The notes under the pieces are model-generated. The model worked only from the letters and a program-made list of their open reading frames with translations. It was not told where the DNA came from and did not search any database. The position numbers were made by a program, and so were the translations under genes. 64,000 nucleotides of DNA from Sphingomonas yabuuchiae. Its GTDB lineage: Bacteria > Pseudomonadota > Alphaproteobacteria > Sphingomonadales > Sphingomonadaceae. The stretch covers positions 62,001 through 126,000 of the forward strand of contig NZ_LDTF01000007.1 of assembly GCF_001477495.1 (NCBI RefSeq), read 5' to 3'. How positions within the stretch are numbered: position 1 is the first letter of the stretch; each line of letters opens with the position of its first letter. Of the stretch, positions 1 to 64,000 are shown in pieces.

Positions 1-180
1 GCCGTTGCGGGTCAGGATCGTGCGCGGCGTCAGGACCGTCACGCTGGTTCGCAGCGGCGGCGGCGCGCCGTCGACCAGCGACTGGGCATCCAGCCAGTCG
101 CCATCCGCTTCCCGCTCCGGCAGAGCGAAACGCCGGCTCGTCGCATTGTGCGTAGCTCCTCGGGACGCGATCTTCGTCAT
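1..180 (-). CDS. PA0069-family radical SAM protein (5' part only)
   Basis: The reverse strand opens with ATG at 178-180 and runs off the window edge after 60 codons. The translation starts MTKIASRGATHNATSRRF and later has PPPLRTSVTVLTPRTILTRN, the conserved N-terminal region just before the radical SAM cluster of PA0069/SplB-like proteins; the CxxxCxxC motif itself would lie outside the window. This family is related to spore photoproduct lyase and is thought to act on DNA lesions, but its substrate is not established. A perfect LexA-type box lies 11 bases upstream of the start codon, which fits an SOS-regulated repair role. No clear Shine-Dalgarno is visible. Confidence 0.75.
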   Translation of the reverse strand, partial: MTKIASRGATHNATSRRFALPEREADGDWLDAQSLVDGAPPPLRTSVTVLTPRTILTRNG

Positions 181-190
181 ACCCAACGTA

Positions 191-205
191 GAACATAGGA
201 AGAAC
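191..205 (-). promoter_or_regulatory. LexA (SOS) box upstream of the radical SAM gene
   Basis: On the minus strand the sequence reads GTTC-TTCCTAT-GTTC, a perfect match to the alphaproteobacterial LexA consensus GTTC-N7-GTTC. It lies 11-25 bases upstream of the minus-strand ATG at 180, where a promoter operator should be. The same consensus with the same spacing occurs in front of recA at 8254-8268, which supports a shared SOS regulon. LexA control of this particular gene is inference. Confidence 0.8.
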
Positions 206-282
206 ATATGCGCAAGCCTATGGGACTTGCGGCAGCTTCAATCTTCGATCACCATTGGAACGAAAAAAGAACGGAGGGTCGG

Positions 283-615
283 ATGGCGCGGCTGGAATAT
301 CTCGAACTGCCGGTCGGTGATCGGGCCGCGGCGAAGCGGTTTTACGCGCAGGCGTTCGGCTGGACTTTCACCGATTTCGGGCCGGATTATGCAGCGACGA
401 TGAACGGGGATACCGATGTCGGACTGGATGCCGCATCCGACAGGGTGAAGGCCCCGCTGCCGGTCATCCGGGTCGAAGACCTGGACGCGACGCTGGCATC
501 GGTCGAGGCGGCTAGCGGGGTGGTTACCGTGCCGGTCTTCGCCTTTCCCGGCGGACGGCGCTTTCACTTCCGCGATGTCGACGGACATGAACTCGCGGCG
601 ATGCAGCCCGACTGA
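283..615 (+). CDS. VOC-family (glyoxalase/bleomycin-resistance fold) protein
   Basis: A 110-residue single-domain protein beginning MARLEYLELPVGDRAAAKRFYAQAFGW, the typical first beta-alpha unit of vicinal oxygen chelate proteins (strand, then a helix ending in FY..AFGW). The second half contains FAFPGGRRFHFRDVDGHELA, the usual metal-ligand strand with the DPDGN-like turn. Family members act as lyases, dioxygenases or resistance proteins; the substrate cannot be told from sequence. The start at 283 is chosen because GGAGGG at 273-278 is well spaced; an upstream in-frame ATG at 208 lacks such a site. It converges with moaB, with only the stop codons between them. Confidence 0.85.
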   Translation: MARLEYLELPVGDRAAAKRFYAQAFGWTFTDFGPDYAATMNGDTDVGLDAASDRVKAPLPVIRVEDLDATLASVEAASGVVTVPVFAFPGGRRFHFRDVDGHELAAMQPD

Positions 616-1143
616 TTATTGCTCCAGCAGGCGGGGCATCAGCTCGACGAAGTTGCAGGGACGGTGGCGGCTGTCGAGCTGGTCGCGCAGGATACCGTTC
701 CACGCATCCTTGACCGCACCCGTCGAGCCGGGGAGCGCAAAGATATAAGTGCCGCGTGCGACACAGGCGCAGGCGCGCGACTGGATCGTCGAGGTGCCGA
801 TGGTCTGATAGCTCAGCCAGCGAAAGAGTTCGCCAAAGCCCGGGATCATCTTGGTCGCGACCCGCTCGATGGCTTCGGGCGTAACATCGCGGCCGGTGAC
901 GCCGGTGCCGCCGGTGGTCAGCACGCAGTCGATGTCGGCGTCGTCGATCCACCGGTTCAACTGCGCCACGATCTGGTCGGCATCGTCGCGCAGGATGGTG
1001 CGATCGGCCAATTCATGGCCCGCGTCGGTGAGCAGGCCGACCAGTGTGTCGCCGGACCGGTCCTCGGCCAGCGAGCGGGTGTCGGAAACGGTCAGGACCG
1101 TGATGCGGACGGGAATGAAGCGGCGGGTCGTGTCGATGGGCAT
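616..1143 (-). CDS. moaB: Molybdenum cofactor biosynthesis protein B
   Basis: A 175-residue protein of the MoaB/MogA (MPT-binding) fold. It has the signature [21 protein letters not shown] at about residues 73-93 and ends [10 protein letters not shown]. MoaB/MogA proteins adenylylate molybdopterin during molybdenum cofactor assembly in the cytoplasm; in many bacteria MoaB itself has uncertain activity and MogA does the step. Length fits the family. No other moco genes are adjacent. ATG at 1141-1143 is followed upstream by a repeat-containing spacer, so the gene probably has its own promoter. Confidence 0.92.
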
Positions 1144-1200
1144 GGCGGGGGAACGTCCGATCGCGGGATTTGGGGGCGGCTTGTTTGGCGGAGAAGCGTG

Positions 1201-1347
1201 GCCTTCGACTTCGCGCAGGCTGAACGGAGGTGTGCAGGATGCGTCCGACCGTCGTGTGGCTTACGCTTCGACGTCGCTCAACGTGAACGGAAGTTGGGAT
1301 AAGCCTAAATCCCCAATCCCCGTTCAGCCTGAGCGAAGTCGAAGGCC
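1201..1347. repeat. REP-like inverted repeat cluster
   Basis: The spacer between moaB and the transglycosylase gene contains GCCTTCGACTTCGCGCAGGC followed by TGAACGG at 1201-1227, its near-perfect inverse at 1320-1347, and a third degenerate copy in the first orientation at 1266-1290. The unit CTTCGACTTCGCTCAGG-like sequence ending in TGAACGG is the dispersed intergenic palindromic repeat often seen in sphingomonads. As RNA the outer copies could pair into a long hairpin between the two genes. Function is unknown; it may limit read-through or be a REP transposase target. Confidence 0.7.
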
Positions 1348-1368
1348 AAGGGAATCCCCCAGCCTCGG

Positions 1369-3234
1369 TCAGTTCGCCTGCGGCATCGCCGTATTCGACT
1401 GCGGGCTTACCGTCGCATTCAACGCGATGGTCGTCTTGGGCGTCACGCTCGCCTGTGCGACGTTCGGCCGCTGCAGGCGGATCGCCGAGGCACCCGGCAG
1501 GCCCGGAAAACGTGGCCACAGACCCTGCGCCAATGCGGCGCGGCTGGGCGACTTGGCCTTGCCGGTCTGGCCCTCGTACATCCAGTAATTGCGCAGGACC
1601 ATGGTGACGTAGCCACGCGTCTCCCAATAGGGGATGCTCTCGATATAGAGCAGCGGATCGCCATTGTCGCGGACCAGGCTGTTCCATTCGCCGACCGGCT
1701 TGGGCCCGGCATTATAGGCGGCGATCACCTTGGGCAGCAGGCCGCCGGTCACGCCGGTCATGTCGCGAAGCCGCTCCAGATGGCGCTGGCCGATATCCAT
1801 GTTGGTCGACGGCTTGGTCAACGCGCTGCGGTCGATCGACACGCCCCGCTCGCGCGCGAAATCGGTCGCGGCGGCGGGCATGATCTGCATCAGGCCATAG
1901 GCACCCGCCGGGCTGACCACCTTGTTGCGGAAGCCGCTTTCCTGAAGCGTATGCGCATAGACCAGCGCCTTCTCAACGCGCCAGCCGCTATCGGGGGCCC
2001 AGTTCGGCGTCGGATAGCGCGCCTCGGCGGTGGCGGTCACGCCCGCCGGGCAATTATGCGCCAGCCATACGGTGGTCGCGGGCAGATCCAGCGACTCGGC
2101 CAGGCGGACGAGGCTGCGGAACTCGGTCGGCTGGCCGATCCGCGCCTGCTGGCGGATCACCTGATCGGCGAGATCGGTCTCGCCGACTTCGACCAGTGCG
2201 GCGGCGACGAGAATGTTGGGGCGGCGGTCGAGCGCGGCCCAGTCGGTCGCGACCAGCTGGCCCCGGGGCTCGCGATCGCCGCGCATGCCCAGCGCCTGCC
2301 GGGCGAGCTGGCCGTAGAAGCTCTCGCGGAACTGCGAAGCGGAACGCAGGCGGCCCTCGATCTTGTCGGGGCGGCCGCAGACCATGTCGGCGCGCGCAGC
2401 CCAGTAGAGCGCGGCAGCGCGGAGGTCGACATCGGTGGCGCGCGCCGCCGTGCCCTCGAACGCGGTCGCGGCGGCCTGGCAGTCATTCTGCCGCCACGCC
2501 GACAGGGCGACGGTCCACCGGCCCTGTACGGCCCAGTCGCCCGATCCTTCGGCAGCCTGCGCTGCCAGCATACGGGCATTGGCGTCGTCGCCGCTGAGGA
2601 AATAGATCCAGGCGACCTTCTGCTGCCACTCGGTCAGCGCCTCGGGCGACAGGCCTTGCGTCGATTCGAGCAGCGCGCGGGCGGAGGGGCCGTCGTCCGC
2701 CTTGACGAAGGGCTGCATCCGGACGGCCAGATCGGCGGCGATCTGGTCGCTGCGCACACTCTTGGCGCGGGTCCGGCGCGGGGCGCCGTCCTGCCAGATC
2801 AGGGTATGCGCTTCGGGGAGCGGGGGCAGGTCATGCGCGCCGCGCGAGCGGGCGAGGCGGGCCAGCTGCTCGGCCTGGGGCAATTCCGGCGCTTCGTTCA
2901 GCAGGGCGACCAGCCGCTCGACATCGACCTTCGGCGAGCCCTTGGCGGTATAGAGTTCGGCGCGGGCGATGGCGTGGAGCGGACCGGGCTTGAGGGCGTC
3001 CAGTTCCAATTGCGCGTCGGTCCAGCGGCTGTCCCGGATCGCCGCGAAGACGCGCATATAGCCCGCCTTCTGATCGGCATCGAGCAAGGCGGGGATGGCG
3101 GGCGGGGCCTTGAGGGCGGCGGGGCTGCGGATGTCGGCGTTGGGGATGGGTTCGGCGGCCAGGGCCGCACCGCCGACCACCGTCAACAAAGCCCCGATGG
3201 TCGCGCCCTTCGCGATCGTCCGGCCCAGCTTCAT
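1369..3234 (-). CDS. Soluble lytic murein transglycosylase (SLT family)
   Basis: A 621-residue periplasmic enzyme that cleaves the MurNAc-GlcNAc bond of peptidoglycan, leaving 1,6-anhydro ends. It has a signal peptide (about residues 1-27, cleavage near ALA-AEP), a long alpha-superhelical region (about 40-400) typical of Slt70-type enzymes, and a C-terminal catalytic domain. The catalytic glutamate is E432 in LQESGF, followed by SPAGAYGLMQIMP and the AAYNAGP motif. Its ATG overlaps the stop of the upstream UDG-like gene by four bases (ATGA), so the two are one transcription unit. The 3' end of the unit faces the repeat-rich spacer. Confidence 0.92.
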   Translation of the reverse strand: MKLGRTIAKGATIGALLTVVGGAALAAEPIPNADIRSPAALKAPPAIPALLDADQKAGYMRVFAAIRDSRWTDAQLELDALKPGPLHAIARAELYTAKGSPKVDVERLVALLNEAPELPQAEQLARLARSRGAHDLPPLPEAHTLIWQDGAPRRTRAKSVRSDQIAADLAVRMQPFVKADDGPSARALLESTQGLSPEALTEWQQKVAWIYFLSGDDANARMLAAQAAEGSGDWAVQGRWTVALSAWRQNDCQAAATAFEGTAARATDVDLRAAALYWAARADMVCGRPDKIEGRLRSASQFRESFYGQLARQALGMRGDREPRGQLVATDWAALDRRPNILVAAALVEVGETDLADQVIRQQARIGQPTEFRSLVRLAESLDLPATTVWLAHNCPAGVTATAEARYPTPNWAPDSGWRVEKALVYAHTLQESGFRNKVVSPAGAYGLMQIMPAAATDFARERGVSIDRSALTKPSTNMDIGQRHLERLRDMTGVTGGLLPKVIAAYNAGPKPVGEWNSLVRDNGDPLLYIESIPYWETRGYVTMVLRNYWMYEGQTGKAKSPSRAALAQGLWPRFPGLPGASAIRLQRPNVAQASVTPKTTIALNATVSPQSNTAMPQAN

Positions 3235-4004
3235 GCGCGCAAATCCCCCATGACCCTCTGCAAATCTTTCCAGCTTTCCGCCTTCGCCATCGGCTTCTCG
3301 ATCAGGAAGCGCGGATGGAAAGTCGCGACGGCGTTCGTTTTTCCGCTTTTATGGTCAATGACGTGTGAATGTCCGCGCGCGTCGGTCAATTCGGTCCCGA
3401 GGACGGAACGGCTCGCCGCATTGCCGAGCAGCAGCAGCCCGCGCGGGGCGACGAGCCCCACATGGTGCAGCGCAATTTCGGCCAGCCGTGCCTCCACCCC
3501 GGCGGGCGTCCGTCCCGCGATCGGCCGCCGCGCACAGACCGAGGCGACATGGACGGTCTCGCGCGACAGGCCCATGGCAGCCAGCATCCGGTCGAACAGT
3601 CGCCCCGGCGCGCCCGACAGGATCTGACCCGCATCGCCGTCGTCGCGATCGGGACAGTCGACCAGCACCATCAGTGCGGCATTGGCAGGCCCGGTGGCGG
3701 TCAGCGAAATGCCGTCCCATGTCGCCTCCGGCGCGGCATCGGACAGCCGCCAGGCCAGGAATGCCTCGAGCGTATCGGGAAGCGAGGTCGCCGGAGCCGC
3801 GACCGGCAGGGCGGCGGCGGGTGCCTGGCCGGGCATGACGAGCGGCGTGCGCACCGGCTCCGGCGCCATCCAGTCGCGGGGCTCGTCCTCGACCAGCAGA
3901 TCGACGCCCACATCATGCCACCAGTCCAGGATGCTGGCGGCCAGGGCACCGTCGAGCGGTGCGGTATCGAACGTTGAGAGAGCCCCCATATGGGGTAAGC
4001 CCAT
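3231..4004 (-). CDS. Uracil-DNA glycosylase-like protein (family 4/5 related)
   Basis: A 257-residue protein. About the last 180 residues resemble the UDG superfamily: VDCPDRDDGDAG.ILSGAPGRLFDRML at the position of the family-4 GEAPG...GRPFVGRAG motif, VCARRPIAGRTP in the middle, and TFHPRFLIEKP at the family HPS/HPxxL motif. The cysteines that bind the 4Fe-4S cluster in true type-4 enzymes are not seen, so it may be a structural relative rather than an active glycosylase. Translationally coupled to the transglycosylase gene downstream. A second in-frame ATG at 3989 is an equally plausible start; neither has a strong ribosome site. Confidence 0.75.
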   Translation of the reverse strand: MGLPHMGALSTFDTAPLDGALAASILDWWHDVGVDLLVEDEPRDWMAPEPVRTPLVMPGQAPAAALPVAAPATSLPDTLEAFLAWRLSDAAPEATWDGISLTATGPANAALMVLVDCPDRDDGDAGQILSGAPGRLFDRMLAAMGLSRETVHVASVCARRPIAGRTPAGVEARLAEIALHHVGLVAPRGLLLLGNAASRSVLGTELTDARGHSHVIDHKSGKTNAVATFHPRFLIEKPMAKAESWKDLQRVMGDLRA

Positions 4005-4132
4005 GCTGCAAGGTTGACGTGCGCGTCAATCTGTCGGATCGGCTGTCAGGACAAGATGTTTTCCGTCCGCGCCCGGACGAGCCCGCCAAACGGGACGCTA
4101 CGGCAGCGGCGCGGTCAAAAAGCGAGGATGCC

Positions 4133-5788
4133 ATGAGCGAACGCGAATCGATGCCTTATGACGTGGTGATCGTCGGCGCAGGTCCGGCGGGCCTGTCGGC
4201 GGCGATCCGGTTGAAGCAGTTGGCGGCCGAACAGGGCGGCGAACTGGCCGTCTGCATCCTCGAAAAGGGATCGGAGGTCGGCGCGCACATCCTGTCGGGC
4301 GCGGTGATCGATCCGATCGCACTCGACGAGCTGCTGCCCGACTGGCGCGAGGATGGCTGTCCGCTGGCCGAGGTGCCGGTGACGGAAAACCTCCACTGGA
4401 TCCTGAGCGCGACGAAGCAGCGCAACCTGCCGCACGCGCTGACCCCGCCCTTCATGCACAACAAGGGCACCTATACCGGCAGTCTCGGCAATCTGTGTCG
4501 CTGGCTGGCGGGCAAGGCCGAGGAACTGGGCGTCGAGATCTTCCCCGGTTTCGCCGCCGCCGAAATCCTGTTCCATGAGGACGGCCGGGTAAAGGGCGTC
4601 GCGACCGGCGACATGGGCATCGCGCGCGACGGCACGCGCAAGCCCGATTACCAGCCGGGCCTGGAGCTGCATGCCAAATACACCTTCTTCGCTGAGGGCG
4701 TTCGCGGTCACCTGTCGAAGGAGATCATCCGCCAGTTCGATCTCGCCCGCGACAGCGATCCGCAGGTCTATGGCCTGGGCATCAAGGAATTGTGGGACAT
4801 CGATCCTGCCAAGCATGTGCCGGGCCGGGTGATCCATACCCAGGGCTGGCCGCTGGGGCATGACGCCAATGGCGGCGGCTTCATCTATCACCAGGCGGGC
4901 GGGCAGGTCGCGCTCGGTTTCGTGACGTGGCTGAACTACACCAATCCCTATATCTCCCCGTTCCAGGAAATGCAGAAGTGGAAGACTCACCCGGTCATTG
5001 CCGAGCTGCTGAAGGGCGGCAAGCGCGTCTCCTATGGTGCGCGGGCGATCAATGACGGCGGGTTGCAGGCGATCCCCAAGCTGACCTTCCCCGGCGGCGT
5101 GCTGGTCGGCTGTTCGGCGGGCTTCCTGAACGTGCCGCGCATCAAGGGCACGCATGGCGCGATGAAGTCGGCGATGCTGGCGGCCGAGGCGGCCTTCGCC
5201 GCTGTGCAGGCGGGGCGCGAGGGCGACGAACTGACCGACTATCCGGAGGCGTTCCGCGCGTCCTGGCTCTACAAGGAGCTGTCGACCGTCCGCAACGTCG
5301 TGCCTTTGGTCAAGAAGTACGGCGACACGCTGGGCTCCGGCCTGGCGGGCGCGACCATGTGGGCCGAGCATTTCGGCCTCAAGATGCCCTTCACCCTGAA
5401 GCACAAGCCCGATCACGAAAGCCTGTGGCGCAAGGATCAGGTGAAGAAGCCCGATTATCCGAAGCCCGACGGCGTGCTGACCTTCGACCGGCTGTCCTCG
5501 GTGTTCCTGTCGAACACCAACCACGAGGAGGATCAGCCGGTCCATCTGACGCTGAAGAACGCGGATGTGCCGATCGAACACAACCTGCCCTTGTTCGACG
5601 AGCCCGCGCAACGCTACTGTCCCGCCGGTGTTTACGAGGTGGTGGGCGTGGAAGAGGGTGATCCGAAATTCGTGATCAACGCCCAGAACTGCGTCCACTG
5701 CAAGACGTGCGACATCAAGGACCCCACCCAGAACATCAACTGGGTGGTGCCGGAAGGTGGCGGAGGACCAAATTATCCCAATATGTAA
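4133..5788 (+). CDS. Electron transfer flavoprotein-ubiquinone oxidoreductase
   Basis: A 551-residue inner-membrane-associated flavoprotein that passes electrons from ETF (fatty acid and amino acid oxidation) to ubiquinone. The N-terminus has the FAD-binding YDVVIVGAGPAGLSAAIRL; the C-terminus has the 4Fe-4S ligands in RYCPAGVYE and NCVHCKTCDIKDP, ending GGGPNYPNM as in the family. ATG 4133 gives the standard N-terminus and has GAGG at 4124-4127; the frame extends upstream but those codons look non-coding. It is divergent from the UDG-like gene. The following TPR gene starts within its last 32 bases. Confidence 0.95.
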   Translation: MSERESMPYDVVIVGAGPAGLSAAIRLKQLAAEQGGELAVCILEKGSEVGAHILSGAVIDPIALDELLPDWREDGCPLAEVPVTENLHWILSATKQRNLPHALTPPFMHNKGTYTGSLGNLCRWLAGKAEELGVEIFPGFAAAEILFHEDGRVKGVATGDMGIARDGTRKPDYQPGLELHAKYTFFAEGVRGHLSKEIIRQFDLARDSDPQVYGLGIKELWDIDPAKHVPGRVIHTQGWPLGHDANGGGFIYHQAGGQVALGFVTWLNYTNPYISPFQEMQKWKTHPVIAELLKGGKRVSYGARAINDGGLQAIPKLTFPGGVLVGCSAGFLNVPRIKGTHGAMKSAMLAAEAAFAAVQAGREGDELTDYPEAFRASWLYKELSTVRNVVPLVKKYGDTLGSGLAGATMWAEHFGLKMPFTLKHKPDHESLWRKDQVKKPDYPKPDGVLTFDRLSSVFLSNTNHEEDQPVHLTLKNADVPIEHNLPLFDEPAQRYCPAGVYEVVGVEEGDPKFVINAQNCVHCKTCDIKDPTQNINWVVPEGGGGPNYPNM

Positions 5789-7370
5789 GCGTCCGTTTTC
5801 TCGTGCCCTGACCGGACTGCTGCTGGTCGGGGCCTGCTGGTCCGCGCCTGCCCTGTCGGCGGTCGAGGTGCCCCGCTCGCCGTTATCGGCCTATCTGGCG
5901 GCGCGGGTCGCGGCGTCGGAAGGGCGCTCGGCGGCGGCCAGCGACGATTATGCCGTGGCGCTGGCCGGTTGGCCTGACGACCCGGCCGTTGCGGTGCGCG
6001 CCTATCGCGAGGCGATGACCGGCGGCGACGTGCCGCTGGCGTTGAAGTCCGCGCGGGTGATGGAGGCGGAGAATGTCGCGCCGCTCGACGTGGCGCTGCT
6101 CGACCTGGCGATCGCGGCGCGCAAAGGCGACCGGGCGGGATATGACGCCGCGCTGACCCGGATCGATGGCGGCGCGCTGCGCATCCTGTCGCCGGTGTTG
6201 CGCGCCTGGGCCGCGTGGGATCGCAAGCAGCCGGTCGAGCCCGGCCTCGACAGCGCGGGCAAGGAACCGGTGGCCAAGCGGCTGGCCGACGAGCATCGGA
6301 TATTGCTGGCGCTGGCGAGCAAACGGATCGACCCGGCCTCGGTCCGTGTCCTGCTGGAGACGATGCGCGCGGCCCCCGACACCCGGATCGCCGCCGCCGA
6401 GATCGTGGCGGGGCGCGGCGACGAGGCCAATGCCCGCGCGCTGCTCAGCGATCCGCTCGTCCTGGCCGATCGCAAGGCGCTGGGCGCCAAGCCCGATCTC
6501 GGTTTCGGTGTGTCGCAACTGCTGGTGCGGATCGGCGGCGAACTGGCGAGCGAGGGGCCGCGACCACTGGTCATCGCCCTGAGCCGCACCGCCCTGATCG
6601 CCGACCCCGACAATGACCGCGCCCGGCTGATCATGGCGGAGGCCCTGTCGAAGGACGAGGCATGGGATGCCGCGATCGCTGCGATCGGGGATGTTCGGCC
6701 GCGTGGCGCCTTTGCGCACCGCGCCGCGATCGTCCGCATTGGCCTGCTCGCCGAGGCGGGGCGGCAGGGCGAAGCGCTGATGCTCGCGCAGGGGCTCGCG
6801 ACCGCCAGGGACTCCGGCCTCGACGATTGGCAGACCTATGCCGACCAGCTGATCGCCGCCAAGCGTCCGGCCGATGCGGTGCCCTGGTATGAACGCGTGA
6901 CCCGTGCCGACCCTGCGATCCCTTGGGCGGCCTGGCTGCAATATGGCGGGGCGCTCGATCAGGCCGGGCGCAAGGACGAGGCGGACGTGGCGCTGGCCAA
7001 GGCGGTCGCGCTGGGTCCGGACCAGCCGCTGGCGCTCAACTATCTGGGCTATGCACGGATCGAGCGGGGCAAGGACGTGCCGGGCTCGCTCGGCCTGCTC
7101 GAAAAGGCGAGCAAGCTGGCCCCCGACGACGCCTCGGTCACCGATTCGCTGGGCTGGGCCTATCACAAGGCCGGGCAGACAAGGCGCGGCCTGCCGCTGG
7201 TCGAACGCGCCGCCATGGCCGAGCCCGCCAATAGCGAGATCAACGACCATCTGGGCGACCTCTATTGGGCGCTGGGGCGGCGGTACGAGGCGCGTTATGC
7301 CTGGCGCGCGGCGGCACTGACGGCGGACGACACGGAGCAGGCCAAGCTGGCCGCCAAGATCGCGGGCTGA
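5757..7370 (+). CDS. Exported tetratricopeptide-repeat protein
   Basis: A protein of about 537 residues with a hydrophobic export signal (SRALTGLLLVGACWSAPALSA) and helical repeats. The clearest TPR units are near the C-terminus (ALNYLGYARIERGK, ASVTDSLGWAYHKAGQ, SEINDHLGDLYWALGRRYEA). Such proteins usually scaffold envelope complexes; the partner is unknown. The only start that keeps the signal peptide is GTG 5757, which overlaps the ETF-QO gene by 32 bases and has a poor ribosome site, so the exact start is uncertain. ispE follows after about 40 bases, suggesting an ETF-QO/TPR/ispE transcription unit. Confidence 0.85.
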   Translation: MAEDQIIPICKRPFSRALTGLLLVGACWSAPALSAVEVPRSPLSAYLAARVAASEGRSAAASDDYAVALAGWPDDPAVAVRAYREAMTGGDVPLALKSARVMEAENVAPLDVALLDLAIAARKGDRAGYDAALTRIDGGALRILSPVLRAWAAWDRKQPVEPGLDSAGKEPVAKRLADEHRILLALASKRIDPASVRVLLETMRAAPDTRIAAAEIVAGRGDEANARALLSDPLVLADRKALGAKPDLGFGVSQLLVRIGGELASEGPRPLVIALSRTALIADPDNDRARLIMAEALSKDEAWDAAIAAIGDVRPRGAFAHRAAIVRIGLLAEAGRQGEALMLAQGLATARDSGLDDWQTYADQLIAAKRPADAVPWYERVTRADPAIPWAAWLQYGGALDQAGRKDEADVALAKAVALGPDQPLALNYLGYARIERGKDVPGSLGLLEKASKLAPDDASVTDSLGWAYHKAGQTRRGLPLVERAAMAEPANSEINDHLGDLYWALGRRYEARYAWRAAALTADDTEQAKLAAKIAG

Positions 7371-7411
7371 CCGGCCTTGCCGAGCGCGCCCATGCGACGC
7401 ATGGGGTGGGC

Positions 7412-8248
7412 ATGACCGCTATCGTCGAAACCGCCCCGGCCAAGATCAACCTGGCGCTCCATGTGCGTCGCCGTCGCGCTGACGGCTATCATGAGTTGGA
7501 GACGCTGTTCGCCTTTTGCCGTGACGGCGATGTCGTGACGGTGGAGCGGGCGGACAGCAACAGCCTGACGTTGACTGGGCCGTTCGCAGGCGTGCTGGCG
7601 GGCGAGACGCAGGACGACAATCTCGTCATGCGGGCGGCGCGTGGCTTTTGTGCGCGGTTCGGGGTGAGCGAAGGGCATGCCATCGCCCTCGACAAGCATC
7701 TGCCCGTCGCGTCGGGTATTGGTGGCGGCTCGGCGGATGCGGCGGCGACACTGCGCGCACTGGCGCGGCTGCACGGCGTGGCGACCGACGACTACGCGCT
7801 GTTCGCTTTGGCGGCCGATCTGGGCGCGGATGTGCCCGCGTGCCTGCTCGGGCAGACGGCGCGCGGCGAGGGGAAGGGCGACGCGCTACAACCGCTGGAG
7901 CCACTGGGTGGGCGGCCGGTCCTGCTGGTCAATCCCGGCGTCGGCGTATCGACGGCGGCGGTGTTCGGGCGCTGGGACGGCGTGGACCGGGGGGCGCTGG
8001 GGCAGGGTGATGTGATGACCGTCGCCAAGGCGGGGCGCAACGACCTGGAGCCGCCCGCCCGTGCCATCGCGCCGCAGATCGACGCGGTGCTGGCTTTGCT
8101 GGCGAGTGCACCGGGCGTCGAACTGGCGCGCATGTCGGGATCGGGCGCGACCTGCTTTGGGATTTTCGATGACATCGGCGCACGCGATGCGGCGGCGGAG
8201 CAGGCGCGGGAACGAGGATGGTGGGCTCTGCCGACTTTTTTGCGATAG
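7412..8248 (+). CDS. ispE: 4-diphosphocytidyl-2-C-methyl-D-erythritol kinase
   Basis: A 278-residue GHMP-superfamily kinase that phosphorylates the 2-hydroxyl of CDP-methylerythritol in the non-mevalonate isoprenoid pathway. Motifs: APAKINLALHV near the N-terminus, the ATP-binding LPVASGIGGGSADAAATLRAL in the middle, and the third GHMP motif MSGSGATCFGIF near the C-terminus. ATG 7412 is preceded by a G-rich ribosome site and matches the family N-terminus; the same frame is open further upstream but overlaps the TPR gene. Stop at 8246-8248 lies just before the LexA box of recA. Confidence 0.95.
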   Translation: MTAIVETAPAKINLALHVRRRRADGYHELETLFAFCRDGDVVTVERADSNSLTLTGPFAGVLAGETQDDNLVMRAARGFCARFGVSEGHAIALDKHLPVASGIGGGSADAAATLRALARLHGVATDDYALFALAADLGADVPACLLGQTARGEGKGDALQPLEPLGGRPVLLVNPGVGVSTAAVFGRWDGVDRGALGQGDVMTVAKAGRNDLEPPARAIAPQIDAVLALLASAPGVELARMSGSGATCFGIFDDIGARDAAAEQARERGWWALPTFLR

Positions 8249-8253
8249 ATTTT

Positions 8254-8268
8254 GTTCGCATCTTGTTC
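8254..8268 (+). promoter_or_regulatory. LexA (SOS) box of recA
   Basis: GTTC-GCATCTT-GTTC, an exact alphaproteobacterial LexA operator, 74-88 bases upstream of the recA ATG and directly after the ispE stop. It places recA under its own SOS-inducible promoter rather than only read-through from ispE. Confidence 0.9.
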
Positions 8269-8341
8269 TCATGGAACAAAACACATACATTGCAGATGCG
8301 TTGAATGGACCACGAGGTTGGTCTAGCGAGGGAAGCATCTG

Positions 8342-9415
8342 ATGGCCGCCAATCTGAAAGTGATCGAAACAGGCATGGCAACCGCAAACGCAGACCGGCA
8401 AAAGGCGCTGGACGCCGCACTCGCCCAGATTGACCGGGCATTCGGTAAGGGCTCGGCGATGAAGCTGGGCCAGAAGGAAGCGATGCAGGTGGAGGCGATC
8501 TCGACCGGCTCGCTCGGCCTCGACATCGCGCTCGGTGTCGGCGGCCTGCCGCGCGGACGCGTGATCGAGGTCTATGGCCCTGAATCCTCGGGCAAGACCA
8601 CGCTGGCGCTGCACGTCATCGCCGAGGCGCAGAAGATGGGCGGCACCGCTGCCTTTGTCGACGCCGAACATGCGCTCGACCCCGTCTATGCCAAGAAGTT
8701 GGGCGTTAACATCGACGAACTGATCGTGTCGCAGCCGGATACCGGCGAGCAGGCGCTCGAGATCACCGACACGCTCGTCCGCTCGAACGCGATCGATGTG
8801 CTGGTGGTCGACTCGGTCGCCGCCCTCGTGCCGCGTGCGGAAATCGAGGGCGAGATGGGCGACAGCCATGTCGGCCTTCAGGCCCGCCTGATGTCGCAGT
8901 CGCTTCGCAAGCTGACCGGCTCCATCAGCCGTTCGCGCTGCATGGTGATCTTCATCAACCAGCTGCGCATGAAGATCGGCGTGATGTACGGCAACCCGGA
9001 GACGACGACGGGCGGCAACGCGCTGAAATTCTATGCTTCGGTCCGGCTCGACATCCGTCGCACCGGCGCGATCAAGGATCGTGAGGAAGTGACCGGCAAT
9101 GCGACCCGTGTGAAGGTCGTGAAGAACAAGGTCGCCCCGCCGTTCAAGCAGGTCGAATTCGACATCATGTACGGCGAAGGCATTTCGAAGATCGGCGAGA
9201 TCCTCGACCTGGGCGTCAAGGCGGGTCTGGTCGAGAAGTCGGGCAGCTGGTTCTCCTACGACTCGGTCCGCATCGGCCAAGGGCGTGAGAACGCCAAGAA
9301 CTACCTGCGCGACAATCCCGATATGGCCGATCGTCTGGAACGGGCGATCCGCCAGCGGACCGAGAAGGTCGCCGAGGAGATGATGACCGGCCCCGATGCC
9401 GAGGACGACATCTAA
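8342..9415 (+). CDS. recA: Recombinase A
   Basis: A 357-residue DNA strand-exchange protein and LexA co-protease. The Walker A motif GPESSGKTT, the DNA-binding loop region ([20 protein letters not shown]), [22 protein letters not shown] and the acidic C-terminal tail (GPDAEDDI) are all present. Length is normal. ATG 8342 follows GAGGGAAG at 8328-8335. Expression should be SOS-controlled through the LexA box at 8254-8268; a textbook intrinsic terminator follows at 9424-9450, so it is monocistronic. Confidence 0.98.
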
Positions 9416-9423
9416 GAATATAG

Positions 9424-9450
9424 GGCCCGCCAGCAATGGCGGGCCTTTTT
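9424..9450 (+). terminator. Rho-independent terminator of recA
   Basis: A perfect 8-bp stem GGCCCGCC / GGCGGGCC (9424-9431 and 9438-9445) with an AGCAAT loop, followed by TTTTT at 9446-9450. It begins eight bases after the recA stop. Confidence 0.92.
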
Positions 9451-9487
9451 GTTTATGAGCATCGAGGGCTGGATCGTGACGGGCGGA

Positions 9488-10318
9488 ATGGATTGGCGGG
9501 GGCGGGTCGGCGAGGTCTGGGCCGCGGAATGGCGACGCACCGACCGCAGCCTGGCGGACCTGTCCCGTCATCTCGACGCGGCGATCGCATCGGTCGCGCC
9601 CGAACGGGGCCATGCACTCGATATCGGTTGCGGGGCGGGGGCGACCAGCCTGGCGCTCCGGGCCGCGCGGCCGGGATTGCGCGTGACGGGTGTCGACCTG
9701 TCGGCGGAATTGATGGCGGTGGCACAGGCGCGGGCGGGCGTGGCGGCTGACGAGGGCCTGCGTTTCCAGTGCGGCGATGCGCTGGCCGTGGCGGCCGCCG
9801 AAGGGCCGTTCGATCTGCTATGCTCGCGTCACGGCGTAATGTTCTTTCCCGATCCGGTCGAAGCGCTGGCCAGCTTGCGGCAGGCCGCGCGCGGCGGTGC
9901 GCGGCTGGTCTTCTCCTGCTTTGCGGAACGGGCCGCCAATGGTTTCGCGACGCTGGCGGATGCGGTGATCGGTATCACTCCGCCGCAGGACGAGGGCTAC
10001 GTGCCCGGCCCCTTTGGCTTTGCCGATAGGGATCAGGTCGGGGCGTGGCTGACGGAAAGCGGATGGCAGCCCGACAATGTCGTGCGCGTTCGGTTCGACT
10101 ATGTGGTCGGCGAAGGCGATGATCCGGTCGAGGACGCGCTGTCCTTCCTGTCCCAAATCGGCCCCGCGGCGCGGGCCTTGGCACAGGCTGCCCCCGATGA
10201 ACGGCGGCGGATGGAGACGGCTTTGCGAGAGACGCTGTTGCCCTATCGCACCGGCGACCGGATTGCATTGCCAGCCTCGGCATGGATCTGGCGGGCCGTT
10301 GCGCATGGGGATGGCTGA
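9488..10318 (+). CDS. Class I SAM-dependent methyltransferase
   Basis: A 276-residue protein with the Rossmann methyltransferase motif I HALDIGCGAGATSLAL at about residues 39-54, the acidic end of strand 2 (VTGVDLSAELMAVAQAR) and FDLLCSRHGVMFFPDPVEALASL as motif IV and after. The substrate is not predictable. Start 9488 (MDWRGRVGEVWAAEW) follows GGGCGG; an in-frame ATG at 9455 lies only five bases after the recA terminator U-tract, leaving no room for a promoter and leader, so it is less likely. Encoded alone between recA and a long spacer. Confidence 0.8.
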   Translation: MDWRGRVGEVWAAEWRRTDRSLADLSRHLDAAIASVAPERGHALDIGCGAGATSLALRAARPGLRVTGVDLSAELMAVAQARAGVAADEGLRFQCGDALAVAAAEGPFDLLCSRHGVMFFPDPVEALASLRQAARGGARLVFSCFAERAANGFATLADAVIGITPPQDEGYVPGPFGFADRDQVGAWLTESGWQPDNVVRVRFDYVVGEGDDPVEDALSFLSQIGPAARALAQAAPDERRRMETALRETLLPYRTGDRIALPASAWIWRAVAHGDG

Positions 10319-10702
10319 TCCAGAGTGGATCGACATTCAGTGCCGCCCCTTATTCCCAAGCCTCTCACAAAGAGGGGGGGGATCGCGCAGACTTGGTTTT
10401 GCGAAAGCGAAGGCTGAGAGCAGGATGACGTCAGGGTGATCCGCCGCTCTCTTTCAAGGGCAGGGCGGTGGATGGGCGCTTCCGCAAATGCCGTGCTTGG
10501 GGTGGGGCGACCTACGTTATCCTGAGCTAGCCAGCGCACTGCTCTTGCCTCCTGTCTGGGAGAAAGGGACGGAAAATAAGCCGATTGCGGATCCGGGCAG
10601 CAAGCTTTCAGTCGGTTTTTGAGCTCGCGATAGACGAATGATCCCTCGATGCGTCCGCTACCCCTCTTGGCGCGTTGAGCGGCCCAATCGAGGGGAATAG
10701 CC
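10319..10702. other. Spacer between methyltransferase and GST genes
   Basis: A 384-base stretch without a convincing gene. The short open frames crossing it have no family-like features. A pyrimidine/purine block (CCTCTCACAAAGAGGGGGGG near 10360-10380) could form a small hairpin just past the methyltransferase gene, but no clear terminator U-tract is visible. The promoter of the GST gene should lie in the right part. Confidence 0.5.
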
Positions 10703-11329
10703 ATGACGATCATCGTCCATCATCTGGAAAACAGCCGGTCGCAGCGCATCCTGTGGATGTTGGAGGAACTGGGCCTTCCCTATGAGGTCAAGCACTATAA
10801 GCGCGACCCCAAGACCATGCTGGCCCCGCGCGAACTCCGCGCTGTTCATCCGCTCGGCAAGTCACCGGTAATCGAGGACGACGGACTGGTAATTGCCGAG
10901 ACGGGTGCGATCATCGAATATCTTGTCGGCAAGGGCGATGGTCGGCTGGGGCCGCCCGCGCATCGGGAGGCGATGCAGCGCTGGCGCTTCTGGCTGCATT
11001 ATGCCGAAGGGTCGCTGATGCCGCCGCTGTTCGTCACGCTGGTGCTCAGCCGTATTCCGGTCATGGGCAAGGTGGCGATGAAGCGGTTCCAGCCGATGGT
11101 CGACCGCCATCTCGATTATGTCGAAAGCGAACTGGCGCGTTCGCCCTGGTTCGCGGGCGAACAGATGACGGCCGCCGACATCATCATGAGCTTCCCGCTG
11201 GAAGCGGCCCGGTCGCGCGCCGGGCTGGACGAGCGCCGCCCCGCCACCATCGCCTGGCTGGAGCGTATCCACGCCCGCCCGGCCTATCAGGCGGCGCTCG
11301 CCAAGGGCGGACCCTATGCCTATGCCTGA
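10703..11329 (+). CDS. Glutathione S-transferase family protein
   Basis: A 208-residue two-domain GST. The N-terminal thioredoxin-fold domain (about 1-80) shows HHLENSRSQRILWMLEELGLPYEV, the cis-proline strand PLGKSPVIEDDG and the glutathione-binding AETGAIIEYLV. The helical C-terminal domain includes SPWFAGEQMTAADIIMSFPLEA. These enzymes conjugate glutathione to electrophiles or act as peroxidases; the substrate is unknown. It is a single gene, convergent with the symporter gene, and a perfect inverted repeat overlaps its end. Confidence 0.92.
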   Translation: MTIIVHHLENSRSQRILWMLEELGLPYEVKHYKRDPKTMLAPRELRAVHPLGKSPVIEDDGLVIAETGAIIEYLVGKGDGRLGPPAHREAMQRWRFWLHYAEGSLMPPLFVTLVLSRIPVMGKVAMKRFQPMVDRHLDYVESELARSPWFAGEQMTAADIIMSFPLEAARSRAGLDERRPATIAWLERIHARPAYQAALAKGGPYAYA

Positions 11330-11341
11330 GGCATAGGGTCC
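11309..11341. terminator. Inverted repeat between convergent GST and symporter genes
   Basis: A perfect 12-bp stem GGACCCTATGCC / GGCATAGGGTCC (11309-11320 and 11330-11341) with a nine-base loop. It spans the GST stop codon and sits five bases from the symporter stop on the other strand, so it can serve both directions. There is no strong T-run, so intrinsic termination is likely but not certain. Confidence 0.65.
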
Positions 11342-11346
11342 GGCGA

Positions 11347-12678
11347 TCAATGTCCCCCGATCTGGCGGAAGCTGTCGGGGGCGTCCTTCGCAGGCGTGCC
11401 CGAGGGGGCGTGGAGCGACGCCACATCGACCGGCTCGGGCGGGTCGAGCGGGCCTTCCCACTTCGCGATGACCGCACTCGCCACCGCATTGCCGATCACA
11501 TTGGTCGCCGAGCGACCCATGTCGAGGAAATGGTCGACCGCCAGGATCAGCAGCAAGCCCGCCTCGGGGATGTTGAACATCGGCATGGTCGCGGCGATCA
11601 CCACCAGCGAGGCGCGCGGTACGCCAGCGATCCCCTTCGACGTGACCATCAGGACCAGCAGCATCGTGATCTGCTGCCCGATCGACAGGTCGATGCCGTA
11701 AGCCTGGGCGATGAACAGTGACGCAAAGGTCATGTACATCATCGAGCCGTCGAGGTTGAACGAATAGCCCAGCGGCAGGACGAAGCTGGCGATGCGCGGC
11801 GGCACGCCGAACCGGTCCAGCCCCTCCAGGATGCGCGGATAGGCGGCCTCCGACGAGGCGGTCGAGAAGGCGAGGATCAGCGGCGCGCGGATATGCGCGA
11901 TCAGGTCGCGCACGCGCGGACCGATGAATAGCGCCGCGATGCCGAGTAGCACGCACCACAGCAGGATAAGGCCCAGATAGAAGCTGCCCATGAAGATGGC
12001 GAGCTTGCCGATCACCGACGGCCCCTGTTCGGTCAGCGTGCCCGCGACGGCGGCGAACACCGCGATCGGCGCGACGCGCATGACGTAATCCGTCACCTGC
12101 AGCATCACCGCGACCAGTGCGTCGACCGCGCGCACGAGCGGCGCGGCGCGCTCGCCGACCGCCGTGATCGCGACGCCCAGGAACAGCGAGCCGATGACGA
12201 TCTGCAGGACCTCGTTGGTCGCCATCGCCTCGACCAGCGAGGCGGGGACGAGGTGAGTGACGAATTTCTGGAGGTCGAACCCGGCCTTCACCACGCCGCT
12301 ATCGGCGGTGACGGCGGGCAGCGGCAGGTTCAGGCCGACGCCAGGCTGGAGCAGATTGACCAGCAACATGCCCAGCGTGAGCGAGACGAGGCTGGCCGAG
12401 ATGAACCAGGCGAGCGAGCGCACCCCGATCCGCCCCAGCGCCTTGGTATCGCCCATCTGCGCGATTCCCGACACCAGGGTCGCGAAGACCAGAGGCGCGA
12501 TGATCATCTTGATCAGGCGCAGGAACAGGCCGGTGACGATCGCAAAATAGCTGGCGATTGTCTTGAGTTGCGCGGTCGCCGCCGCGCTGCCGTCATTCAG
12601 CGACAGGTTGAGCGAGAGCCCCACGACCAGCCCCAGGACGAGGCCGATGAAGATGTACAAGGTCAGCCGCTTGGCCAT
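11347..12678 (-). CDS. Dicarboxylate/amino acid:cation symporter (DAACS family)
   Basis: A 443-residue inner-membrane transporter that takes up C4-dicarboxylates or glutamate/aspartate with protons or sodium. It begins with a transmembrane segment (LYIFIGLVLGLVVGLSL) and has the family hallmarks FLRLIKMIIAPLVFATLVSGIA, the serine-rich re-entrant loop (AFSTASSEAAYPRIL), LPLGYSFNLDGSMMYM and the final GLLLILAVDHFLDMGRSATNVIGNAVAS. The last motif with aspartate and asparagine binds substrate and cation. Length is standard. DctA and GltP cannot be distinguished here. Single gene, divergent from the M24 peptidase. Confidence 0.93.
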   Translation of the reverse strand: MAKRLTLYIFIGLVLGLVVGLSLNLSLNDGSAAATAQLKTIASYFAIVTGLFLRLIKMIIAPLVFATLVSGIAQMGDTKALGRIGVRSLAWFISASLVSLTLGMLLVNLLQPGVGLNLPLPAVTADSGVVKAGFDLQKFVTHLVPASLVEAMATNEVLQIVIGSLFLGVAITAVGERAAPLVRAVDALVAVMLQVTDYVMRVAPIAVFAAVAGTLTEQGPSVIGKLAIFMGSFYLGLILLWCVLLGIAALFIGPRVRDLIAHIRAPLILAFSTASSEAAYPRILEGLDRFGVPPRIASFVLPLGYSFNLDGSMMYMTFASLFIAQAYGIDLSIGQQITMLLVLMVTSKGIAGVPRASLVVIAATMPMFNIPEAGLLLILAVDHFLDMGRSATNVIGNAVASAVIAKWEGPLDPPEPVDVASLHAPSGTPAKDAPDSFRQIGGH

Positions 12679-12754
12679 GCATACCCCAAATTAAAATCTA
12701 CGGGCGAGCCAAGGGCATTGCGGCGCTCAGGTCAAGAATTCTATCGTCACCGTC

Positions 12755-14011
12755 ATGCAGACCCTGTTGTCCCGCCGTGCGATGATCGCGGCCGCCGCCC
12801 TGCCGTTCCTCGTCCGGCCGGGCCTGCTGCACGCCGCCGAGCCGGACCTGTCGGCGCTGTCCGACATCACCGGCGGGGCGGTGCCGATCGGCCTGGAGGA
12901 ACGGGGGCGGCGGCTGGCGCGGGCGCAGGCGTTGATGAAGGCGAACGGGATCGGCGCGATCCTGATCGAGCCCGGCTCGACTATGGTCTATTTCACCGGC
13001 GTCCAATGGTGGCGCAGCGAGCGGCTGACCGCCGCGATCATCCCGGTCGAGGGCCAGCCTTGCATCGTCACGCCGTTCTTCGAGGAGCCCTCGGTCCGTG
13101 AGACGCTGGCCGTGCCTGCCGAGGTGCGGGTGTGGCAGGAGAATGAAAATCCGCTGGCCGTCGTTGCGGGGTTCCTGCGCGACCGCAAACTGGCGAACCG
13201 GCCGGTCGGGATCGAGGAGACGGCCCGCTTCTTCGCATTCGACGGGGTGCGAAAGCTGCTACCCGATACGCGGCTGGTCTCGGCCAATCCGGTGGTGCGC
13301 GGATGCCGGATGGTGAAGACGCCCGCCGAGATCGCGCTGATGCAGGTGGCGACCGACGTGACGATGGCGGCCTATCGCTGGGTCCATCCCCGCGTCGAGG
13401 CGGGCATGACCGGCGCGGAGATCGGCGCGCTGATGAGTGCCGCCACCCGCAAACTGGGCGGCGCACCGGAGTTCAGCATGGCACTGATCGGCGAAGCCTC
13501 GGCCTATCCGCATGGCAGCAAGCAGGTCCACCGGGTCGCAGAGGGGCAGGTCGTGCTGATGGACTGCGGCTGCACGGTACAGGGCTATCAGTCCGATGTC
13601 TCGCGCAGTTGGGTCCATGGCCGCGCCAGTGCGGAACAGCGCAAGGTCTGGGACACGGTGGCCAGGGGCCAGCAGGTCGCGCGGGCAGCGGCGCGGATCG
13701 GGGCACCTGCGGGGAGCATCGACGATGCCGTGCGACGTTTCTATGAAGGCCAGGGCTATGGCCCCGGCTATCGCCTGCCCGGCCTGTCGCATCGGACCGG
13801 CCACGGTATCGGCATGGACGGGCATGAGCCGGTCAACCTCGTGCATGGCGAAGCGACGCCGCTGGCCTCCGGTATGTGCTTCTCCAACGAGCCGGGGCTG
13901 TATCTGCCGGGCAAGTTCGGCATCCGGATCGAGGATTGCTTCCACATGACGGATAGCGGTCCCGTCTGGTTCTCGACCCCGCCCAGGTCGATCGAGGCGC
14001 CGATCGGATGA
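12755..14011 (+). CDS. Exported M24-family peptidase (Xaa-Pro aminopeptidase-like)
   Basis: A 418-residue protein with a twin-arginine-like signal (LSRRAMIAAAALPFLV, ending LHAAE), a creatinase-type N-terminal domain and a C-terminal pita-bread metallopeptidase domain. Metal ligands are visible in the expected order: the two aspartates in LMDCGCTVQGYQSDVSRSW, the histidine in HRTGHGIGMDGHE, and the two glutamates in FSNEPGLY and IRIEDCFH. It probably removes N-terminal residues before proline, or acts on a related amide, in the periplasm. Its TGA overlaps the ATG of the next gene (ATGA), so the two are translationally coupled. Confidence 0.9.
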   Translation: MQTLLSRRAMIAAAALPFLVRPGLLHAAEPDLSALSDITGGAVPIGLEERGRRLARAQALMKANGIGAILIEPGSTMVYFTGVQWWRSERLTAAIIPVEGQPCIVTPFFEEPSVRETLAVPAEVRVWQENENPLAVVAGFLRDRKLANRPVGIEETARFFAFDGVRKLLPDTRLVSANPVVRGCRMVKTPAEIALMQVATDVTMAAYRWVHPRVEAGMTGAEIGALMSAATRKLGGAPEFSMALIGEASAYPHGSKQVHRVAEGQVVLMDCGCTVQGYQSDVSRSWVHGRASAEQRKVWDTVARGQQVARAAARIGAPAGSIDDAVRRFYEGQGYGPGYRLPGLSHRTGHGIGMDGHEPVNLVHGEATPLASGMCFSNEPGLYLPGKFGIRIEDCFHMTDSGPVWFSTPPRSIEAPIG

Positions 14012-14721
14012 TCGAATCGTTGGAGAAGCAGGGCCATGCGCTCTGGCCGTCACGCCTTGCAGGGGAGGAACTGGCCGAGTTGGCGCGGCTTTTCGACGGG
14101 TGGCCGAAGGGGCGGCCGGGGCTGCGGATCGATCCTATCCGTGCAGGCGACTTGGCAGGCGTAAAGCGGATTTTCGCTGCGATGCGGCCCTATATGGGCG
14201 AAGCCGTGCGCCCCGTCCGCGCCATCCTTTTCGACAAGCAGGACGGCGCGAACTGGGCGCTGGGTTGGCATCAGGACCGCACGATCGAAGTGGCGAAGCA
14301 AAGACAGGTCGAAGGTTTCGGCCCCTGGACCGTCAAACAGGGTCGGGTTCATGTCGCGCCGCCGGTTTCCCTGCTGGAACATATGGTGACGGTCCGTTTC
14401 CATCTCGATCCGGTTGACGCCGACAATGCGCCGCTGCTGGTCGCGCCGGGATCGCATCGTCTGGGCTTGATCCCGGAAGGGGCGATATCGAACGTGATCC
14501 ATGAAATGGGCGAAGCAATTTGCCTGGCGGAGGCCGGGGCCGTGTGGATGTACCATACTCTGATCCTCCACGCCTCCGCCCGCTCCACTCCGGGACGGCA
14601 CCGCCGCGTATTACAGATCGATCTATCGGCGGACGACTTGCCCGGCGGATTGCGCTGGGCGATTGATGGAAATCAGCGGCCTGAGGATGCGACCGGACGC
14701 CCTTGGCGCGCGGGCGCTTGA
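14008..14721 (+). CDS. Phytanoyl-CoA dioxygenase (PhyH) family protein
   Basis: A 237-residue non-haem Fe(II)/2-oxoglutarate oxygenase-like protein. The iron triad is visible as H88xD90 (GWHQDRT) and a distal histidine, probably H188 (LILHAS), followed by a conserved arginine region (RHRRVLQIDLS). Family members hydroxylate small molecules; this substrate is unknown. ATG overlaps the stop of the M24 peptidase gene by four bases. Confidence 0.82.
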   Translation: MIESLEKQGHALWPSRLAGEELAELARLFDGWPKGRPGLRIDPIRAGDLAGVKRIFAAMRPYMGEAVRPVRAILFDKQDGANWALGWHQDRTIEVAKQRQVEGFGPWTVKQGRVHVAPPVSLLEHMVTVRFHLDPVDADNAPLLVAPGSHRLGLIPEGAISNVIHEMGEAICLAEAGAVWMYHTLILHASARSTPGRHRRVLQIDLSADDLPGGLRWAIDGNQRPEDATGRPWRAGA

Positions 14722-14752
14722 GCGCGCGCGAAACCTCGCCTAAGCCGCGTCA

Positions 14753-17401
14753 ATGACCTCGACCAACGACATCCGCCGCGGCTTTCTCGACTATTTCGGA
14801 AGCGAAGGGCACCAGATCGTGCCCTCCGCGCCGCTCGTGCCGCAGAACGACCCGACGCTGATGTTCGTGAACGCGGGCATGGTGCCGTTCAAGAACGTGT
14901 TCACCGGCCTGGAGTCGCGGCCTTATTCCACCGCGACCAGTTCGCAGAAGTGCGTGCGCGCGGGCGGCAAGCATAACGATCTCGACAATGTCGGCTATAC
15001 CGCACGGCATCATACCTTCTTTGAAATGCTGGGCAATTTCTCATTCGGCGACTATTTCAAGGAACAGGCGATCATCCATGCCTGGACCCTGCTGACCAAG
15101 GTCTGGGGCATTCCCGCCGAAAAGCTGACCGCCACCGTCTATCACACCGACGACGAGGCGTTCGACCTGTGGAAGAAGATCGCCGGGCTGCCGGATCACA
15201 AGATCATCCGCATCCCGACCAAGGACAATTTCTGGGCGATGGGCGAGAACGGGCCGTGCGGTCCGTGCTCCGAAATCTTCTACGATCACGGCGACCATAT
15301 CTATGGCGGCCCTCCCGGTAGCCCGGAGGAGGATGGCGACCGATTCGTCGAGATCTGGAACCTGGTCTTCATGCAGTTCGAGCAGGAGGCCAATGAGATC
15401 GTCGGCGAACTGCCCAAGAAGTCGATCGACACCGGCATGGGGCTGGAGCGGATCGCCGCCGTCCTGCAGGGCGTGCACGACAACTACGACACCGACACAT
15501 TCAAGGCGCTGATCGCGGCATCCTGCGAGTTGACCCATACCAAGGCCGAAGACGGCCAGAAGGCGTCGCACCGCGTCATCGCCGACCATCTGCGCTCGGC
15601 CGGTTTCCTGGTGGCGGACGGCGTGCTGCCCGCCAATGAAGGCCGTGGCTATGTCCTCCGTCGCATCATGCGCCGCGCGATGCGGCATGCGCATCTTCTG
15701 GGCGCGAAGGAGCCGTTGATGCACCGGCTGGTCCCGGCGCTGGTCGCCGAGATGGGCGCGGCCTATCCCGAACTGGTCCGCGCCCAGCCGCTGATCGAAG
15801 CCACGTTACGCCAAGAAGAGACGCGCTTCCGCCAGACGCTCGACAAGGGGCTGAAGCTGCTCGACGAGGCGACGGCTGGCATGGCGCCGGGCGCGACGCT
15901 GGCGGGTGAGACGGCGTTCAAGCTCTATGACACGTACGGCTTCCCCTATGACCTGACCGAGGATGCACTGCGCGCGCAGAACCTGTCGGTCGACCGCGTG
16001 GGCTTCGACGCCGCCATGGCCGAGCAGAAGCGCGCCGCACGGGCCGCCTGGAAGGGCTCGGGCGCGAAGGCGTCGGACGATGTCTGGTTCGACATCGCCG
16101 AGGAAACCGGCTCGACCGAATTTCTGGGCTATGCCTCCGACACCGGCGAGGGCGAGGTGCTGGCGCTGGTCAAGGACGGCGCGCGGGTCGACAGCGCGGC
16201 GGCGGGCGATACGGTGTCGATCATCGTCAACCAGACGCCCTTCTACGGCGAGAGCGGCGGCCAGGTCGGCGACAGCGGCACCATCTCCAGCGATACGGGT
16301 CTGAAGGCGGTCGTCACCGACACCTCCAAGCAGCTCGGCCGCGTGTTCGTGCACAATGCCGAAATCCAGGAAGGCGGCATCAAGGTCGGTGACAGCGTGA
16401 AGCTGGCGATCGACACCACCCGCCGCGCCGCGATCCGCGCCAACCACTCGGCGACGCACCTGCTGCACGAGGCGCTCCGCCAGAGGCTGGGCACCCATGT
16501 CGCGCAGAAGGGCTCGCTGGTCGCCCCCGAACGCCTGCGCTTCGACTTCTCGCAGCCGGTGGGCATGACCGCCGACGACATCGCCGAGGTCGAGGCACGC
16601 GTGAACGAGCAGGTGCGCGGCAACGGTCCGGTCGTCACCCGTCTAATGACCCCCGACGAAGCGATCGAAATGGGCGCGATGGCGCTCTTCGGCGAGAAGT
16701 ATGGCGACGAGGTTCGCGTCGTGTCGATGGGCGAGGATGCCGACGGCACCTACTCCCTCGAACTCTGCGGCGGCACGCATGTGAACGCGCTGGGCGAGAT
16801 CGGCGTGTTCAAGATCGTGTCCGAAGGCGCGGTGTCGAGCGGCGTGCGCCGTGTCGAGGCGCTGACCGGCGAGGGCGCGCGCGCCTATCTGTCGCACCGG
16901 GACGACATGCTCAAGGCCGCGGCCGCGACGCTGAAGACCACGCCCGACGAGGTGCCCGCGCGCATCGCCGCGCTGGTCGAGGATCGCCGCCGTCTGGAGC
17001 GTGAACTGGCCGAGGCGAAGAAGGCGCTGGCCATGGGCGGCGGGGCCGGTGGCGCGGCCGCTGGGCCGGAGCAGATCGGCGACGTGGCGTTCATCGGCCA
17101 GGTGCTCGACGGCTTCGAGGCCAAGGGGCTGCGCGGCGCAGTCGACGATGCCAAGCAGCGTCTGGGCGGATTGGGCGTCGCGGTGATGGTCGCGGTGAAT
17201 GACGGCCGCGCCTCGGTTGCGGTCGGCGTGACCGACGATCTGACCGCCAGGCACAATGCCGTCGACCTGCTGCGCAAGGCGGTGGCGGCGCTGGGCGGGC
17301 AGGGTGGCGGCGGCCGTCCCGACATGGCCCAGGGCGGCGGCCCCGACGGCACCAAGGGCGCCGAGGCGCTTCAGGCGGTCCGGGACGCGATCGCGGGGTA
17401 A
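14753..17401 (+). CDS. alaS: Alanine-tRNA ligase
   Basis: An 882-residue class II aminoacyl-tRNA synthetase that charges tRNA-Ala and edits mischarged Ser/Gly. Order: catalytic domain (starts [14 protein letters not shown], with [21 protein letters not shown]), tRNA-recognition region, editing domain with zinc-binding [12 protein letters not shown] and [13 protein letters not shown], and a C-terminal DHHA1-like domain with a glycine-rich segment ([12 protein letters not shown]). Length is normal. ATG 14753 gives the family start; no strong ribosome site is seen. The recA to alaS neighbourhood, with intervening genes, is in keeping with alphaproteobacteria. Confidence 0.97.
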
Positions 17402-17426
17402 TTTCATCAGCCAGCGGAGAGTGGCG

Positions 17427-18323
17427 ATGCGCAGGGGAATGACGGCGGCCTTTTTGATGGGGGCCATGCTTCCCTCGCCATCGCTGCTCTTGGCACAAGC
17501 GGCACCGCCGCAGACGGCGACTCCGTCCGTGACCACCGGCGAGGCGGTCGTCGTGACGGCCCGACCCCAGGCCACCGAGCGCGAGGTGCGCGATCAGGTC
17601 ATAAGCGTCACCGGGCGGCCGACATCGGCCATGCCGCTCATGCGGTTTCGTGCGCCGGTCTGCATCGGTACCGCCGGGCTGCCGGTCGCGGCCAGCGAGG
17701 AAATCCTTCGCCGCATGATGGCGACGGTCGAATCGCTGGGCATGAAAATGGCTCCCGATGGCTGCACACCCAATATTCTGGTCCTGTTCGCCGACGATCC
17801 GCAGCAACAGCTCTTGGCGTTGCGCGAGCGTTCTCCCCAGATATTCGGCGATCTGTCCCGCCCGGCGGTCAGCCGCATCGTGAAGGGAGCGGGTCCCGTC
17901 TATGCCTGGAACGCCGCCATGCGGGTGTCGCGCGACGGCGATCTGGTGCTGCAACAGGATAGTCCAACGGCGAACTGGCCCCAAATGAAGGTCGGGGCGG
18001 CGTCACGGCTGTTGAGCCCCATCCGTCAGGATATCGCCGCCTCGGTCGTGGTCATCAAGCGTCAGGCCCTGCTGAACAAGACGCTGGGCCAGATTGCCGA
18101 TTATGCTGTGATGCGGACCATGGCGGCGACCAGGCCGGTCGAGGGGATGACGTCGGCGACGATCCTGACCCTGTTCGACACCGATGCGACGGCGCCTGCG
18201 GAACTGACGGCGTTCGACCGGGGACTGTTGAACGGACTTTATGACAGCCGCCCCCATGCCCAGGGGGTGCAGCAGGTGTCGGAGATGACACGCGCCATCC
18301 GCAAGGAAACCGCAGGCCAATGA
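17427..18323 (+). CDS. Secreted protein of unknown function
   Basis: A 298-residue protein with a signal peptide (MTAAFLMGAMLPSPSLLLAQA, cleavage near residue 25) and no recognised catalytic motif. The mature part has two cysteines (PVCIGTAG, DGCTPNI), a short mixed alpha/beta start and a helical C-terminal half. Similar unannotated secreted proteins occur in sphingomonads, by recollection only. ATG 17427 has GGAGA upstream. Its TGA overlaps the ATG of a possible 70-residue frame (18320), hinting at coupled translation towards the MATE gene. Confidence 0.75.
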   Translation: MRRGMTAAFLMGAMLPSPSLLLAQAAPPQTATPSVTTGEAVVVTARPQATEREVRDQVISVTGRPTSAMPLMRFRAPVCIGTAGLPVAASEEILRRMMATVESLGMKMAPDGCTPNILVLFADDPQQQLLALRERSPQIFGDLSRPAVSRIVKGAGPVYAWNAAMRVSRDGDLVLQQDSPTANWPQMKVGAASRLLSPIRQDIAASVVVIKRQALLNKTLGQIADYAVMRTMAATRPVEGMTSATILTLFDTDATAPAELTAFDRGLLNGLYDSRPHAQGVQQVSEMTRAIRKETAGQ

Positions 18324-18532
18324 TCCGGCGGGGCCGGGCGATGTCGCCCTGTGTCGTCGAGAGTTTGGGCGCCCTGCCGACGGTCATGCCCCGCACCGGG
18401 CTGATGGCGTTCGACCGGTGCTATGGGCGGGGCCTTTGTTCGGGGCGGGGAAATCGGGCGCCGATGTCCCAATATGCCGCGATGGCGCGTTGCATCGACA
18501 ACGAATGGTTGGCCGGAGACAAGACACCGTGA
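18320..18532 (+). CDS. Possible small coupled protein (70 aa)
   Basis: A short frame joined at both ends: its ATG overlaps the preceding stop (ATGA at 18320-18323) and its TGA overlaps the probable GTG start of the MATE gene (GTGA at 18529-18532). Third codon positions are mostly G or C, as in neighbouring real genes. No domain, signal peptide or family is recognised. The exact fit at both ends is the main argument; the alternative is a chance open frame in a high-GC spacer. Confidence 0.35.
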   Translation: MIRRGRAMSPCVVESLGALPTVMPRTGLMAFDRCYGRGLCSGRGNRAPMSQYAAMARCIDNEWLAGDKTP

Positions 18533-19977
18533 AACCCCCAAGCGGACGCCGTGACCTGACCGCCGGGCCGATCGGCAAGACGCTGTTGCTGTTTGCGCTG
18601 CCGACCCTGGGGTCGAGCGTGCTGCAATCGCTGAACGGGTCGATCAACGCGATCTGGATCGGCCAGTTTCTGGGCGAGCGGGCGCTGGCGGCGACGACCA
18701 ACGCCAATATAATCATGTTCCTGCTGGTCGCGGCGACCTTCGGCTTCGGCATGGCGGCGACCATCCTGATCGGGCAGGCGATGGGGCGGCGCGATGTGGA
18801 GGCGATGCGCCGGGTGCTGGGATCGGCGCTGGGGCTGTTCGCGGTCATTTCGACTGCGACCGTGGGAATAGGTTGGCTGGCCGCCCCCGCCATCCTCCGC
18901 GCGCTGGCGACCCCGGCCGAGGTGTTCCCGCTCGCGCTTGCCTATCTGCGCGTGATCTTCGTGGCGATGCCGCCGGGCTTCATCTCGGTATTGCTGACCA
19001 TGGCGCTGCGCGGGGTCGGCGACTCGATCACGCCGCTGAAGTTCATGGCGCTCGGTTCGGTCCTCGACGTGGCGCTCAACCCGGTCTTCATCCTGGGGCT
19101 GGGGCCGATCCCGGCACTGGGGATCGAGGGATCGGCGATCGCGACGCTGATCGCGAATACCGGATCGCTGCTCGCGCTCGTCACCTATCTCTATGCCAAG
19201 GATCTGGTCATCCGGCTGCGCGGGGCGGAGTGGCGCTACCTGCTCCCGACCGCCGAGTTGCTCAGGACCATTGTGGTCAAGGGGTTCCCGATGGGCCTCC
19301 AGATGCTGGTCGTCTCCACCTCGGCGCTGGCGATGATGGGGTTGGTCAACCGGCATGGTACGTCGACCACGGCGGCTTACGGCGCGGCCAACCAGCTTTG
19401 GACCTATATCCAGATGCCCGCCATGGCGGTGGGGGCGGCGGTCAGCGCCATGGCGGCGCAGAATATCGGCGCGGGGCAGTGGGACCGGGTCGATAGGATT
19501 ACCCGTGCCGGTCTTCGCATGAACCTGTTGCTGACCGGCGTGCTGGTGCTGGCCGTCACGCTGCTAGACCGGCATGTGCTGTGGCTGTTCCTGGGGAATG
19601 AGGCGGGCGCGATCGGCATCGCGGCCAGGATCAACCTGATCGGCGGGTGGAGCTTCATGCTGTTCGGCGTGTCGATGGTCCTGGCCGCGACCGTGCGCGC
19701 CAACGGCGCGGTGGTCGGGCCGCTTGTCATCCTGGCGATCGCGATGTTCCCGGTGCGCTTCGGCCTGGCCAACCTGCTGGAGCCGGGCCTGGGCGCGGAT
19801 GCGATCTGGTGGAGCTTCCCGGCGGGCTCGCTCGCCTCGATGCTGATGACCATCGGCTATTACCGCCATGGTGGCTGGCGCAAGGGGCGGATGGCTCCGG
19901 CGGCGGGCAAGGAGGAATGCGAGGAACAGGCACTGGCCGAGGGCCAGCCGACGAACAAGGCCATGCCGGTGGGGTAG
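18529..19977 (+). CDS. MATE-family multidrug/cation exporter
   Basis: A 482-residue inner-membrane antiporter with 12 predicted membrane segments in two repeats. The N-terminal repeat starts GPIGKTLLLFALPTLGSSVLQSLNG and contains GFGMAATILIGQAMGRRD; the second repeat starts LRTIVVKGFPMGLQMLV. These proteins export drugs or metabolites using a Na+ or H+ gradient. GTG 18529 is chosen for the GGAGA at 18515-18519; ATG 18505 is possible. The hydrophilic tail after the last membrane segment (about 30 residues) is longer than usual and not conserved-looking. Confidence 0.9.
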   Translation: MKPPSGRRDLTAGPIGKTLLLFALPTLGSSVLQSLNGSINAIWIGQFLGERALAATTNANIIMFLLVAATFGFGMAATILIGQAMGRRDVEAMRRVLGSALGLFAVISTATVGIGWLAAPAILRALATPAEVFPLALAYLRVIFVAMPPGFISVLLTMALRGVGDSITPLKFMALGSVLDVALNPVFILGLGPIPALGIEGSAIATLIANTGSLLALVTYLYAKDLVIRLRGAEWRYLLPTAELLRTIVVKGFPMGLQMLVVSTSALAMMGLVNRHGTSTTAAYGAANQLWTYIQMPAMAVGAAVSAMAAQNIGAGQWDRVDRITRAGLRMNLLLTGVLVLAVTLLDRHVLWLFLGNEAGAIGIAARINLIGGWSFMLFGVSMVLAATVRANGAVVGPLVILAIAMFPVRFGLANLLEPGLGADAIWWSFPAGSLASMLMTIGYYRHGGWRKGRMAPAAGKEECEEQALAEGQPTNKAMPVG

Positions 19978-20012
19978 AACCCGAAATTCCTCCCCTTGCA
20001 GGGGAGGAATGA

Positions 20013-21966
<1,954 letters not shown>

Positions 21967-21977
21967 CCTCCATTCCC

Positions 21978-24182
21978 GTGACACGCCGTATCCCGGACCT
22001 GGCGGCGCGTGCGCTGTTCGTGGCGACGATCCTGACCGGATCGTTCCTGCTGTTCCTGGTCCAGCCGCTGGTCGCGCGCATGGCGCTGCCCCGGCTGGGC
22101 GGCGCGCCCGCCGTCTGGAACTCGGCGATGTTCGTCTATCAGGCGCTGCTGCTGGGCGGCTATGCCTATGCCCATGCGCTGGGGCGGTGGCGGCCCAAGG
22201 TGCAGGCGGGGGTGCATATCCTGCTATTGGCGGCGGCGGCCTTGTGGTTGCCGATCGGTTTGATGGCGGTGAACCTGCCTCCCGATGCCGAACCCGCTTT
22301 GTGGGTGCCGTGGCTGCTCGGCCTGTCGATCGGGCCGCTCTTCTTCGCGGTGTCGGCGCAGGCACCGCTGATCCAGCGCTGGTTCGCGCTCGCCCAGCCG
22401 GGGCGTAACCCGTACGCGCTCTACGCCGCGTCCAATCTGGGCAGCTTTGCCGGACTGATCGTCTATCCGCTGTTGGTCGAACCGGCGATGACGCTTCATG
22501 GCCAAAGCCTGTTATGGAGCCTGGGCTACGGCCTGCTCGCGCTGCTGGTCCTGGCCTGCGCGACGCGGCTTCCGGCGTCTCGCGATCCGGCGGCCGACCC
22601 TGCACCGACCTCGGCCGCGCCGGGATGGCGGCGAATCGGCTATTGGGTGGCGCTGGCGGCGGTGCCCTCGGGACTGGTGCTGGCGACCTCGACCTATATC
22701 ACCACCGATATCGTCGCGATGCCGCTGCTCTGGGTGCTGCCGCTGGGGCTGTATCTGGCGAGCTTCATCATCGCCTTCGCCACCCGGCGGGGCGCGGCGG
22801 ATACGCTGACCCGGATTGCGCCGGTGACGCTTCTGCTGTTCGGCGGGGTCATCATGGGCGGCTATCCCGAGCGACCCTATTCCAATGTCGTCGTGGCGTT
22901 GCTGCTGCTGTTCATGGTGTCGGTCGCCTTGCACACCGCCCTGTACCGCGCGCGGCCTGCGGTCGATCGGCTGACCGGCTTCTATCTGTGGATGGCGGTC
23001 GGCGGAGCGCTGGGCGGGGTGTTCGCGGGCATCCTGGCGCCGGTACTGTTCGACTGGACGTACGAATATCCGCTGCTGATCCTGGCGGCGGGGATGTTGA
23101 TCCCGCAACAGTTCATCCTGCCGGCGATCCGCGATCTGTGGTGGCGGCACCCGCGCGCGATGCTGGTCGCACTGGCGGTGGCGATCGGTCTGGTTCTTGC
23201 GTTGCGGGTGGTCGGGCCATCGGCGTGGTTCGGCGAGGAGCGGCAGGGTACGGCGTTCCTGGTCATCGCCGCTTTGGGGTTCCTGACCATCGGCGCGCGC
23301 ACCGGCTTCGGGCTGCTGCTCGGCGGCGCGCTGGTGTTGTTCGGCGGCTATCGCGCGCTATCGCTGTCGATGGAGCGCGACGCCCGGATGCGCAGCTATT
23401 TCGGCGTCTACACGGTGCGCGATGGGCCGGGTTACCGCGAGCTCGACCATGGCTCGACCGTCCACGGCATACAGCTTCGCGGATCGGACGCGCGGGAACG
23501 GACGCCCACCACCTATTACGCCCCCTATTCCGGCGTCGGCCGAGCGATGCGCGCCGCCCCGATGCTGTACGGCCCGGCGGCGCGGATCGGTGTGGTCGGG
23601 CTGGGGACGGGGACGCTCGCCTGCTATGCCCAGCCTGGGCAAAGCTGGCGCTTCTATGAGATCGATCCGGTGATCGTCCGCATCGCGCGCGACACTGGGC
23701 AGTTCAGCTATCTGCGCCGTTGCCAGCCCGATCCCGTCATCCGCATCGGCGACGCGCGACTTCGCCTGGCGGCCGAAGCGCCCGCCAGCCTGGACCTGCT
23801 GGCGCTCGATGCCTTTTCCTCCGACGCGGTTCCGGCGCATCTGCTGACTCGCGAGGCCTTCGCGACCTATGCCCGCGTCCTGTCACCGCGCGGGCTGCTG
23901 CTCGTGCATATCTCCAACCGCTTCGTCGATCTGGAGCCGCTGGTCGCCGCCGCCGCCAGGGAAGGGGGCTGGGCGATTTCGCGGATGAGCTATGTACCGA
24001 CCGATCTGGATCGCGAGGCGCAGGCCACCGCTTCGGTCTGGCTGGCGCTGTCGCGGGACGCGCGCGTGCTGAAGACGCTGGAGGCGCGAGGGGGAGACTG
24101 GACCCCGGCGGTGGCGCCGCCGGGTCTCGCCGCCTGGACCGACGATTATTCCAGCATCCTGCCCTTCATCCGCGAATTCTGA
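21978..24182 (+). CDS. Fused MFS transporter / spermidine synthase-like protein
   Basis: A 734-residue protein. The first two thirds are membrane segments (SFLLFLVQPLVARMALPRLGG is the typical start), and the last 230 residues are a cytosolic polyamine-synthase-like Rossmann domain with IGVVGLGTGTLACYAQPGQ, YEIDPVIVRIA and LDLLALDAFSSDAVPAHLLTREAFA. The role of these fusions is unsettled; aminopropyl transfer has not been generally shown. GTG 21978, 11 bases after the hemB stop, is the best start although its ribosome site is poor. Probably co-transcribed with hemB. Confidence 0.88.
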   Translation: MTRRIPDLAARALFVATILTGSFLLFLVQPLVARMALPRLGGAPAVWNSAMFVYQALLLGGYAYAHALGRWRPKVQAGVHILLLAAAALWLPIGLMAVNLPPDAEPALWVPWLLGLSIGPLFFAVSAQAPLIQRWFALAQPGRNPYALYAASNLGSFAGLIVYPLLVEPAMTLHGQSLLWSLGYGLLALLVLACATRLPASRDPAADPAPTSAAPGWRRIGYWVALAAVPSGLVLATSTYITTDIVAMPLLWVLPLGLYLASFIIAFATRRGAADTLTRIAPVTLLLFGGVIMGGYPERPYSNVVVALLLLFMVSVALHTALYRARPAVDRLTGFYLWMAVGGALGGVFAGILAPVLFDWTYEYPLLILAAGMLIPQQFILPAIRDLWWRHPRAMLVALAVAIGLVLALRVVGPSAWFGEERQGTAFLVIAALGFLTIGARTGFGLLLGGALVLFGGYRALSLSMERDARMRSYFGVYTVRDGPGYRELDHGSTVHGIQLRGSDARERTPTTYYAPYSGVGRAMRAAPMLYGPAARIGVVGLGTGTLACYAQPGQSWRFYEIDPVIVRIARDTGQFSYLRRCQPDPVIRIGDARLRLAAEAPASLDLLALDAFSSDAVPAHLLTREAFATYARVLSPRGLLLVHISNRFVDLEPLVAAAAREGGWAISRMSYVPTDLDREAQATASVWLALSRDARVLKTLEARGGDWTPAVAPPGLAAWTDDYSSILPFIREF

Positions 24183-24187
24183 CGGGG

Positions 24188-24730
24188 TCAGGCGGCGGGG
24201 AGGCTGTCGCTGATCGCCTTGATCTGCGCCGCCTGCCGCGTAACCGCCGCCGACGCCCGGTCGCGCAGGCTCGTCAGCGTGGGATAATCCGGTTCCAACG
24301 CGGCGGCCCGCTGGATGGCCCGGTCGTCGATCTCGGTCAGCAGCGAAGAGGTGCGCGCACGGATTTCGTCCAGCGTCGCCAATTCGGTCTGCGCGGTCAG
24401 CCATGCTTCGCTGCCCACCGCCGCCCCGCGCGCCTTGGCGGCGTCGGCGCGGGCCTGGTCATGCGCTTTGGTGAACTCCTCTTCCAGGGCGGTCAGGCGG
24501 CGGGTCATCTCCGCGACCTGCGCGTCCAGCGCCGGATCGGCCCGAAGCACGACCGGCTTGGCGGCGGGTTCGGCAAAGCCCTGCTTCTCGACCGGCCGCA
24601 CCGCCAGCGACGGATAGGGGGTCGTGTCATGGTCCCGCGCGCAACCGCCCAAGCTCAAGCCGGCTATGAGGACACAGGCGCGCATCATATGGGCGGGCCG
24701 GGCGAACGGAGCGAGGCGATTGGGCGTCAT
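24188..24730 (-). CDS. Putative lipoprotein with coiled-coil-like helices
   Basis: A 180-residue protein with a lipoprotein signal: a hydrophobic stretch (MMRACVLIAGLSLGG) followed by the lipobox cysteine in LGGCARD. The mature part is almost all helical and charged (DAQVAEMTRRLTALEEEFTKAHDQARADAAKARG), consistent with a coiled coil. No family recognised. ATG 24730 has AGGAAG six bases upstream; the alternative ATG at 24688 would give a shorter, cleaner signal peptide. It converges with the MFS/spermidine synthase gene, separated by only five bases. Confidence 0.72.
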   Translation of the reverse strand: MTPNRLAPFARPAHMMRACVLIAGLSLGGCARDHDTTPYPSLAVRPVEKQGFAEPAAKPVVLRADPALDAQVAEMTRRLTALEEEFTKAHDQARADAAKARGAAVGSEAWLTAQTELATLDEIRARTSSLLTEIDDRAIQRAAALEPDYPTLTSLRDRASAAVTRQAAQIKAISDSLPAA

Positions 24731-24872
24731 CGCGATCTTCCTAACCGCATTCCGAGTGAGGGACCAAATGCCGCAAAGCATGGCAAAGGTCCGACCGGAG
24801 AAAAAATGTGGATAACCTTTGCAAAGGGGTTGCCAAGATTCCGAAGCGCTTCTATCAGCCCACCTCCACAGC

Positions 24873-24949
24873 GCGCCCGTAGCTCAGCTGGATAGAGCAT
24901 CAGACTACGAATCTGAGGGTCGGACGTTCGAATCGTTCCGGGCGCGCCA
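24873..24949 (+). tRNA. tRNA-Arg (ACG), copy 1
   Basis: A 77-base cloverleaf with encoded CCA. Acceptor GCGCCCG pairs with CGGGCGC; D-stem GCTC/GAGC; anticodon stem TCAGA/TCTGA around loop CTACGAA, giving anticodon ACG (reads CGU/CGC/CGA through inosine); T-arm GGACG/CGTTC with TTCGAAT loop. Identical to copy 2, 106 bases downstream. Confidence 0.97.
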
Positions 24950-24978
24950 GTGGAAACATAGGTCAAGGCGACCAAAAA

Positions 24979-25055
24979 GCGCCCGTAGCTCAGCTGGATA
25001 GAGCATCAGACTACGAATCTGAGGGTCGGACGTTCGAATCGTTCCGGGCGCGCCA
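24979..25055 (+). tRNA. tRNA-Arg (ACG), copy 2; carries the left island boundary
   Basis: Identical in sequence to copy 1, with a 29-base spacer between them. The 3' part of this copy, from the anticodon loop to two bases past CCA, is the left copy of the 48-bp repeat that recurs at 63769-63816, so the island integrated here and the tRNA was kept intact at the left end. Confidence 0.97.
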
Positions 25056-25057
25056 TT
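25010..25057 (+). repeat. attL: left 48-bp direct repeat of the island
   Basis: Begins ACTACGAATCTGAGGGTCGG and runs through the T-arm and CCA of tRNA-Arg copy 2 plus TT. It is perfectly repeated at 63769-63816. The copy-1 tRNA shares 46 of these bases (24904-24949), because its bases after CCA differ. Confidence 0.92.
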
Positions 25058-25539
25058 GTCATTCGACGCATTATGCGAGCAATTGCTGAGCAATCCCGCT
25101 TGAGGCGGGCTTTGCGTTGATATGCAAGATCCTCAACCGTCAGATGGTTGAGTATCGGAAGCCGTGGGTATGATACGCGAGCCTGCATCCAGGGTGCCGG
25201 TCGCGGGGTGGTCGGGCTTTGCTCTCCTGATTCTTCATCAATAAATTCCAGTTGATGATCCATAGGATCGGTCCCGGCAGAGACGTTGCTCTTACCACGA
25301 GCATAATTGCCAAGAACCAAGCTTCCTTTCGACCTGAAGACGCGCTCTCCATTTGATCGGGTGCAATCCCTTTGCATCCTATGGTTGACGGCTAAGTGGT
25401 CACGACTACGGCGCCTTGCCTTGAGGACAGGGACGTCAGTGGGAGTGGCTAGTCGGTTTGTAGAATCGCCAGCCCGGCATTCGCCTGTTTTATGATCTTG
25501 TGGCAGGCTATCCGCCGAAGGTTGTACAGGGAGAGCAAT
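25056..25539. other. Left end of island, no convincing gene
   Basis: A 484-base stretch between the tRNA and the first small gene. A hairpin CCCGC-TTGAG-GCGGG at 25095-25109 followed by CTTT may terminate tRNA transcription. Short frames on both strands show no recognisable domain, and the longest minus-strand one runs through the tRNA, which argues against it. Base composition is lower in GC than the core genes to the left. Confidence 0.5.
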
Positions 25540-25767
25540 GTGCCGATCGGAACCAAGCATCAGGTCGTCGGTCGCTTGAGCTTAGGCACCGCTGGCTGGC
25601 TTCTCTGCGCGGATGGCGGGGGTACATGGCGCCTCGACCTCAATTTGCGGACATGGTGGCTGGTGCGGCGCTGGGTCGGCCAACGGGTTGTCCTCTCCGG
25701 AATTAGGGAGGGCTTCGATACGCTCAGCGTGAAGCGGATCGAACGATGCGATCCATGGCAATCTTAA
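25540..25767 (+). CDS. Small DUF5818-like protein
   Basis: A 75-residue protein starting VPIGTKHQVVGRLSLGTAGWLLCADGG with later WRLDL, GQRVVLSGIREGFDTLSVKRIE. The pattern (G-x-x-H...G.L....GW.L..D.GG.WRLDL......GQRV...G.R.GFD.L.V..IE) matches the small OB-fold-like DUF5818 proteins common in sphingomonads, recognised from memory. GTG 25540 is chosen because AGGGAGAG at 25528-25535 is ideally placed; an upstream ATG at 25492 lacks this. Function unknown. Confidence 0.65.
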   Translation: MPIGTKHQVVGRLSLGTAGWLLCADGGGTWRLDLNLRTWWLVRRWVGQRVVLSGIREGFDTLSVKRIERCDPWQS

Positions 25768-25896
25768 AGAATATGGAGGAGGATGGGTTCTTGAGCAGTA
25801 TGCCAAGCGCCTGGAACGCCATCATAGATTTCGTTCACCCGGACGTGAATCAACCGAATCGGTGCTTTCGAAGTTCGTTGCCGCTAAGCAGGACGT

Positions 25897-26355
25897 ATGC
25901 TCAACCGCCTCAGTGATCGCCAGAAGCAATGTCTAGCCGGCGTTGCCGCTCATCGAACGAGCAAGGAGATCGCGGCAGATCTCGGAATTTCTCCGAAGAC
26001 AGTGGACGGCTACATCGCCGATGCGGTGGCGCTGCTCGGCGCGCGGAATCGTCAGCATGCAGCGACCACCTTTATGGCGCTTTCTGAGGCGGTTAGTAGT
26101 CCCGTAGTTTTACCGGGGGAACCGATCCGGGTTGAGCCGGACGAAACTCCGGTGTCAGCACTCGTCACACAGTCTGACGACGTCCGGGGCACATCCCGGG
26201 GTTTGGAACGGCTCCGGCCCTTCCATCGCCTGGGTGTAATCATTGGCGTGGCGTTGGCGCTTTCCATGGGTCTTGGACTCAGCGCCATGGCTGTGGTCGG
26301 AGGGATCGCGATATACGATCCCTCCCGATCATCTGCTGATCGTTCGGGGCGTTGA
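25897..26355 (+). CDS. LuxR-type HTH regulator with C-terminal membrane segment
   Basis: A 152-residue protein. Residues 1-60 form a LuxR/GerE helix-turn-helix: LSDRQKQCLAGVAAHRTSKEIAADLGISPKTVDGYIADAVALLG. A linker of about 55 residues leads to a single hydrophobic segment near residues 112-134 (LGVIIGVALALSMGLGLSAMAVVGG). So it is probably a membrane-tethered DNA-binding protein without a receiver domain. It opens a run of four same-strand genes. The tail overlaps the next frame, and a frameshift joining the two cannot be excluded. Confidence 0.8.
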   Translation: MLNRLSDRQKQCLAGVAAHRTSKEIAADLGISPKTVDGYIADAVALLGARNRQHAATTFMALSEAVSSPVVLPGEPIRVEPDETPVSALVTQSDDVRGTSRGLERLRPFHRLGVIIGVALALSMGLGLSAMAVVGGIAIYDPSRSSADRSGR

Positions 26356-26368
26356 GCTCCGACAGTAC

Positions 26369-26731
26369 GTGACGGGGGATAATGTGGGGAACGAGGTAAC
26401 GAGTGTTTTCTATGCGCGCCTCAAGGCGGCGGAATCTGCATCCGATGCCGCTCTGCAGGAATACGCGCAACTGTTGCTCGACGCACAGAAGGCCAGCGCG
26501 CAACTGGATCTGACCTTCGGAGAGCCGCAATCGGTCTTCGCGGACATCAACGAGGCGATGGCGCATCATCTTCGAGGGCGTCACCATCTCGCGCGTGCGC
26601 ACTCGAAGTCTCTGGAGATCGTCGAACGGAAGGGGCATTCCGTGACCTCCTGGGGTGATACGGTTCCGACCTACGATGAGGCGCGGGATGCGCCTGCTGG
26701 AACGGTCGTGGCGATCCGGTCGGCCGCCTGA
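26369..26731 (+). CDS. Hypothetical protein downstream of the HTH regulator
   Basis: The frame is open from 26243, but the first 40 codons overlap the regulator gene out of frame and look like its shadow (tryptophan- and arginine-rich). GTG at 26369 is the start used here; GTG 26384, after GGGGGA, is another choice. The coding part has a long helix (ARLKAAESASDAALQEYAQLLLDAQKASAQ), then HHLRGRHHLARAHSKSLEIVERKG. No family recognised. The open frame immediately before 26369 (DHLLIVRGVELRQY) also looks protein-like, so the true N-terminus may lie upstream, or a frameshift may have split one larger gene. Confidence 0.55.
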   Translation: MTGDNVGNEVTSVFYARLKAAESASDAALQEYAQLLLDAQKASAQLDLTFGEPQSVFADINEAMAHHLRGRHHLARAHSKSLEIVERKGHSVTSWGDTVPTYDEARDAPAGTVVAIRSAA

Positions 26732-26748
26732 ATAGGACGACGGCGTCT

Positions 26749-27189
26749 ATGTTAAACGTCGTCGTCTTCTACGCCGGTCTCGTCGGGCTTCTCGTCTATT
26801 CGATCAGATGTGGCGGGCGTCCCGAACGCTGGGTCGCTGGAATTCTCGCAGCATCGGCCATCGTCGACACGATGATGGTGAATGCCGCGCGGGGGGTGTT
26901 CGTCGTCCGAGAACCAGGCATTCTGCTTCTCGACGTCATCACGCTGGTCGCGGTCACAGTCGTGGCGCTGTGGGCTGAGCGGATATGGCCGATGGTCCTC
27001 GCAGCATTCCTACTGGTGGGGGTCGAGCTTCAGATCGGCGTTTGGCTCGCCCCGGTCATACAGCGGCAGGTGTACAAACTCGCGCACGCCTACAGCGCCT
27101 ATCCCGTCATGCTGATCCTTCTGGTGGGGATCGTACGCCACCGCAGCAGGACGCGCGATGTGCCCGAGCGGGATTGGACAATCTTCTGA
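26749..27189 (+). CDS. Small integral membrane protein, four predicted segments
   Basis: A 146-residue hydrophobic protein with segments near residues 3-18, 28-45, 60-77 and 82-103, a more amphipathic stretch around PVIQRQVYKLAHAYSAYPVMLILLVGIV, and a charged C-terminus (RHRSRTRDVPERDWTIF). No transporter motif is recognised. It lies between the HTH/unknown pair and a MarR-like gene on the same strand with spacers under 20 bases, so the four genes are probably one operon. Confidence 0.7.
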   Translation: MLNVVVFYAGLVGLLVYSIRCGGRPERWVAGILAASAIVDTMMVNAARGVFVVREPGILLLDVITLVAVTVVALWAERIWPMVLAAFLLVGVELQIGVWLAPVIQRQVYKLAHAYSAYPVMLILLVGIVRHRSRTRDVPERDWTIF

Positions 27190-27201
27190 GAGCAAACTGG
27201 C

Positions 27202-27609
27202 ATGCAGAATGGAACGGAATTGCTCGAAATGGCCAATCGCCTCCGCGCGATTGCCGGAGCTGGAACGACACTGAACGCAGGTTCGTCACCATACGATGTG
27301 GCGACTACTTTGCTGGGCATCAGACGTCATCGCGATGCGGTGATCGGCAGCGGCTACTTCGGTGAGCCGTCATGGGACATCCTGCTCGATCTGTTTGTGA
27401 ACGAGCAAAAGGGCCGCCCCATCAGTGCAACATCGGCCTGTTTGGCGGCGGCGGTGCCGCCTACTACCGCTTTGCGACATCTCGTAACGCTCACCACGGA
27501 CGGATTGATCTGCTCGACACCTGATCCAGCGGATGCTCGGCGACGATACATATCGTTGACGAGGAGATCGCGAGAGATGATGCATTGTGTGTTGTCCGGA
27601 CAACCATAG
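27202..27609 (+). CDS. MarR-like winged-helix regulator
   Basis: A 135-residue protein. Residues 50-130 form a winged helix: YFGEPSWDILLDLFVNEQKGRPIS, SACLAAAVPPTTALRHLVTLTTDGLI (recognition helix) and the wing TPDPADARRRYISLTRRSREMM. This arrangement is common in sphingomonad accessory regions. Ligand and targets are unknown. It is the last of four same-strand genes at the left end of the island. Confidence 0.78.
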   Translation: MQNGTELLEMANRLRAIAGAGTTLNAGSSPYDVATTLLGIRRHRDAVIGSGYFGEPSWDILLDLFVNEQKGRPISATSACLAAAVPPTTALRHLVTLTTDGLICSTPDPADARRRYISLTRRSREMMHCVLSGQP

Positions 27610-27859
27610 AGGGACGTTCCTGCCGTATGCGTGAATGAATGCGAAATCATTGCAGCCAAAAAAGACCCATGATGGATTGGTCAGCTTTTCGGATGATTTC
27701 GAATCCAAATTTGGCATGATCGATCAGTCCAAATGGCATGAAGTGGGACGAAGCCGTCATTCCTGTCAAAATACAGCAATGGCGACTTCCGCCGGAAGCA
27801 GTCGTAGCTACGTCCGTGTTTTATGGATTGGGCGCGGTGGGCTGTATCAAGCGAATTGC

Positions 27860-28680
27860 ATGACGATACCAATGATTGGCGAGGCCACCAATATCAGGGC
27901 GGCGCGGCAACGTGCGGCGGCGGCGGCGGAAAAGCTATTCTTGCCGGCAACCCTCCCAATCTACTCCGCAGACGAAATGCGGCCCGATCAAATTGGAACA
28001 GCGATTCTTATCTCTGTTGGCGACGCGCGGTTCCTGCTTACGGCCGCGCATGTGCTCGATGAATGCGAAGACGCTGGCATGTTCGCTGGCGCTGACGGTC
28101 AGTTCGTGCCGATCGGTGGACAGGCATAGATCACCTCGAAGGTGGCTGGAAGGCGGAAAGACGATCATTTCGATATCGCAGTCATCCCCGTTGAAGGGGA
28201 GCTGGACACGGCTCTCGCGGTAATCGCCGCTGTCGATGAGAAGTGGATCGATTGGAATCTGGGGCAACATCCGGTCACCTGTTTAGTGCGTTCGGCTTTC
28301 CTAACACCCGCAACAAAATCACCGAGCGCAGTTCCATAAAGGTCAAACCCGAAGCGTTACAACACACCGATGTCATAGTCGACGATGCTGTGAGTGCGAG
28401 AATGTTGCCGGATGGCGGCGCCCATCATCTTTTCCTCGGCTACGGGCGGCGCGCAAATGATGCTGACGGCAATGCCCAAAACGCCATAAAGCCGAGGGGA
28501 ATGAGCGGCGGCCCCCTCGTCGATCTTGGGAAGCTCAGTGATCCGGAAGTCTTAGAGAGCCGCGCGTCGACCGTGCCGAAGCTGGTAGCCATCGTGACCC
28601 AGCGGGGCGTCGGGCTTAATCTCGTCTGCACCAAGATGAGCGTTGTTCGTAAGGTACTCGAGGACACCGGCCGACTGTGA
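27860..28680 (+). pseudogene. Trypsin-like serine protease, broken by a stop and a frameshift
   Basis: All three catalytic positions are recognisable but in three pieces. Frame 2 carries GTAILISVGDARFLLTAAHVLD (histidine) and stops at TAG 28127-28129; the same frame continues with DDHFDIAVIPVEGEL (aspartate) to about 28260. Frame 1 then carries GHLFSAFGFPNTRNKI and later KPRGMSGGPLVDLG (serine) to TGA 28680. Thus one in-frame stop and one frameshift near 28260-28280. The open frame extends upstream to 27635, with doubtful coding. Chymotrypsin-fold proteases of this sort occur in defence loci; here the gene should be dead unless the sequence is wrong or recoding occurs. Confidence 0.75.
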
Positions 28681-28786
28681 GGCCCGCGCAGTCAGTCTAC
28701 TGGTGAAATCAGCGAGGATGACTGCGAGCGGCGAGAGTCCATACGCGCCTGACTCGAGGCAGCTCTCTTTCCCGGAGGTCTCAGAC

Positions 28787-29659
28787 TCACACCAACGGCC
28801 CGTTCGGCGGCCGGCCTGGCGCAGTCAATGCGGCGAAGAGCCAATCAACCACGTCGTCGGCGAGCAAGCCGGAAAGCATTATCGACATCCAGCTGTTCTT
28901 GCTGCCCGTCGACTCATCGACATCCTGGCGCTCCTCTTCGAGGAGATCGACGAGACCTGCTCGCGTGGCTGGGTTCTTTTTTAGGGGACGGATCAAGAGG
29001 CCGGGTTTCAAGACCATCTTGGCCCATTCACCACGAATCCACTCCGCAGCACCCGACCTCCTGACCACGTTCGTAAGGTGGAAGTCCACCGCGTTTCGGA
29101 AGGGATGGGCTGCATCCAGGACCGAACGAAGGCCGACTTTCGGCACTGGACCGAGATCGCGAAAATGTGCGGTCAGGAGGCGCTCGCTCAGAATGTCGTC
29201 GTAGTAGGGATGAAGGAGCCTCGCGCCCGGAAATGCAGGATTGGTCAGTCGATTGGTGCGCAACAGGTTGCACTTGCAGGCCGGTACGAGATTCATACCG
29301 AAGATTGAGAAGCAGGGATAGCCAGCCTTCGGCATCACGTGATCAAGTGTGCCACAACGCGACGAGCCGCACATCGGACAAGTCTTGTGCTCACCATCGG
29401 CACGAATTTTGTCAATGAAAGCGATGTCTGCGCTGGGATTCGTGTAGTGGCCCTTCAGCAGCGTGGCGAGTTGTGGCGAAATCGGCACGTTTTCAATTTG
29501 CGAAACGTCGCCGTTCACCGATGCGTATTGCTTGTAGCCCGCCCGAACAGCCGCGAGGTTGTCGCGGAGCAGTGGATAGCTTCCGACCATCTCATTCTTG
29601 GAGAGAGCTACCACTGCCGCGTCGTCGTTGAAGAAGACCGGTCGCTGAAGACGGTTCAA
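28787..29659 (-). CDS. HNH endonuclease, PtuB-like (Septu-type defence)
   Basis: A 290-residue protein with an HNH nuclease core: C94PMC97, TLDH107VMPK, N123LVPAC128KCN131. Paired cysteines should bind a structural zinc, H107 is the general base. It follows an ATPase gene with a TTGA overlap: TTG start at 29657-29659 inside the ATPase stop. An ATPase plus HNH pair in this order is the layout of Septu (PtuA/PtuB), in which the complex degrades DNA during phage infection. Assignment to Septu is by architecture; sequence distance to known PtuB is not measured. Confidence 0.78.
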   Translation of the reverse strand: MNRLQRPVFFNDDAAVVALSKNEMVGSYPLLRDNLAAVRAGYKQYASVNGDVSQIENVPISPQLATLLKGHYTNPSADIAFIDKIRADGEHKTCPMCGSSRCGTLDHVMPKAGYPCFSIFGMNLVPACKCNLLRTNRLTNPAFPGARLLHPYYDDILSERLLTAHFRDLGPVPKVGLRSVLDAAHPFRNAVDFHLTNVVRRSGAAEWIRGEWAKMVLKPGLLIRPLKKNPATRAGLVDLLEEERQDVDESTGSKNSWMSIMLSGLLADDVVDWLFAALTAPGRPPNGPLV

Positions 29660-31302
29660 TTCTCGCCCTCCACCTTCGCCCGGATCTCACCCAGGAGTTC
29701 CAGCGAAAGCTCGTCCTTGTACTCGTCGAAGATCTTGCGCCAGGGCAGCTTCTTCCCTGCTATCGTGTCCTCCACCTGCTTGGCCAGACGCGAGGGCTCC
29801 TCCTCACCGAACACAAAATAGGAGATCGTTCCTACGTCCGCCCCGAATGTGCGCAAGCGCGGTGTCACAGCCCTTACCCAGCGGTCCTTGTCCGATCGCA
29901 GCACGCGCACCTGATCCTCGAATGCCTCGCGAACGAAGTAGGCCGAATGCGTGGCGATGATTGCTGCCGACCCGGTCTGCTTCAGCAGACTGTCGAGCAG
30001 AGCGACGAATTGGCTGATAAAGTTTGGGTGCAAATGCGTCTCTGGCTCATCGAACAAGAGAAGCGAGCTGTTCTCGATGTAGAGGCTAGCCAGGGCGGCG
30101 AAGCGCACAAACGAGAGCTCGCCGCTGCTGAGAGGGTAGGCGCGATTTCCCACGAGACGCTTGGGCTCCTGGCCCTCTTCAATGGATCCGAATACATCGA
30201 TCCGCTCGTCCTCATCGCGGATGCTGACCAGCCGCGAGATGTGGATTCCATTGCGCCCCGCGCGATCGAACCCGAGTACCAACTGGTCGTAGGCATCGAT
30301 CGCTCGGAGTGCGCTGAGGAAAATTTCAATCCGCGGGACGCCTGCTATCCGCTCGTCAGTCCGCATCAACTGGATGATCAGATCAGTCGCAGTCTGTCGC
30401 GATCGACCGGCGCCAGCGTGGGTCAGAGACAGCCGGCGATACCAAACACGCTCACCGCGGCGACGCACTGGAAACACGGATGAGCCAGGTAGGGTCGGGT
30501 AGAATGCCAGCAACCGGTTCAGTTGGGGCCTTCCACCGTCCCCATCGGTCAACTCGCCGTTAACACGTAGGGCTGCCCGGGCGATCCTGCCGAGAACCTG
30601 GCTCTTGCCAACGCCGTTCTTTCCTATGACGACCGCGAAGCGCTTCGGCAGCACCGGTTCATCCTGCTCGAATCGGAAGCGCAGATCGTGAGGATTTGGT
30701 CGGCCTTCCAGCTGAAAGCGGATGTGTAATTCCTCCGAAAGAGCGCCGATTTCCTCGAACTCTTCACCATCGAGAATGGTGTCGGCGTTCTTCCAGGCGA
30801 AGTAGGTCTCGGATTGGCGCATGAACGCGCGGGTGAACACCTTTGTCTCTTTGGCCTCGCGAGTCCAACCGGCAGATGCGCCTGCGCCGGCTGCCACCAT
30901 GTCTTTCATGGCGGCGAGTACGAGCGAACCCTCCTGCGGCCCAAGCGTCCTGATGATGTTCCGATAGGCCTGCATGTCGGGAAGCATCGTGAAGTAGTCG
31001 GGGATGTCCTCAGCCGGGATCATGTCCGACCTGGCGCCGTCCATCGCGTCAAGTAGCTCTCGCAGATCGCCGTTCTTTCGCGACTTGCCGTGGAAGCCAA
31101 GGAACGCCTGCATCCGAAAATTGGGATGTGGGTCGAAGGTAAATTGCGGGGTTATCACAACTTCGACAAGGATCCGGAAACCAGCATTCGTCTCTCGAAT
31201 ATCGCTCGGTGAGATCACGATTGTCGCGGGTTCGGGAAAGGTAATTTCGTCGATGTCGCGAGTGAATATCACCCGATAACGCTCGGTAGGCTCCACAGGC
31301 AT
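29656..31302 (-). CDS. SMC/ABC-type AAA ATPase, PtuA-like (Septu-type defence)
   Basis: A 548-residue ATPase. The Walker A is G227KNGVGKS234, the ABC signature-like SSGE is at 392-395, Walker B LLLFDEPETHLHP has D418/E419, and the H-loop is ATHS at 450-453. The first 220 residues are unlike the ATPase core and may sense a trigger or contact the nuclease; a long insertion lies between Walker A and the signature. It is coupled by a four-base overlap to the HNH gene, so both are made together. Start ATG 31302 has only a weak ribosome site. An inverted repeat lies just upstream (31317-31336). Confidence 0.8.
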   Translation of the reverse strand: MPVEPTERYRVIFTRDIDEITFPEPATIVISPSDIRETNAGFRILVEVVITPQFTFDPHPNFRMQAFLGFHGKSRKNGDLRELLDAMDGARSDMIPAEDIPDYFTMLPDMQAYRNIIRTLGPQEGSLVLAAMKDMVAAGAGASAGWTREAKETKVFTRAFMRQSETYFAWKNADTILDGEEFEEIGALSEELHIRFQLEGRPNPHDLRFRFEQDEPVLPKRFAVVIGKNGVGKSQVLGRIARAALRVNGELTDGDGGRPQLNRLLAFYPTLPGSSVFPVRRRGERVWYRRLSLTHAGAGRSRQTATDLIIQLMRTDERIAGVPRIEIFLSALRAIDAYDQLVLGFDRAGRNGIHISRLVSIRDEDERIDVFGSIEEGQEPKRLVGNRAYPLSSGELSFVRFAALASLYIENSSLLLFDEPETHLHPNFISQFVALLDSLLKQTGSAAIIATHSAYFVREAFEDQVRVLRSDKDRWVRAVTPRLRTFGADVGTISYFVFGEEEPSRLAKQVEDTIAGKKLPWRKIFDEYKDELSLELLGEIRAKVEGEN

Positions 31303-31316
31303 TCAAGCATCCCCAA

Positions 31317-31336
31317 GAGATGCCTGATGGCATCTC
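31317..31336. promoter_or_regulatory. Inverted repeat upstream of the ATPase/HNH operon
   Basis: GAGATGCC-TGAT-GGCATCTC, a perfect 8-bp inverted repeat with a four-base gap, 15-34 bases upstream of the ATPase start. Its place and symmetry suit a repressor operator; no cognate regulator is identified. Confidence 0.45.
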
Positions 31337-31779
31337 GTCCTAGCTTGAGGATAGGTCCGCCAGGTGCCTACGACAACAGTAGCTTTCAGCCAATCAGCCT
31401 TGAGCAAGCCAAGCCGCTCCCAGCCGGCGGCAGTCCAGCGGTCGGCTCAGCCTTAGACCTCCTCGATCAGATCCGACGACTGATCAACACAGCGGGATGG
31501 CGGGTTTCGGTATGCGCCGTCGTTCCACCACCAGTCTCGCAACGTCTCGAGCTGGTCGCGTGCTGCCGGTCGTTCGTGGGACTTAGCGGTCATTCCCTCG
31601 CGACATGCCGAATGACCGGTTTCGTCAGGAACCGACATTCGGCGTTTACCTACCGCCGTGTCATCTTTGCGGCAACTGAGACGAAAGCAACTTGCTCTCT
31701 CCGACATCGCACATTCGGGGAACGATGGTGTGATGAGGTATGTCGTGCCGAGCACTTCGGCCTTTGCTGCAGCTGATCA
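31337..31779. other. Divergent spacer between the two defence-like units
   Basis: A 443-base region between the ATPase/HNH operon (minus) and the large NTPase gene (plus). It must hold the promoter of the latter. Open frames on both strands (for example 31453-31755 minus, with WWWNDGAYRNPPS) are cysteine- and arginine-rich without a recognisable family; I do not call them genes. Confidence 0.45.
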
Positions 31780-34700
31780 GTGGTCCGCCGCATTCTTTAT
31801 GAGTTTGGAGACGAAGACGCCCACCATATATTAGCGGCGATGACAGGGGAACTCATTGATCTGAGTCGACGCTTCCGGCCCGCCGCTGAGGACGACGACC
31901 GCCGCTTCCATGGCCTGCTTGGGCACGACAAACTTAGTTCCACGTGGCCAGATTTGCTCGCAAAGCGTCGGGTGGTCATTCTGGCAGAAGCCGGCAGCGG
32001 CAAGTCCACTGAGTTCGAGCGGCAGCAAGCCGCGGTCGCGAGCGAGGGGTTATTTTCATTTTTCGTGACCGTGCGCGACGTTGCCGACGCGGGGTTGGAA
32101 GGCGCGATGCCGCCAGAGATGCGACGAGCATTTGGCGAGTGGAGAGCGTCGTCCGACGCAGAATGTTGGCTCTTCGTGGATTCAGTCGACGAAGCCAAGG
32201 ACCAGGGTCATCACTTCGATGGCGTTGCACGTCGCTTGGCAGATGCGATCGCCGGTTTGGAAGGGCGAGTCCATCTCTACATTTCGGGGAGGTTCACAGA
32301 TTGGGACAAGACGGCGGATCAGCGTTCAATGGACAAGTGGCTGCGCCTCCCGAAGCTGCCGCCCCCACCGACTGATCTCGGGGACGAAGTTAGGGCGACC
32401 CTAGACCGAAAAGAGCGAAAGCCACGGGGCGAGGTTGAGCCGATCGAAATACTGCGGATGGACCCGCTCGCAGCATGGCAGGTTCGAAAATTTGCGGAAG
32501 GTGTCGGCATCGCCGACGTTGATGAACTGCTCAAGGCGATCGAGCACGGGAACCTATGGTCGTTTGCCGCACGCCCTCTCGACCTGGGCTGGATGGTGGA
32601 TTTCTGGCGAGCGCACAAGCGGCTCGGGACACTGCGCGCGATGATTGAAGAGAGCATCAAGGCGCGCCTCCTCGATCCTGATCCGATGCGCCGCCGCAAC
32701 GATCCAATCGGCGGCGAAGCGGGCCGGCGCGCGCTCGATCGAATCGGCGCCGGTTTCCTGTTCTGCGGGAAGGATACGTTGCGCATCCCTACGGCGGGGC
32801 TGGACCCCGCACCCGCAGAAACGTCCATCCCCCTCGAAGACCTTCTTCCTGATTGGAGCGACGAGCACCGGCTACATCTGCTGCGGCGCCCGGTTTTCGA
32901 TCCCGCCACGCTGGGCCGGGCTCGTCTGCACAATGACAATGAGCAAACGCTGCGCGCCTATCTCACTGCGACTTGGCTGCAACGGCGCATTGATGAAGGC
33001 TGCCCCCTCTCGACCGTATTCGACCTGCTGTTCGTCGATCTATATGGCTATCGGCTCGTGCGCCCGGACATGGTCGAGGCGTCCGCCTGGCTATCCGGAA
33101 CGTCGCCGGCGGTCGCGGAGGCTCTGATCGCTCGTTCGCCGTTCAACCTCTTGAAGCATGGCGATCCTGGCTCCTTGCCAATCCCAACGCGGGTGAAGGC
33201 CCTCGATGCGGCATTGGGCCAGCTCGCCACGATCGATCGCCAAAAGCTGTGGTTTATCGAGGACAGTCTTCGCCGCTTTGCGGACCCCGCGCTTGATCCT
33301 CATTTTGCGGACTGGTGGCTAGCGGCGGGATCAGACGAGGAAGCACGTCACATCGTCCTGCGGTTGATCCATGCCGGGCGGCAGGCCGGCGGGCTCGAAA
33401 CCGTCCGCGCCGTCGCCTTCGACCAATCCGCTGACGAGATTTCGCAGCTTCTCGCGGGCCGCGGGCTCATGGCGATCGGCGACGACGAAGATCGTCGTCG
33501 CTATGCGCGCTATGTCGTCAGCGAGCATACTTCGCTCCGGCGATCGATCGTTCTGGAGACACTGTCGAAGCTCTTCCCGACCTTCATCTCGGTTAACGAG
33601 TTTTTCGCATTAATCGATGCGATTGGGGTCTCCGATGACGATGGCCACAAATCGATCTTGCCCCTTGGTCCCGAACTGCCGACCAACTTGGTGTCGCCGG
33701 CGGACCTCCAAGCCTTCCTCGACCAGATCGTTGCGCGCTCCGGCGAATTTACGGGTGAAGGGGAAGAGCATCGGTTCCGAGAGGCGTTTGCCGAACTTGC
33801 CAGCGCCGCGGCGAACCGGCTGCTCGACAGCCACCCCGACTTCGTTCCCGACGTGGTGACCGACCTGGTCCTGCTCCTTCGGGAAACCGAACGCTATTCG
33901 GGCAACAACGACGCCTTTCAGGCCCTCGGCAAGCTGTTCGGCACATCGAGGGGGCGCCGACAATCGTCCTTCTGGCGGGCAGTCGATCGTATCCGCAGTC
34001 ATCCTTACATCACCAGCCCCGACGACGTGAACCTGTTCATGGTGCAGCATCTCGGTTGGCCGGTGGTGCTCACCGCTGATGATCTCGCTTGGCTCGTTCC
34101 CGATATTCAAAAGCGGACCGATCCGCGGGATCGACAGACCGCGCTGCGGACCGCGCACGTCCTGTGGCGGGATTTCGGTCAAGATCCCGCGATCCTCGCG
34201 TCGATGTTTGCAGCGGCCGAGAGCGACGCCCGCCTATCGGAGCAACTCACCGCTTGGCAATCTCCGCCGCCCGAAACACCAGAAATGGCCGGACACATGG
34301 CGCGAATGGAGGAGCTTCGGAAGCGGAACGAGGAACGCACCACCCAACGGGATACGAGTTGGATCGAGCTAATCGATACGCTGCGTGCCGATCCGACCTT
34401 CTTTGACCGCCTCTCGCCGCAGACAGCCGATTCAGTCGATTCACGCCTCTTCCATCTTTGGCAGTTTCTGTCGTGGCGGACACAGTCGCGCAGCGTCTAC
34501 TCGATCGAGAGCCTCGACGTGGTGGCCCCCATCTTCGGGCCGGAGTTGACGCGGCGTTTCGGCGACGCGTTGATCGCCTTTGCCTATGCTCACACACCGC
34601 AAGGGGCAACCGAACAAGAAGGCGGCGCTCGATCCGTCACGAATTTCGACACAATGGCCCTGGGCGGCATGGCGCTCGCCGCCAGCACCATTCCCAATTG

Positions 34701-36231
34701 GGCGAAGACAATCAGTCCGGAGCGCGCCGACCAAGCCGCCCATCTGGCGATGATCGAACTGAACGGTCTGCCCGCGTATTTGCTACCGCTGGCGACGGCC
34801 CATCCGGATCGTGTGCGATCGGTGCTGCGGACGGCGATCGAACGCCAGCTCGACCGTGCCGATCCGCAAGGCCACGGAATGCTCGATCGGCTCGAATATG
34901 CCGATCCCGCCTTTGCTCGTTTGATGGCTCCTGATCTCCTAAGCTATCTGGAGACGCATCCCTCGATATCGGCCGTGATGCTCGAAAAGGCCGTGTCGGT
35001 GATCATTCGTGCCTTGCCGGATGTGCCAGACGGCGTGGCTGCCTTTGTCGCCGAGCGCATCGACAATGCCGCCGACCCTGTCATCGCTGCCTACTACCTT
35101 TTCCTGCTATTCGGCATTCTTGGCGATCCTGCGGTCGATGCGCTTGAACGGAAGATGCTGCCGCTCGGCCCCAACGACCAAGCCACCCTTTGCTGCACGT
35201 TGCTGCCGCGATTGTTTGGCGGCCGCTTCCACCGATCGATCGAGGTGCCCGTGGCGCTTTCGGTACAGCGGCTTGAACAGCTTCTGGTCCTCGCGTTTGA
35301 AGGCGTCCGGCCCGACCAGGATATCAATCGACCGAGCGGGGAGGTCTACTCGCCTGAATTGCGTGACGAGGCGCAGGATGCCCGCAGCGCGATCTTCAAT
35401 CGGCTGTTGCAGACGCCCGGCGAAGCCACCCACGCCGCGCTCCTGCGGTTGGCGAATATCCCCGGCTTCCCTATCGAGCCAGAATGGCTGCACATTCATG
35501 CGTATCGGCGGGCGGAGGGCGACGCCTACCTGCCAGCGTGGATGGCAAGTGATCTGCTGGTGTTCGAGCGAAAGTTTGACCGTCCGCCGACAACGACCGC
35601 CGACCTCCAATTTATCGCTCAACGCCGCCTCGAAGGTATCCAGCACGATCTGATCAACCATAAGTTCGCGCAGGGCGACACAGTGCAGGGCTTAGTCGAC
35701 GAGAATGCGGTCCAGCGCTGGGTAGCCAGCACTTTGGAGGCCCGTCAGGAAGAGGCCTACACCGTCCATCGAGAAACCCATTATGTCGAAGAGAAGGAAC
35801 CCGACATTGTGCTCGCCAGCCGCCATAGCGGGGTCGAGCTGCCGATCGAGATCAAGGTTGCCGACGGACTCTCGGTCGCACAGATGGAGGCGGCTTTGGC
35901 CACGCAATTGTGCGGTCAATACCTTCGCCATGATACCACGCGGCACGGCATTCTCTTGCTCGTCTACCAGAACGCACGGCGCGACGGCTGGGAATTGACA
36001 CCAGGCGCGCCGAAGGTTCCCTTCGACAACGTCCTAGCCCACCTGAACGAGAAGGCCCGGCTGAACCGCGAAGCGTCGGCCCTGGGCCCGCAGCCGATTG
36101 TTGCCACCATCGATGTTTCGAAAGTGGTGCCGATCAAGGTGCAGCGCGATCAGGCGCGGGTGAAGGCTGCCGCTAGGCGAAAGGCCTCCGAACCGAAAGC
36201 CGGCATCAACGAAGAAGCGCAGCGGCAGTAA
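31780..36231 (+). CDS. NACHT-like P-loop NTPase with C-terminal PD-(D/E)XK-like domain
   Basis: A 1,483-residue protein. Near the N-terminus is a P-loop NTPase of NACHT/STAND type: Walker A ILAEAGSGKST (K75) and Walker B WLFVDSVDEAK (D134, D137, E138), followed by a winged-helix-like region to about 330. Residues 400-1,300 are helical repeats without a clear family. The C-terminal part has EKEPD1342IVL, LPIE1357IK1359V and QLCGQYL, the spacing of a PD-(D/E)XK nuclease core. Such architecture suggests an Avs-like phage sensor, but with the nuclease at the C-terminus rather than the N-terminus. Start is GTG 31780; no strong ribosome site. Function is inference. Confidence 0.72.
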   Translation: MVRRILYEFGDEDAHHILAAMTGELIDLSRRFRPAAEDDDRRFHGLLGHDKLSSTWPDLLAKRRVVILAEAGSGKSTEFERQQAAVASEGLFSFFVTVRDVADAGLEGAMPPEMRRAFGEWRASSDAECWLFVDSVDEAKDQGHHFDGVARRLADAIAGLEGRVHLYISGRFTDWDKTADQRSMDKWLRLPKLPPPPTDLGDEVRATLDRKERKPRGEVEPIEILRMDPLAAWQVRKFAEGVGIADVDELLKAIEHGNLWSFAARPLDLGWMVDFWRAHKRLGTLRAMIEESIKARLLDPDPMRRRNDPIGGEAGRRALDRIGAGFLFCGKDTLRIPTAGLDPAPAETSIPLEDLLPDWSDEHRLHLLRRPVFDPATLGRARLHNDNEQTLRAYLTATWLQRRIDEGCPLSTVFDLLFVDLYGYRLVRPDMVEASAWLSGTSPAVAEALIARSPFNLLKHGDPGSLPIPTRVKALDAALGQLATIDRQKLWFIEDSLRRFADPALDPHFADWWLAAGSDEEARHIVLRLIHAGRQAGGLETVRAVAFDQSADEISQLLAGRGLMAIGDDEDRRRYARYVVSEHTSLRRSIVLETLSKLFPTFISVNEFFALIDAIGVSDDDGHKSILPLGPELPTNLVSPADLQAFLDQIVARSGEFTGEGEEHRFREAFAELASAAANRLLDSHPDFVPDVVTDLVLLLRETERYSGNNDAFQALGKLFGTSRGRRQSSFWRAVDRIRSHPYITSPDDVNLFMVQHLGWPVVLTADDLAWLVPDIQKRTDPRDRQTALRTAHVLWRDFGQDPAILASMFAAAESDARLSEQLTAWQSPPPETPEMAGHMARMEELRKRNEERTTQRDTSWIELIDTLRADPTFFDRLSPQTADSVDSRLFHLWQFLSWRTQSRSVYSIESLDVVAPIFGPELTRRFGDALIAFAYAHTPQGATEQEGGARSVTNFDTMALGGMALAASTIPNWAKTISPERADQAAHLAMIELNGLPAYLLPLATAHPDRVRSVLRTAIERQLDRADPQGHGMLDRLEYADPAFARLMAPDLLSYLETHPSISAVMLEKAVSVIIRALPDVPDGVAAFVAERIDNAADPVIAAYYLFLLFGILGDPAVDALERKMLPLGPNDQATLCCTLLPRLFGGRFHRSIEVPVALSVQRLEQLLVLAFEGVRPDQDINRPSGEVYSPELRDEAQDARSAIFNRLLQTPGEATHAALLRLANIPGFPIEPEWLHIHAYRRAEGDAYLPAWMASDLLVFERKFDRPPTTTADLQFIAQRRLEGIQHDLINHKFAQGDTVQGLVDENAVQRWVASTLEARQEEAYTVHRETHYVEEKEPDIVLASRHSGVELPIEIKVADGLSVAQMEAALATQLCGQYLRHDTTRHGILLLVYQNARRDGWELTPGAPKVPFDNVLAHLNEKARLNREASALGPQPIVATIDVSKVVPIKVQRDQARVKAAARRKASEPKAGINEEAQRQ

Positions 36232-36350
36232 ATAGGGCTGCACCCGATTGGCGTCCGCGCGGCCACAACTGCCGAGCGGGGTCGCAACTTTTCGCAGTCG
36301 GCGGCCGCTCGCGGGCTGGCATCCGCTTGTGTGCATGATATGTTCCAGAA

Positions 36351-38105
36351 ATGAACGACGCCCATTTGCCCAACCGGGATGCGATACTGACGAAGTGGGG
36401 CGACGGCACGCTGGTCGACGCCCTGTTTGCCGAATACGGCCGCATTTGGCTGGACGAGGAGAGCCCTACGATCGGCCTGCTCGCTGACCTCCACAATGCA
36501 GGCGAGATCGATCTCCTGAGCATCATCACGACGGAGGCCGTCGAGCGGCACACAGGGCCGAACTTCTTCGACGGGCAGCATCTCTATGAGCGGCTCATCC
36601 CGAGGATTACCGGCTCGGTCCGGGAGATGGTCCGGGTCGTCGAGACGTTACGCATCGGCGGCGGCAACGACATGGCGGCTGGCCTACACATCGACAAGTT
36701 TGCGAAGTGGTGCGGTGACGATCCATCGCGTCCGGCCGAACTCCTCGCCCTGATCGACGAGGGTTTTGCGGAGGCCAATGGATACCTCATCATTGCCATC
36801 AAGAACGGCGTAGCCGTCGACCGAACGCTGTTCGTCGACCGGGCATACGGCTTCCTAGAAAGCGGGACGGAGCGGCAGCGGTGGGACGCGCTGAGCGCGC
36901 TTGGCCAGATCGGGATGTCAGACGAGGCCGACTGGGGTCGCCTCCTCGAAGCATTGGAAACGGCGCTGGCGGCGAACCCCGACGACACATTTCGCGCCTA
37001 CTTCGTTTCGTCGATCGGAGAGCGACTGAAGGACGCACCGGCGGAGCGGATCGACGCGCTCGAGACGCTGGCCGGTCTGGCGCTGTCGAAGGGTGGGGAA
37101 CATACGCTCCATTCCGCGTCTCGATTGCTGGCCCTGTATCCAGAGCCGCTGAGCGCCGCGCTGAAGGCAAGGATGCTGGAGAAGCTGCGCGAGGTCGACG
37201 CCGAGAACAAGGGGGCCATCGACTTACTCGACATCGCGCTGTCAAAAATGGTGACGGCGGGGCAGGTTGTGGATGTCAGGCAGCTTGCCGAGGCACTTAT
37301 CAGGCGGGACGAGGGAGCGGTTAAGCTGGGCCGCCTCGACTCCACGGTGCGCGCGGTGGTTGAGAATCCGAACGACGCGCTACCCGACTGGGTAGTCGCC
37401 TGGCTGCGCGACGGCGACCACCGGCTCTGCGCCGCTATGGACCGAGCGATGTTCGGCGCCGGCCGGGATGAGCGGCCGCTGCGCGTCGACTTCTCCCGAT
37501 ATGGACTTCGCGAAGCGGAGTATCCCTACTTGGCGCGCAAGGTCGTCAGCAGCTTCTTCCTGAAGCCCGTGCTCATGTCGTCGCTGCTTTCCTCGCTCCT
37601 CCGGACGGCCCCCGCGGAAGTGTCGACGGAGGTAGAGCAGGTACTCGTCGATCCGGTCCTGCAGAACTATGCGGGATCGACCCGTGACCTGCTGATACCA
37701 ATCTCCGAAGACGCGACTGATCCGGCGGCGCCTGCGATAGCGCGCGCGATCGCAGCACAGGACAGCTACCTGGAGAGGCTGAGGGCGCCGGGCTTCGTTC
37801 CCGAACTTTGCCCGTCGGAGAGGGAACGTCAGCTGGAGTGGGAGCGTCACACGGACAGCATGTCGGAGGCTATGCGCAACGCGAGGAGAAAATCCATCTT
37901 CGCTCAGATCGCGACAGAGTCCGTCATCCTCTACGGCAAGCGCGCCGTGAGTTGGGTCCAGCACGCTGGAGACGAACCCCGCCGTATGGAGACCGAGATG
38001 GGAAGCATCAGCACCTCGTTCGAGGTGCCTCGCGTGGATATTGTGGATCCGGTCGGGCTGCAGCTGATGTTGCTATCATTCAGAGCGGAGGCTCGCCCGG
38101 AATGA
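36351..38105 (+). CDS. Unknown helical-repeat protein, first of a coupled pair
   Basis: A 584-residue protein that I do not recognise. It is mostly alpha-helical, with HEAT-like units (RWDALSALGQIGMSDEADWGRLLEALETAL, then RIDALETLAGLALSKGG, HSASRLLALYPEPLSAAL). No Walker, nuclease or membrane motifs are seen. It starts 119 bases after the NTPase gene on the same strand. Its stop overlaps the ATG of the next gene (ATGA at 38102-38105), so the two products are probably made in equal amounts and may form a complex. Confidence 0.6.
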   Translation: MNDAHLPNRDAILTKWGDGTLVDALFAEYGRIWLDEESPTIGLLADLHNAGEIDLLSIITTEAVERHTGPNFFDGQHLYERLIPRITGSVREMVRVVETLRIGGGNDMAAGLHIDKFAKWCGDDPSRPAELLALIDEGFAEANGYLIIAIKNGVAVDRTLFVDRAYGFLESGTERQRWDALSALGQIGMSDEADWGRLLEALETALAANPDDTFRAYFVSSIGERLKDAPAERIDALETLAGLALSKGGEHTLHSASRLLALYPEPLSAALKARMLEKLREVDAENKGAIDLLDIALSKMVTAGQVVDVRQLAEALIRRDEGAVKLGRLDSTVRAVVENPNDALPDWVVAWLRDGDHRLCAAMDRAMFGAGRDERPLRVDFSRYGLREAEYPYLARKVVSSFFLKPVLMSSLLSSLLRTAPAEVSTEVEQVLVDPVLQNYAGSTRDLLIPISEDATDPAAPAIARAIAAQDSYLERLRAPGFVPELCPSERERQLEWERHTDSMSEAMRNARRKSIFAQIATESVILYGKRAVSWVQHAGDEPRRMETEMGSISTSFEVPRVDIVDPVGLQLMLLSFRAEARPE

Positions 38106-39826
38106 AGCTCGTCTTCAGACAGTATCTCGCATCCCTCAAGGAGCGCAGAGAGCTCGACGCGGTGCTGCCGGACCTGCTGAGCGAGCTCGGCTACACCGTG
38201 ATCTCTAGGCCGTCAGTGGGTACCCGCCAATACGGCGTAGACGTCGCGGCGGTGGGCCGGGACGCGGACGGCTGCCGGAAGCTGTTCCTGTTTTCGATTA
38301 AGCAGGGTGATCTGACCCGCGCAGACTGGGACGGCAGTCCTCAGGCGCTGCGCGGCTCGATCAACGACATACTCGATGTCTACATCCCGACGCGCGTTCC
38401 CGAGGCCTATTCGAAGCTCGAGATCGTCATCTGCCTGTGCTTTGGTGGCGATATCCAGGAAGCAGTCCGAGACAACGTCACGCAGTTTACGAGGCAGCAG
38501 ACGAAGAACGGCATCTCGTTCGCCGAATGGAACGGCGACTATATGGCGGGGCTGCTGGTCAACGGCGTCCTTCGGGAGCAGTTGGTCGACAAGTCCCTTC
38601 GCGCCAGCTTCCAGAAGGCGGTCGCGATGGTCGACGAGCCGCAGATCGCGTTCGAGCACTTCGAGCGGCTTGTGCGCGGGCTCTGCAAGGTAGAGGACTC
38701 CACCCCCCGGCAGCGGGCCACGATCCTGCGCCAGATCTACATCTGTCTCTGGGTCCAGTTCGTCTGGGCACGGGATGCCGGGAACGTGGAGGGACCGTAT
38801 CGAGCCAGTGAACTCGCGATCCTGCTTGCGTGGCACCTGATCCGGGCAGATGTGCCGAAGAGCACGAAGGCGTCCGAGGAGGTCGGGTCAGCATTCGCCG
38901 AACTCCTAAACCTGCACTTCCTAATCTGGGACGAGCTTGCCAGCGGGAAGATTCTCCCCTTCGTCGATCACGAACACGCGATCTCGGTCGCCGTAGGATC
39001 GGCCTCGCCGGTCGACGTGAACTTGAAGCTCTTCACGCTGATCGGGCGCATGGCGATGCGGGGGCTGTGGCACCTGTGGTTCGCGGGAGGCGGCGACCGG
39101 CTGCCAATGGCGCGAGACGACTGGGACTGCCCGGAAGCGTCGGAATTGGCGCAGCAGATCGTCCAGCTCATCCGCAACAACCCGATCCTCCTGACACCTT
39201 TCACGGACGAGCAGTCTGTCGAGATCGGGAGCGCCCTGATTTTCCTAACGATGATGGGAGGGTGGAACCAAGCGGCCGGCAACTACGCCGATGCGGTCAT
39301 CGAGCGCACGGTCTACGCCTTCCGGTCCCACAGCAGATACCCGACGATCTACGCCGACTATCGGTCGCTGCTCGTCCATCCGCGCGAGCGCACGTCCGAA
39401 TACCGTGAGGGTCAAACGAAGGGCAGCTCGCTCTTTCCTCTGCTCTCCCTCTGGGCGTCGACCTTCGGCGAGGGCATGGGCGCCCGCTTCCTCTCGGAGT
39501 TCGCAGAGAAGGAACTGGGCCACTGCAACATGCAGTTCTGGCTAGCGGGCGCCGACAGTGAGAACCTCCTATACTTGGGCGATCGGTCGCACGGGGCGTC
39601 GCTCGGCGGAATACCGATCACGACGGACGGCGAACGCGCGATGCGCATGCTAGAGGCGGAGTGCGCGTCAACGACGGGGTTCGAAAATCTGTCCGCTATC
39701 TCGCTAGGCCACTGGCCGGTGCTTGCGATGGCATGCAGGCATGCCGGGCTGCCGCTTCCGCCAGATCTGTGGCTGGGCCTGCTGCGGGAGGCGCGATCGA
39801 CGAAGGCTGCTGACGGCGAAGATTGA
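38102..39826 (+). CDS. Unknown protein with Mrr-like nuclease N-terminus, second of a coupled pair
   Basis: A 574-residue protein. Residues 15-70 read LLSELGYTVISRPSVGTRQYGVD47VAAVGRD, then KLFLFS65IK67QGD. This resembles the restriction-endonuclease (Mrr) core, in which a buried aspartate is followed by a strand ending in (D/E/Q/S)xK. The acidic residue before xK is a serine here, so activity is uncertain. The rest (about 200-574) is helical and not recognised. The start is fixed by the four-base overlap with the preceding gene. Likely partner of that protein. Confidence 0.58.
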   Translation: MKLVFRQYLASLKERRELDAVLPDLLSELGYTVISRPSVGTRQYGVDVAAVGRDADGCRKLFLFSIKQGDLTRADWDGSPQALRGSINDILDVYIPTRVPEAYSKLEIVICLCFGGDIQEAVRDNVTQFTRQQTKNGISFAEWNGDYMAGLLVNGVLREQLVDKSLRASFQKAVAMVDEPQIAFEHFERLVRGLCKVEDSTPRQRATILRQIYICLWVQFVWARDAGNVEGPYRASELAILLAWHLIRADVPKSTKASEEVGSAFAELLNLHFLIWDELASGKILPFVDHEHAISVAVGSASPVDVNLKLFTLIGRMAMRGLWHLWFAGGGDRLPMARDDWDCPEASELAQQIVQLIRNNPILLTPFTDEQSVEIGSALIFLTMMGGWNQAAGNYADAVIERTVYAFRSHSRYPTIYADYRSLLVHPRERTSEYREGQTKGSSLFPLLSLWASTFGEGMGARFLSEFAEKELGHCNMQFWLAGADSENLLYLGDRSHGASLGGIPITTDGERAMRMLEAECASTTGFENLSAISLGHWPVLAMACRHAGLPLPPDLWLGLLREARSTKAADGED

Positions 39827-40071
39827 CGGTGACTTACCTTCTGCAATCAGGATCGCTGTCATGGGCCGTCTACGGTCGGAATGGCGCAATGTTGCCGGAC
39901 GGCTTCGCGCTGAGAACGGCTGGTTTTTGGCGGAAGCTGATCTTCAACGCGACACCAGCTAACGGCGTATTTTGGTCGCTTGCGGACGCTTCGAGATGTC
40001 GTCACCGTGGTGTTCTTCGGTCGCCTGCTGTACTTACGGATGCGTCGATCAACGACCGGAGGATAGCCGAA

Positions 40072-40263
40072 ATGCTGAAGTCGATTCTTGTCGCCGCCGC
40101 GCTGGCTTCGTTCGCGACTGTGTCCGCCCATGCAGCTCCGTGCCGTGACGCGAAGGGCAAATTCATCAAGTGCGAAACCGCCAAGCCGAAGCCCGTGAAG
40201 TGCAAGGATGCCAAAGGGCGTTTCACCAAGTGCGATACCGTCGGCGCGAAGCCGGTGAAGTGA
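40072..40263 (+). CDS. Small secreted cysteine-containing protein (63 aa)
   Basis: A 63-residue protein with signal peptide MLKSILVAAALASFATVSAHA. The mature part holds two near-repeats, PCRDAKGKFIKCETAKPKP and VKCKDAKGRFTKCDTVGAKP, each with a Cys pair around DAKG(K/R)F. GGAGGA at 40058-40063 supports the ATG. Similar small basic secreted proteins are frequent and unannotated in sphingomonads. Disulfide formation is likely in the periplasm. Confidence 0.72.
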   Translation: MLKSILVAAALASFATVSAHAAPCRDAKGKFIKCETAKPKPVKCKDAKGRFTKCDTVGAKPVK

Positions 40264-40347
40264 CATGGAGGGGGAGTGAGCGTGATCAAGCCACTGCTCA
40301 CGTCCCCTTCGCTTCGAAGGCAGCTCCCTATCACGGCAGGGAGCCGC

Positions 40348-40644
40348 ATGGGCAGGCTCGGTCGCTATCGTGACATGCGATCACGCTTCGGATACGGCGG
40401 TCCTTATTCCTGGACGCCCGGACCGAGGGAGGTTTCCGTTTTGATTGAGGGCCCGGACGAGGGTGGCGCCATTGAGATGGCGCGGTCGTTGATGAAGCGC
40501 GCGTTGGAGCTCTTGGATGGGGCGGGAGATCGGACGAGCGTGCCGCATCTCCAGCACGCGCTGGACGTCCTCGACGGCCACGTGGTCCGGGAGCCCACGC
40601 CCGAGGAAATCAAGCGCATACTAGGAGAATCGTGGGGCAGTTGA
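40348..40644 (+). CDS. Hypothetical protein (98 aa)
   Basis: Starts MGRLGRYRDMRSRFGYGGPYSW; AGGGAG at 40338-40343 decides ATG 40348 over upstream and downstream options. The second half is helical: GAIEMARSLMKRALELLDG, VPHLQHALDVLDGH, TPEEIKRILGESWG. No family recognised. Same strand as the small secreted protein, 84 bases downstream, and convergent with the next gene. Confidence 0.55.
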   Translation: MGRLGRYRDMRSRFGYGGPYSWTPGPREVSVLIEGPDEGGAIEMARSLMKRALELLDGAGDRTSVPHLQHALDVLDGHVVREPTPEEIKRILGESWGS

Positions 40645-40648
40645 AAAC

Positions 40649-41332
40649 CTAGGTTGCTTCCGCTTGAGCTCCGTCATCGACGTTTGTCATCATATCAGCC
40701 GGAACGGCGGTGGCGTTGTAGATCTCCGAGTCATCAGCAGGGGCGCGCTTGGCCGGTGGCACTCGCCGCTGAATTTCTGCCAGCCGCGTGTCGGCGTCAT
40801 CGGCCGAAGCTCCGGCACCGGTCGTTGCTCCGAGATATCTGGCAGCCGCCACTTCGCTCTGGAAATAGGCGATCTCCTTATCTATGCTGTTCACCTCGTC
40901 CTCCGGAACGGATGCGACGCCCTTCAGATCGGCGGCGCCGCAGGTGTCGAGCAGGCGCCAGCTGAAGGCATGAGACAGGGCGTCGTAGCAGTTCTGGCTG
41001 TAGATCATGGATCCCGACAAGCCCTCGGACGCGAAGGCCTTGCCCATTTCGGCAAGACCTTCGCGCACTGCTGGCGAACTCAACGGTTGGACTGCGGGTG
41101 GCGTCTGAGCGGCCACGGAGGACGTCAAAGTCTTGATGGCAGGATCGGAGGCCGCGACTTCCGCCGGTGTCCGTGGCGAATTCGAAGAGCATTTCGACAC
41201 GTTCACCAGAACGACCAGCGTCCCGATGACCCCGATCGTCCATGCGACGCCACGGCTCGAGCTCTTTGACGCCGTGCCGATCGACCTTCGGTTCATCGCC
41301 ATCCCCCACTGTCCTGCAGGTTGAACATACAT
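40649..41332 (-). CDS. Membrane-anchored hypothetical protein, divergent from hxs operon
   Basis: A 227-residue protein with one N-terminal membrane segment (VAWTIGVIGTLVVLVNV, about residues 29-45) and a periplasmic part with three cysteines (KCSSNS, NCYDAL, DTCGAAD), helices and a low-complexity acidic tail (VDDGAQAEAT). An internal ATG at 41302 (MNRRSIG...) is an alternative start four codons after MAM. It shares the upstream region with the hxs operon, so it might be co-regulated; there is no domain evidence. Confidence 0.6.
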   Translation of the reverse strand: MYVQPAGQWGMAMNRRSIGTASKSSSRGVAWTIGVIGTLVVLVNVSKCSSNSPRTPAEVAASDPAIKTLTSSVAAQTPPAVQPLSSPAVREGLAEMGKAFASEGLSGSMIYSQNCYDALSHAFSWRLLDTCGAADLKGVASVPEDEVNSIDKEIAYFQSEVAAARYLGATTGAGASADDADTRLAEIQRRVPPAKRAPADDSEIYNATAVPADMMTNVDDGAQAEAT

Positions 41333-41444
41333 GCTCTCCGGCGTGCCTCAACTCGCGGAATTGCCTCGAAAATGGATGTGATGGGTATTGTGGTGCATCT
41401 TGGCTCGTCCTAGCCTCGTCCGATCACGCCAAGGGGAGAGGGCG

Positions 41445-41696
41445 TTGCAGGGGGAAGTCCGCGTAGCGGAAATTTGGATCGACATCGTCGATCCGCCGGA
41501 AGAGGCGCTGCATCGTCTCGCGATCATCGATCCATCGATAGCGATCGAACGCGTCGATGGTGGCTTTGCGCTTCGTTCCGAGACGTCGACGCGCGAGCGC
41601 ATCGAGGATGCCTGGTTGTGCGTCATGACGAACGAGCGCTTGCTCCACGCAAACGCCGAAGCACGCCGCCTCGTGCTGGCAGAACTCCTTTCATGA
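41445..41696 (+). CDS. hxsD: His-Xaa-Ser system protein HxsD
   Basis: An 83-residue protein (VAEIWIDIVDPPEEALHRLAI...) placed and sized as HxsD, the small partner of the two radical SAM proteins in His-Xaa-Ser peptide-modification systems. Its molecular role is not known; it may bind the precursor. TTG 41445 is chosen for the strong GGGGAGAGG at 41432-41440; a weaker TTG lies at 41388. The stop overlaps the hxsB ATG (ATGA). First gene of the hxsD-B-C-A operon. Confidence 0.78.
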   Translation: MQGEVRVAEIWIDIVDPPEEALHRLAIIDPSIAIERVDGGFALRSETSTRERIEDAWLCVMTNERLLHANAEARRLVLAELLS

Positions 41697-43105
41697 CGTT
41701 CGCTCCAGTTAGGGTCCGACCAACGAACGGAGACGGAATGCTGCTCGTCGGTGATGCGGGCGATTTCGCGCTGGCCGAGCGGTCGATGGTCGAACGCCTG
41801 TGCGCCGACGCGCTGACTGACGAGGATCGCGACGTCTTGAGCCGCGAGGGTCTTCTGATCGACGATGGCGATCCTCTGGGGCGGGTGGCATATGCCTATG
41901 GCGTCGCGGAACGGATAGGGCACGCCGGTGCCCTCGACTATCTGATCCTGGTCCCCACCCTCCGGTGCAACCTCAGTTGCAGCTATTGTCAGGTCTCGCG
42001 TGTGGCGGAGCGCAGCACTGGCTTCGACTGGAACGAGGCGACGCTGGCTGCGGTCCTTCGCCTGATCGATGGCCTGGAGACCGAGCGGGTGAAGATCGAA
42101 TTCCAGGGCGGTGAGCCGACCTTGAGGCCGGACCTGATCCGTGCAGTGATCGATCGATGCGAGCGGATTCCGATCCGCCAGTTCGTCATCTGCACCAACC
42201 TGCAACGCATCGACGACGACGTGCTGGCGCTCTTCGATCGGCCCGATGTCTTCATCAGCACGTCGCTGGATGGTGACGCCGCCACGCATGCCAGGCAGCG
42301 GACTGGCGATGGAGCGACGACCGACGCATTCCTCGCCAATCTGCGTTTCGTGTTGGATCGGTACGGTCCGACCAAGGTTTCGGCGCTGCCCACCGTCGAT
42401 CCCGCCCGCCTGCCGGACATGGACGGGCTGATCGACAGCTACGCAGCCCACGGCATCGATGGAGTCTTCCTGAGGCCGATCAACTACCAGGGCTTCGCGC
42501 GCAAGCGTCATGCCGAGGTCCGGGAGTTGGACGCCGCCTGGCGTTATTATCACTCAGCCTTCGTCCGGCGGTTGATCGAGCGGAACTGGGAGGATCGAAG
42601 CCGGGTCCTCGAAGAGACCTATTTCAGCATATGCCTTCGGCGGGTGTTCCAACCGGGAGCCGATCGGCACGTTGATCTGCGTGATCCCAATCCCGTTGGG
42701 GTCGACTACGTCGTCGTCGATCACGATGGTCGGGTATATCCCACTGACGAGGCGCGGATGCTGACGCGTTCCGGCGTGATCGACCTGGCGATCGGCGACG
42801 TCTTCGATGGTTGGGAGGCCGAGGCCAGGGACCGTCTCAATGCGCACGCGACCAACCGCTTCGATCCGACCTGCATGGGTTGTGCATATCAGCCCTTCTG
42901 CGGACGCGATCTCGTCGACGATCTCTCGCGCTATGGCCGCATCGACTTGCCGCGCCACGAAACCGAGTTCTGTCGCAGGCACCTCGCGATGTTCGACCTC
43001 GTCTTCGAGCTGATCTATTCCGCCGACCCCGCCGTCCGGTACTCGTTGGCACGCTGGCTCCGCTTGCCCGGCACGCCCACCAAGTTCGGAGTGCGTCTGT
43101 CGTGA
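41693..43105 (+). CDS. hxsB: His-Xaa-Ser system radical SAM maturase HxsB
   Basis: A 470-residue radical SAM enzyme. The cluster motif is C92NLSC96SYC99, followed by FQGGEPTLRPDL (motif 2) and ISTSLDG. The C-terminal SPASM-like region has CMGCAYQPFCGRD and EFCRRH, which would hold auxiliary iron-sulfur clusters. It should modify the HXS repeats of the HxsA peptide, together with HxsC; the modification is not identified. It overlaps hxsD by ATGA and hxsC by GTGA. Confidence 0.9.
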   Translation: MTFAPVRVRPTNGDGMLLVGDAGDFALAERSMVERLCADALTDEDRDVLSREGLLIDDGDPLGRVAYAYGVAERIGHAGALDYLILVPTLRCNLSCSYCQVSRVAERSTGFDWNEATLAAVLRLIDGLETERVKIEFQGGEPTLRPDLIRAVIDRCERIPIRQFVICTNLQRIDDDVLALFDRPDVFISTSLDGDAATHARQRTGDGATTDAFLANLRFVLDRYGPTKVSALPTVDPARLPDMDGLIDSYAAHGIDGVFLRPINYQGFARKRHAEVRELDAAWRYYHSAFVRRLIERNWEDRSRVLEETYFSICLRRVFQPGADRHVDLRDPNPVGVDYVVVDHDGRVYPTDEARMLTRSGVIDLAIGDVFDGWEAEARDRLNAHATNRFDPTCMGCAYQPFCGRDLVDDLSRYGRIDLPRHETEFCRRHLAMFDLVFELIYSADPAVRYSLARWLRLPGTPTKFGVRLS

Positions 43106-44184
43106 TCCGCCTCACGCTCCCCGCGGCGTCAGACGCCGAAGCCCCCTATGTCGCCCGACTGAACACCGGCCGCGGCGGGGTGGATGAAGCCGATGCGGCG
43201 CTCGTCGACGAGGATGCCGAAGGCGTGACGTATCTCGGTCGTCACGGCGTATTGGCCATCGATGGTGCCTCGGCGACAGAGCTGGACCGCGACGTCGTCA
43301 TCGTAGATCCGGTCGGAGGACGCGCGGAGCGGATCCTACGACGAGGATCGGGCCACAACACGCTGCTCGTGACTGAACGGTGTGACCAGCTGTGCCTGAT
43401 GTGCTCTCAACCGCCGAAGAAGACGCACGTCGACCGGTTCGCACTCTTCGAGCAGGCCTGTCTTCTCGCCGAATCTGACAGCCTTATCGGCGTCTCGGGG
43501 GGCGAACCGACACTCTACAAGGACGACCTCCTCGGCATGCTGGAACGCGTGTTGGCCGAGCGTCCGGACCTGGAGTTCCATGTTCTGACCAACGGCCAGT
43601 TCTTCGATGACGACGATGTCGCGCGCTTGCGGGATGAGCGGTATACTCGCGTCAGTTGGGGAATTCCCATATACGCGGCCGACGCCGCGCTTCACGATCG
43701 CATCGTGGGCAAGGACGGCGCGCTCAGCAGACTGGAGAAGAGCATGGCCGTGCTGGCGCGAGCTGGCGCGCGCATCGAGCTGCGCACGGTGCTGGTTGCC
43801 GACAACGCGGACGCGCTCCCCCGGCTGGCCAGGTACGTCGCCAAGCGGCTGCGATTCATTGAGGTCTGGTCGATCATGCAGCTCGAGAACATCGGGTTCG
43901 CGCGTGCGCGATGGGCATCACTGTTCGTCGAACATGCCCGAGACTTCGGTCCGATCGGCGACGCGATCGATTACGCCGCCCTTCACGGCATCCGCGCCCA
44001 GCTCTTCAACTTCCCTCGCTGCACCGTGCCGGAGCCCTGGCGGGATCTGGCGCGTGCATCGATATCCGATTGGAAGCGCCGCTATGCGGACGCGTGTGCA
44101 CCATGTCGCGAGCGTGACGCATGCAGCGGCTTCTTCGAATGGCATCCCATACAGCAGGCCGAGGACGGAGTGACGCCGCTTTGA
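43102..44184 (+). CDS. hxsC: His-Xaa-Ser system radical SAM maturase HxsC
   Basis: A 360-residue radical SAM enzyme with C94DQLC98LMC101 (TERC...CSQPPKK), SGGEPTLYKDDL, and C-terminal cysteines (RCTVPEP, ACAPCRERDACSGFFEWHP) for extra clusters. The GTG start at 43102 lies in the hxsB stop (GTGA). Second maturase of the system, presumed to act with HxsB on HxsA. Homologous to HxsC of other His-Xaa-Ser loci by motif order and context. Confidence 0.9.
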   Translation: MIRLTLPAASDAEAPYVARLNTGRGGVDEADAALVDEDAEGVTYLGRHGVLAIDGASATELDRDVVIVDPVGGRAERILRRGSGHNTLLVTERCDQLCLMCSQPPKKTHVDRFALFEQACLLAESDSLIGVSGGEPTLYKDDLLGMLERVLAERPDLEFHVLTNGQFFDDDDVARLRDERYTRVSWGIPIYAADAALHDRIVGKDGALSRLEKSMAVLARAGARIELRTVLVADNADALPRLARYVAKRLRFIEVWSIMQLENIGFARARWASLFVEHARDFGPIGDAIDYAALHGIRAQLFNFPRCTVPEPWRDLARASISDWKRRYADACAPCRERDACSGFFEWHPIQQAEDGVTPL

Positions 44185-44804
44185 AACGCATCAGGTTTCT
44201 CATCCCCAGCCTTCTGGCCGCAGGGTTCGGATACGGCGATCCGGCGCAGGCAATGTACGTCAGGACGACGTCGGGTCCGCGTGACGATCCTGACAGGTCG
44301 TCGCTGCTGGACGTGTTCCGCCAGGATCATACGGTGATCCTGGCGGATCATCGAAGCCATCGCAGTCATTCCAGTCATTCAAGCCATCGATCCGGCTATG
44401 GCGGTGGTGGGCACTACAGTCACACCAGTCACCGTTCGAGCACAGGGGGCAGTTACATCGGCGGCTCGGCCGCACCGGCGCGAACGATCTACACTCCGCC
44501 GCCGGTCCGGTCGGAACCGATCACCCCTCCGGCGCCATCGCCCCTGTTCTCGCCTAACGAGCGGGCCGCCCCCGTCGAGGCTGAACCCAAGACACTATCG
44601 GGCAGGACCAAGCGGTTTGCCTCCATCGTCCGCCGGGTCCAAATTGCCTTGATGGCCCGGCAGCTCTACGATGGTGCCATCGATGGGGTTGTGGGTCCGA
44701 AACTCCGGACTGCGCTTCGCAAATTTCAAGGGCAGCGCTCTCTTCCGGTGACGGGGACCATAACGCCGCAGACGCTTGACGCCCTGATGGTGTCGAGTAA
44801 TTAG
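44181..44804 (+). CDS. hxsA: His-Xaa-Ser repeat protein HxsA (modification substrate)
   Basis: A 207-residue exported protein. Signal peptide (FLIPSLLAAGFGYGDPAQA); residues 57-71 are five tandem H-x-S triplets and 78-86 three more (HRS, HRS, HSS, HSS, HRS; HYS, HTS, HRS), separated by a glycine-rich spacer. A proline-rich linker leads to a peptidoglycan-binding-like domain (about 145-203: RQLYDGAIDGVVGPKLRTAL.KFQ...LPVTGTITPQTLDAL). It is the presumed target of HxsB/HxsC. Start TTG 44181 overlaps the hxsC stop (TTGA). The protein probably ends up in the cell envelope. Confidence 0.88.
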   Translation: MKRIRFLIPSLLAAGFGYGDPAQAMYVRTTSGPRDDPDRSSLLDVFRQDHTVILADHRSHRSHSSHSSHRSGYGGGGHYSHTSHRSSTGGSYIGGSAAPARTIYTPPPVRSEPITPPAPSPLFSPNERAAPVEAEPKTLSGRTKRFASIVRRVQIALMARQLYDGAIDGVVGPKLRTALRKFQGQRSLPVTGTITPQTLDALMVSSN

Positions 44805-44825
44805 TGCCATCATTGGGAGCCCGAC

Positions 44826-45066
44826 TCATAATTCGAGCTTGGCGAGGTACCGGGTCGTTGGCGCGATGGAGGCGATGGTCTTCTCCCAATCCTCGGCGAA
44901 GCGTCGGTATCGGTTAAGCTACGCGACGTTGTGCCTGACAACCTAGCGGCTGCGCAGGACGACGAAGTGACGGGTATAGGAACGCCTGATTATCTCGATC
45001 AAGACCCCGTCGAGATGCGCGGTGGCAGCCCAAGTGATCCCCGTGATCTCCGCAACCTTCGGCGAA
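44826..45066 (-). pseudogene. IS5-type transposase C-terminal remnant
   Basis: In the minus-strand reading, LIEIIRRSYTRHFVVLRSR-stop-VVRHNVA-stop-LNRYRRFAEDWEKTIAS aligns by eye with the IS5-family end (EIIRRS...GF.VLPRRWVVERTxAWLNRYRRLAKDWE.TIAS). Both stops fall exactly where the family has tryptophan, as expected for TGG to TAG decay. The remnant ends LAKLEL, stop at 44826-44828. Motif recall, not a search, supports the family. Confidence 0.68.
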
Positions 45067-45440
45067 TCGCAACGGACTGAAATTGCTCGGTTTTTCGGTG
45101 GGGCTCCGAGAGCCGTAAACCACTCATGTTCGAATGATGGGAGGACAAGTACCGGCTTATCATCGCCGTCGAGAATAGGCGTAATACCCCCGAAGATGTC
45201 CCAGTTTGCCGTGGAGTCATTGAGTCTAAAGGTCTCAAGGCAATCTAGATTCGCGTAGATTAGAATCGCGGTAAATATTGTTATAATTCTTATCCAGATA
45301 TAATTAAAATTTGTGTAGATCGTAAAGAAATGAATGATTTCGTATAATAAATTATATTTGTGCGGTGTGGTGAATCAAGTTTTTACAAATACTTGTAAAT
45401 CAAAGAAGGCTGCTGGGTTGTTAATCCAATATTGACGATC
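45067..45440. other. AT-rich leader region
   Basis: GC content falls sharply from about 45236 to 45430 (long runs of A and T such as ATTATAATTC, AATTAAAATTTG, AATAAATTATATTTG). It lies directly before the membrane-protein gene at 45441 and probably holds its promoter. No gene is seen. The composition differs from all surrounding DNA and suggests separate origin. Confidence 0.6.
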
Positions 45441-46232
45441 ATGGCAGATATGAGAGCGATGGCATCGTCGTTATACAGAATGGTTCGCCGTCCTCGCGTG
45501 CAGGCGTGGTTGGGCGTTATCTTGTTGATCATCGGCCTCTTGGCGTTCTATGTGGGGCCAGCTTTAAACGTTCGCGCTCGTTTAGATGTATTGCGCGAAG
45601 ACGAAACACCAAACCAGTGCATTCGCCCCGCCAATTATTACGTCGCGAATTCTGCTGCCGGTAGTCAGCAACCCGAGCAGAAGGGCCAAGCCGTACGCGG
45701 CGCCGAAGCAACAGCCGGCGAGAACGAAAAGCACGATGCCACTCTTTGCCTGGCCGCGGAGCAGGTCGCTGTCGCCTCTCGCGCGAACCGCATCTCGATC
45801 GAAGCGGCCGTCAGTTCGGTTGCTGGAACCTTCATCGCGTATATGGCGGCGATCATAAGCATCATCGCCCTGGTTTTTGCCAGATCCGCGACGGCGAGGG
45901 CTAAGGATATCCATGTCGCTTTCGAATTCTTGCCCAATTCGTTGGGTAGTAACGATGGGATATTGCGCATACACAATCGCAGCGGTCTGGGAATCTTGCT
46001 CGGGACCTCCGTAGTCAATCATAACATCGTCTTGAGAGATGCTGCGGTTGATGGATTTGTTGAAATCCTTGCCGGTGGTGCTTACGATCGAACCGTTACG
46101 CTGGTCGATACCAGAGGCTCGCGTTGCCTGTTCGACTTCAAGACGTGGCAGGGTGATTCTGCCGAGTTCGGTTTGCACCTGAAAAGGAACGTAGCTGGTT
46201 GGCATGTAGGCGATATTGAGCAGCATCGCTGA
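45441..46232 (+). CDS. Two-segment membrane protein of unknown function
   Basis: A 263-residue protein. Membrane segments near residues 20-40 (WLGVILLIIGLLAFYVGPAL) and 135-155 (AGTFIAYMAAIISIIALVFA) flank a loop of about 100 residues with two cysteines (NQCIRP, TLCLAAEQ). The C-terminal 110 residues are a cytoplasmic mixed-fold domain (AFEFLPNSLGSNDGILRIHNRSG...). No family recognised. ATG 45441 is used; an upstream TTG 45432 is in frame. It is bounded on both sides by AT-rich DNA and by decayed transposase pieces, so it looks like a late insertion. Confidence 0.65.
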   Translation: MADMRAMASSLYRMVRRPRVQAWLGVILLIIGLLAFYVGPALNVRARLDVLREDETPNQCIRPANYYVANSAAGSQQPEQKGQAVRGAEATAGENEKHDATLCLAAEQVAVASRANRISIEAAVSSVAGTFIAYMAAIISIIALVFARSATARAKDIHVAFEFLPNSLGSNDGILRIHNRSGLGILLGTSVVNHNIVLRDAAVDGFVEILAGGAYDRTVTLVDTRGSRCLFDFKTWQGDSAEFGLHLKRNVAGWHVGDIEQHR

Positions 46233-46544
46233 CATCAGATTCGCGATCATATTTCATCAATTCCCTTGTGAGTATTTCTAGTATCCAAATATATAAGTTA
46301 TAATGGATATAGAAAGTTATAGGAAGGAAATGGAGATAATCATGATCTGTGGTCGTTTTGACTGAGAATGGCGTAGTAGAATTATTTCGAATTCTCAGTC
46401 GAGATTGATGCTTTAATAAATAGCAGTATTTTTCGGATTCTACTGACACGTGTGTGATGACTGTTAATGGGGTTTTGGTTAGGATGGCTCAGTAGGCGGC
46501 AATTGGGTTGTACAGTTATGAGTTAAATCTGTTTTTGGTGTGCC
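46233..46544. other. AT-rich spacer after the membrane-protein gene
   Basis: About 310 bases with low GC, especially 46250-46460 (runs such as TATATAAGTTATAATGG). No gene, clear terminator or repeat is seen. Forms the right flank of the foreign-looking segment. Confidence 0.5.
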
Positions 46545-46760
46545 CGATACATCAGGAGTGAGCCTTTCCTTGCTCGGGCTGGGGCTGTTCGATTTGACTT
46601 TAAGTGCGTGGCGGCGATCATCAGTTCGCCCGGCGGCACGCCTTCCGCTATCGGCCCGTCATATCCAATTGAATGTTCCTATCCCAAGCCGGCTCCAGCG
46701 GATGAATCGGCTGTAGATCGTTTTAGACGGACCATAAGCCGAGGGGCATTGCGGCAGCGC
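46545..46760 (-). pseudogene. IS5-type transposase N-terminal remnant
   Basis: The minus strand reads SAYGPSKTIYSRFIRWSRLG and, after a frame break, AEGVPPGELMIAATHLKSNRTAPARARKG. These match the IS5 OrfA pattern YGPPKTIYNRFIRWSRxGVF and IDATHLKAHRTAASLLKKG. Frame changes and stops show it is dead. It has the same orientation as the C-terminal remnant at 44826-45066. Confidence 0.7.
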
Positions 46761-46930
46761 TCTCGATAGCCGCGCGTACCGGGGGAGATGTCGTGGCTCG
46801 ACAGCTTGTCCATGGCGACGACGTCGCCACGGTCAAACCCAGGCGCGAGGCACAAGTCAGATAGGCAAGGAACATATCGGTGTTCAGTGCCGATCAGCCT
46901 GACAATGTGGGCGGTCACGTCCGTGGCCAA
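46761..46930 (-). pseudogene. IS630-like transposase fragment
   Basis: The minus strand encodes GFDRGDVVAMDKLSSH, resembling the DDE-site motif LKPGDIVVMDNLSSHK of IS630-type transposases, then loses similarity and runs into the IS5 piece. So two different insertion-sequence relics are joined here. Short and decayed; only the core motif supports the call. Confidence 0.5.
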
Positions 46931-47043
46931 GCGTGTTACGCAGAACCTGTAAATACGGCCCCAGCCAGTATGACGGCTAGCTTCTTATGGCGATGCGTCC
47001 ACGGTGTTGGAAGCCCCGCTCGCACGCTTCTGCCGAAGTAGTG

Positions 47044-49782
47044 TTAAAAGATTTTTCGAAGGCTGAACTTCAAGGAGCGACCAAGGGGTTCGAGGAAGCT
47101 GGGTTGGACGTTGAACGGTGTCGATCCGTTGTCGTCCCGCACGGCGGGCCTGCTGTTGAACAGATTGTCGACGTTGAAGCCGATCCGTGCGCCCTTGAGC
47201 CAGCCCGGCGCGCTGGCGCCTCCGAACTGATCGGCGAGGTTCGCGAACAGCTCGAGATCCATGCGGCCATAATCGGAGAACCGCAAATTCCCCGCCGCGC
47301 CGTCCGCCGTGGCGGCTAGGCCGCGTACATAGGTCCCGCTCTGCCAGGTCGCAGTGATCCGCGCGCCCAGACCGCCCTTAAAGGCGCCGGCCTGCGCTTG
47401 CACCTCGTGACGCGGCCGGCCGCCACGGTTGTCGATTGCGGAGCCATTGAGCAGGTCGAGTACCGGCGCACCCTCCCGGACGATGATTTCGTCCCTGAAG
47501 CGCCATGTGTGATAGATGCTGAAGATCAAACGGCTCGTCAGATTCTCTACCCGCCGGGCCGCTGCGCTTCCGGCTTCCGGCCTGATAACCCTCGCGCCCG
47601 GCGGCAGTGCACCCTGCAGGCCCACTTCGCCACCCCCTATCACCCGGACGTTCGCGTTCTGCAGCCCCGGGGGCACCGCACCGAGCGGTCTGGTGAAGTT
47701 CAGGCCCCAGCGCATCTGGTCCTGCGACGAACGTTCGAAGTTGAGCGGCCTGGTGTCGATCCGGAGCAACCTGCCGTCCGAGTCCCGGACGAACCGGTCT
47801 GGAAGCGCGGCTTCGATGTCCGGCGTGGCGATCGGAAAAACGGCGATCGGATCGTCAGTGCGTGTTCGGATATAGTTGATGCTGACGGTGAAGTCGGTCG
47901 CGCGAAGCGGCTGGAGATTGAGCGCCAGCCTGGTGACATGCCGATTGTCGGGGCGCAGCGCGGGATTTCCGCCGAATACGCGCGTCACATCGACCGCCTC
48001 GCGCCGCGTGAAATCCAGCGTGCGAACATTCGGCGTCACGACGAGCGGTGCGCCGAGTTGCTCGACCGTCGGCGCGCCGTCCTCGTCCGTCATCGATGCG
48101 ATGAAACTGATGCCCCTGAGCGGCGACCAGTTAAGCCCATAGCCGAACGTTCGTAACACCCCGACGTCTGACAGGTCCTCGACTTCAAGATTGGCGTTGA
48201 CGGAAAGGCTGCCGAGTCCATTCGCGCGTTGCGGCCGCGCACGGGTGATGGGAAGGTCGAGGCTCGCCTGCACGGCGGTCCGATCGCGCGAGAGCTTGGT
48301 CCGCCCGTCATTGCCTGACAGCGATGATCTGGCGTTAAAATCGCGAAACTCGACGCCACCCCGCACACTGAGCGAAGCCGGGCCGGCTGGCAGCTTCAAT
48401 GGGGAGCCGCTTAATAACAGATCGGCGTTTGTGAAGGAATTGACCGAACGCGCCACGTCCCGCGTTCCCGCGATGCGGCCCGGATCGGTGAAGGTGTCCG
48501 CCGTCGCGCGATCGTAATTGCCGGTGAGGGTCCAGGACCATTGTCCGGCCGATCCGCTTGATACGGTGCCTAGATGGAGGACGCTCGCATCCGTGTCGCG
48601 GGTGAGGGGGCGGTCCCCGGCTAGACCGAAAAGGCTGCGGGTGCTGCTTGCCTGCACGCGGCCGTTGAGGGTGGACGACACGCCTTTCACGACGTTACCG
48701 CTGACGGTGCCCGTCAGGGCGAACTGCTCGGTGCGGGGCAGCAGGGTTCGGAAACGCCCGTCGTCCACGATGTTGGGATCGCGCACGATGTCGCGCTGGC
48801 TTTCCAGCAACGCCGACGCGCGATTATATTCGCCGTTCAGATTGAACCGCGTGTCGTTCCTGATCCGCAGGTAGTTCGCGTCGGCGCTCGAGGTGTCGCG
48901 CCCTCCGTCCGTCGACGTGGCGTGATCGATCTGGCCGACACCTGCGGCGTATCGCTCGAAGGTGACGACATTGACCACCTTCTGATCGGCCGGGAAACCG
49001 TACCTCAGCGACAGTTCCTCGGGAAAGATCTCCATCCTCTCGATCGCCTCGGTTGGGAACTTGGCGATCTCCAGGAAGCTGGAGATTCGCTTCCCGTTGA
49101 GCAGCACGACTGGGTCGCCATCCTCTCGCCCCCTGTCACTGCTGACTTGCGGCCGGATCGCGTCGAGGAGATCGCCGATGTTGTTGACCCCAAGCGCCCG
49201 GATGTCGAGCGGGCTAAACGATCGCTCCGGTGGAAAGCTGCCCAGCACCGATCCGCGTGCCCGCTGCCCGGAAACCACGACGTCGCCGTCGGGGCCGGTC
49301 ACCGCCTTTTGTTCGACACCTGGCCGTGTTAGCCGGGGCGGCGGCGTGGGGGCGGGCGGTAGAGGTTCTTTCCTTAACTGCTCAATGACCTTGCGCTGGA
49401 TTTCGGGTGACATCGCCCCGCCATCGGCACCGCGGAAGTCGATCGCGGGCTCGGGGCGATCCCCTAGGGTTGCGCTTCCAGCTGGGACCGGCCTGGATGA
49501 CGAAGGAGTTGGCGGAGAGGATACCTCCTGTGCCGCGGCGGGAATCGATGCCACGCTCGTAAGGAGCCCCATTGCGAGGAGGCGGTGTCGCCGGGACGCG
49601 CTGTACAGCAGGGCGCATCGTAGTGTGCGTTGTACAGGTGGCGGGGCACGTCGGCCAGCCTGGTCCATCATATCGTTAACGACGTTTGAGGGCGATAGCG
49701 ACGCGCAGTCGGCAACGCTATCGCCATCCAGGCCTGCCAAATGGCGGCGTGTCTTGCCGGTCCGTTTCCAATTATGAGACAT
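47044..49782 (-). CDS. TonB-dependent receptor
   Basis: A protein of up to 912 residues ending in phenylalanine (RSLKFSLRKIF), as outer-membrane barrels do. A plug domain is visible (DVVVSGQRARGSVLG, PLDIRALGVNNIGDLLDAI, PVVLLNGKRISSFLEIAKFPTEAIERMEIFPEE), followed by a long beta-barrel with C-terminal GARIGFNVDNLFNSRPAVRD. It imports a bulky substrate across the outer membrane with TonB energy. The signal peptide (LLAMGLLTSVASIPAAAQ) lies about 70 residues in, so the true start may be internal. It is the last gene of a four-gene minus-strand operon; nine bases separate it from the metallopeptidase gene. Confidence 0.88.
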   Translation of the reverse strand: MSHNWKRTGKTRRHLAGLDGDSVADCASLSPSNVVNDMMDQAGRRAPPPVQRTLRCALLYSASRRHRLLAMGLLTSVASIPAAAQEVSSPPTPSSSRPVPAGSATLGDRPEPAIDFRGADGGAMSPEIQRKVIEQLRKEPLPPAPTPPPRLTRPGVEQKAVTGPDGDVVVSGQRARGSVLGSFPPERSFSPLDIRALGVNNIGDLLDAIRPQVSSDRGREDGDPVVLLNGKRISSFLEIAKFPTEAIERMEIFPEELSLRYGFPADQKVVNVVTFERYAAGVGQIDHATSTDGGRDTSSADANYLRIRNDTRFNLNGEYNRASALLESQRDIVRDPNIVDDGRFRTLLPRTEQFALTGTVSGNVVKGVSSTLNGRVQASSTRSLFGLAGDRPLTRDTDASVLHLGTVSSGSAGQWSWTLTGNYDRATADTFTDPGRIAGTRDVARSVNSFTNADLLLSGSPLKLPAGPASLSVRGGVEFRDFNARSSLSGNDGRTKLSRDRTAVQASLDLPITRARPQRANGLGSLSVNANLEVEDLSDVGVLRTFGYGLNWSPLRGISFIASMTDEDGAPTVEQLGAPLVVTPNVRTLDFTRREAVDVTRVFGGNPALRPDNRHVTRLALNLQPLRATDFTVSINYIRTRTDDPIAVFPIATPDIEAALPDRFVRDSDGRLLRIDTRPLNFERSSQDQMRWGLNFTRPLGAVPPGLQNANVRVIGGGEVGLQGALPPGARVIRPEAGSAAARRVENLTSRLIFSIYHTWRFRDEIIVREGAPVLDLLNGSAIDNRGGRPRHEVQAQAGAFKGGLGARITATWQSGTYVRGLAATADGAAGNLRFSDYGRMDLELFANLADQFGGASAPGWLKGARIGFNVDNLFNSRPAVRDDNGSTPFNVQPSFLEPLGRSLKFSLRKIF

Positions 49783-49791
49783 AGTGATCTG

Positions 49792-50679
49792 TCAGCCGCC
49801 GCTCGGGCTACCAGTCGTCGCGGCGTACCGGGAGTCCGATTGAATCCAGCTGCGCAACTCGGCATCTAGTGTCTCGAGCGACGCGGATTCGTCACGGCTG
49901 CTGCTGCGGGTCAAAATCCAGGCGTCGAGGCGCTCGCCCCTGCGGAACACACCTGCCAGTTCGGCGATGACCGCAGGCGACCCCGTTCGCGCGACGAGAT
50001 AGTCATAGAAGGCGCGCGTCATTGCGTAGAAGCGAGGCGTGTCTGCAGAGGCGGCAAGCCTGATGCGGTATGCTGGGCCATCAGAAGCGGCGGCGGATGC
50101 CGGAAGCTCGGTCAGTTCGGGATGGACCATGGTGAGGAAGCGATCCATGGGTATGAGCGTCCCACTCTTTGCGAGACGCGCGGCCTCGCGACGGCGCATC
50201 GCGGTTACGTCGGCACCTTCGAAGGCGATGGCCGCCATCTCGTCGAGCCAATCGGGCGCATCGCCTCCATATTGACCATCCCTCGAACTCGGAACGAGGT
50301 GGCGAATGAAGAGATCATGCCCGATCTCGTGGCGCAAGGCGTGGCTCGGCGGGACAGGCCGGCCGCCTGGCGCGGCGTTCCCGAAGGCCCAGCTATAGAT
50401 CGGTAATCCGTTGCTTGCGATGCTGACCCACTGCGCCTTCCCGTGTGATCGCGCCGTTATGCCGAAGCGCGCATGTGGCAGGAGCAGCACGTCACGAGCG
50501 GCTGCCTGCGCCGCACGACCTTCTCTGAGGGCGGTCTCGACATCGGTCGCGGCCACCTCAATATGACCGAACGATGCTTTCCGGATGACCATTGCGCCAG
50601 GCCGTGCAGTATAAGCCGGCGCGATTGACAGAGCCAGCGCGACCAATGCGATGGCCACCCGACCCAGGATCATGGTCAC
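49792..50679 (-). CDS. Secreted HEIGH zinc metallopeptidase-like protein
   Basis: A 295-residue protein with a signal peptide (ILGRVAIALVALALSIAPAYTA). The zinc-peptidase core is RH117EIGH121DLF followed 26 residues later by DWLDE147MAA, the gluzincin arrangement HExxH...E. The catalytic domain covers about residues 50-240. Substrate unknown; the context with a small secreted peptide and a TonB receptor suggests peptide trimming or degradation. GTG 50677-50679 overlaps the upstream stop; ATG 50673 is an alternative with a tighter signal peptide. Confidence 0.75.
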   Translation of the reverse strand: MTMILGRVAIALVALALSIAPAYTARPGAMVIRKASFGHIEVAATDVETALREGRAAQAAARDVLLLPHARFGITARSHGKAQWVSIASNGLPIYSWAFGNAAPGGRPVPPSHALRHEIGHDLFIRHLVPSSRDGQYGGDAPDWLDEMAAIAFEGADVTAMRRREAARLAKSGTLIPMDRFLTMVHPELTELPASAAASDGPAYRIRLAASADTPRFYAMTRAFYDYLVARTGSPAVIAELAGVFRRGERLDAWILTRSSSRDESASLETLDAELRSWIQSDSRYAATTGSPSGG

Positions 50680-51050
50680 GATTTCCGCGTCGCCGTGAAT
50701 GGTAGTTTCTTGCCGAAGATCGCCACGTCGCCAGTCATAGCCTTGTTCGCCTTGTCGACCTCAAGGCTAAAGGCGACCGGCGGTTTTGCTTCGATGGCGA
50801 ACCGCACCGTGTTTCCCGATACGGCCAAGGACTGCATCGGGACCCATTTGCCGCTTCTCGCCGACATGTACCGGCCCGACCAGCTGCCACCCTCATGCTT
50901 GAACTCAAAGGTCCACTCCGTGGAGGCGAAAGATCCCGCCCAAGTACCCTCCACCAAGCTGCCGGCATGATCTTGCGCCGCGACGGCCGACGCGGACCCC
51001 GCCAGGACGACCATGGCGGCCACAGGCGCGAGACACGACTTCGTGAACAT
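50676..51050 (-). CDS. Small secreted protein (124 aa)
   Basis: Signal peptide FTKSCLAPVAAMVVLAGSASAVAAQ, then a roughly 95-residue beta-rich domain: EGTWAGSFASTEWTFEFKHEGGSWSGRYMS, KWVPMQSLAVSGNTVRFAIE, FSLEVDKANKAMTGDVAIFGKKLPFTATR. It looks like a lipocalin/avidin-like small barrel of the kind seen in many secreted unknowns. GAGGAG upstream supports ATG 51050. Stop overlaps the start of the metallopeptidase gene. No function known. Confidence 0.75.
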   Translation of the reverse strand: MFTKSCLAPVAAMVVLAGSASAVAAQDHAGSLVEGTWAGSFASTEWTFEFKHEGGSWSGRYMSARSGKWVPMQSLAVSGNTVRFAIEAKPPVAFSLEVDKANKAMTGDVAIFGKKLPFTATRKS

Positions 51051-51168
51051 GGGATGCTCCTCAGATGATCGCGCGCCGAACCATAATGCGTCGTCGATCG
51101 GAAAGGTGGAATGCGCCGGGCTGGAAGCAACCGGGACGATGGCGTTGCGCGCATCCGTCCCGGTGCCC

Positions 51169-51194
51169 GCCGATCCGCTGTCTAGCGGATCGGC
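51169..51194 (-). terminator. Attenuator-like hairpin directly after the small peptide gene
   Basis: A perfect 11-bp stem GCCGATCCGCT / AGCGGATCGGC with a four-base loop, beginning at the base right after the TAA of the peptide gene on the minus strand. No U-run follows, so it probably acts as a partial terminator or 3'-end stabiliser, letting the peptide message exceed the three downstream genes. Confidence 0.65.
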
Positions 51195-51380
51195 TTAATA
51201 GTACCCACCACCCAGGTCGGTGACTTCGTACACGTCGTAGATCTCGCCACCGCTCTCGAAGGAACCGATATATTCGACATAGGAGTGCTTGGTCTCGACT
51301 GCCGCGGGTGCGGCATGCGCGGCCGCGAATGGCAGCACCGAAGAGAATACGAGGCTTGCAGCAAGTACAACACGCTTCAT
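51195..51380 (-). CDS. Small secreted peptide (61 aa)
   Basis: Signal peptide KRVVLAASLVFSSVLPFAAAHA, then a mature peptide of about 38 residues (APAAVETKHSYVEYIGSFES... ending DLGGGYY), rich in tyrosine, glycine, serine and acidic residues, without cysteine. GGGAGAA upstream of ATG 51380. A strong hairpin follows the stop, then 118 bases to the next gene. High expression of a small secreted product is suggested. It is not recognised as a known RiPP or bacteriocin; no maturase is adjacent. Confidence 0.7.
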   Translation of the reverse strand: MKRVVLAASLVFSSVLPFAAAHAAPAAVETKHSYVEYIGSFESGGEIYDVYEVTDLGGGYY

Positions 51381-52053
51381 AATTTTTCTCCCGAGTCGGG
51401 CGTCGTAGGGAAGGCGTCTGCCCCCGCCCGACAACATGAAATCACCATGTCACATGAATGACGTCAATGATAAAAACATGAGGCGTCAAATTTATTTGTA
51501 GACGGCATCTTATAGGCAGAAAAGCATCCATTTTGGTTGTTTTATGTGAATCTGATTTTGTCTTGGCGATTAGTGTGTAAATTATCTGCTTGGCGCCCGC
51601 TGGCGTCCAAGCATTGCGAAAAGCATAGCGGAAGACCTAGCCGACTAGAGGCTGGTCGAGGAGTGAGCCCATCGATCATCGGTCACATGGCGTTTCTTGA
51701 TCGTCAGTGGCGTGCGGTTGCCGGGAACCGGGACATTGTCGTTCGAAAAGTGATCCGTGCCGTATCCTGTGGATTGATCGTGTTAACACTCTCCGGTTAG
51801 AGCGTGTTCGTTCGCCAGCAGGCGGACCGAGGCGTCAGAACCTCGCAACGACAGCCGATGCCCGGCCCGAATTCCATTCGGCCGGGGAGCGGGCGTGCAT
51901 GTCCAAGGCCTCTTCGGGGGCCTAAAGACGCTCGCGCCTGTCTCGTTGCAGGTTCTGAATCCCCGGCTCACGGGCCGGCACCGCCTCGTATCAACAGGGC
52001 GGTGCCGCCGGCTGGAGGAGTCGAACGGCAGCGCCGCGAACGGGGGTTCGGGC
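51381..52053. other. Divergent regulatory spacer with structured DNA
   Basis: A 673-base region between the peptide operon (minus) and the subtilisin gene (plus). The left third is AT-richer, contains TGACGTCA near 51457, and probably holds the peptide promoter. The right third has three strong hairpins (see 51858-52006). A frame at 51537-51800 (87 codons) has no domain and is not called. Confidence 0.5.
51858..52006 (+). other. Cluster of three strong hairpins upstream of the subtilisin gene
   Basis: Hairpin 1: CCGAAT/ATTCGG with flanking C/G-rich pairs at about 51858-51887. Hairpin 2: AGGCCTC-TTCG-GGGGCCT at 51906-51923, a UUCG tetraloop. Hairpin 3: GGCACCGCC/GGCGGTGCC at 51977-51985 and 51998-52006. 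GGAGGAG follows at 52014-52020. It could be a structured 5' leader, a small RNA or repeats; the possible coding extension of the subtilisin gene from 51895 overlaps it. Confidence 0.45.
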
Positions 52054-54306
52054 GTGGACGTGTTCGACAAAGGCCGCAGCAGGCGGCTGAGGATCATCAG
52101 GAATTCGATGGCGGTTTCCACAGCCATCCTGCTCGCGGCGTGCGGCGGGGGTGGCGGCGTGAATTCGCCCGGCACCAGCGGGCCGCCGTCCGGTACGCCC
52201 ACGCCGACGCCCGCACCGCAGCCGTCGCCGACACCTGCCCCGACGTCATCCGCTGATACGGTGGAGTACAAGGCGTCCGGAGCAGTCGTTTCAGCGAAGG
52301 CCGCATACGCGTATGATCGCGGCATCACCGGCAAGGGCGTCACGATCGCTATCCTCGACACCGGCATCGACACGTCCGGGCGTGAGTTTTCCGGTCGCAT
52401 CTCTCCGGACAGTACAGCCTTCGATCAGGCGATCGCCCGTTGCGGCACCTGCGCGCCGGAGACGATCCGCTTCGACGTCAAGGACGTGAAGGGGCATGGC
52501 AGCCGCGTCACGGGCATCGCGGCCGCCGCACGTGACGGCGTCGGGGTGCAGGGCGTCGCACCCGAAGCGACGATCCTAGCGCTGAAGCTCTCCGGACCCG
52601 ACATGACGAACGTCACGCCGACGTCCGGGGCGGTGCCCGAAGGCGATGGTGCGAACCCCAGCCTGATCGCACCGGCCATCCGCTACGCGCTGGACAAGGG
52701 TGCGTTTGTCATCAGCATGAGCCTGAACGGCGAAGCGACGGGACGGACGGCGACGGAGCAGCGTGCCGCCATGGATGCCGTACGCCAGGCCGACCGGCTG
52801 CTGGTGGAATCCGTATCGAACTTCACCGACGAGGACAGCTTCACCGGGAAGATCGCCGAGAACCTCGTCGGCACCGACCGTGCGAACAGGGACTGGTTCC
52901 TTTTCGCCATCGGAGTGGACCAGAACGGCAGTCCGCGCGTCGCCAACGGCAACGCCGGACCGCTTGCCGACCGCATGATCGCGGCCGGCGGCAACAACGT
53001 CCAGACCGTCGACCAGAACGGCAACGTCGTGATCGAGACCGGCAACAGCTTCGCCGCTCCCGCGGTGGCGGGTGCAGCCGCCCTCCTCAAGCAGTACTGG
53101 CCGCAACTGGGCGGCAAGGCGATCGCGCGCATCCTGCTCGACACCGCCACCGACGCAGGCGCGCCGGGCGTCGATCAGGTATTCGGCGTCGGCATTCTGA
53201 ACGTCGAGAAGGCGATGCAGGCGCAGGCACCTGCCACGTCGTTCGTCGCTGCACAGGCCGTGCTGGCGCGCTACTCCTCGCTGACGATGTCCGCCCCGTT
53301 CGGCGGCGCTGCAGCGATCGCCGCCAAGGCGTCCACGATGACGGTGTTCGACCGCTACGGTCGCGACTTCGTCATGAAGGGCGCGTCCGGCATCCGTACC
53401 CGCGGCTCGGGTCTGCTCGCTGGCGCCATGCTTTCCCCGATCGACGCGCCGTGGCAGCGGAACGGAGCCACCGATGCCCGCCTCGGCTTCTCGTCGTCGG
53501 TGCCCAGCTACTGGCAGTCCGTCCGTCCGAACCGCCCGGCCATGGTGTCGTTCTCGCCAGCACCCGGCCAGACGGTGATGCTCGGCGCCAACGTGATGGT
53601 CGGGCGTAGCGACGGCATCGCCGGCTCGCCTCTGTGTGGCGTCGTCGACGCACCCATTGGCATGTCGTCGGTCTGGACCGGCAGCGGCTGGTCCGCAGGC
53701 TTCTCGTCCGGGTCGTCCCGCGATGCCCGCACGGAGCTTCGTGGCTTTACCGTCTCCACCCCGCTCGGCTTTGGGTTTGAAGTCTCGGACATGGTCGAGC
53801 GCGGCCAGGCGCTCGGCATGCGCGGCGGTGCCGATCTGGGTTTGAGCGGTGCTCGGACGACGATGGTGTCGCTGACCGCCCGCAGCATGATCGTCGGCGT
53901 GCTCGTCTCGGCGCGCGCCACCGCTTCGACCACCCACGTCGCCGGCGGCTCGGAGCTGATGCGCTTCTCGGGGCCGGTATGGGGCAGCGCATTTGCCATC
54001 GAGGGAGCGCGCGGGCTGTTCGGCGGCACTGCGACGCTGGGCCTGTCGTCACCGCTGCGGGTGGAGCGTGCGAGGACGACCCTGCTCGTGCCCGTCGCCT
54101 ACGACCTGATGACCGGCGCGCTTTCCACCGCGACGACAATGGTCGATCTCGCCCCGGACTCCCGCGAGCTGGATGTCGAGCTCGGCTGGTCTGCCGCGCT
54201 GTCGTCCACCTCATCTATGCGCCTCGGCGTCGCCCGTGCCTTCAACGCCGGCCATGTGGCCGGAGCGAGCGACACGGCGGGGTTCGTAACGCTAGTGCTG
54301 CGGTGA
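52054..54306 (+). CDS. Subtilisin-family (S8) lipoprotein with barrel-like C-terminus
   Basis: About 750 residues. A lipoprotein signal precedes LLAAC30GGGGG; then a proline/threonine linker and an S8 protease domain with the triad D102 (AILDTGIDTSG), H148 (VKGHGSRVTGIAAA) and S332 (GNSFAAPAVAGAAALL). The last 250 residues are beta-rich and resemble the barrel part of sphingomonad subtilisin-like autotransporters. It should act at the cell surface on proteins. GTG 52054 is the suggested start; the frame is open to 51895, and ATG 52108 is also in frame but lacks a basic N-region. Possibly linked to the neighbouring secretory operon. Confidence 0.82.
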   Translation: MDVFDKGRSRRLRIIRNSMAVSTAILLAACGGGGGVNSPGTSGPPSGTPTPTPAPQPSPTPAPTSSADTVEYKASGAVVSAKAAYAYDRGITGKGVTIAILDTGIDTSGREFSGRISPDSTAFDQAIARCGTCAPETIRFDVKDVKGHGSRVTGIAAAARDGVGVQGVAPEATILALKLSGPDMTNVTPTSGAVPEGDGANPSLIAPAIRYALDKGAFVISMSLNGEATGRTATEQRAAMDAVRQADRLLVESVSNFTDEDSFTGKIAENLVGTDRANRDWFLFAIGVDQNGSPRVANGNAGPLADRMIAAGGNNVQTVDQNGNVVIETGNSFAAPAVAGAAALLKQYWPQLGGKAIARILLDTATDAGAPGVDQVFGVGILNVEKAMQAQAPATSFVAAQAVLARYSSLTMSAPFGGAAAIAAKASTMTVFDRYGRDFVMKGASGIRTRGSGLLAGAMLSPIDAPWQRNGATDARLGFSSSVPSYWQSVRPNRPAMVSFSPAPGQTVMLGANVMVGRSDGIAGSPLCGVVDAPIGMSSVWTGSGWSAGFSSGSSRDARTELRGFTVSTPLGFGFEVSDMVERGQALGMRGGADLGLSGARTTMVSLTARSMIVGVLVSARATASTTHVAGGSELMRFSGPVWGSAFAIEGARGLFGGTATLGLSSPLRVERARTTLLVPVAYDLMTGALSTATTMVDLAPDSRELDVELGWSAALSSTSSMRLGVARAFNAGHVAGASDTAGFVTLVLR

Positions 54307-54443
54307 GCGGTTCCTTCCGCGCCCGTTCGCCACCCGAGCCGGCCGACACCAACCGCTAGATCGAATGTCCACCACCGGACCTGCGACGCCGGGATGCTTC
54401 TCGGCGAACGACGCCGCACGTCCATCGAACACGAGGGAATAAC

Positions 54444-55112
54444 ATGATGACCAAAATCACCGCCATGAGCGCATTGGCACTGCTCGCCGCCTGCGGATCG
54501 GCGTCTGTCGCCGAACGCGACGCCGCCGCGCAGACGCGGGAAGCGGCCAAGCCGTTGACGATAGCGGGTTTGCGGATCGGCATGACTGCGACGGAGGCGC
54601 GCACGACGCTCGCCCGCGACGGATGGAAGGTTGATACGGAAGCAGGCGAGGACTGGGCCGCAACAGTGGACCACGAGGTGAAGCGGCAACGCGACGTCTT
54701 TCCCATCGAGGAACCGAAGAACGGCGTTGCCGTGCTGAATGCCAGGAAGGGCGACGAGACGCTGGTCGTCAGGTTCCGGCCGATGCCGAGCGGGGACTTG
54801 GTCAGTGGCGTGACGTACGCTGCCCCCGCCGCCGGTCGGACGCCCGAGCAGATCGCTGCCGAAATGACGAAGCGCTACGGCAAGCCGGGCGTGTCGACGG
54901 TCGCCCGCTCCATCTACGAGGCGAGCTGGTGCACTGGTGGTGACCCGTGCCGTTCGATCTGGGGAAATCAGCACACCGGTCTGGAAGCCAAGATCGATGT
55001 CTACGGCAAGCTGAAGATTTCGCTGTCGCAGGGCGTGGCCGCGGATCGGGCATGGGAGGCTGCGGTCAAGCGCGCCGCCGGTGGTACCGTTCCTGCCAAG
55101 TCCTCCTTCTAA
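54444..55112 (+). CDS. Putative lipoprotein (222 aa)
   Basis: Lipoprotein signal MTKITAMSALALLAAC with cysteine near residue 17. The mature part begins with a coiled stretch (AERDAAAQTREAAK), then TIAGLRIGMTATEARTTLARDGWKV, the SmpA/BamE-like or PASTA-like turn seen in many 'IGMT..E....L...G' lipoproteins, followed by a mixed fold with one cysteine pair (WCTGGDPCRSIW). No exact family assigned. It is 137 bases after the S8 gene on the same strand. Confidence 0.72.
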   Translation: MMTKITAMSALALLAACGSASVAERDAAAQTREAAKPLTIAGLRIGMTATEARTTLARDGWKVDTEAGEDWAATVDHEVKRQRDVFPIEEPKNGVAVLNARKGDETLVVRFRPMPSGDLVSGVTYAAPAAGRTPEQIAAEMTKRYGKPGVSTVARSIYEASWCTGGDPCRSIWGNQHTGLEAKIDVYGKLKISLSQGVAADRAWEAAVKRAAGGTVPAKSSF

Positions 55113-55514
55113 ATCCTAGCGGAAGGCAGCGGCTTCGCGCATGCGTCGGCGAAAGTTTCGATTAGAATTGATCGATTCGCCGCCGCATGCCGGATCTCGC
55201 TTTGGTGCCGCGTTGATAGAATTCACCAATCGGATTCAGGGAAGTGCGCTCCTGCTGGGTCGATCAGCGGCGTCGCGATTGGGGGATCAGCGGATAAATG
55301 CCTTGGCCAGTCGTCGGCAGTTCGACTGCATGACAAGTTCGCTGAGAATTTCGCATTTTTGCATTGCATAATGCGGCAGGTCAATGGCTATCGTCAAAAC
55401 TATTGCATCATGAGAATATATGATTGTCTATGGACGTCGCCGCCGTCTTAACGAAACGGCAATGTTCGCCTGCAAATCCTGTCTCTTGGTATAAAACGGC
55501 GGCTCCGGGTGATC
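55113..55514. other. Spacer, no gene seen
   Basis: A 402-base region with lowered GC in its right part (TATTGCATCATGAGAATATATG). An inverted sequence around 55156-55185 (GCGAAAGTTTCGATT...AATTGATCGATTCGCC) could fold weakly. Short frames have no recognisable content. Confidence 0.45.
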
Positions 55515-55976
55515 ATGGTAACTCTTGTATTTCGTAGATCTGAAAATTCTAATGCCATCGGCGATGATACCGTTCATGGCGCATACCTTCTGCAGTCTGG
55601 TAAAGACCAGACGCAGTTCAGAATTGGAATAGCAGGGCAGCGCGACAGGGGAACGCTCGCATCGCGCCTGCGCCTACACCTCCGAGCAAAGGCCAATCCG
55701 GCGAATTGGACGACCGGGCTGCGTCCTTGGAGTCCCCTGTGGACACTTGAGGTATTGGGCGGGACCGGCCTCTGCATGTCGATGATCGAACACCTGCTGT
55801 ATGCCACGCTTGCAGCGCGCTACGCATTCGTTTCCGACTCCGGTTTTACCGCGCCCGCCGCTGACGCCGAGGCCATCAGAGATATTGTTGAGGGCCAGAC
55901 CGATCGGATCGCCGAATTGGTGCAAGTCCAACTTGGACGAAGGCCGGAGATCATAATCCAACGAGGTCCCTTTTAG
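55515..55976 (+). CDS. GIY-YIG-like protein
   Basis: A 153-residue protein. HGAYLLQSG..QTQFRIGIAGQRDRGTLASRLRLHLRAKANPANW resembles the GIY-YIG nuclease pattern (G-x-Y, then Y/R-I-G-x-A, a downstream arginine, a His), and MIEHLLYATLAARY supplies the expected helix with a glutamate. Match is by eye and partial, so catalytic function is uncertain. ATG 55515 is used; GTG 55509 is in frame. Solitary gene. Confidence 0.5.
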   Translation: MVTLVFRRSENSNAIGDDTVHGAYLLQSGKDQTQFRIGIAGQRDRGTLASRLRLHLRAKANPANWTTGLRPWSPLWTLEVLGGTGLCMSMIEHLLYATLAARYAFVSDSGFTAPAADAEAIRDIVEGQTDRIAELVQVQLGRRPEIIIQRGPF

Positions 55977-56127
55977 TATGGCCCGAAGTCGCGTTTACAG
56001 CCGCAGAGTGACGGCTGGCTTAGCTACTGACTTCTCTATATTGAATTGAGCTTGGTCGGCACCGAAGGCGCCGTGCCCTTCGAGCGGGCACGGCGCGGCT
56101 AGAAGCAGCGGCGGTCGTCTTCTATGA

Positions 56128-56925
56128 TTAGGTCAGACTGATGGCGGGTGGATCTTCGGTCGCGTGGGCCGCCGATACCGCGAGTACCATCAGCAGGTGC
56201 TGCGTGAGTTCGGGATGCCGGCTGCGTCCCGCCATCTCGGCCCAAGCGGGCCATCGATCGAGGCGCACGCAGAGCCACTCGTAGACGGCGTCCCGTTGAT
56301 CCTCGGTTTCGAAGCGGAGGGACCAGCTCGTCTCCAGCACCGGCACCTGACCCTCTCCGCGCTTGACCAGGATGACGTGCGGCCAGGCACCGATCTTCGC
56401 CCGCCGGAAGCCGACGCCCCAGTCGAGCGCGGCCTGTTCGACCCGGGACAGCCGCGCCTCCCGCTCCTCCGGCCCGAAACCGAGCTCGAGGAGCTGGGCG
56501 ACGGTCGCCCGGCCGGGCCGTTCTTCGCGCACGTCCTGGGGGCGGGTGGCCATGAGCATGTGAAGGACCGCCCACCCTTCGGCGGTGAGACCGTCCTGCC
56601 TTGCGACCAAGCCCTCGCGGATCAGCCACGTGATGTACCATCCTTGGAACACCTTGTTTCCGGAGAACATGTCGGCGGTCATCTCCCCGCTGTCCGGCTT
56701 CCGGCGCGCCCACTGCGAGAGGACGCCGTGAAGGAACTCGAGCGCGGGGATGATGCCGATCGGCCCGTTGCCCATTCCCAGGCGGCCGTGCCAGAGGGCC
56801 TCGCGGATCGTGCTCCAACGCTCACCAGTCGCGTCGTCGACGAATTCGGCACCGCCGTCCACGGGCTCGATCCTCAGCCAGCAGCCCCAGGGCAGCTCGG
56901 GATCGATGTGGGGCCGGCGGTTCAT
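56128..56925 (-). CDS. Hypothetical protein of the maintenance module (265 aa)
   Basis: Starts MNRRPHIDPELPWGCWLRIEP. Visible features: a WxxIREALWHGRLGMGNGPIG segment, a probable winged-helix region (MFSGNKVFQGWYITWLIREGLVARQDGLTAEGWAVLHMLM) and a C-terminal helical part ending HATEDPPAISLT. It may bind DNA, but no family is recognised. ATG overlaps the stop of the preceding gene by four bases, so the two are co-translated. Last gene of a minus-strand run. Confidence 0.65.
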   Translation of the reverse strand: MNRRPHIDPELPWGCWLRIEPVDGGAEFVDDATGERWSTIREALWHGRLGMGNGPIGIIPALEFLHGVLSQWARRKPDSGEMTADMFSGNKVFQGWYITWLIREGLVARQDGLTAEGWAVLHMLMATRPQDVREERPGRATVAQLLELGFGPEEREARLSRVEQAALDWGVGFRRAKIGAWPHVILVKRGEGQVPVLETSWSLRFETEDQRDAVYEWLCVRLDRWPAWAEMAGRSRHPELTQHLLMVLAVSAAHATEDPPAISLT

Positions 56926-57629
56926 CGGCCGATCTCCCGCGGATCGTAGTAGGTGGCCTGCGGTCCCGGATCCGCCTCCCTCGCGTCTCTGCCTTCCTCC
57001 ACCGCCTTGAGCTGGGTGGCGAGGCGCACGCATTCCTCGTAGACGAACTTTTCCGTTTTGTAGGTCCGCTCGTTGACACCCTCCAGCGTCCCGTGCCGCC
57101 CGTTTCGATAGCCGAACACGGGCATGACGTCGCCGGGCTGGTCGCACTCGAATCCCAGCCACCAGGCGTCGTCCTCACGCTGGGCCGCAGCGTTCGCGTA
57201 GAGCGGATCGCGGTCGGCATGCGGCGGCTCGGCGGCGACGTGGCAGATCGAGCGGGTCTCATGTTCCCAGCGCTGGCACTCATTTGCGTAGCTGATGCCA
57301 CCGTGCACGCCGATCCCGAGCCCGGCAAAGGCGTAGGGCTGCATGCCGTACAGCGGGTGCGTCGGGGGGACGGCGACGTAGCCGCCGAGATGGCCGCCCT
57401 GCGCCGACCGCCGGATGATGCACGCGTAGCCGCTCATCTGGTCGGTCCAGGCGATCTTGTCGGCCTCCTTGCTCCACGGGCCATCGTTGCTCGGGTGGAC
57501 GTCGCGGACGTGGTAGATCGCGTCCACCTGCACCGGCAGGTCGCCGCCGTTCATCCTGTGGGCGACGGGGAGGGCGGGCGGCTGGTGCTTGGCGAGGGCG
57601 CGAGAGCCGGTGTTCTTCTTCCTGGTCAT
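56922..57629 (-). CDS. Hypothetical protein of the maintenance module (235 aa)
   Basis: Begins MTRKKNTGSRALAKHQPPA, a basic tail, followed by a domain with WTDQMSGYACIIRRSAQGGHLGGYVAVPPTHPLYG, then HGGISYANECQRWEHETRSICHV, WWLGFECDQPGDVMP and a C-terminal helix (KFVYEECVRLATQLKAVEE). The GYVAVP...HPLYG...HGG.TYA....WWLGFDC.H.GD pattern is typical of phage/plasmid-borne unknown proteins. Coupled to the next gene (ATGA overlap). AAGGA upstream supports ATG 57629. Confidence 0.68.
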   Translation of the reverse strand: MTRKKNTGSRALAKHQPPALPVAHRMNGGDLPVQVDAIYHVRDVHPSNDGPWSKEADKIAWTDQMSGYACIIRRSAQGGHLGGYVAVPPTHPLYGMQPYAFAGLGIGVHGGISYANECQRWEHETRSICHVAAEPPHADRDPLYANAAAQREDDAWWLGFECDQPGDVMPVFGYRNGRHGTLEGVNERTYKTEKFVYEECVRLATQLKAVEEGRDAREADPGPQATYYDPREIGR

Positions 57630-57788
57630 ATGCGTGGTCCTTGTCGATGTCGTCGGCCATGCCGATCGGGTCTGGGTCGAAGGTACGGCTGATTATGGCG
57701 GGTCACGGGCACGGGCCCGGCGTTCGCCGGGGCCGAAGGCGCCGACGTCGTCGTTTTCGATCATGTCGCTGGTCTTCCGGCTGCGTGC

Positions 57789-58760
57789 TCAGGCGTGGAG
57801 CAGCAGCCACTCCTCGTTGAAGTCCTTGCCTGCGCGGGGGAACAGCACCCTCACGGCGATCCCCAGCGCCTCGTACGCTTCCCTGGCGCGCTGGACGGCC
57901 GTTCGTCCGGCATCGTCCGCGTCGCCGCACAGCGTGACGCTTCGGACGTGACGGGGCAGCGCCACATGCGCGAGGTTGCCGTCGCCGAGCGCCGCCCACA
58001 CGGTCGCACCGACGAACATCCGGGTCAGCGCAAGCCCGTCCTCGACGCCTTGGGTGAGCATGATCTCCGGTCTGGCGGGACCCAGGCGCAGCGCTCCGCC
58101 GCGGATTTGACCGAGGCTGAGGCGGGCCGATCCACGGCGCGCCTTGCGTCCTTCCTTGTCGAGGAAGGTACGCTGGATTCCGACGACGCTGCCGTCGACG
58201 TCCTGCACGGCCGCGATCATCGCAGGCTCCCTCGGCCCCTCCGAGCCGTCATCGTGCCAGAAGCGCGGCACCCAGGAGTGGCGGATGCATCCGGGCACCT
58301 GACCGTCCAGGCCGCGGTTGGCGAGATATGCCTCCACCACGGTGCCCTCGATGGCGACACCGCGACGAAATTCCACCTTCGCCCGATGGACGTTGACCTG
58401 TCGGATGGCAGTCGCCTGCGCCACGGGGTAGCGCTGCTCGGGCGGGCAGAAGCTGGACGACCCCATCAGCCACTCGCATGATTCGAGGAAACTGCGGCCG
58501 CCCACCTCCTGGACGAAGGCGATGACGTCGCCTCCGCGACCGCAGCCGTGGCAGTAGAACGTGCCCTTGGCTTCGTTGGCGAAGAAGGAGGGTGTGTGTT
58601 CCTCGTGCAGGGGACAGAGCCCCTTCATCTCGGTGCCGGACCGCACCAGCTTGGTGATGAGGCTCGCGACCTTGGTGATCGACACGTCCCGCTTCAGCCG
58701 GGCGACGTCGATCTGCCCGGTCTCGGTCTTGTAGCAGGAGGGTATGCTGCTCTTTGGCAT
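57789..58760 (-). CDS. CHC2 zinc-finger / Toprim primase-like protein
   Basis: A 323-residue DnaG-like protein. The CHC2 zinc ribbon is C49PLH52...FYC70HGC73GRGGDVIAFVQ. After a linker, a Toprim domain is seen: IMLTQGVEDGLALTRM (catalytic glutamate) and SVTLCGDADDAGRTAVQRA (DxD). It would make RNA primers for island or satellite replication. Such short primases are typical of phage satellites, P4-like elements and mobilizable islands. AAGGGAG upstream of ATG 58760. Confidence 0.85.
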   Translation of the reverse strand: MPKSSIPSCYKTETGQIDVARLKRDVSITKVASLITKLVRSGTEMKGLCPLHEEHTPSFFANEAKGTFYCHGCGRGGDVIAFVQEVGGRSFLESCEWLMGSSSFCPPEQRYPVAQATAIRQVNVHRAKVEFRRGVAIEGTVVEAYLANRGLDGQVPGCIRHSWVPRFWHDDGSEGPREPAMIAAVQDVDGSVVGIQRTFLDKEGRKARRGSARLSLGQIRGGALRLGPARPEIMLTQGVEDGLALTRMFVGATVWAALGDGNLAHVALPRHVRSVTLCGDADDAGRTAVQRAREAYEALGIAVRVLFPRAGKDFNEEWLLLHA

Positions 58761-58890
58761 GGTCTATACTCCCTTCGCGTCACTCGTGGACGCATGCGGT
58801 TGAGCTTGGCCGGCTTTCCTTCGGCCCTACGGCTCACCGCCTTTCCTTCCTCTCGATCCGGCGGCGTGAGCCGCCGGTATCTGTCGTCCG

Positions 58891-59496
58891 CTATCTCCTG
58901 CCGGGCGGACGGCGCCGCTCGTCGGCGAAGATCAGGCTGCTCCATCGTTCGGCAGCGGCGACGGCACGGTCGACGTCGGATCCGCGGGCATACACGCTGC
59001 CGGGTTGATCGCGCTCCTTGCCCAGCAGCAGGCGCACATCGTCGCTGGCCACCCCGCCATCGATCAACGTCGCCGCACCGGTCTCGCGCAGTCCATGGAA
59101 GTTCCAGCGGGTCCGGAGAGTGTCGGGTTCGATGCGGCCAAGCGATTCCTGCAGTCGGTCGAGCCTGACGTCTCGCGCCTTCACTGGTTCTCCGCGTCCC
59201 GCCGTCACGGCCTGTCCGGTGCCGCCCGCTACCCCGGCGACGCGTATGACCGTCTGGATGGCAGCGTTGGACAGGGCCATCGTTCGGGTCCGCCGGGTGC
59301 CCCGAGACGGAACTTCGACGCACCCGCGACTCCAGTCGATGGAGGAGAGGTCGATCGCCGTGACCTCCCAAGGCAGACCGAGCGTCAGGATCGACAGCTC
59401 CAGCACCACGCCGTGCGACGTGCCGAGGACGCGCGCCGCCCGGAGCAGGCGCCGGATTTCCTCTATGCCGGGAGCGAGCGGTGCCGTGCCGCTCAC
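58891..59496 (-). CDS. Degenerate tyrosine-recombinase-like protein
   Basis: A 201-residue protein that resembles only the catalytic half of a tyrosine recombinase: LSILTLGLPWEVTAIDLSSIDW, HGLRETGAATLIDGGV, VYARGSDVDRA. The HxxR box and a tyrosine are present, but the first arginine (family LTGLRxxE) is replaced by proline-tryptophan, and the histidine of LGH is a lysine (LGKER). It lacks the N-terminal DNA-binding domains. Catalysis is doubtful; a directionality or accessory role is possible. GTG 59496 overlaps the HTH gene stop. Confidence 0.65.
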   Translation of the reverse strand: MSGTAPLAPGIEEIRRLLRAARVLGTSHGVVLELSILTLGLPWEVTAIDLSSIDWSRGCVEVPSRGTRRTRTMALSNAAIQTVIRVAGVAGGTGQAVTAGRGEPVKARDVRLDRLQESLGRIEPDTLRTRWNFHGLRETGAATLIDGGVASDDVRLLLGKERDQPGSVYARGSDVDRAVAAAERWSSLIFADERRRPPGRR

Positions 59497-59726
59497 GGGC
59501 GCCAGTACTCGCTGGTGGAGGTGCGGGTGTTGGCGCGGATGTAGCGCTCGATCTCGCGGGTCGAATAGCGGATGCTGCGACCGATGCGGACCCACGGGAT
59601 GTTGGCGGGGCCTCCATAGATGCGGGCGTTCATCAGCGTGCGGTACCCCACGCCCAGCCTCTTCGCGGCCTCGTGGGTGTCGATCAGCCTGTCGCCATCG
59701 TCGACCTTGTGGACCTTTCCGTCCAT
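59493..59726 (-). CDS. AlpA/excisionase-like helix-turn-helix protein
   Basis: A 77-residue DNA-binding protein with the MerR/AlpA-type fold: RLIDTHEAAKRLGVGYRTLMNARIYGGPANIPWVRIGRSIRYSTREIERYI. These proteins bind DNA near integrase or att sites and act as excisionase or activator. AGGAGA supports ATG 59726. Its stop overlaps the GTG start of the recombinase-like gene. A palindrome CCAGCC-GGGATT-GGCTGG at 59742-59759 lies just upstream. Confidence 0.82.
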   Translation of the reverse strand: MDGKVHKVDDGDRLIDTHEAAKRLGVGYRTLMNARIYGGPANIPWVRIGRSIRYSTREIERYIRANTRTSTSEYWRP

Positions 59727-59741
59727 GTCTCGTCTCCTGAT

Positions 59742-59759
59742 CCAGCCGGGATTGGCTGG
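59742..59759. promoter_or_regulatory. Palindrome upstream of the AlpA-like gene
   Basis: CCAGCC-GGGATT-GGCTGG, a 6-bp inverted repeat located 16-33 bases upstream of the ATG at 59726. The place fits an operator (possibly self-regulation by the HTH protein). Weak evidence on its own. Confidence 0.35.
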
Positions 59760-59905
59760 TGGTTCAGGAGTACAGATCGGTGATTCGACATACCTGTGCC
59801 TTCACCGCGCACGAAAACGGGGTTTGTCGGTCGCGAGTCAAGGTTTGTCATTTGACTGGATGAGCGCATGCTCGATCATGTGCGCCAAACACGCTCGATG
59901 ACCAT

Positions 59906-60967
59906 CTAGCGTTCGCGGACGAGTTCCAGCCCTATGCGAGGTCGACCGCCCCGCCCGAGGGAGGCGTACTGGATGCCCTCCGCTGCACCCTCCTTCGTGA
60001 GTGCATTACAGACGCGGGCAACCACCAGGTCCACACCCGGGCCGAACTCGTCGAGCCGTTCGATGAAGCGTTGCGCCTGCGCTTTCCGCCAAAAGATGTT
60101 CTCGGGTTTCCGCAGTTCGGGGACCAGGACCTTCCTGATCCTGTCCTCCAGATCGGGTGCCCAACTCCTCCGCACCTTTTCCGCCTCAGCCCACCATGGA
60201 TGGTCGTCTGGGATGGCAGGTACCATGTGCCGCTCGGCGTATGTCTCGACGGCCTCCGTCAACCCGCGGGTTTCCACGAAGATCAGGTGGGTTGCAGCCG
60301 CCATGGGATCGAACGGAGCGTCGATGTTCAGCCCGCACGATGCCAGCCGGCGTAGACGAAGTTCCGGCCCCGTCGTCCATATGGTGCGAGGCAGCTCACG
60401 CCCATCGCCACCCAGCAGCGGCCTGCCGATCAGCGTGATCGCGACGTCGTCTCCTTCGTCCCGGGATGCCATGTCGGCGATTGCCCACGCTACGTGCGTG
60501 AGCGCGGTGCGCGCCCACGAGCGCATCTCCCGCGGTAGCACGATCGCCTCGTAAGCCGTTTCCCAGTCATCTTCCGTCAATGCTGTGGCATCGGGAGAGT
60601 GGCCGCCGCGCGCCGCTTTTTTAGCACGTGATCTCGATGGGATCTGGCTCGCAGCCCATTGCAGCGCCTTGCGCACGTCGGCACCGTGACGATCATGGAT
60701 GATCTCGATGCGATCGCCGGCTTCATCGAACGCGAACCTCGGGGCAGGCACCTCCAGAGCTGGCGGTGCAGGGAGCAGCATCTCCTTCGTCTCGTGACCA
60801 TGCCAGGCTTCGAGAAGTCGCATGCCGACGAGGGTAACCAACTCCGGCAAGAACATGCCCGGGCCGATTTCAGCTTCGGATCGAAGTAGATGGTGGCGCG
60901 ACCAATCAAGGGCGTGCGGGTCGAATACGGTGTCCAGTGTCTTCCCCCCGGAGGCTCGTCTTGCCAC
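59906..60967 (-). CDS. Hypothetical protein (353 aa), island-specific
   Basis: A soluble protein without recognised domain. It has a basic segment near residues 110-120 (SRSRAKKAARGG), an alpha-rich part with RSWARTALTHVAWAIADMASRDEGDD, and a C-terminal region APDLEDRIRKVLVPELRKPENIFWRKAQAQRFIERLDEFGPGVDLVVARV, followed by a glycine-rich end. The start GTG 60967 is the best fit. Separated from the AlpA-like gene by 180 bases and from the next gene by 70 bases. Confidence 0.6.
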   Translation of the reverse strand: MARRASGGKTLDTVFDPHALDWSRHHLLRSEAEIGPGMFLPELVTLVGMRLLEAWHGHETKEMLLPAPPALEVPAPRFAFDEAGDRIEIIHDRHGADVRKALQWAASQIPSRSRAKKAARGGHSPDATALTEDDWETAYEAIVLPREMRSWARTALTHVAWAIADMASRDEGDDVAITLIGRPLLGGDGRELPRTIWTTGPELRLRRLASCGLNIDAPFDPMAAATHLIFVETRGLTEAVETYAERHMVPAIPDDHPWWAEAEKVRRSWAPDLEDRIRKVLVPELRKPENIFWRKAQAQRFIERLDEFGPGVDLVVARVCNALTKEGAAEGIQYASLGRGGRPRIGLELVRER

Positions 60968-61036
60968 TGCCTATGCGGCGGGGCTCGGTATCCGCGATCA
61001 TGATCAGCCGATTGGCTTTTGCAAGGCCGTTCGGGT

Positions 61037-61831
61037 TCAGGCGGCGTGACGGATACCCGTCTGGATGACATCCCATTGGATAGGATCAACGGCTCGCCAG
61101 ACGGCGTCCAATATCTCCGTCGGCAGGTCACGGCCTGCAATCCGACGGCATCCGTCGAAGACCTGATCGGGCCATGGCGCGATCATATGAGATTCCATTC
61201 CGTCGGGTTGCACGGGGCCCAGAACGTAGTCTTCGGTCACGGCAGTCACCGTCTGGCCGCGGAACGTCTTCGGAATGCGCAGGACGCCGTCAGAGCCGAG
61301 CATGTCGGCGAAGGGGTCGAAACGACCAGGAGGGGACGGTTCGGTATGGCAGCCCAGGATGCAGGGCGCACCCGAGGCGATTTCGACACGGTCCCGCGTG
61401 AGGCGGACGATGCAGATGTGGCTGGTTCTGCAACCGGCGGGTAGTTCCACGTATCGGCAGTCGACGAGGTCGGCCGGCGTCCCCAGGTAGCTTTCCGGCT
61501 CCATAGGCATCCCACGAGGAGGTTTGTGTCCTTCGTATGTCGTGCCGTCCGGCATTATGAAGGTGCATTCGTGCCTGTCCCAGACGACGCAGAAGTTCTT
61601 GCGGGTTCCGCGGGTCTCGCGGATCATCCCCTCAAGGACGATCGCTCGACCTGCATCGGTGAGGTCGCCTGCATGGTTGAGGAGGCGGCGGTCGGTGAAC
61701 CCATACAGCGCCCACTTCGAGAGAGGGTGCTCCTCGTTTGAGAGGAAGATCGCGTGGCGTGCGTTCACGCCAGCGCGGAACTCGATGGCGTGCGGGTATT
61801 CCCGCCAGTAGACGTCCTTGTTGCTTTTCAT
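61037..61831 (-). CDS. Hypothetical protein (264 aa), island-specific
   Basis: Starts MKSNKDVYWREYPHAIEFRAGV after GGAGG five bases upstream (decides ATG 61831 over an upstream in-frame ATG). The N-terminal 90 residues look like a helix-rich domain with LSKWALYGFTDRRLLNHAGDLTDAGRAIVLEGMI. The middle carries VDCRYVELPAGCRTSHICIVRLTRDRVEIASG, and a C-terminal helical tail follows. No family recognised. It lies between the integrase and the 353-aa unknown, in the same orientation. Confidence 0.6.
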   Translation of the reverse strand: MKSNKDVYWREYPHAIEFRAGVNARHAIFLSNEEHPLSKWALYGFTDRRLLNHAGDLTDAGRAIVLEGMIRETRGTRKNFCVVWDRHECTFIMPDGTTYEGHKPPRGMPMEPESYLGTPADLVDCRYVELPAGCRTSHICIVRLTRDRVEIASGAPCILGCHTEPSPPGRFDPFADMLGSDGVLRIPKTFRGQTVTAVTEDYVLGPVQPDGMESHMIAPWPDQVFDGCRRIAGRDLPTEILDAVWRAVDPIQWDVIQTGIRHAA

Positions 61832-62029
61832 GTCAACCTCCGGCTTCGCCTGCAAACGGGAGGTCCAATTGATACCTGTGCTTCAATCCTCCGTTCTTCG
61901 TTAGTCGTACGCGGCTAGAGAAACATAGGCCGACGCGAACAGGGCTCAGCACATGGGACCGGGTGGTGGCATGCTGTTCGTCTCACCACCCGGTCTAAGC
62001 ACATTTGGTCTTGTCCTGCGTACCGACAC

Positions 62030-63427
62030 CTACTTACTGTTGTCCTTGGCGTCTTTGGCTGCCCGGCGCGCAGCTGCCCGTTTCTGATCCTCGCGCATCG
62101 GCCACCCCTTGCGTAGAGCCTTCACCCGCCGCGCCCGATCCGCCGCCGCCTCGATGTACATGCGGTCCCGGCCGCCTGGCCATGCGGAATCTGCGGACAT
62201 CAGTTCGTCGATCCAGTTGTTCCATCGCTGGAGGACCTCGCCGGCTTCGATCTCGAGAGCTGCGCGCTGATAGGTCCGGGTGACCAATTTGCCGTTGCTG
62301 TGTAGGAGGATGGCGTCGATGAGCGACGCGGTCGTCAGAAACGGCTTCTCCTGCAGCTTGGAGGCACCTGTCGTACGCAGGTCGTGGATGGTGTAGTGTG
62401 CGAAGGAGTGCGCCGTGCCGTCCCGCTCGTTCGCGGCTTCCAGGCGCTGGTGGATGTGTGCATCCAGCAGGTTCTTGACCTGACTGCCCATCTCGGGGGC
62501 GGTCTTGCCGCCATCGAGCGTGAAGACGGGCCCGACGCGGAGCTTGGGGTCGGGTTGCTGGCGCAGGATGATGGCCATGACCTGCGTCGGGAGCTCGATG
62601 AGGTGGGATACACGGCCTTTCGTCCTCGACGCCCTGAGCGACCACTCTCGCTTGGGGATGTTCAGCTCGCTCCATTCCATCCGGCTGATCTCCTCCTTGC
62701 GCTTGAGAGTTCTGACCAGGACCTCGTATATGTCTCCGCGACAGTCACCCAGATCGGCGGCGGCCTCCAGCAGGCGCTGCAGTTCGTCGTCACGCAGGCG
62801 CCGATCCCGTTCACCTGCCTTGTTGATGGTGACTTTGGTTGCCACGTTATTGGAAATAACGTCGCGCCGTACCGCGTCGTTCAGGATAGTGTTGAGGTAC
62901 ACCAGCCCCATTCGCCTTGCGGAAAGTCCGCGTTCCGCCAGCTTTTCCGCGAAGTCCTCCACGTCGGTGACCGTGAGCCGGTCCATTCTCGTCTCGCCCA
63001 GCAGACCGACGACGTCCCGCATCACGATGGCCCGCTGTCCCTTGTTCAGCGGATTGCCCTGCTTGTCGCGACGTTCCAGGTATTTGACCGCATAGTGGCC
63101 GAGGTTGAGTTCTTCCGCGGCGGCGGCTGCTTTCAGCTTCGCCTTTCGCTCGGCGATGGGGTCGACCCCGCGACGACGCGCGAAAGCCATATCGGCCGCC
63201 ATACTGCGGGCTTGGTCGAGAGTGAGTTCGCCCAAGCGTCCCAACATCAGACTCTGGGTTTTACCTCCCGGCATCGCGTACTGGTAGACGAACGAGATCG
63301 TCCCTGCGCAGGTACGGTATGCGCCGAAGCCCTTGATCTCGAGATCCCAGAGGATCACCTTGGTTTTCGAGGGCGGGGAGGGCGGAAGCGCCCTGAGTGA
63401 GTTGAGCGTGATCTTCGTTCCGTGCAT
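62030..63427 (-). CDS. Tyrosine-type integrase of the island
   Basis: A 465-residue site-specific recombinase. N-terminal DUF4102-like arm-binding domain (KVILWDLEIKGFGAYRT, FVYQYAMPGGKTQSLMLGRLGELTLDQARSMA), core-binding domain, and catalytic domain with the arginine in RTLKRKEEISRMEWSEL, lysine in RTKGRVSH, HDLR in YTIHDLRTTGAS, histidine in LLHSNG and nucleophile tyrosine in VTRTYQRA. It integrates the island into the 3' end of tRNA-Arg. AAGGGA upstream of ATG 63427. It lies 342 bases from attR, as expected. Confidence 0.93.
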   Translation of the reverse strand: MHGTKITLNSLRALPPSPPSKTKVILWDLEIKGFGAYRTCAGTISFVYQYAMPGGKTQSLMLGRLGELTLDQARSMAADMAFARRRGVDPIAERKAKLKAAAAAEELNLGHYAVKYLERRDKQGNPLNKGQRAIVMRDVVGLLGETRMDRLTVTDVEDFAEKLAERGLSARRMGLVYLNTILNDAVRRDVISNNVATKVTINKAGERDRRLRDDELQRLLEAAADLGDCRGDIYEVLVRTLKRKEEISRMEWSELNIPKREWSLRASRTKGRVSHLIELPTQVMAIILRQQPDPKLRVGPVFTLDGGKTAPEMGSQVKNLLDAHIHQRLEAANERDGTAHSFAHYTIHDLRTTGASKLQEKPFLTTASLIDAILLHSNGKLVTRTYQRAALEIEAGEVLQRWNNWIDELMSADSAWPGGRDRMYIEAAADRARRVKALRKGWPMREDQKRAAARRAAKDAKDNSK

Positions 63428-63768
63428 CGTGAGTCCCTTGTTTAAGTGGGATCAAGATGCCTCAGGGTAATGCCCCGTTCGAGTTCAACGCGAGACAAGT
63501 TGGGACGATGAGGTCGTTGTTTATTCGAATGCTGAAAAATTTGGGAAGGCTCTTGACTATGCATCGGAGTGACAGAACTCTCACTTGGTTGCTTTAAATT
63601 GAATTCAACTGAGCAATTCCAGAGCAATTAGTCGAACTTGATAAGACGGTATGTGGGTAGACTTGGGCAGCCATGGCTCTTGAGCTAAGTTACTGGCATA
63701 ATAGTCAATCAGACCGCCTGAGACATTCTCAGATAAACTAGCCTCCTCTGCCGATTAGTACGCTGACT
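63428..63768. other. Spacer between integrase and attR
   Basis: A 341-base, AT-richer region with no gene. It should hold the integrase promoter and arm-type binding sites for the integrase; repeats such as GAATTGAATTCAACTGAGCAATT near 63590-63620 are visible but not resolved into sites. Confidence 0.5.
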
Positions 63769-63816
63769 ACTACGAATCTGAGGGTCGGACGTTCGAATCG
63801 TTCCGGGCGCGCCATT
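63769..63816 (+). repeat. attR: right 48-bp direct repeat of the island
   Basis: Perfect copy of 25010-25057 (ACTACGAATCTGAGGGTCGG through CCATT). It is the 3' half of tRNA-Arg without a 5' half, so it is not a functional tRNA. The sequence diverges on both sides, defining the exact limits of the core site. The unit from one repeat to the other is 38,759 bp. Confidence 0.93.
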
Positions 63817-63877
63817 TCTTCCACATCATCGGCACCCTGGGCTTCGGCCCCGACCGCAGCCGGGGCCTGTCCCGTCG

Positions 63878-64000
63878 TCAGCGCCAGCCCAGCGCAGGCG
63901 CGATGTGGCGCAGGATGTTCTCGATCACATGTGCGTTATAATCGACGCCCAGTTGGTTGGGCACGGTCAGCAGCAGCGTGTCGGCTTCCGCGATCGCTTC
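63878..64000 (-). CDS. LLM-class flavin-dependent oxidoreductase (3' end only)
   Basis: The minus strand enters the window and ends 41 codons later at TGA 63878-63880. The translation includes ADTLLLTVPNQLGVDYNAHV and ends RHIAPALGWR, the typical C-terminus of bacterial luciferase-like (FMN/F420-type) oxidoreductases. The rest is outside the window. It belongs to the core chromosome right of the island. A G/C-rich hairpin at 63846-63867 beyond its stop may be its terminator, without a U-run. Confidence 0.65.
   Translation of the reverse strand, partial: EAIAEADTLLLTVPNQLGVDYNAHVIENILRHIAPALGWR

What the first reader, a model, noticed from the sequence alone, without database searches (positions are those of the whole stretch)
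31780..36231. Giant NACHT-like NTPase with nuclease-like domain at the C-terminus
P-loop and NACHT-type Walker B near the N-terminus, about 900 residues of helical repeat, then a D...ExK core (D1342, E1357, K1359) with a downstream glutamine. Known Avs-type antiviral NTPases carry their effector before the NTPase; here the order is reversed, which may mean a separate class of sensor. It lies in a block with other defence-like genes.
Basis: partly seen in the sequence, partly recalled or inferred. Interest (0 to 1): 0.75.

Follow-up and report, generated by a model that had tools for sequence, protein, structure and literature searches.

The report
NLR-like phage sensor with tail nuclease
The gene encodes a bacterial relative of animal NLR immune receptors that probably detects phage and fires a DNA-cutting domain at its tail end, the reverse of the usual order; its family already has a name, but the tail domain looks swappable between relatives.

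Summary
The ORF encodes 1483 aa (more likely 1463, start 31840) with an intact NACHT P-loop, Walker B and sensor arginine. A model of residues 21-690 resembles NLR proteins most (NLRC4, Z 11.9). The C-terminus has an E-E-D-ExK-Q-Y core. It is not a new class: NCBIfam holds it as antiphage_HyoA, matched over 1429 of 1430 positions (1060.8 bits, below the 1200-bit cut-off), so I call it HyoA-like. EruA, a second NCBIfam family, has the same layout.

New here: of 55 family loci examined, 51 keep the core and four lack the whole domain, all ending at profile position 1243-1248. There the nuclease gives way to a membrane helix, a short motif shared with the next gene, or (twice) an overlapping upstream Fic gene. 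The middle repeats diverge fastest. This fits a receptor ordered switch, sensor, effector with an exchangeable effector.

The restriction-endonuclease fold was not confirmed: the model was poor (pLDDT 50) and profile tests were inconclusive. The gene lies with PDC-M01 and Olokun genes in a 38.8-kb tRNA-Arg island.

The parts
31840..36231 (+). HyoA-like gene (1463 aa from ATG 31840; the frame opens with GTG 31780, 1483 aa)
   Evidence: NF058534 match over 1429/1430 positions, 1060.8 bits; close relatives align from residue 20-21
31993..32007 (+). Walker A GSGKS, residues 72-76 (K75)
   Evidence: G74 and K75 invariant in 26 of 26
32170..32193 (+). NACHT-type Walker B LFVDSVDE, residues 131-138
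   Evidence: D134, D137 and E138 invariant in 26 of 26
32290..32292 (+). sensor arginine R171
   Evidence: invariant in 26 of 26
33340..35559 (+). repeat region, residues 521-1260; 521-900 diverges fastest and is the likely sensor
   Evidence: identities by segment; helical up to residue 690 in the model
35569..36099 (+). C-terminal nuclease-like module, about residues 1264-1440
   Evidence: boundary from four relatives whose homology stops at profile position 1243-1248
35701..35922 (+). catalytic-type core E1308, E1332, D1342, E1357, K1359, Q1376, Y1381
29656..31302 (-). neighbour: PDC-M01A-like AAA ATPase, divergent
   Evidence: PDLC04242, E 3.4e-55
28787..29659 (-). neighbour: PDC-M01B-like
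   Evidence: PDLC04264, E 1.7e-26
36351..38105 (+). neighbour: Olokun OloA
   Evidence: PDLC03925, E 4.8e-117
38102..39826 (+). neighbour: Olokun OloB (ORF opens at 37808; the family match starts at residue 99)
   Evidence: PDLC03926, E 2.3e-207
24979..25055 (+). tRNA-Arg whose last 46 nt are repeated at the far end of the island
63769..63814 (+). 46-nt direct repeat of the tRNA-Arg 3' end (attachment-site-like)
62030..63427 (-). phage-type integrase next to the far repeat
   Evidence: PF00589 E 4.2e-9, PF13356 E 5.5e-10

Best explanation
A single-gene, NLR-like antiphage protein of the HyoA/EruA type, with its parts in the order switch, sensor, effector. At rest the NACHT module (residues about 60-500) holds the protein in a closed, nucleotide-bound state. 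A phage component, unknown, binds the helical repeats (about 521-1260, above all 521-900). Nucleotide exchange then lets the protein oligomerise, which brings the C-terminal metal-dependent nuclease domains (about 1264-1440) together. They cut DNA of phage, host or both and stop the infection, probably at the cost of the cell. Shown here: the parts, their order, near-absolute conservation of both active sites, an NLR-like model of the N-terminal half, the recurring module boundary, the defence-island setting. Inferred: trigger binding, oligomerisation, nuclease activity, DNA as substrate, cell death.
For:: full-length match to NCBIfam antiphage_HyoA; both active sites invariant down to 20% identity; of 55 family loci picked by hand (fragments and duplicates left out), 51 carry the core and four lack the whole domain in every frame of the stretch fetched; none shows a degraded core; the four stop at profile positions 1245, 1247, 1243 and 1248; what stands there instead (membrane helix; shared motif; coupled Fic gene); in the VIA second look 33 of the first 36 rows are named NLRs (NLRC4 Z 11.9, rmsd 9.3, 373 residues; NLRP3, NOD2); EfAvs5 Z 8.4; segment 521-900 has the lowest identity in 8 of 8 relatives compared (8 picked of 27). 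PDC-M01 and Olokun neighbours; the same stretch through Olokun is in L022, and pieces like PDC-M01A and OloB lie near the gene in L023 and L026.
Against: The endonuclease fold was not confirmed: model pLDDT 50; best PDB sequence match E 0.23, none a nuclease; in Pfam only DpnII-MboI in 1 of 32 members at E 0.032, while unrelated families score better in single members (Tcp11, E 0.0042); profile comparison E 0.015 with SduA_C (4 sequences) and 0.19 with Mrr_cat, the latter not better than control windows. The score is below NCBI's cut-off for HyoA. No experiment was found in the papers searched. The N-terminal structure match is not significant by Foldseek in the PDB (none below E 0.001), and helical models can reach Z 13 in VIA without true relatives (note).
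Confidence: 0.75

Rival explanations
1. The C-terminal domain is a nuclease-fold sensor or DNA-binding part rather than the effector: it recognises phage DNA ends or replication structures and the NACHT module signals onward to something else.
For: The fold is not confirmed, and many related folds bind DNA structures (established knowledge).
Against: Every domain examined keeps all metal-binding-type and lysine residues, or the whole domain is gone. Where it is gone, a membrane helix, a shared motif or a Fic gene appears, which are effector-type replacements. No partner gene recurs widely that could be the onward effector.
Confidence: 0.12
2. The domain cuts RNA (tRNA or mRNA) instead of DNA, so the cell is stopped by loss of translation.
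For: Substrate was not tested; nothing in the sequence fixes it.
Against: The acidic-ExK-Q pattern is typical of DNases (established knowledge). bNACHT25, a NACHT protein with an N-terminal PD-(D/E)XK domain, causes DNA degradation (PMC12169576, passages).
Confidence: 0.08
3. A STAND-type regulator or other housekeeping protein, not defence.
For: Some STAND proteins are transcription regulators (recalled).
Against: Patchy spread: 17 of 398 phylum genomes, 10 of 196 genomes of its own order; found on plasmids, viral contigs and this island; NCBIfam names the family antiphage.
Confidence: 0.05

Closest known systems
NCBIfam NF058534 antiphage_HyoA
   Same: Aligned over 1429 of 1430 positions with the same domain order and active sites. 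In the unrooted tree the window protein and four sphingomonad relatives group with L030 and L038; L038 is over the cut-off (1203.5 bits).
   Different: 1060.8 bits against a cut-off of 1200. No paper describing HyoA was found, so what was tested on it is unknown to me.
NCBIfam NF058535 antiphage_EruA
   Same: NACHT at the N-terminal side, long repeat, and the same C-terminal E-D-ExK-Q core.
   Different: A separate family: the window protein scores 161 bits against a cut-off of 1000.
bNACHT25 / bNACHT32 (clade 6 bacterial NACHT proteins)
   Same: NACHT switch plus a PD-(D/E)XK DNase needed for defence (PMC12169576, passages).
   Different: There the nuclease is N-terminal and the sensor C-terminal; here the nuclease is last.
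Avs (AVAST) antiviral STAND NTPases
   Same: STAND NTPase and, in some, a nuclease-type effector (recalled); Avs3 and EfAvs5 appear among the structure matches.
   Different: Effector before the NTPase; here fewer than 50 residues precede the P-loop strand. No PADLOC model matches the window protein; among 26 family members the only PADLOC match is Cas11e in one, E 0.0034.
Animal NLRs (NLRC4, NLRP3, NOD2)
   Same: Best VIA structure matches, mostly over model residues about 5-490.
   Different: Effector-recruiting domain is N-terminal and the sensor is leucine-rich repeats (established knowledge).
vWA-MoxR ternary conflict systems
   Same: C-terminal, exchangeable effectors, REase among them, are described there (PMC8195603 and PMC7159879, passages), so a tail effector as such is not new.
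   Different: There the effector hangs on the vWA component; the passages seen do not describe a NACHT protein with a C-terminal REase.

Membership tests
HyoA (NF058534) | full-length alignment to the profile | tested here: met
   positions 1-1429 of 1430
HyoA (NF058534) | score over the equivalog cut-off (1200 bits) | tested here: not met
   1060.8-1060.9 bits; hence called HyoA-like, not HyoA
HyoA (NF058534) | phage defence activity | not testable with these tools
   needs phage challenge
EruA (NF058535) | score over the cut-off (1000 bits) | tested here: not met
   161.1 bits
NACHT/STAND NTPases | GxGK[ST], hhhDSxDE-type Walker B and sensor arginine | tested here: met
   the key residues invariant in 26 of 26
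NACHT/STAND NTPases | NBD-HD1-WHD-HD2 fold like NLRs | tested here: met
   pLDDT 71; 33 of the first 36 VIA rows are named NLRs, Z 9.1-11.9. Caveat: Foldseek alone gives none below E 0.001 in the PDB
NACHT/STAND NTPases | Pfam NACHT match | tested here: inconclusive
   none for the window protein; PF05729 in 2 of 26 members, best E 0.0034; nSTAND3 in 2, best E 0.00022
PD-(D/E)XK superfamily | acidic, D, ExK, Q core | tested here: met
PD-(D/E)XK superfamily | restriction-endonuclease fold | tested here: inconclusive
Avs | effector N-terminal to the NTPase | tested here: not met
   and the model: P-loop at residues 72-76, no domain before it; the nuclease-like core is C-terminal

The most novel reading that the evidence does not exclude
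HyoA/EruA-type proteins are NLR-like receptors of reversed polarity (switch, sensor, effector), with a fixed sensor body and a tail socket at about HyoA profile position 1246 into which different outputs are plugged: a nuclease in cis, a membrane helix, a homotypic signalling motif shared with a downstream partner gene, or a translationally coupled Fic enzyme in trans. This would break the rule, stated in print for bacterial NACHT proteins, that the effector sits at the N-terminus, and would show that a NACHT oligomer can fire from its other face.
Probability: 0.45. Interest if true: 0.75.

Novelty: new member of a known kind. Interest (0 to 1): 0.5.

Why it matters
PMC12169576 (passages) states that bacterial NACHT proteins, like all STAND NTPases, carry the effector at the N-terminus and the sensor at the C-terminus; PMC13092281 (passages) says NACHT domains in defence typically lead to activation of an N-terminal effector. 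HyoA/EruA-type proteins do not fit. If their tail is the effector, the geometry of activation must differ from inflammasomes and Avs, and natural tail swaps give ready-made tools to test sensor and effector separately.

Tried and rejected
Reading the gene as a novel class: dropped after the NCBIfam match. Upstream 149-aa ORF as partner: no significant relative in the loci then held. A common partner gene: among 35 family loci (the window itself not included) only four neighbour groups within 1.5 kb recur, each in two or three loci. Burkholderia glumae plasmid gene as a tail swap (L029): rejected; the frame stops before an ISNCY element and the nuclease core lies beyond it, at L029:11443-12015.

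Two loci first scored as lacking the core (L128, L147) had been fetched short or carry an in-frame stop. Longer stretches (L180, L181) show the core: the default search still missed it; the residues were read by eye and the domain was found at maximum sensitivity (E 4.4e-8 and 3.5e-12). The same sensitive search finds no nuclease in any frame of L028, L053, L151 or L152.

Fic as a general partner: rejected. The Fic family is common on its own (255 plasmid records; 31 of 299 genomes at E 1e-60). Its 57%-identical relatives in one Bradyrhizobium and one Methylobacterium plasmid have no HyoA beside them. In eight Rhizobium plasmids the DNA match ends just inside the HyoA start; of two looked at, one keeps 32 HyoA residues and the other none. 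So the Fic pair rests on two Rhizobium plasmids 94% alike and one genome of the window's own family (G1134), where the HyoA frame is interrupted. Another Fic gene lies 108 bp upstream of a nuclease-bearing member (L076), so a Fic neighbour does not exclude the nuclease.

C-terminal fold: the model from 6 sequences failed (pLDDT 50) and I ran no fold search on it. Profile comparison with SduA_C and Mrr_cat aligns D and ExK in register (ExK against QxK in Mrr), but scores are weak; the HyoA-only windows over the same domain score lower against SduA_C (E 0.098) than the full set (E 0.015); and the positive control, Mrr_cat against SduA_C, fails too (E 0.55), so the test has no power. The viral structure library gave one match below E 0.001 for the N-terminal half, a phage protein named as NLR family. 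Five further viral scans gave no new contig (searches returned known ones; none).

Literature: HyoA occurs in one unrelated paper (listing); EruA in none of 17 listed; searches list no paper on either. The library lacks most subscription papers, so this does not show that none exists.
Full report
Observation. The frame 31780-36231 (+) is open and encodes 1483 residues. Close relatives align only from residue 20 or 21, so translation probably starts at ATG 31840. Pfam, PADLOC and PHROGs give no family for the protein.

Identity. NCBIfam NF058534, 'NACHT domain-containing antiphage protein HyoA', matches residues 28-1448 over 1429 of 1430 profile positions with 1060.8 bits; the curated cut-off is 1200. 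The sister family EruA matches at 161 bits. By that cut-off the protein is HyoA-like rather than certified HyoA. In an unrooted tree of 28 sequences, the window's included, it groups with four sphingomonad proteins (61% identity) and with L030 and L038; L038 is over the cut-off (1203.5 bits). I found no paper on HyoA or EruA.

Spread. The protein finds relatives at E 0.001 in 17 of 398 genomes of the phylum. The HyoA profile finds 14 of 385 genomes of the class, 8 over cut-off, 18 of 350 of another class, 4 over cut-off, and 10 of 196 of its own order, 3 over cut-off; these counts include partial matches to EruA-type proteins. It matches 60 of 72,556 plasmid records, 2 of 50,697 phage records and two IMG/VR contigs. 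This is the patchy, mobile spread usual for defence genes.

N-terminal half. The key residues of Walker A, Walker B and the sensor arginine are invariant in 26 of 26 full-length sequences. A model of residues 21-690 from 7 sequences has mean pLDDT 71. Foldseek's first PDB rows are Avs3 (E 1.2e-3) and NLRC4 (E 1.4e-3), none below 0.001. In the VIA second look 33 of the first 36 rows are named NLRs, led by NLRC4 at Z 11.9, rmsd 9.3, 373 residues aligned; the other three are chains of mouse oocyte cytoplasmic lattices; EfAvs5 is at Z 8.4. Helical models can reach high Z by chance, but here the rows agree on one family, mostly over model residues about 5-490. No other domain precedes the NACHT fold.

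C-terminal module. In 32 C-terminal domains, HyoA-type and EruA-type together, 8 of 175 columns are invariant and seven of them make up E1308, E1332, D1342, E1357, K1359, Q1376, Y1381. Read by eye, the pattern of helix, three strands (the second opening with D1342, the third carrying E1357 and K1359), helix with Q1376 and Y1381, strand is the core of PD-(D/E)XK enzymes; this is inference. I could not confirm the fold: model pLDDT 50 from 6 sequences; best PDB sequence match E 0.23 and none a nuclease; one Pfam DpnII-MboI hit at E 0.032 in 1 of 32 members, with unrelated families scoring better in single members. Profile comparison puts D and ExK in register with SduA_C (E 0.015, better than every control window from the rest of the protein, but only 4 SduA sequences) and D with Mrr_cat (E 0.19, not better than controls), while the positive control between those two families fails (E 0.55).

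All or none. I examined 55 family loci for the core, picked by hand; short fragments and duplicates were left out, and most of the 60 plasmid records were not fetched. In 49 the residues E, E, D, E, K, Q are all present, 47 with the tyrosine. Two more (L128, L147) first scored as lacking it; longer stretches showed the core, so 51 of 55 carry it, a few of them in split or interrupted genes (L029, L147, L148). Four lack the whole domain in any frame of the stretch fetched. None had a degraded core. The loci are not independent: some are near-identical, 32 of the domains built the profile, and the searches started from nuclease-bearing members, so other tail types may be undersampled.

What replaces it. 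The four end at nearly the same place: profile position 1245 (L028, Rhizobium sp. TAL182 plasmid), 1247 (L053, IMG/VR contig), 1243 (L151, G772) and 1248 (L152, G1134). L053 ends in one strongly hydrophobic helix (mean hydropathy 2.84 over 19 residues, against 1.85 for the highest stretch of the window protein). L151 ends in a short motif that recurs at the start of the next gene, 15 bp downstream and 112 aa long: 11 of 20 residues identical, and 0 of 2000 shuffles of the tail reach the score. This resembles the matching motifs of neighbouring NLR and effector genes in bacterial amyloid signalling (PMC8086366, passages); I did not test for amyloid. L028 and L152 are each preceded by a Fic gene whose stop overlaps the start in ATGA; the Fic proteins are 79% identical, the HyoA parts 50-58%. 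The Fic domain passes Pfam's cut-off (54.9 against 24 bits). The L152 HyoA frame is interrupted and the Fic family is common without HyoA, so this pairing is the weakest of the three.

Sensor. Segment identities to eight relatives, picked of 27, show residues 521-900 as the lowest in all eight (for example 53.9% against 65.1% for NACHT and 68.9% for the nuclease in L023). That is what a part under an arms race would show, and places the sensor in the middle.

Setting. The island begins at a tRNA-Arg pair; the last 46 nt of the tRNA recur at 63769-63814, with an integrase at 62030-63427, 38.8 kb in all. GC falls from about 0.68 to 0.59 at the tRNA and rises again further in. Inside are PDC-M01A/B, the HyoA-like gene, and OloA/OloB of Olokun. 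L022, labelled Bacillus sp. 2B10 N13, carries the stretch 33319-39978, from inside the HyoA-like gene through Olokun, at 95.5% identity; the label may be wrong, since four of the five other close relatives are sphingomonads (the fifth, L025, 64%, is from a betaproteobacterial MAG). L023 and L026 carry pieces like PDC-M01A and OloB within 5 kb of their HyoA-like genes. Among 35 family loci no neighbour gene recurs in more than three, so the nuclease form is probably a one-gene system.

Mechanism. The best reading is a receptor that fires from its tail: repeats bind a phage component, NACHT exchanges nucleotide and oligomerises, the nuclease domains pair and cut DNA. Only the parts, order and conservation are shown. 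Print states the opposite order for bacterial NACHT proteins (PMC12169576, passages; PMC13092281, passages). C-terminal effectors are described for other conflict systems (PMC8195603, PMC7159879, passages). The gene itself is a new member of an already named family; the tail-socket reading is the part that may be new.

Noticed in passing
window 24979-63814: A 38.8-kb island bounded by tRNA-Arg and an exact 46-nt repeat of its 3' end, with an integrase at the far end and lower GC in its left part.
   Followed up: partly
L151:9221-9559: A 112-aa protein right after a nuclease-less HyoA-like gene begins with the same motif with which that gene ends; it may be a trans-acting effector or adaptor.
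   Followed up: partly
L028:4817-9717; L152:5379-10359: Fic gene overlapping the start of a nuclease-less HyoA-like gene by ATGA in a Rhizobium plasmid and in a genome of the window's own family; the second HyoA frame is interrupted.
   Followed up: partly
L053:5001-8927: Nuclease-less HyoA-like gene with a terminal membrane helix in an IMG/VR contig, next to a phage portal gene.
   Followed up: partly
L063, L065-L070: EruA-type proteins share the C-terminal nuclease-like core with HyoA although the two families are far apart.
   Followed up: partly
L022: A record labelled Bacillus carries part of the HyoA-like gene and Olokun at 95.5% identity; the label may be wrong.
   Followed up: no
window 57789-58760: Primase-like gene (CHC2 zinc finger and Toprim) inside the island, perhaps part of the island's own replication.
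   Followed up: no
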